23,879 nt of DNA from Spongospora subterranea (taxonomy: Eukaryota; Endomyxa; Phytomyxea; Plasmodiophorida; Plasmodiophoridae): NCBI GenBank assembly GCA_900404475.1, contig OUQQ01000288.1, positions 1 to 23,879 on the forward strand, read 5' to 3'. The number at the start of each line of letters is the position of its first letter. Within the stretch, counting starts at the first letter, position 1. The translations under genes and the position numbers were made by a program. Positions 1 through 23,879 of the stretch are shown here, piece by piece. Under the pieces are notes generated by a model. It did not search any database. It was not told the DNA's origin and saw only the letters and a program-made list of their open reading frames with translations.

Positions 1-833
1 CCGGTGGGAAACGCACTTCTCCCACGCTACTTTTTCAACCTCGGGCCACGCTAGAAACATGTTCAGTTAGCGATTTAGAGTTTAGCGCGACGGGTGGGGA
101 TGCTCGAAGTTTTAAAAACTCGGTGAACCGGACTAACATTGTTGAACGGAGGGAGTATTCGTTGATGATCAGGCGGCGGTCGGATTAGCAGCACCCTGCA
201 GCTTCATGATGGATTCATCGACCTCAACGAATCATGTTCTTGAGTGAGCGATTGACAGCAAAAATTACCCCACCACGCTCCCGGTTTGTCAAGCTAATTA
301 GTAAATATCATCGAGAGTTGGGAGGTTCGTCCCTATCAGGGGAGAACCATCCAGTAGGACATTGACGGTCCGTATCAATCAAAATCATATTGCATTGACG
401 TTCAGCCTGAGCTGTTTTTCCAGTTTTTCTCATGAAAGCCGACTCAATATTCTTGGGCAACCGTTATCTGATGTAGCGCCAAGCAACGTTCGTGCTGATC
501 TTCGTATGCCACGTTCGTCTAGTCATTTTTTTGAGAGCCGTCAATATCCCACCACGATCTGTCATCAGGGGTTCCGATACTTTTTGTCGATAGTAATACA
601 ACAGTCCCCGTTAGATGCATTGAAATCATCTTTAAACAGAGATACCGGTTGGTTCAGGAAGATCCCAATAACAGCACATATTACCATGAGAGAGCTGGAA
701 TGTTATTCATATCATTCTCCTGATCGTCAAAGCGTACCCAATCGTCAACTCGCAATTCATCGTGAGGAATCTGGGTTTGGTCAACACCCCTGAGAGTCGT
801 TGGAGAGGCAACAGCCTCGTTCCCTCTCCAAAC
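1..833. other. Left-edge region and 5' flank of the NIPA gene, no gene identified
   Basis: I see no supported gene here. A 143-codon frame at 362-793 on the + strand has no recognisable motif and a composition that looks random, so I do not call it. The last few hundred bases are presumably the promoter and 5' untranslated region of the downstream NIPA-type gene. An AUG at 762 lies in frame with the chosen start at 834, but the added residues do not look like family sequence. Confidence 0.5.
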
Positions 834-2258
834 ATGTCCAGCGACTCCTCGCCGACGGTCGAGGAGAACCCTCATCTGTGGATATTGGGTGCCGGTTTGG
901 CCATAGCCGGGTCGATCATGTCAACGCTCGGCGTAAATATCCAGAAGTACACGTTCAAGACGAACGCGAATCGGCCATCTGGCGGCGAACACATCGCCTA
1001 TTGGAAAGACCCATTATGGTGTCTTGGACTGGGTCTGGTCGTGGCCGGATCGGTCGGGGATTTCTCAGCTCTCGGGTTCGCCGCCCAATCGATCGTCGCC
1101 CCGGTGGGCGGGTCGACGTTGGTCGCCAATCTCGTGTTCGCCATGATCTGGCTGAAAGAGCGGATCAGCTACAGGGATATGGCGGGGACGACCATGATCC
1201 TGTCGGGTTCGATCCTCGCCGTCGTGTTCGGCAACCACCAGGAGGTCACCTACACGTTGGAGCAGCTGTTGACCCTCTATCGCGGGAGTTTGTTCATCGG
1301 ATACGGGTGCGCCGTTCTCGCGATCGTTATCGCATTGGCCATCGTCGTCAATCATTGCGAATTGACATTGCGAGCGATCGCACGAAAACAGGTTGAACTC
1401 GATCAAGGACGTTCTTCTCTGTCCAACGAAGCCATTACTAGTATTCGCCAAGATATGGTTGAACTTGATCTATCATACGCCCCATTCGTTAAGGTCAGGA
1501 ATATCAACCGCATTTGATCATTGGATATCTATATTCATTTAGCGCGTTTTTGCTTTCGGACAATATATCAGTCTGTAATTTTCTCGAGTTTCACTGATTC
1601 ACATTGTCTGCAGTGGCATCCGTTCAGTCTCTGCACATTATCTGGTACTTTGGGGGCGCAATCGATCCTGTTCGCCAAGTGCATGGCGGTTCTGTTGAGG
1701 AGGACGTTTGAGGGCGACAACCAGTTCGATAAACTGCTCACGTATCTGTTCATCGTGTCGTGCACCGTCACGATCAGTGGGCAGATCCATTTCCTGGCCA
1801 TGGCGCTGCAGAGATTTGATGCCCTTTACGTCGTCCCCGTGTTCCAATGCGCCTTCATCGGGATATCGACGCTGGGCGGAATCTGTTTTTTCAAAGAGTT
1901 CGCCACGTTCGATCTGATACAGAGTTTCATGTTCCCCATTGGGCTCACGATGACGTTGATTGGCGTTTACCTGTTATCGCAAAGGAAAATGTCGGGGACC
2001 GCAGCACGATCAACAGAGTTAGTGACGAGACCAGATCGCCCTGGATTCAGCCATCGGTCCAATCTGGAGACGCGCAAAAGCGCGGAGGAGTTCAACGATG
2101 AGATGGACGGAATGACGCCATTGGTTCCGCTATTAAGCGCCGCTTGGAAGCTGAAACGATCGCTGACTAGCGATGAGCTGGATTTCGTATTAGATCCCAA
2201 CTGGGTGGAGATGTCGGTGAAAGAGTTAACATCGCGAGAGGAACCAGGTGGAGAATAA
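834..2258 (+). CDS. NIPA-family magnesium transporter, two exons
   Basis: Predicted polytopic membrane protein of the NIPA (DUF803) family, whose characterised members carry Mg2+ across plasma or endosomal membranes. Exon 1 is 834-1493 and exon 2 is 1614-2258, giving about 434 residues. Family signatures are a first helix beginning GAGLAIAGSIMSTLG followed by VNIQKYTF, the block PLWCLGLGLVVAGSVGDFSA, then SIVAPVGGSTLVANLVFA and LKERISYRD, and in exon 2 SGTLGAQSILFAKC. About eight to nine hydrophobic segments are visible, followed by a soluble acidic tail of about 90 residues. The AUG at 834 has A at -3 and lies just before the first helix. The intron begins GTCAGG at 1494 (GTTAAG at 1488 is an in-frame alternative) and ends CTGCAG at 1613, with an ACTGATT branch-like motif. 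Codons in exon 1 are richer in G/C at third positions than in the genes to the right. Substrate specificity cannot be read from sequence. Confidence 0.9.
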
Positions 2259-2644
2259 CCACTTTAGAGCCGGGATAGTTTCACCAATAACAAATATACA
2301 TTTGAGTGTTTTGTCTCTTCAACGATCTTGCTGAGATTTACCAGGTTCTGTTGGAATTGCCATTGGGTATTGTTTCAAAAGGGCATTTCAACACTTGTGG
2401 AACCGACAGAGTTTGTTTCAGTGAATACAAAATCTGCAGATGTGCCGCAACATCAACCGGATCGGTTGCACAGCAATCTGTAACTGTTGATCGATGGCCA
2501 TACTGACGAGGGGGCGACTACACACAGTTGAAACACAACCAGAGGTACCAGAGCCGGATCAGATTACTGTACCCCCTCGTCATACGATATAACCAATTCC
2601 CTCGGCGTGTTTCGCCACTTGAAATTCCAAAATCCTAACACGTA
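2259..2644. other. Intergenic, NIPA 3' flank and Kazal-gene promoter
   Basis: This 386-base gap separates two genes on the same strand. A 66-codon frame (2306-2506) shows no motif. I see no clear poly(A) signal or TATA element and no RNA gene. Confidence 0.5.
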
Positions 2645-3988
2645 ATGAGGACCGGTTTGACGATTGTCGTGGCGGTGCTGGTTGTCGCACTCGGACACGC
2701 ATGCATGTGTCCAGCAAGATCTCTGTGCATGAAGGCAATGACGGCCGACTACTTGTTCAAGGGAGTGGCGGTTTCGGTCAACTCTTCGATGACGTCCCAT
2801 CAGATCACGTTCCGCGTCACGAAGTGGCTGAACTCTCCATACTCTGGCGCTACAGAGAACGAGATCGTCGTAAGGACTCCTCTCAACGAAGCTGGGTGTG
2901 GAATTCGAGGACAGATCGTGACTGGGACTGAATACGCCATGAGCGCCGATTCACAGAAATGGTCGACATCATGCGGGATCATCCATGTCTGGTCGACGTT
3001 GCCTCCACAAGACGCTCAGCTATTAAATGGCGGAGGTCGATGCCCAATCTGCCAAACGTTGAAATGCGGAGCCCAGCAGAACTGTGTCGTTGTCAGCGAC
3101 AGTTCGGCGTATTGTGCAGATACATGCAGCTCTGGTCGCTGCCCACCTGACCAAACCTGTAAACTTGAAGCGGTTGAGTGTATCAAGGCACCATGCCCAC
3201 CGGTGGCCAGATGTGTGCCAACCCCTGTTCCTACCAGGTCCTGCTTATCGATGTGCTCGGCAATCTATCAGCCGTTATGTGGTAGTGATGGAATCACCTA
3301 CAGCAACAATTGCACATTATCGAACGCCAAATGTTCGAACCCTGGTTTAGCAGTATCCCATCCTGGGGTGTGTTGCACCAAACAGTGCTGCAAGTTCAAG
3401 CAATGTCGCCCATTTGCCACTGGGGAATACTGTGCTGATGTTTGCCATCCTCAGCGATGCAACAACGGGCTCACTTGTGTCCTGAAGCCCCCTCCGTCGT
3501 GTCCTCAAGAACCATGTCCTCCTATCGCCACCTGTGTCAACAAATGCAAAAAGCTCGATATATGCCCAATGTATTTTCGTCCGTCGTGCGCCAACAATGG
3601 CGTCACATACGGAAACGATTGTTTGTTCCAACAAGCACAGTGTAATAATCCGAACCTGGCCATCATCCATGATGGTGTTTGCGACCAAAACGCAGCAAGC
3701 AATTGCGGTCAACAACTATGTCCAGACATCTGGCAACCCGTTTGTGGATCAGATGGGAAAACCTACGGCAATAGCTGTTTTTTCAACTTAGCGCAATGCA
3801 AAGACCAAAAACTGTCAATCGCGAGTGAAGGAATATGTCAATGTGATAAAGCATGCCCTAAATCCATTGCTCCCGTTTGCTCAAATCAAGGGGTCACGTA
3901 CGGAAATCGTTGCCTTCTCGACGTTGACGCTTGTAAAAACCCGAACATCTGGTGGCAAATGGATGGGGAGTGTCAAAAATGTCAATAA
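2645..3988 (+). CDS. Secreted multidomain protein: TIMP-like NTR domain plus four Kazal domains
   Basis: Intronless, 447 residues. A signal peptide (about 1-19, ending ALGHA) precedes CMC, the Cys-X-Cys start typical of mature TIMP/netrin-like domains; that domain would span about 20-125 with Cys20, 22, 28, 85 and 110. Four Kazal-type domains follow at about 200-243, 301-346, 354-398 and 400-443, recognised by the pattern C-x(2-3)-C...P-x-C...G-x-TY-x-N-x-C; the third has the full VCGSDGKTYGNSC core. Two other Cys-rich modules (about 133-190 and 246-297), each ending in a CPPxAxC motif, sit before Kazal 1 and between Kazal 1 and 2. By analogy with ovomucoid numbering (P1 two residues after the second Cys) the P1 residues would be Ala, Met, Asp and Lys, implying different protease targets. 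Kazal domains inhibit serine proteases and TIMP N-domains inhibit metalloproteases. The inhibitory role is inferred; an adhesive or matrix role is possible. Confidence 0.9.
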   Translation: MRTGLTIVVAVLVVALGHACMCPARSLCMKAMTADYLFKGVAVSVNSSMTSHQITFRVTKWLNSPYSGATENEIVVRTPLNEAGCGIRGQIVTGTEYAMSADSQKWSTSCGIIHVWSTLPPQDAQLLNGGGRCPICQTLKCGAQQNCVVVSDSSAYCADTCSSGRCPPDQTCKLEAVECIKAPCPPVARCVPTPVPTRSCLSMCSAIYQPLCGSDGITYSNNCTLSNAKCSNPGLAVSHPGVCCTKQCCKFKQCRPFATGEYCADVCHPQRCNNGLTCVLKPPPSCPQEPCPPIATCVNKCKKLDICPMYFRPSCANNGVTYGNDCLFQQAQCNNPNLAIIHDGVCDQNAASNCGQQLCPDIWQPVCGSDGKTYGNSCFFNLAQCKDQKLSIASEGICQCDKACPKSIAPVCSNQGVTYGNRCLLDVDACKNPNIWWQMDGECQKCQ

Positions 3989-4371
3989 CTCTTACACCAT
4001 ATCCATCAAATACAGTCCTTTGGTTTTTCATGCGATTTTTCAATTGAACCGTTTCTCGAGTGTACTTTAGAAAGGAATCGGATCATGACTTTTTAGTCAA
4101 GGTATCATTCAATGAATTTTTAGTTAATCTGACTGAGAGTGAAATAACAAGGAATGGGTGATTTGACTACCGGTCGATCATTCTCATCGACCAAGAAGTT
4201 GGTCGGTATTTTTTGTTTCAGAACCCATATGTACTAACCGGATTCTACAAGACAGACAAAGCTCGGTTGGAAACTTCGTCGTCATCGTTTAGTGACGACT
4301 ATTTACCCTCCGTAGACACAGACTCAAGTAATGAGGCTAAAAATGTATAAAGTTAAACAAATAACACTGGT
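3989..4371. other. Convergent intergenic region
   Basis: This is the 3' space between the Kazal gene (+) and the desaturase gene (-). It is A/T-rich. I see no gene; the frame at 4331-4630 is antisense to desaturase exon 7 and is not a gene. Confidence 0.5.
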
Positions 4372-5848
4372 TCAGGCTGCCTCTTCGCGTTCACTGATAA
4401 GTGTACCAACTAGCATCATTTCCAGCAGATTGCGAGCAGCTTTTGAATGTGTATGGCGCTTCGAGTACATCTCTTGGACATGCTGGGGTGGGGCTGAGGC
4501 CATCGACTTCAACAGTTGGTCACCACCAGGATGGTCTTTGATGAAGTTTGCAACATCGTATACTCTGAAAAAGATTTGTGAAATTGAACTTGTTGATATC
4601 GGAGATATACACTTACTTCCCATTAAGTGACACCCACAATTTGCCATTGTCTCTTGCATTCAAATATTCTGATGTTGAAATTTCAACGTCGTTGAGAGCG
4701 GGATCAGGCCAAATAATGCTTTGCTTGACACCCAGTAATCTCGACTCTTGAACTTGATAACTAGTTGTAAAAGTCGGTCAATCACATAATCAGGGATTAT
4801 AGGACCATTTTACGGACGTACATAGCTTTACGGATCTCATTTTCATTAGGATGCTTCAAATCATACACGAGTCCGAAGAATCGAGCAATCTCGATAATAC
4901 GGCGAGTAGGGTCGTAATGATACCTGTCGGAAACCGTGTAAGGTACAACAAGTTGCTCAGAAAGTTATCTCACCATTTGAGACCATTTTGGTAACTGTAT
5001 GAGAACGCATGATGGAAGCCGTGATTTCCTTCCCCAAATGTGAGAAGAGCCGTTAACAGATGGTCTTTGGCGGATGTTTCATTAGAATATTCATTGTGTC
5101 CAAGCCAGTGAGCAAGAGAGTTAACACACCTGACGAAAACAAGGATAAATTACACTAAAAATACTGAAATAGACAAATATACCAGGTAGAATGCCAAGTG
5201 AATAGACGAGCCCATAAACCGCCATACACTAGCGCTTGTACAGGAGAATGGTAAAATATCAGAAGAGGCATACCGAATGCAACAAATAGTCCTTGGTAAA
5301 CGTATGTTTTATGCTGGAACATAACGACCCAGTCCTAATGAAAAATAAGAAACGCCCTGATTGAGCAGATCAAGCAATCTTACCTTTTTCAGATCGTTGA
5401 CATTGATTAGGCGAAGATACTCTGAACGATCAACTTTGTGGAACATCCATAAGCAGTGGGAATACAAAAACCCGCGGTTCGGAGCTAAAAACAGATGTTA
5501 ACATGCTAATGGCACAAAATAATGAATATGGTCACCGTATGGATCAGCTGGAGTATCAGGAAACGAATGGTGTAGCCGATGGAGTCTGCTCCACCAGAGG
5601 ATGGATCCTTGCAAAGCACCCGCACCCCAGAACGCCCACCAAGCTCGCCATGCCGTAATTGCTTCATAGGATTTATGGCAAAATAGCCGATGATACCCGA
5701 CTGTGATAGCCAGGCCGGTCATCAGGTACATGGTGGCAAACGCGTAGACTCCTGTCCATGTTATCGGGACGTAGATGGCGCCGAGAACTGCAAGAACGTG
5801 ATATGAGGACACAAACCCCAAAGGAATCCAGTCAATGTGGACCCCCAT
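4372..5848 (-). CDS. Acyl-CoA delta-9 desaturase with C-terminal cytochrome b5 domain (OLE1-like)
   Basis: Di-iron ER-membrane enzyme that inserts the first double bond into stearoyl/palmitoyl-CoA; the fused b5 domain supplies electrons. Seven exons join in frame: 5848-5536, 5484-5384, 5334-5183, 5129-4974, 4923-4822, 4760-4617 and 4564-4372, with introns of 49-61 nt, giving 386 residues. Histidine boxes are HRLFCH (53-58), HRLHH (90-94) and NHGFHH (224-229), and NSLAH (192-196) holds the Asn and His that also bind metal in SCD1. The b5 domain (about 285-380) has the heme motif DHPGG (333-337) and a second candidate heme His at 360/362. A C-terminal b5 fusion is the usual fungal arrangement. 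The start at 5848 gives a short N-terminus. The frame stays open upstream without an ATG, and a CTACAG acceptor ending at 5895 could mark a missed 5' exon. Confidence 0.94.
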
Positions 5849-7757
5849 CGCTGAATCAATCGGACACGAGCTGGGAGAACGTTGAACCTCCGAACTGTAG
5901 ATCGTTTCAGTAATGATGATGGGACCGTGACGGTACAGTTACTCAGTGGCCACTAGCGAAGCAGTGCTCCCCTTACAATGCGCAACTGCGCAACTGAGGC
6001 GAAGCTCGGACGCCGAGCACCAGCCCGTCAAGAGATAAACGGTTAACGTGACTGGGAGATGAGCAGTTGGCGGGATCTTGATATACCAAGTCAAAGTCGG
6101 GTCGGGTTCGGATTAACTGTAGTTGTTCAAGTCATGTTCGGGGTGGTTTTCGCACATCTCTGACGGGACTGCTGCTGCCCTACAGTTGCCCGATTGTAAG
6201 GTTAAGTACAGTTGGCTGGCTTGGGCGTAGGCGCAACACGCACTTTCCGACTTGGCGCCTGCCTAACTACAGTACACGGACGGGGTTGGACCTTCTGAGC
6301 GTGCCATGACGAGATGGCAGCTTGTATTTATTGGATCGGTGTGAAACAGATTCAGGGTACAGCTTGTACATGTCAGAAAGGTTTGTCCAACCGGAAATCG
6401 TTCGTTCAAAAATTGACCACTGATCCTGTTGATATCGTTGAGCTGCTAAGCGCCCTCAGTCGTTTTCCCGCTTGTTTATTGTTGCGCCTTCTGCTGCTTG
6501 TTGTTCATCGATGGTCGCCACCCCGGATCTTGTTCGGTTCGGCGACGGACACGACCTGTGCCGCGTGTTTCTCGGGTCCAAAACGGCTCAACAGACGTTT
6601 ACGGAACAGCTCCAGGGCGGACCGAAAGCTATCCCTCCAGTAGCAGTCGGTGCGACTAAAAAGAAGTTTTAGCAAGACCAACAGTTGCCACTTGTCGCCG
6701 CTAAATCCCTTTTACTTGCAGTCCTGATGAAATCTGGACTGTTTATGGATGAAATCAAGGTCTTAGCGATGGGGTTTGATGATGAACCATAATGTGTTTT
6801 GACAAATTATGTTCCAGAATTGTCATCATTGTGAGTTTTGGATTCTGTTGACTAAAGCATGTCTGCTGTCTGATAGTGACACCAAACTCAGGCGAAAGTA
6901 CTGCGAATCTGGGCACATATTTTTTTTTAGATATTTATGGTTCATCATCACACATCGCTATTTTGATTCTCTTTCATCGAACGCTCCATCTATATGGGTC
7001 TTGTCCAATTATCATCTTCTTGATCTCCCATGTCGTAACACTCTAGCAAGGGCGTGTCTCTCAAACCGGCATTCGTAAGCGGCGGCTTTTTCAAAACAGA
7101 GGCTTTGCTTCATTTGCTATTGTGTGTATTCCTTAAACTTGACGGATGTGTGTGCAACTGCAGCACTGCTTGCCTACCATCGTATCCTCTAGATTTTACA
7201 GTTTTAGATCGGAATGACGCAACGGAAACTCTTGACTCGTTTCAGGTTTTGCTGTGTTAAAACCTTACTCCATGTTTCACGTTATGCTCATTTGGATTAC
7301 CGATAACGATATGCGCTGCCAGCAAAAGCCTGCAAGTAATATCCTACGACCACGATCACGCTTACCATTCTCTTTATTTCACTAGCTAAGCGCAGTCCTA
7401 CATAGCATTGCGTTGAACCTTCAGAGTTTGAAACATAATTCCAGTGGAGTTTTCCCAACGTTAGAAGTTGTTTTCACGATCCTTGCAGAGAAAATGAATG
7501 TGATACGGAAGTGAACGTGGCGGTATAGGTACTTGCGGCATCTGCGCTCGCAACTGAACTGTGGGGATGTTTTTGTCCCGATATGCTTTTCTCTACGCGA
7601 TGAGCATCAAAGATAAGATCTTTTCAGTATCAATGGTGAATTTAGAGTCGAATCGGAAGACAGGGCACTGGCCTTCTTGAGAAGCGGTTACGTTATCGCA
7701 AGCCGGTCTGAATACGATTAAAAAGAAACTACAAATATATTTTTATGGACATTGATG
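5849..7757. other. 1.9 kb gene-poor region
   Basis: This is the longest stretch without a firm gene. The left part (5940-6300) is G/C-rich and presumably includes the desaturase promoter; it contains the short tandem TGCGCAAC-TGCGCAAC at about 5979. The right part (6690-7750) is A/T-rich with only motif-less frames (6809-7078, 7054-7260). One small + strand frame at 6511-6672 is listed separately. I see no tRNA, no transposon ends and no long repeats. Confidence 0.45.
6511..6672 (+). CDS. Possible small protein, unrecognised
   Basis: A 53-codon frame from ATG to TAG starts MVATPDLVRFGDGHDLCRVF and ends in a basic ATKKKF tail. Its codons are rich in G/C at third positions, like NIPA exon 1 and unlike the A/T-rich bases after it, which is the main reason to record it. 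An overlapping frame (6314-6643) could supply an upstream exon through GT/AG pairs, but I could not settle a model. I do not recognise the family. It may be a real small or last exon, or chance. Confidence 0.27.
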   Translation: MVATPDLVRFGDGHDLCRVFLGSKTAQQTFTEQLQGGPKAIPPVAVGATKKKF

Positions 7758-10700
7758 CTATAAAATACACTGCTTGATTTGTTCTGTAAAGATTCTATCG
7801 GCAGTCTCCAACATGATATCAGATACTTCCTCATCAAAATTCCATTCTTCACTTCTGACATCGGCAGCAATCATTGCTTCCAATGCATCATTTTGATTGT
7901 CCACAGTTTCCTCTGAGTTCACTATCTTCATCACGTCGTCAATCAAGGCTTGGAGAGTAGGAGGTGACCAGAAATGGTCTAATAATCGTCTGTCAAATCA
8001 AATAAATTGTGAGGAACGATTACAAGTGTGGAGATTTGACCTTCTTCTATTGATGTGGCAGTACTGCGGAGGGGGTTCGATCTGATGCCGGTTTTTCTGA
8101 AGAACTTCTCCAAAAATGTCGTATACAAACTCCCTAAACTCTGACTCGGCTGCGCTAGCGTCTGGGAAGAAGTTCTTCTCAATTCGCTGATACGTCTTCA
8201 AGTCGAGTATTAGTGGAGCTTGCCAATCAACCGGCCCGATAACTTCCATGACGACAGAAAGATACCGGGTAATTGCAATAGGAGATTGAGCAATTGCAAT
8301 TCTGGCTAGGTTTGGTGAATCTATATAAAGTAAGATACACAAACCAAGTATACATTTCATCCATCTTACCGTTACCAATTTCTTGTGCAGAAGTCCAACA
8401 CTCCGATTTGACGCACTCAGCCAAAGCATCGAGATCAAGGTCGTCCTGATCCTAGAATACAATCAGCGATTTGGCGAAGTGCCAAAAGAGAGACTGCCTA
8501 ACAAGGAGGGTTGCTGACGGGTCGTCCATAAGCAATTTCATTTGTTGCATTGCTTTTTCTTTACGGGCATCCTGGAAATTGCTGTCAAAATGGCACTCAT
8601 TGTTTAACACAGCGGGGATAACTCCTAAAACTGGGTCAATGTTTTCCAGCATAGAAACAACCTCAGCTCTTACCGGAATAATCCAATTCGGATATAGATT
8701 GCGATATAGAAGACCATATTTGTCGAGACAGGGCATCAGCAACTGACACTTCTGATTGACCGATTAAGCAGTTGATAACACAGAAACAGAATACCATTAC
8801 CGTCCAGTACTTCAAATAATAGATGATTTTCCAGAGGGAGGCCTGGGGACGCTTCGTCATCAGGATGTGGTGGAGCAGTAAGAACCGATTCGCTAACGCC
8901 AGAAAGGATATTCGTTGATAAGGTGAGAGCAGGTTCGGCATTCGTTAGACGTATGGAATCATGGAATTCAGTTTCGATTTTTTTTACATCTTCAAAAACT
9001 TCAGGATCCAACCGATTGTGATGAAATTCAGCTGTTTTAACATCATCAACATGATTGTCGGCACTTTCAAAATCACCGGTGCCAACGTGAGGCTCCGCAA
9101 CAAATTGTGGACAATCAGCAGATTCCGATGTGATGAAAACGGGTGAGCTGAGACCTCGATCAGTTAAGGACAGTCCTTGATCTATAAGGTGGGAAGAAAC
9201 AACCGAATAATTTTCGTCAGGGGAAGCATCGCCAACATCACAGGTGCTACAAACTCCAGCTTTAATCTCACCATAAACGCATCCGGGATGAACGCTTGCC
9301 GCCACTGAATTTGTTGTGTCACAGTCTTGCGATGAACCGCGATTATTCGGGAAATTACAGGAGACCATGGATTCCTCAGAAAAAATTGATTGCGTTGCTG
9401 TAATATCTTTGCTGAGAGAAGTCGCAGACTCGTGGAAATTGCATTCATGAGCGTAAATGGATTCTGCAACACAATTCGAGTCCAAAATAGTGTCTACTAC
9501 CATTGAGGCGCCGTGAGGAACAACCTTGGGATCCGCGATTGGATCGGGTTCGACAGAAGAAACTGGGAGCCCGCCCTCGACAACATTGGAACCATATGAT
9601 GACTTGACTGGGACATGGAGAACATCGTCGTGCGGTGCCAGCAAATCGAATAAGTAGCTTTCATCTTCACTATTGGAGGATTCCCTGATTTCGTCAATGA
9701 TCTCCTCTGTATCCTCAGTCGAGACGACACCAGGAGACAATGTTGTTATCGTATCCGAAGCATTGAACAAAATGGATGTTTGACTCACTGGATCCAACAA
9801 AGGGACATTGACGGCTGCAGCTTCATCAATAACAGGAAGCGTCTCAGAAGGAGCTTCGTCAAATAGCTCGGTGACCTTCAATGAACCCTGACGATCGGCA
9901 TCGTAGAAATCGGTTTGGTACGGGGCAGAATCAGATTCGTCAGGGGAACCGGCGCACGTCGGATCGCACTCATATGTTAGATGTGGAGGGACGGTTTCTT
10001 GAGATACTGAACCCAGTAAAGAAGGAACATTGACGGCTGTAGCTCCATCCGAAACGGCAAAAGTTTCAGTATGGCTTTCGTGAGATAGATCGGTAGCATT
10101 CAACGACAATTGACGATCGACATCGTGAAAATCGGTTTGGTACGGGACAGAATCAGATTCGTCAGCGGAAACGGCACTCATCGGATCAAATTCATATGTT
10201 AGATTACTTGGAGGGACGGGTTCTTGAAATACTGGATCCAGTAAAGAAGGAACATTAACGGTTACGGCATCACCCGAAACGGGACACGCTTCCGAAGGGT
10301 TTCGGTGAGACAGATCCGTAGCATTCAACGACAATTGACAATCGGCATCGTGAAAGTCGCTTCGGTACGGGGCAGAGCCAGATTCGTCAGCGGAAACGGC
10401 ACTTATCGGATCGCACTCATTCGTTAGATTACTTGGAGGGACGGTTCCTTGAAATACTGGATCCAGTAAAGCCCGACCATTGACAGAGGTAGCTCCATCA
10501 TGAATGGCAGAAGCTTCAAAATGGCGTTCGTAAGACAGGTCGGTAGCATCAAATGACAAATGACGATCGGCATCGTAGAAATCGCTTCGGTACGGGGCAG
10601 AGTCAGAATCGTCAGCGGAAATGGCACTTATCGGATCGCACTCATATGCTAGAGTACTTGGAGGGAGGGTTTCTTGAAATACTTGATCCAGTGAAGAAGA

Positions 10701-13700
10701 ACCATTGACGGCTGTACCTCCATCCGGAACGGCAAGAGCTTCAGTAGGGCGTTTATGAGATAGATCGGTAGCATTCAACGACAAATGACGATCTGCATCG
10801 TAGAAATCGCTTCGGTACGGTGCAGAATCAGATTCGTCAGCGGAAACGACACTTATCGGATCGCATTCATATGTTAGATTACATTGAGGGGAGGTTTCTT
10901 GAAATACAGGATCCAGTGAAGAAGGAGCATTAACGGCTGTGGTTTTATCCGAAACGAGAAGCGCGTCACTAGGGCTTTCGTGAGATATATCGGTGATATC
11001 CNTGACGATCTGCATCGTAGAAATCGCTTCGGTACGGTGCAGAATCAGATTCGTCAGCGGAAACGACACTTATCGGATCGCATTCATATGTTAGATTACA
11101 TTGAGGGGAGGTTTCTTGAAATACAGGATCCAGTGAAGAAGGAGCATTAACGGCTGTGGTTTTATCCGAAACGAGAAGCGCGTCACTAGGGCTTTCGTGA
11201 GATATATCGGTGATATCCATTGAAAAATGAAGATCGGAATCGTCGAAATTGCTTGGGTCCGGAGAAGAGTCGAATTCAACAGCTGAAACGGCATAAACAG
11301 GATCAGGATCATACATTATATCACTTCGATGGATGCTGTTTGGCAATTCTGGATCAAGTGAAGGAGTACTGAGCGTCGCAGACTGATTCGGAAGCGCCCG
11401 ACCAGGACCATTGTGAAAAATATTGGTAGTATCCGATGCAAAATGACGATCGGGATCGTCGAAATCGCTTTGATACGGAATAGAATCGGATTCAGCAGCT
11501 GAAACGGAATGCATCGAATTGCACTCACGCATTGAATCACTTGGAGAGATTATTTCTGCAGCATCTATAACATTGTGTTTCGATTCATAATCTGCTGAAG
11601 ACATGTTGTTTTGCAATGTGGAGGTGACACCATGTGTTTCTTCCGTGCAGGGAAAATCAGTGGCAGGGTGAGCCTCAGTGCAAGCTCTGTCGCCATGGAG
11701 AGAAATCGTAACTTGACCTTGGATAGGAAGTAGACCGAAGCTAGTGGGCGAATTGGAGTCGGATAATAACTGGTCAAAATTACCTGGCTGTTCAGTGACA
11801 CCATTTGAATCAGCGAGAAACGATTCAACGTCAGAGTGATTGAATTCATCGGCAGAATCCTTGGCTGATTCGGGTATGATGATCGAAATTTCGCCTGAGT
11901 CCGATCCTTCATGTTCGTTGATGAAAGACGTTGATGAATACACGTCGTCCGGTATTTCATAGAAGGTGGAGTTTTCGGGAGACAAGCATTCGTCTTTTGA
12001 CTGGCCACATAAATCCAATGACAATTCACGGCTTCCAATTTCTTTGGATAGAATTTCGGAGTGAGCCTTTGAAGGGACAACTCGATCCTCAAACTTGTCG
12101 CCATCAGGGTCGCTATCATTAACCACCAAGTCCGAGATAGACTCAACAGCATGGTTTGAAGTTATCGTGACAGACTCAGACTCAATTGGTTGTTGCACAT
12201 GGGATAAAGTGGAAGGCGTCCAATCCGGTTCGGTTCCCGGGGATATATTCAGGCCTAAATCGATCTCGAAAGAACCAACAGACAACTGGTCAACATCTTC
12301 AGATGGAGACACTTCACTTCTTGAAGAGTTATCAACAACAGGACGATTTTGAGTGTCTACTGCGACTTTGCCTGCGTCATGGTCACTGGGCGTATTTCCG
12401 ATATTGTTGATTGTAAAAAGACCAGATGACAATGTTTCAGCTGTTTCCCTTTCTCCGTCCACCGAGGTATGCTTGTCTACAGAATATATCGAGCGCCCAT
12501 CACTGCGGAATAGATGCGTTTGAAACCTAGTAATTTCAGTTTGCTGCTGCATCGGAGGAAGTCTCTCGAAAGAAAGTTCGCTGGATCGCAATGTGTTGGA
12601 AGCATCAGATTTGATCGGAATGTCCTCACGCGCAGTCGGATTTTCGTGCGCCTTTGTGTTGAAGTCTTTGTCGAAATCAGCAGAAAAATCGGTGTACACA
12701 TCCGAGGATTCCGAGCATCCTTCGTATTCAAAATTGTTTCGGGACTTGTGTGAAATAAGCGGCTGAGCTAATGTGTCTTGGTGCGCATCAACATGGCACG
12801 GAGACGGGACAGGAATTGTGATTGTTTCTTCAAAAGCTGGCTTCGAACTATTCTTGGAAGGGGTAGGACTTGATGGTTTTTGTTTTGAAGTCACGTCGAC
12901 AGGTGATTGGTTACTGTTGGCCTGACAAAATACAGATCAGATTGTTACCATGATGAAAATTAGCGTTGAAATACCTCAGCAAATGACAGAATTGTTGGAT
13001 CTTCCGAGTTTTCTAGGATAACCTTTTCAGACCTGAACCAAAATTGATCATTTGTCACATACATTAATTCGTTATCCATTTTGAGCTCTTACTTAATCTG
13101 AGCATCCGGGAATTTCAAAAAACTATCACACTCATTGAAAGATTGCCTGATGATCGTCCTAAGCGTGTCAGAATCTGGAACCCGCTTGAGAATTTCTTGC
13201 AGCTCCTCGGTACATTCTTGTTTGTGAATTTTCAATTTTTGCTCTAACGCTGACTGCTCAGTGAAATGGTTTGTTTGTAACGTAACATCATTGAGCGCGG
13301 CTGCGAGCTGCGACTTTGTGCTTCTAACAGTGTTTGTCAAATGGGTAATTTCTTGAGATAACTCTAAATCTTGAAGATCGCGCCTGGCTTGGTCAATTGC
13401 CTCAAGGTGATCTAACTCTGACATTAACTTTCGCTCAAGAGAACTCGGCGATATCTGGAAAGTCTGCAGTAAGTTAAGCTTTGATTGGCCATCTGCGGTT
13501 GAGCTGGGCACTGGACTTGTATTTGGTGGCGTTGTTGGACCAGAAGGAATACCATCATTTTGACGAGGTTCAGAGACATCTGAATCACTAGCAACATCCC
13601 TAACATCCTCAGTTGCTTCCGACTCACAGGAGTCAAACCGCTCATGGCCAGTGACGGTAACGTGATCCACAGAGTTGTGTAATTCGACCACCACCGGCCG

Positions 13701-15762
13701 AAGCGGAGAAGGTTGTATACGTTTTCCATGTTTGGGTGATCGTGAGAACGAGCGCAACTGAGAAGGCCTGCTCATTGGAGGAGTCGTAGGTCTGGGAAAA
13801 GTCGCAGTCCTGTCTGCAATCTGTTCCCTGTGATCAAGAACCCGTCTTGTAAAAATGTTTAAAACACTAAGAGGATTCGCCGATGGATATTGTAGATACT
13901 CCTGATTCTCATCAGTTAAAGTCGTGTCCTGAGAACTGTTTTGATGAGTTGAAATGGCGTCGCACTGGGAACCTTCAGACAAACATATACTTTGAGGGTT
14001 CGATTGTTTAACCTCGACTACATCCATAAGATGACATAGCTGCATTGAATCGGAACGAACTGGAATCTGACATCCTGCACCTGCGCCGTGATGGGATAGA
14101 ACATCAATGACAGATGGGAGATTGATGAGAACTTCTGGTTCAGAAATTTGCATAGGAGTCGACGGTTGAAGACACAGACCAGCTTGCAACGTTGCTTCAG
14201 GGAACAACGGTTCCATAGGATTGCTCGAAAATGGTGCGTCAGTAGCACCATCAATTGAACTTTGCTGGTTGCTATCTGATTCAGTAGAATTCGAGTTGGG
14301 GTTTGAGTCACAAGTCTTTTTGGCCACTGGCAATGAATCGTTATGGTTCGACGTGAACCTCGCAATCCTGTATTCAAGAAGTTCTGCTGACTTTCGAACT
14401 CGTTGTAAAAGTTTTAACGACGAATTAACATTATTCTGGGGGATTTCTGACTCCTGGTCAATATTAGTTTCATATGAGCCAATAACCTCGGTGGCATCGT
14501 TCTCAGTGCGTTCTAGGATCGTGGGTGAGCAAGGAATTGATGTAATTTCAGTGGCGGCTATAAAATAACAGTTAGTACACAAATCGTGTCGCGAAAAAAT
14601 AATTATCACATTTCCCGGGAAATAAAATATTTGTGGCAGCTAAAGCCGATTCAACTAGCCAAAATGAGTATACAATAAGATTGGTCAAGTATCATTAGAT
14701 TACTTTGTGGATCTGGAATGGATGGGGATGGCTCGGAAGCGTGAGAGGGGGCTGTATGCGTGGTTGGTTGGAATAAATGTATCAAAAAATGAAGTATTTA
14801 CCAGAGCGAAGTTGCCGTTGTTTCTTCAAAAGAGACCTCTTTCTCGAAAGAGCTGCGCCATTCAAATGAGACGCTTCAGATCGTTGCACATTAGTGATTC
14901 TTTGACGCTGCCTCTTCACAAGCATAAATTAGGGATCGCACCGATAACTATGCTGATGAAGTTACCTCTGCATTCTCCTTTGATTCTTGAGATCGTTTTC
15001 GAGCTGCTTGTTCTTTCTTGTTTTGCATGTATTTTTTCAACTGCTCCGAATCTGGGTGGCGGTCTTTTCCCGGAACGTGCTGATGAACGCTTAGTAATGT
15101 AAGGTCAATCAAAAACCTAAAATGTATCTTCACCTTGCTTGTTGCGTCAGATTTTCGGATGCTAATTCTGCGGATCGCCTTCTTGGCATCTTTCGTAAAA
15201 ATTGTGCCTGGGAGTGGCTGTCGTCACGCTAAATAATCCCATACGTTAAGGAAAATACCAACAGACCTTCACTTGAACCGGAATGTTTTCAGAAGAATTG
15301 AGTATTCGCTTTTGACCATTGGTACGCTGAGACCGACAAATATTTAGATCAAAAGAATGTTGAGACGCTGTCGCTCACAGTAGAATCAGAGAGGCCCTTT
15401 CCAGGAATTATCGCTTCTTCAGCTTCCGCATTATTGAAGTGAATATTTGCGTTCGATTTAGAAAATATGTCAGATATTCTGCTCCTATGTCGAGTCCCGG
15501 GGTTGCTGGAGCTTCGAGAATTAGGATTAGGATTAGGGCGACAGACCCTCTTAGATGCTCTGTCAGCGATAACACCAGAATCTCGTTTAACGCGAACTTT
15601 GTCTTGCGCTTGGACAACTTTGCTCAGGTTACGCTGACGAATGTTTTCCGATAGTTGTTGCAATGCCTGGCGACGTTGCTCTGCTTCTAGGGCTTTCTGG
15701 GCGGCGGCTTGTTGTACCTCATGCAGCGTGAACGCTGCCTGCGAGATCCGAGACTTATTCAT
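7758..15762 (-). CDS. CEP350/CAP350-like centrosomal protein, 15 exons, broken by an assembly gap
   Basis: Exons on the - strand: 15762-15379, 15326-15267, 15228-15134, 15089-14966, 14913-14802, 14751-14704, 14654-14610, 14557-13093, 13032-12975, 12921-8801, 8751-8674, 8630-8503, 8451-8376, 8320-8041, 7989-7758. All phases match once 217 bases (one N plus one copy of a 216-bp duplication) are left out of exon 10, giving about 2362 residues. CEP350/CAP350 and plant TRM proteins anchor FOP/TON1-type proteins at centrosomes, basal bodies or microtubules. Support is strongest at the C-terminus: an acidic, Trp-containing helical block (EEWNFDEEVSDIM, then ADRIFTEQI) matches the CEP350 C-terminal pattern, and VADALSRQIWSSISQSISEL precedes it. 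Exon 8 ends in a coiled coil (about residues 650-765) with SPSSLERKLMSELDHLEAI. Exons 1 and 4 encode basic Ala/Gln/Lys helices such as LKKYMQNKKEQAARKRSQ. Exon 10 is acidic, Ser-rich and repetitive. The donor of intron 2 (38 nt) is ambiguous. The family call is moderate; a single gene is well supported. Confidence 0.8.
9750..11490 (-). repeat. Coding tandem repeat array, about 225 bp (75 residue) units
   Basis: Six to seven imperfect units within exon 10 of the CEP350-like gene. The landmark TGACGATC/TGACAATC (read on the + strand) recurs at 9889, 10111, 10336, 10561, 10786 and, diverged, at 11228; spacings are 222, 225, 225 and 225. Each unit encodes a block of the type SDSAPYRSDFYDADR, a TDLSHE stretch, TAVN, LDPVFQE and ECDPISAVSADE. 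The outermost units are most diverged, the central ones most alike, as expected for unequal exchange. The repeats are acidic and Ser/Asp-rich, so probably disordered. Confidence 0.93.
10786..11218. other. Assembly break: exact 216-bp direct repeat around a single N
   Basis: Bases 10786-11001 and 11003-11218 are identical at every position I compared, and 11002 is N, the only ambiguous base in the window. The shift of 217 bases breaks the reading frame; skipping it restores one continuous frame. This is what a scaffolder writes when two overlapping contig ends are joined with a minimal gap. The alternative is a real extra repeat unit: filling the N with nine bases would give the 225-bp period exactly and also restore the frame. 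Confidence 0.9.
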
Positions 15763-16076
15763 TACTGGATTAACAGAGCCAGACGTCTAGACATTTACAC
15801 AGCACAGCGCATCACAAAGAGTCCATTACTGTACTTTATGGATTGGGGAAGTTTGTGAAACAAAACAATCACAACGTCCAAGTTCCATCAGTCAGAAGAA
15901 GGACCTCTTTGGACGCAGTTGACGCGCGCGCTTTACCTGTCTTCACAGTGCGCTGAAGACATCTGATCAAAAACATCAATTCCAAAAGAACCCAGGCCCA
16001 GACGCAAGTAATGGAAATCGAAAACAGCAAGCAGTTGGTGTTATGTGGTTTGCCGACATCACCAGGTAAGTGTAAG
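15763..16076. other. Intergenic between SCFD2-like and CEP350-like genes
   Basis: Both neighbours lie on the - strand, so this 314-base gap holds the 3' flank of the SCFD2-like gene and the promoter of the CEP350-like gene. An in-frame TAG upstream of the ATG at 15762 supports that start. A + strand ATG at 16011 opens a spliceable but antisense frame, which I reject. Confidence 0.5.
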
Positions 16077-18464
16077 TTATTTGTTTCTGTTTAATAAATT
16101 ATCAAGTGCTCTTCCAGCGGTTGCGATATTCGTTCCGGAGAGGATAATATTGTCCTGCTGCATCGCATACTGTAGCTCTGAACAAGTCACGCCACCGATA
16201 ATGAAAACCACCGTTAATCTCGACGTATCTGGCCGCTCTGTCCTAGAACGTAGAATACTGCGACAAAATCGGTTAACAACAGCAGTGTACAAACACAATT
16301 TGATTCTGACTCCATCTTCTTTGCTAAGAACTTTCCAAAGTTTGGCGTCGCAACCGCTCCTGAAATATGTGGTATTAGATCAGGAGTTGCTCGAGTCGAA
16401 TCTGATAGATCATGAACTAGGGAGCTAATCAAACTGCGATCCAATGATGAATCCACAACATCAAAAAACGCAACGTTCACCATGAAAATGACTGCGACTC
16501 CTGATCATATAACTTCTCATATCTCGATGACAATGATGAGCGGGATGCAGCGAGTGAGATCAGTTTCTGGTATATACCGTCAACAGCCTTTTTGAGGTCA
16601 TCAGCATTGGTTGACCATTCATTGGAAAAGGAATCCAAATAATTATGCAAAATTGAGTTCTAACAGAAGATTTAGAAACTACAACATAGACAAATAGGGC
16701 GACAAACTTTAAGAGGTGGAAATTGGCATATTAATTGAGCGAGCTTATCACACATCTCCGAAGAGAGGTCGTCATCCGAAATTCCAAGCTCTGGCCTAGA
16801 ACCCAGAAAGGAGAAGCAGAATACGGCAAAAGATAAGAACGATTCTGGTGGGATCTGTATATAGAAGAGAAAATTGAAGGCATCGTTGGCAGAAAATCGA
16901 TAGGATACATACACGATCGTCCAAAGAGCGTGCAGAGTTTGTTTGAAGAAAATCGGTAAGGAGGCGCACAATGTCGATGCCCGGTGCGGTTGCCACGACA
17001 ACCTTTTCTGAATAATGCTTCAGCTAATGGACGTGTTGAATGATATGAGCGGACCTAACGATGATAAAACCTCCCAACGTGTATCTTCGCCCAAGCCGAA
17101 CGCCTGAATGACACCTCTTACTAGCACAACCAATTCCCAGTTCCGCTCAACTGCGCCTGGCCTCGCTTCGATTGATTCTGATGGCGAGTAGTTTAGACTT
17201 TTTTCTACCGATTATTTGCACATAAATACCCAGAATTCGTACGAAATCAATAGGTTTGACATGTCCCATCTTGTGTTGGCGATCGATTCCAGAACAGTTT
17301 TCCGCGGAAGCCACTCTTAACAGCAGCTGTCTAAGATGTTTCAGCCCAGTTTTCTGTGAGCGGCTTGATAACGTCTGCAGAATATCGTGAGATGTGTGGC
17401 AAAGTGCACCGGCTTTATATTCTATTAGGGACCCGTCTAAATCTGTATCATATTTCGGCAGCTCTTTCTGAAGCGACATTTAAAAAACCATATACCATGA
17501 ACAAAAGATAGTGGGCTAACCATTGCTACATGAACATCATTGGATGCTTGGGTGAGGAGCGGAAGAGACTGGATGATACGGTCCAAAAGAGAGCATTGGT
17601 GCTGGGTGCATGAAGACATATCCATGCTATTTTTGAGTTCAGATGAAATAAGGAAAGAAGTGCATCTGCTTATTACCGGCGATCAACGATAATCAAATTG
17701 ACGTCATCATTAGTTTGAGACGATGCTGTCTGGGAAATACGCGACGATATAGCGGATGCCAATACCAAGCTATTACCCTCTCCCAATGTGTAAATGAATG
17801 GCTTGCAAGAACCCAAGTCCGATACGAACCCGAGGATTCCATCTACCATCCTACGTCGACATCGGATATTTTAGAGCAAATTAGGATAAGGGGAAAAACG
17901 ACCACCTGCAGACAGATACTGGAGTAAAATCAAATCCAGTATGTACAATGACCATTTGGCGAGCAAACAGTGAGTAGCAGGAGCCCATCCATGATAGACT
18001 GATTGAACATCCAGATGATTTCTCGATTTCATTCCGGACGTAGGCGTAATCGTGACCGTAAAGTTCCGACATCGACTCATTAGATATCATTGAGTAAACT
18101 CGCACAATGTTTCGAGAATGTCGCCCATCGCTTTCGGTTTCACGTGCAGAAATATGGTTTTGAACAATAAATTGTATAATATCGCGCGCCGAAGTGAAGC
18201 AATTGAACACGAGGATTACTATCGAACTTGGAAATTCACTGACGCCTTTAAACCTATATTGTAAACTACACCACTGCATCATGTCATTCTTGGGCGACGA
18301 CCAGTGTAGCCACTGTATGAACGTCAGAGAAATTCGAAGGAACAATTTTTGCTCTCTACCTCCTCGACAACGTCATCATGGATGACGCAAAGTGCAGGAA
18401 CATCTTGACCGAACAAACCAGACAGGAGAGATTCGATACCCCCTTCAAGAGCATCTAACGCCAT
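16077..18464 (-). CDS. SCFD2-like Sec1/Munc18 (SM) family protein, 11 exons
   Basis: SM proteins bind SNARE bundles and guide vesicle fusion; SCFD2 is the divergent member placed in ER-Golgi traffic with Sec1-like folds. Exons: 18464-18360, 18312-17906, 17850-17677, 17626-17521, 17467-17209, 17156-17055, 17007-16913, 16854-16708, 16659-16481, 16433-16311, 16257-16077. Introns are 47-58 nt, all phases agree, and the product is about 625 residues (human SCFD2 is 684). Landmarks in SCFD2 order are IVILVFNCFTSARDIIQFIV (first beta-helix unit), YTLGEGNSLVLASAI, LIIVDRRMD (about 223-231) followed by LLDRIIQSLPLL and NDVHVAM, RVASAENCSGI with MGHVKPIDFVRIL, and the C-terminal VVFIIGGVT (582-590) with IILSGTNI. 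The VDR and GGVT signatures are typical SM motifs. The acceptor before exon 11 is ambiguous (16258 or 16245). A Vps33-type assignment is less likely because the VDR-to-NDV segment follows SCFD2. Confidence 0.85.
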
Positions 18465-18657
18465 TGATGAAGGGATTACAGGAAAAAAAAGAATCGAATG
18501 AGGGTGTACCGGAAAATACCACAACAAAACATCGGACTTTTACAAGTAAACGCGGTCCTCACGAACGCGGTGGTGGTGCTTCGAAAGTCATGCTTTCCCA
18601 GATTAAGCCATAGTTCTTACATAGATTAGCATTTTGAGGTTTAGTGGTGGACGATGA

Positions 18658-19971
18658 TTATTTACACAGTTTCAACTTGTGAAGGTGCGGGCTGAGGCAT
18701 TTTATCGCTCGTGCACCGCGGTCACCGTCACGTTCTTTGATCAACAACCGAGTCAGTTGTGGAGACAGCCCATCACGGCCAAGCTCTGCCTCCAATTTGG
18801 AAATTGAAAACTCAAGCTCCGGTATCTGAAGCATCGACAATCGGGGAAGAGGAGAAATCTTAATCAAGAGTTCCGAAACATCGGCAGGCATCGCCACGTG
18901 CAGCATTCCTTGAATAGCAATCGTTTCGATTGTAGAACGGCATGATTGAAATAGACTCACTAAAACGCGTATCAAATAAGGCACTTGTGTCTTCCCTATT
19001 TGTCTAGAAAATTTTCCGATCACGATTGTCTTCAAGTTGCAGAGGGGCCAAAAACTTTCAGACTGCGAGTCCATCGAAACGGCAAGTTCAACAGTGTCAA
19101 ATAACAAAGATTCTAACAGGGGAAACCCAGCCGCAATGTGGGGGAAAATGTTCAAAGAGCATGACAGCGATAATGACCGAAGATCCTTCGATTGGAAACT
19201 GGAAAACAAAGAAACGAAACTGCGATCAAGCGCAGCTCTGCCGATCTGAAGGTATCGAAGATCTGGCAGTTTCGCAATTAACTGTTTCAAGGCGTTGCAG
19301 CTGTAAACTGCATATCTCCAGGCAGATGTACAGTCGATAAGCTTCAATGAGATCAACTTTCGCGAGCTGATAGACAACAAAACCGCATTTGTGACTCTTC
19401 TTCCACGAAGTAAGAGCTCTTTCAACCCCGAACACCGCCGAACCATCTGGCTGAGCACTCAACATATGAAACGCGATGGATTTTTCCATACAAACACTTT
19501 TGATTGCTTTGTTGTGAGCATGAATGCCAGTCAAATCCAATGCTTGAATATAGGCGTAGTTAATCTGAAGTCTAGAGAATAAATCGGTAATGTACGCTTC
19601 AGGATTGGTGATGGACGGTCTGATGATATCTTCGAAATCAACCGAACGATAAAACCGTGTTTTGGATAACTTCTGGCTCCAGTCAACGCAAACTAATGTT
19701 GACAAGGTAATACGGTCATGTACGCGCAGGAATTCGATCGTACGCTGAATGGCGTCATCGGGCAATAGCAAAATCCTGATAGCTTGGAATGAACAATACA
19801 GCGGTGCCAATCAAAACTACAACCATACAAGCTATGCTGTTTAGGGATCGTGACATTATCCTTCCGTCGTTTGCCAGCCAACTCGTCCAGGGTCAAGTCG
19901 CCGTTTTCATACAGGTCGAGCAGCAGACGCTCTAGGTGCACCCGCCGCTTCAGGTTGAAATTGAAACTCAT
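18658..19971 (-). CDS. F-box protein with leucine-rich C-terminal region
   Basis: Likely substrate adaptor of an SCF (Skp1-cullin-F-box) ubiquitin ligase. Exons 19971-19829, 19775-19498 and 19457-18658 give about 406 residues. A basic N-terminal segment (LKRRVHLERLLLDLYENGDL) comes first; the F-box lies at about 49-95 and starts ILLLPDDAIQRTIEFL, with LVCVDWSQKL in its second half. From about residue 120 onward there are degenerate leucine-rich repeats (for example LDLTGI, LKELLLRG, LISLKLIDC, LRYLQIG, LRSLSLSCS). Intron 1 is 53 nt. Intron 2 is only 40 nt and was chosen because it is the one GT-AG pair that keeps the LRR frame, so it is less certain. The start codon lies only about 23 nt past a poly(A)-like AATAAA belonging to the upstream gene. 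The substrate is unknown. Confidence 0.82.
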
Positions 19972-19993
19972 TGTGCTGATTCAATGATTGGCC

Positions 19994-19999
19994 TTTATT
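19994..19999 (-). terminator. Possible poly(A) signal AATAAA
   Basis: An AATAAA on the - strand lies about 70 nt past the TAG that ends the unrecognised gene at 20069. It is the expected place for its 3' processing signal, and it lies just upstream of the F-box start codon. Confidence 0.4.
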
Positions 20000-20068
20000 G
20001 ATTATGAGTTTCACACACATTGGGATGCGTTACTCCCTGGATTGCATGTAATACCATCAGTGCTGGCG

Positions 20069-21077
20069 CTACCGATTAACGAAGTCCGAGTGAGTCTTTC
20101 CATTGAAACCCCACCCGACCATATCAGTATAGAATTTTCCTTTGGTAGTTTGATGTTTGCCAGAACGGGGTTGATCCAAATCAACTTCATTCCGAAGCAC
20201 TTCATTCCCATCAACGATATCGTTGGGTTGCTGCTGGAACCCTAGTGATGTCAGTGAAACATTGGGTGCTAGTGAGTGTTTTGCTCGCAATGAAACGGTC
20301 TATCCATTCGTCGTCACCTTGGATGATCTGCATGATGACATTCTTCGATATAAGCAGATAATTTCCTGAACTAGTTGTGGTCTTCCTTTCAATCACGCCG
20401 TTGCAATTCTGAACCAACGCCGTCGCTGCTGTCGGTATCACAATTGAGACTAACGTTATAGCAGTATCTATTCTGCAAATCAGAGCCTGCAAGATGCTAA
20501 GCCACCCGCTGTCGACAATCAGACGTGTCAAATTTGTTCGTTCCTCGCGCTTGAATCCTCTTCTGTGCTCTTCCAGGTCTGAAACTCGTGCCCCGCAAAG
20601 TCTTATTTGCAATCGAAACTTTGTTGAAAAAACGCCGGCTCCTATGCTGATTGCAATAAACACCTCGTAAACGTTTGCATATCAAGCACTGAGTTACCAC
20701 AAACACACCTCAGTGACTGATTTTTTATTGTTGTTTTCAAATAAATGAACACGCTCTCTAGTATGACCGTCAATATCTCTGATTTCCGAACCATCGCCAA
20801 TATCTCGAATTTTGGACAATGCTTTTTCGTAAATGGTTGAGTGAGAACCATCATCCAAGTCGATAAATACTTGCAACACACCTAATTTTCAACAAAACCC
20901 GTGCAATGGAGGGCACGGTCGATTTTGTCGAAGCACTTTTTTGAAAGTGAGTATATTCGGTACCTCAGACCTATCAAAATCATCTCACACATCAATAATT
21001 CGCTAATCCTGCTCTGCCTCTCCTGAAAATTTGTACAGAAACTAGCAAGTAAACCCCGGTTATTTTCAAGAAACCAT
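20069..21077 (-). CDS. Unrecognised multi-exon gene, provisional model
   Basis: I do not recognise this product. Several segments read as coding and join in phase: 21022-20971 (ERQSRISELLMCEMILIG), 20881-20709 (VLQVFIDLDDGSHSTIYEKA, then KIRDIGDGSEIRDIDGHT), 20646-20506 (basic, HRSRRFFNKVSIANKTLRGT), a middle part around 20472-20300 whose splicing I could not fix (contains NVSLNCDTDSSDGVGSEL or, in another frame, NYLLISKNVIMQIIQ), and a last exon ending at 20069 (QQQPNDIVDGNEVLRNEVDL, then GKFYTDMVGWGF). The start could be an ATG at 21077 directly followed by a GT, or an internal ATG at 20992. It is hydrophilic overall with no signal peptide. It is divergently paired with TAF9 across about 110 bases. 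A nuclear or cytosolic role is all I can suggest. Confidence 0.42.
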
Positions 21078-21186
21078 TTTGGACTTCCAAATCTACGCTC
21101 CAAAGGACGTGGTTTATGGTTGAGTGCGGAGTTGGTTGACAAAGGTGATCGGCGGCAAACAGTCTGGTGATCATCGGCGTTGGCCA
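21078..21186. promoter_or_regulatory. Compact divergent promoter between TAF9 and an unrecognised gene
   Basis: The TAF9 start (21187, +) and the most upstream start proposed for the - strand gene (21077) are about 110 bases apart, so initiation for both must fall in or beyond this gap. If the - strand gene starts at 20992 the gap is about 194 bases. I see no clear TATA box. Confidence 0.4.
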
Positions 21187-21826
21187 ATGAGCACTGAGGA
21201 ACAGCAGGCTGATGAGCCCGTTTCTAAGGACGTGCCTCGGGACGCCGTTTGCATTGACGCCATCCTTAGATCGATGGGAGTGGTAGAATACGAACCCAGA
21301 ATTATACACCAACTTCTAGAATTCATGCATCGTATAAATCCAGTCACCTTCTATTTTAGTTTGACAGTTTGCGCTTTCTCCATATTTAATATCGGTTGTG
21401 GCAAACGACTATTGCCGGCTTTGATTGCTTCAAAATTATTAGTTAAGTTTACTTGTTTTCGGCGTCAGTTGTTTATGTATCGGTTTATTTTGTCAGGTCA
21501 CGTTTGCGAGGTGGTTAATGATGCACAAATGTACCAGCAACATGCCGGAAGGTCTAAAATGGACATATCGGATATTCGCCTCGCGATTCAGACCAAAATG
21601 AACTTCGCGTTTGTGCAACCTCCTCAGAGGGAGGTCGGAAATCGGAACATTTTCTGGGAATCGCGGAGGTTAAAGTGACAATACTGTACAGGTCCTGCAT
21701 GCTATCGCCTTGGAAGGCAATTCCCAAGCGCTCCCGGTTATCGATCCAGAGCGAGTCGGGCTACGAATCCCCCCGGAACAGTATTGCCTCACAGCAACCA
21801 ATTATATCGTGCAACCAAAAAAATAA
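21187..21826 (+). CDS. TAF9: TAF9, histone-fold subunit of TFIID and SAGA
   Basis: TAF9 pairs with TAF6 through an H3-like histone fold in the nuclear TFIID and SAGA complexes that start RNA polymerase II transcription. Exons 21187-21331, 21497-21633 and 21692-21826 join in frame to 138 residues. The histone fold (about 15-82) reads PRDAVCIDAILRSMGVVEYE, then RIIHQLLEFMHR, CEVVNDAQMYQQHA and MDISDIRLAIQ. After the fold come FVQPPQRE and the conserved C-terminal block LPVIDPERVGLRIPPEQYC and LTATNY, which ends the protein. Metazoan TAF9 continues past this block; here it stops at once, making a minimal form. Intron 1 (165 nt) is three times the usual size in this window. The final codons overlap an AATAAA, a possible poly(A) signal. 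The gene is divergent from the unrecognised - strand gene and converges on the MED9-like gene with 74 bases between stops. Confidence 0.95.
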
Positions 21827-21900
21827 ACTCGATGCTATTTTAAAACTACACTTTTGACACATTTCTATAAACACTTCTGGGTTCGGAAATAATTAAGAAT

Positions 21901-22317
21901 TTACAGGAAATCTGACATGGCAACGTCGCTGTCTTCTTCGGGTATTAGATCAAACCTGCGAGCAATTTGTCTGTCGAATGGGCAGGTTTAGTCAATCCAT
22001 CACGTTGTGCAAATGATATCGTCCCTACATTTTTGCTGCAAGCATTCTGTGCAGGCGGTGCAGCTCTGTTTCAAGCTCATCATGCGATTTATGAAGAGGA
22101 TCTAACCTCTTTACAATATCTCTGCACGATTCTAATTGTTTTGCGAAATCTTCGGCCTTTGAAAGTATCAGCTAAAATTCCGGAAATCAGAAGCACGTAC
22201 TGCTTGGGAAACTGCTTTTTCAGATTCTTGCTCCTTGCATTTGCTTAAAATGTTTGCTATAGGTGTGAGTAAATCGAAACTGGCTGCTATCTCAGCGGCG
22301 GTTAACGTCCTGGCCAT
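21901..22317 (-). CDS. Probable Mediator subunit 9 (MED9/Cse2-like)
   Basis: Small coiled-coil protein of 104 residues in three exons: 22317-22201, 22156-22029 and 21970-21901. Introns of 44 and 58 nt carry branch-like motifs (CTGATAC, TGACTAAAC). The pattern fits MED9, a middle-module subunit of Mediator: an N-terminal hydrophobic stretch (FDLLTPIANILSKC), then a helix with LESCRDIVKRLDPL and DELETELHRLHRML. An acidic tail IPEEDSDVAMSDFL ends the protein. MED9 is short and weakly conserved, so the call rests on length, helix layout and the spaced Leu/Arg pattern; another small coiled-coil protein remains possible. It converges with TAF9 and is divergent from BDP1. Confidence 0.55.
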
Positions 22318-22763
22318 CGAACAATATACGCTTCAAATCAAATCAACCCAGTGGTCACCGGGAGTGATGATTAGTGCGTCCGTCAATGACACTTTTGTGA
22401 ACAAACGAAACCAATCCCCCCGGCCCAAGGGTTGGCGAAAAAACCATCGGTAACGCTAAGTAGAGCAACATGACACCGTTTTATTCGAAGACATCGAATG
22501 AAGATACAATGCCTGTCGTTTTTGTTGATAGATGAGATGATAATTAGCAAAATCCGAAGCGTTGTTTACTTTTTTAAAAATTCAGAAATGATGATCAGTC
22601 CAAAAGGCATTTGCCAATCGTGAACGATATGGCCTATTTAATCGTTTGTTACGTTTGAGCCATTCCCGTTTACAGAACAATTTTTGTGTTAATCCGCGCA
22701 GTTTGTGGATTTGCGCAGTGATTCACTATCGGCCAGATAAAATCTCAGAAGGATGCTGACAAG
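22318..22763. promoter_or_regulatory. Divergent intergenic region, MED9-like and BDP1
   Basis: These 446 bases separate two outward-facing genes and presumably hold both promoters. A frame at 22235-22453 (+) is antisense to MED9-like exon 1 in part and has no motif. The half nearer BDP1 is A/T-rich. No defined element is recognisable. Confidence 0.45.
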
Positions 22764-23690
22764 ATGACACAAACACCTTCAGATAGGGCGTCTAAGCGTT
22801 TACGGGTTACTGAGCCAACACCTGAAGCCCTCAATTCAGCGAAGAATCGTCTTCCGCTTCAGCCGGAACCTACAGACTTAGAGGAAGAACCTGCAGGGGC
22901 TTCTGGACAAACCCGAACTTTACGCGAAATCATCATGGATCAGAAATCAGGGGTCTGGAGCAAATCAGCCCTGGAAGGCCAAAGAACCAAATCGAAAAAG
23001 CTATCTGCGCCAGAAAACGATCAGGTAGATGAAGTTAGTGTAGGCGAGGAAAGCGTTGTCGGGGCTATACCCGAGCCTGCAACAACTCGAGCGCCTCAAG
23101 TTCGCATCATCGATGGGCGGATTGTTCTTGATCAGTCATCGCTAACCTTTACCACGGGGCCGTCAGTTCCACAAGGACTTCGATCGGTAGTTGATGAGGG
23201 TTCATCAGGTAAAGTCGTGAATTCCAGTTCGTTCACCAAAAGATCGGCTAGTAAACGATGGGATGCGGCGTCCACTGATCGGTTCTACAATTGTTTATCG
23301 AAATATGGGACCGATTTTTCCATGATTGCAGAGCTGTTTCCGGATCGTACTCGAAAGCATATTCACAATAAGTTTAAACTGGAAGAAAGACAGGATCCAT
23401 GCCGTGTGGACGCGGCGCTATTCAACCGAAGACCAGTTGACTTGGACGATTTTCCCATCAAGGTTCGCGAAGATGTTGTTGAGATTAGTGAGGAGGGTTT
23501 ACAAATCGTCGATGAGACGCCTGGACCTACCGAAGGCTCAAGTGAGGGCAATGAGGGCGCGGTATTATCCGAGGCCGAACTCAACGAAACTGATCGGGAT
23601 GGAGAAACTGGTTACAACAGCGCAGAGCAACTTGACGAGGACAGTAGCAGTCATGAGAATCGTGAAATACTTGACGAGATCCTTTCATGA
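22764..23690 (+). CDS. BDP1: BDP1 (TFIIIB B'' subunit), SANT-domain protein
   Basis: BDP1 joins TBP and BRF1 to form TFIIIB, which places RNA polymerase III on tRNA and 5S genes in the nucleus. The gene is intronless, 308 residues, starting at an ATG with A at -3. Diagnostic blocks are PQVRIIDGRIVLDQSSL (111-127), found before the SANT domain in BDP1 proteins, and the extended SANT domain (about 165-215) with KRWDAASTDRFYNCLSKYGT, DFSMIAELFPDRTRKHIHNK and FKLEER. A short basic N-terminus (ASKRLR, residues 9-14) and a long acidic Ser/Glu-rich tail (about 235-308) flank these. It is clearly shorter than yeast Bdp1 (594 residues), with little outside the conserved core. It is the only other intronless gene here besides the Kazal gene. 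Confidence 0.93.
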   Translation: MTQTPSDRASKRLRVTEPTPEALNSAKNRLPLQPEPTDLEEEPAGASGQTRTLREIIMDQKSGVWSKSALEGQRTKSKKLSAPENDQVDEVSVGEESVVGAIPEPATTRAPQVRIIDGRIVLDQSSLTFTTGPSVPQGLRSVVDEGSSGKVVNSSSFTKRSASKRWDAASTDRFYNCLSKYGTDFSMIAELFPDRTRKHIHNKFKLEERQDPCRVDAALFNRRPVDLDDFPIKVREDVVEISEEGLQIVDETPGPTEGSSEGNEGAVLSEAELNETDRDGETGYNSAEQLDEDSSSHENREILDEILS

Positions 23691-23789
23691 TATTATAAAT
23701 ATTGTACGTTAAGAGGTGACGCAGACATCATCGTCTCTTAATCTAACAGATGGTGTTCGCAATATAGACCAGAACTGTTGACCAGAATA

Positions 23790-23879
23790 TTAGGAAACAT
23801 GTATTACGATTGGTAGAAGAACAATTGCTCGAACCAACGATCCAAGCATATCGATGTTCGATATCATTTCGTTCGCGAA
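23790..23879 (-). CDS. Possible C-terminal end of a gene running off the right edge
   Basis: On the - strand a frame is open from the window edge to a TAA at 23792-23790 and reads NEMISNIDMLGSLVRAIVLL near its end. It would converge on BDP1 with about 100 bases between stops, a spacing typical of this window. At 29 codons it is too short to prove coding, and I do not recognise it. Confidence 0.2.
   Translation of the reverse strand, partial: FANEMISNIDMLGSLVRAIVLLPIVIHVS

What the first reader, a model, noticed from the sequence alone, without database searches (positions are those of the whole stretch)
10786..11218. Single N flanked by an exact 216-bp duplication splits one gene into two frames
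Positions 10786-11001 and 11003-11218 are identical while other repeat units differ noticeably. The 217-base shift (1 mod 3) is what separates two long frames ending and starting here; removing it gives 3904 coding bases in exon 10 in perfect phase with both flanking introns. Automatic annotation would report two truncated genes. Either two contig ends overlap and were not merged, or a true additional unit exists and the N stands for about nine bases (216 + 9 = 225, the repeat period).
Basis: seen in the sequence. Interest (0 to 1): 0.75.

Follow-up and report, generated by a model that had tools for sequence, protein, structure and literature searches.

The report
Unmerged contig overlap inside a gene
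The doubled 216 bases around a single N most likely come from two overlapping assembly pieces laid end to end without being merged, so a gene looks cut in two although nothing seen here suggests that the organism's own gene is broken; this is an ordinary assembly error.

Summary
10786-11001 and 11003-11218 are identical (216 of 216), the window's only N lies between them, and the match stops at once at the outer edges. Other pairs of array units are 64-86% identical. The long frames on either side read the doubled bases in the same frame (754 and 644 open codons) and run on through exons with GT/AG borders. In 180,306 sampled bases of the same genome, 3 of 3 other single Ns are flanked by long direct duplications. 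Two are full dovetails (398 and 334 bases, 1.0-1.5% mismatched) found nowhere else in the genome; the third is imperfect (93%, ending 203 bases short on one side). The one 100-N run has none. 0 of 18,857 random N-free positions show such a dovetail. A lone N here probably marks overlapping, unmerged contig ends. A real extra unit is not excluded. The genome is probably a plasmodiophorid (one protein match); the gene encodes a protein with 75-residue repeats and a weak DUF4378-like end. Assembly artefact, low interest.

The parts
10786..11001 (.). Left copy of the duplicated 216 bases: end of the left contig under the overlap reading
   Evidence: exact comparison
11002..11002 (.). Single N, the only one in the window: contig junction under the overlap reading
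   Evidence: comparable single Ns
11003..11218 (.). Right copy of the duplicated 216 bases: start of the right contig under the overlap reading
9889..11293 (-). Tandem array, period 225 bases (75 codons); two more diverged units seem to follow up to about 11668
   Evidence: TRF; unit identities (64-71% for the outer two, with many gaps)
8801..12921 (-).
12975..13032 (-). Upstream exon of the same gene
   Evidence: open across the joins; borders read
13093..14557 (-). Upstream exon of the same gene; exons further 5' not settled
   Evidence: open frame; tries at the further 5' exons met a stop
7758..8751 (-). Five downstream exons (8751-8674, 8630-8503, 8451-8376, 8320-8041, 7989-7758) ending in a stop codon
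   Evidence: single open frame with GT/AG borders
7782..8210 (-). Weak DUF4378-like stretch (approximate; coordinates worked out by hand from the residues matched; spans one intron)
   Evidence: Pfam PF14309 E 3.1e-05, 24.8 bits against a cut-off of 25.7

Best explanation
Two contigs whose ends overlap by 216 bases were placed next to each other by a scaffolding step that did not merge them and wrote one N as a placeholder. The overlapped stretch therefore appears twice. Because 217 is not a multiple of three, one continuous gene appears as two frames. Shown: the exact dovetail, frame agreement of both flanks, and long duplications at the other sampled single Ns. Inferred: that the N is a scaffolder's mark for overlapping ends, and that the array of similar units is why the assembly broke here.
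For: Exact 216-base suffix-prefix match that touches the N on both sides and stops at once on the outer sides. 3 of 3 other single Ns in 20 sampled loci (180,306 bases) are flanked by long duplications: 398 bases with 4 mismatches and 334 bases with 5, both full dovetails, and a third of 93% over 581 columns that begins at the N on the right and stops 203 bases short of it on the left. The one 100-N run has none in 4000 bases to the left against 471 bases to the right and the first 4000 bases of the next stretch. The 398- and 334-base sequences each match only their own two places in the genome at that search's sensitivity. 0 of 18,857 random N-free positions in the sampled loci have a dovetail of 150-1000 bases with an exact first 20 bases and at most 2% mismatch. 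Array units otherwise differ by 14-36%.
Against: An exact 216-base overlap should be easy to merge, and why it was not is unexplained. The overlap plus nine equals the array period of 225, as a real extra unit with a short gap would give. No raw reads were available. One of the three comparison junctions (L019) is not a clean dovetail, and the two clean ones carry mismatches while the window's has none. The sample is small (3 junctions) and not random: stretches of contigs C1-C10. A direct duplication of about 400 bases at 91.5% occurs without any N (L024:3208-3991), so tandem duplications without an N exist in this assembly too.
Confidence: 0.88

Rival explanations
1. A real additional array unit exists. 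Two adjacent units are identical over at least 216 bases through very recent duplication or gene conversion, and the N stands for about nine unread bases.
For: 216 + 9 = 225, the array period. The break falls inside a tandem array, where unit number can change. Both frames stay open under this reading too.
Against: No other unit pair exceeds 86% identity. Two of the three other single-N duplications are dovetails of sequence with only those two copies in the genome, so array units cannot be the general cause. It needs a coincidence between a nearly unit-sized match and an N that elsewhere seems to mark overlaps.
Confidence: 0.09
2. Isolates or haplotypes in the sequenced material differ in array copy number, so the assembly broke here; the written sequence mixes them.
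For: The two clean comparison dovetails carry 1.0-1.5% mismatches, as two haplotypes would. Copy-number changes are usual in tandem arrays (general knowledge).
Against: The window's own two copies differ at 0 of 216 bases, so nothing at this place shows two haplotypes.
Confidence: 0.02
3. The sequence is correct as written: one base at the N and a true frameshift, so the gene is a pseudogene or two genes.
For: Only that this is what the record says.
Against: N is not a base call. Both sides are open for hundreds of codons in matching frames and run on through spliced exons; the exons modelled hold no other stop or frameshift.
Confidence: 0.01

Closest known systems
False segmental duplication by 'duplicated overlapping contigs' (Kelley and Salzberg 2010, PMC2864568; passages and section 14)
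   Same: Adjacent contigs carry the same sequence at their facing ends and look like a recent duplication.
   Different: Their cases needed over 300 bp and over 95% identity, were laid to haplotype differences, and were checked with mate pairs. Here the match is 216 bases, has no difference, and no mates are at hand.
Homotype false duplication (Ko et al. 2022, PMC9516828; passages)
   Same: Copies without heterozygous differences; [quoted passage not shown]
   Different: That class rests on read depth and k-mers, which could not be tested here.
Scaffolder placeholder for a negative gap (such as the single n of SSPACE: recalled; no paper stating it was found)
   Same: One N between contigs estimated to overlap.
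   Different: The program used for this assembly is unknown.

Membership tests
False duplication by overlapping contig ends | Near-identical sequence at the facing ends of adjacent contigs, at or near the gap | tested here: met
   216 of 216 bases touching the N on both sides, (that the N is a contig junction is itself inferred)
False duplication by overlapping contig ends | Length over 300 bp (threshold of PMC2864568) | tested here: not met
   216 bases; two of the three other junctions exceed it with over 95% identity (398 and 334 bases), the third is longer but at 93%
False duplication by overlapping contig ends | Mate pairs fit better with the ends overlapped | not testable with these tools
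   no reads held
Homotype false duplication | No heterozygous differences between copies | tested here: met
   0 mismatches in 216
Homotype false duplication | Reduced read depth or k-mer evidence | not testable with these tools
   no reads held
Genuine extra tandem unit | Identity within the range of other unit pairs | tested here: not met
   100% against at most 86%; a very recent duplication could still give this
Genuine extra tandem unit | Both units present in one molecule | not testable with these tools
   no reads held
DUF4378 (PF14309) proteins | Score above Pfam's curated cut-off | tested here: not met
   24.8 bits against 25.7, E 3.1e-05: resembles, not filed as a member

The most novel reading that the evidence does not exclude
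The identical pair is real: a unit of this 75-residue array was duplicated or converted so recently that no base has changed. The array, whose other units differ equally at all three codon positions, would then be a quickly changing, copy-number-variable part of an otherwise single-copy, possibly cytoskeletal protein of a plasmodiophorid.
Probability: 0.08. Interest if true: 0.3.

Novelty: not a real feature. Interest (0 to 1): 0.1.

Why it matters
It matters for users of this assembly rather than for biology. Three single Ns in 180,306 bases would extrapolate to about 340 in the 20.6 Mb held (a rough figure from 3 events), each possibly carrying a doubled stretch that can split genes or mimic recent duplications. 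Lone Ns in this assembly should be checked for flanking duplications before gene counts, frameshifts or duplications are interpreted.

Tried and rejected
Identity of the gene: searches of the 644-residue piece and of residues 730-997 of the 997-residue piece against 5.8 billion proteins gave no relative. The tool only considers proteins of 0.55 to 1.75 times the query's length, and only pieces were given, so full-length relatives of other lengths would be missed and absence of relatives is not shown. Pfam found nothing at E up to 0.01 in four pieces of this stretch of the minus strand (754, 644, 516 and 145 residues). In two further pieces at E up to 10 it found the weak DUF4378 match and two weak hits far below their cut-offs. 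The link of DUF4378 to CEP350 or TRM-type centrosome and microtubule proteins is recalled; of the 104 papers, the 10 listed held no occurrence of DUF4378.

Reading frame as a way to choose between overlap and extra unit: rejected, since both keep the frame.

Species: the NIPA transporter's best of 4 hits is Plasmodiophora brassicae (58% identity over 80% of the query); this is one protein only. The window's G+C is 45.4%, like Polymyxa betae (45.1%) and Spongospora subterranea (45.7%; both figures in PMC6328671, of which part 1 of 2 of the text was read; the second also in passages of PMC12883290). The held totals (679 contigs, 20.6 Mb; the eleven contig lengths seen all exceed 11 kb) would fit a subset of longer scaffolds of the 2,340-scaffold S. 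subterranea draft better than the 1,001-contig P. betae one. This is inference and was not tested. The 18S search never ran.

A paper that documents the single-N convention: none found that states it (listings; passages). The listings were used only to find papers.

The self-comparison did not print the window's own duplication at its thresholds (probably joined into a longer, weaker alignment across the array; not checked); searches show it.

Full report
What is there. The window holds one N, at 11002. The 216 bases before it and the 216 bases after it are identical, and the identity ends at once on the outer sides. The place lies in a 225-base tandem array (9889-11293, TRF, 81% matches). Among the eight stretches compared, the identical pair apart, identities run from 64 to 86%; the lowest values are from the two outermost stretches, whose alignments hold many gaps. 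All six matches of the 216 bases found in the 20.6-Mb genome lie in this array. At the best unit identity seen, 86%, a chance run of 216 of 216 has a probability of about 7e-15 (a simple independent-site figure).

The gene. On the minus strand the array is in a long open frame. On the 5' side three exons (14557-13093, 13032-12975, 12921 to the N) give 1146 open codons; on the 3' side six exons from the N to 7758 give 997 codons and a stop. Exons further 5' were tried and not settled. In coordinates of the duplicated stretch, the two long frames (754 open codons on the low-coordinate side of the N, 644 on the other) are the same frame; no other frame is open for more than 48 codons on either side. 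So both sides read the doubled stretch alike, and the written offset of 217 (1 mod 3) is what separates them. This agreement would hold equally for one copy or for two full units, so it says that the frame break is probably not real but not how many units exist.

Which of the two readings. I sampled other parts of the same genome: 20 loci, 180,306 bases, from contigs C1-C10 (counted). They hold three single Ns and one run of 100 Ns. All three single Ns are flanked by long direct duplications. L017:6377 has 398 bases with 4 mismatches, and L024:5943 has 334 bases with 5 mismatches; both are full dovetails that touch the N on both sides. L019:3871 is less clean: 93% over 581 columns, starting at the N on the right but ending 203 bases before it on the left. 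For the 100-N run, the 4000 bases to its left match neither the 471 bases to its right nor the first 4000 bases of the next stretch. The 398- and 334-base sequences each match only their own two places in the genome, at that search's sensitivity. Of 18,857 random N-free positions in the sampled loci, 0 show a dovetail of 150-1000 bases with an exact first 20 bases and at most 2% mismatch. In a self-comparison of the loci, four direct duplications of at least 300 bases and 88% identity appear; three straddle a single N and one does not (L024:3208-3991, 91.5%). Five shorter rows (100-150 bases), none across an N, were also printed there: two of one array at the end of L014, one each in L015, L017 and L019. 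The window's own pair was not printed at those thresholds.

Interpretation. In this assembly a lone N probably marks contig ends that overlap but were left unmerged. The window's N fits that pattern and is the only one of the four without a mismatch. The mismatches of 1.0-1.5% at the other two dovetails would suit haplotype differences, as in the false segmental duplications of Kelley and Salzberg (PMC2864568, passages and one section). Ko et al. [quoted passage not shown] the window's pair would be of their homotype kind, although reads would be needed to class it. Why an exact overlap was not merged is unexplained; the array's similar units are a likely cause of the break (inference).

What stays open. 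A real extra unit with about nine unread bases is not excluded: the match is nine short of the period, and no reads were available. It would need an identical pair in an array whose other units differ by 14% or more, and a lone N that means something else here than at the other places. I give it 0.09.

Organism and protein. The best relative of the neighbouring NIPA-type transporter is from Plasmodiophora brassicae (58% identity), so the genome is probably a plasmodiophorid, a group that includes plant parasites; this rests on one protein, and the species is not settled. For the repeat protein no relative was found with the pieces searched (both limited by length). A C-terminal stretch resembles DUF4378, just under Pfam's cut-off. 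The C-terminal 330 residues match only this gene in the genome (6 matches, all in this contig), so it is single-copy at that sensitivity. Among four array units, differences are spread evenly over codon positions 1, 2 and 3 (88, 89, 92 over six pairs that are not independent), so the residues of the array seem little constrained although its frame is kept.

Verdict. It is an ordinary assembly artefact.

Noticed in passing
window 10111-11001: Differences between four array units fall equally on codon positions 1, 2 and 3 (88, 89, 92), so the repeat's residues look nearly unconstrained while the frame is kept.
   Followed up: partly
L019:3087-4449: Single N at 3871 whose flanking duplication is 93% identical and stops 203 bases short of the N on the left: possibly a diverged haplotype end, unexplained.
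   Followed up: no
L024:3208-3991: Direct duplication of about 400 bases at 91.5% identity with offset 399 and no N between the copies: a true tandem duplication or a merged artefact.
   Followed up: no
window 2639-3988: Open frame with four stretches that match Kazal-type protease inhibitor domains.
   Followed up: no
window 690-2258: Two neighbouring open frames that match the first and second part of a NIPA-type magnesium transporter, probably one gene with an intron; nearest relative in Plasmodiophora brassicae.
   Followed up: partly
window 5498-5938: Frame with a fatty acid desaturase match below Pfam's cut-off (20.1 bits against 29.7).
   Followed up: no
window 22722-23690: Frame with a Myb_DNA-bind_7 domain, as in the TFIIIB subunit B'' (the latter name recalled).
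   Followed up: no
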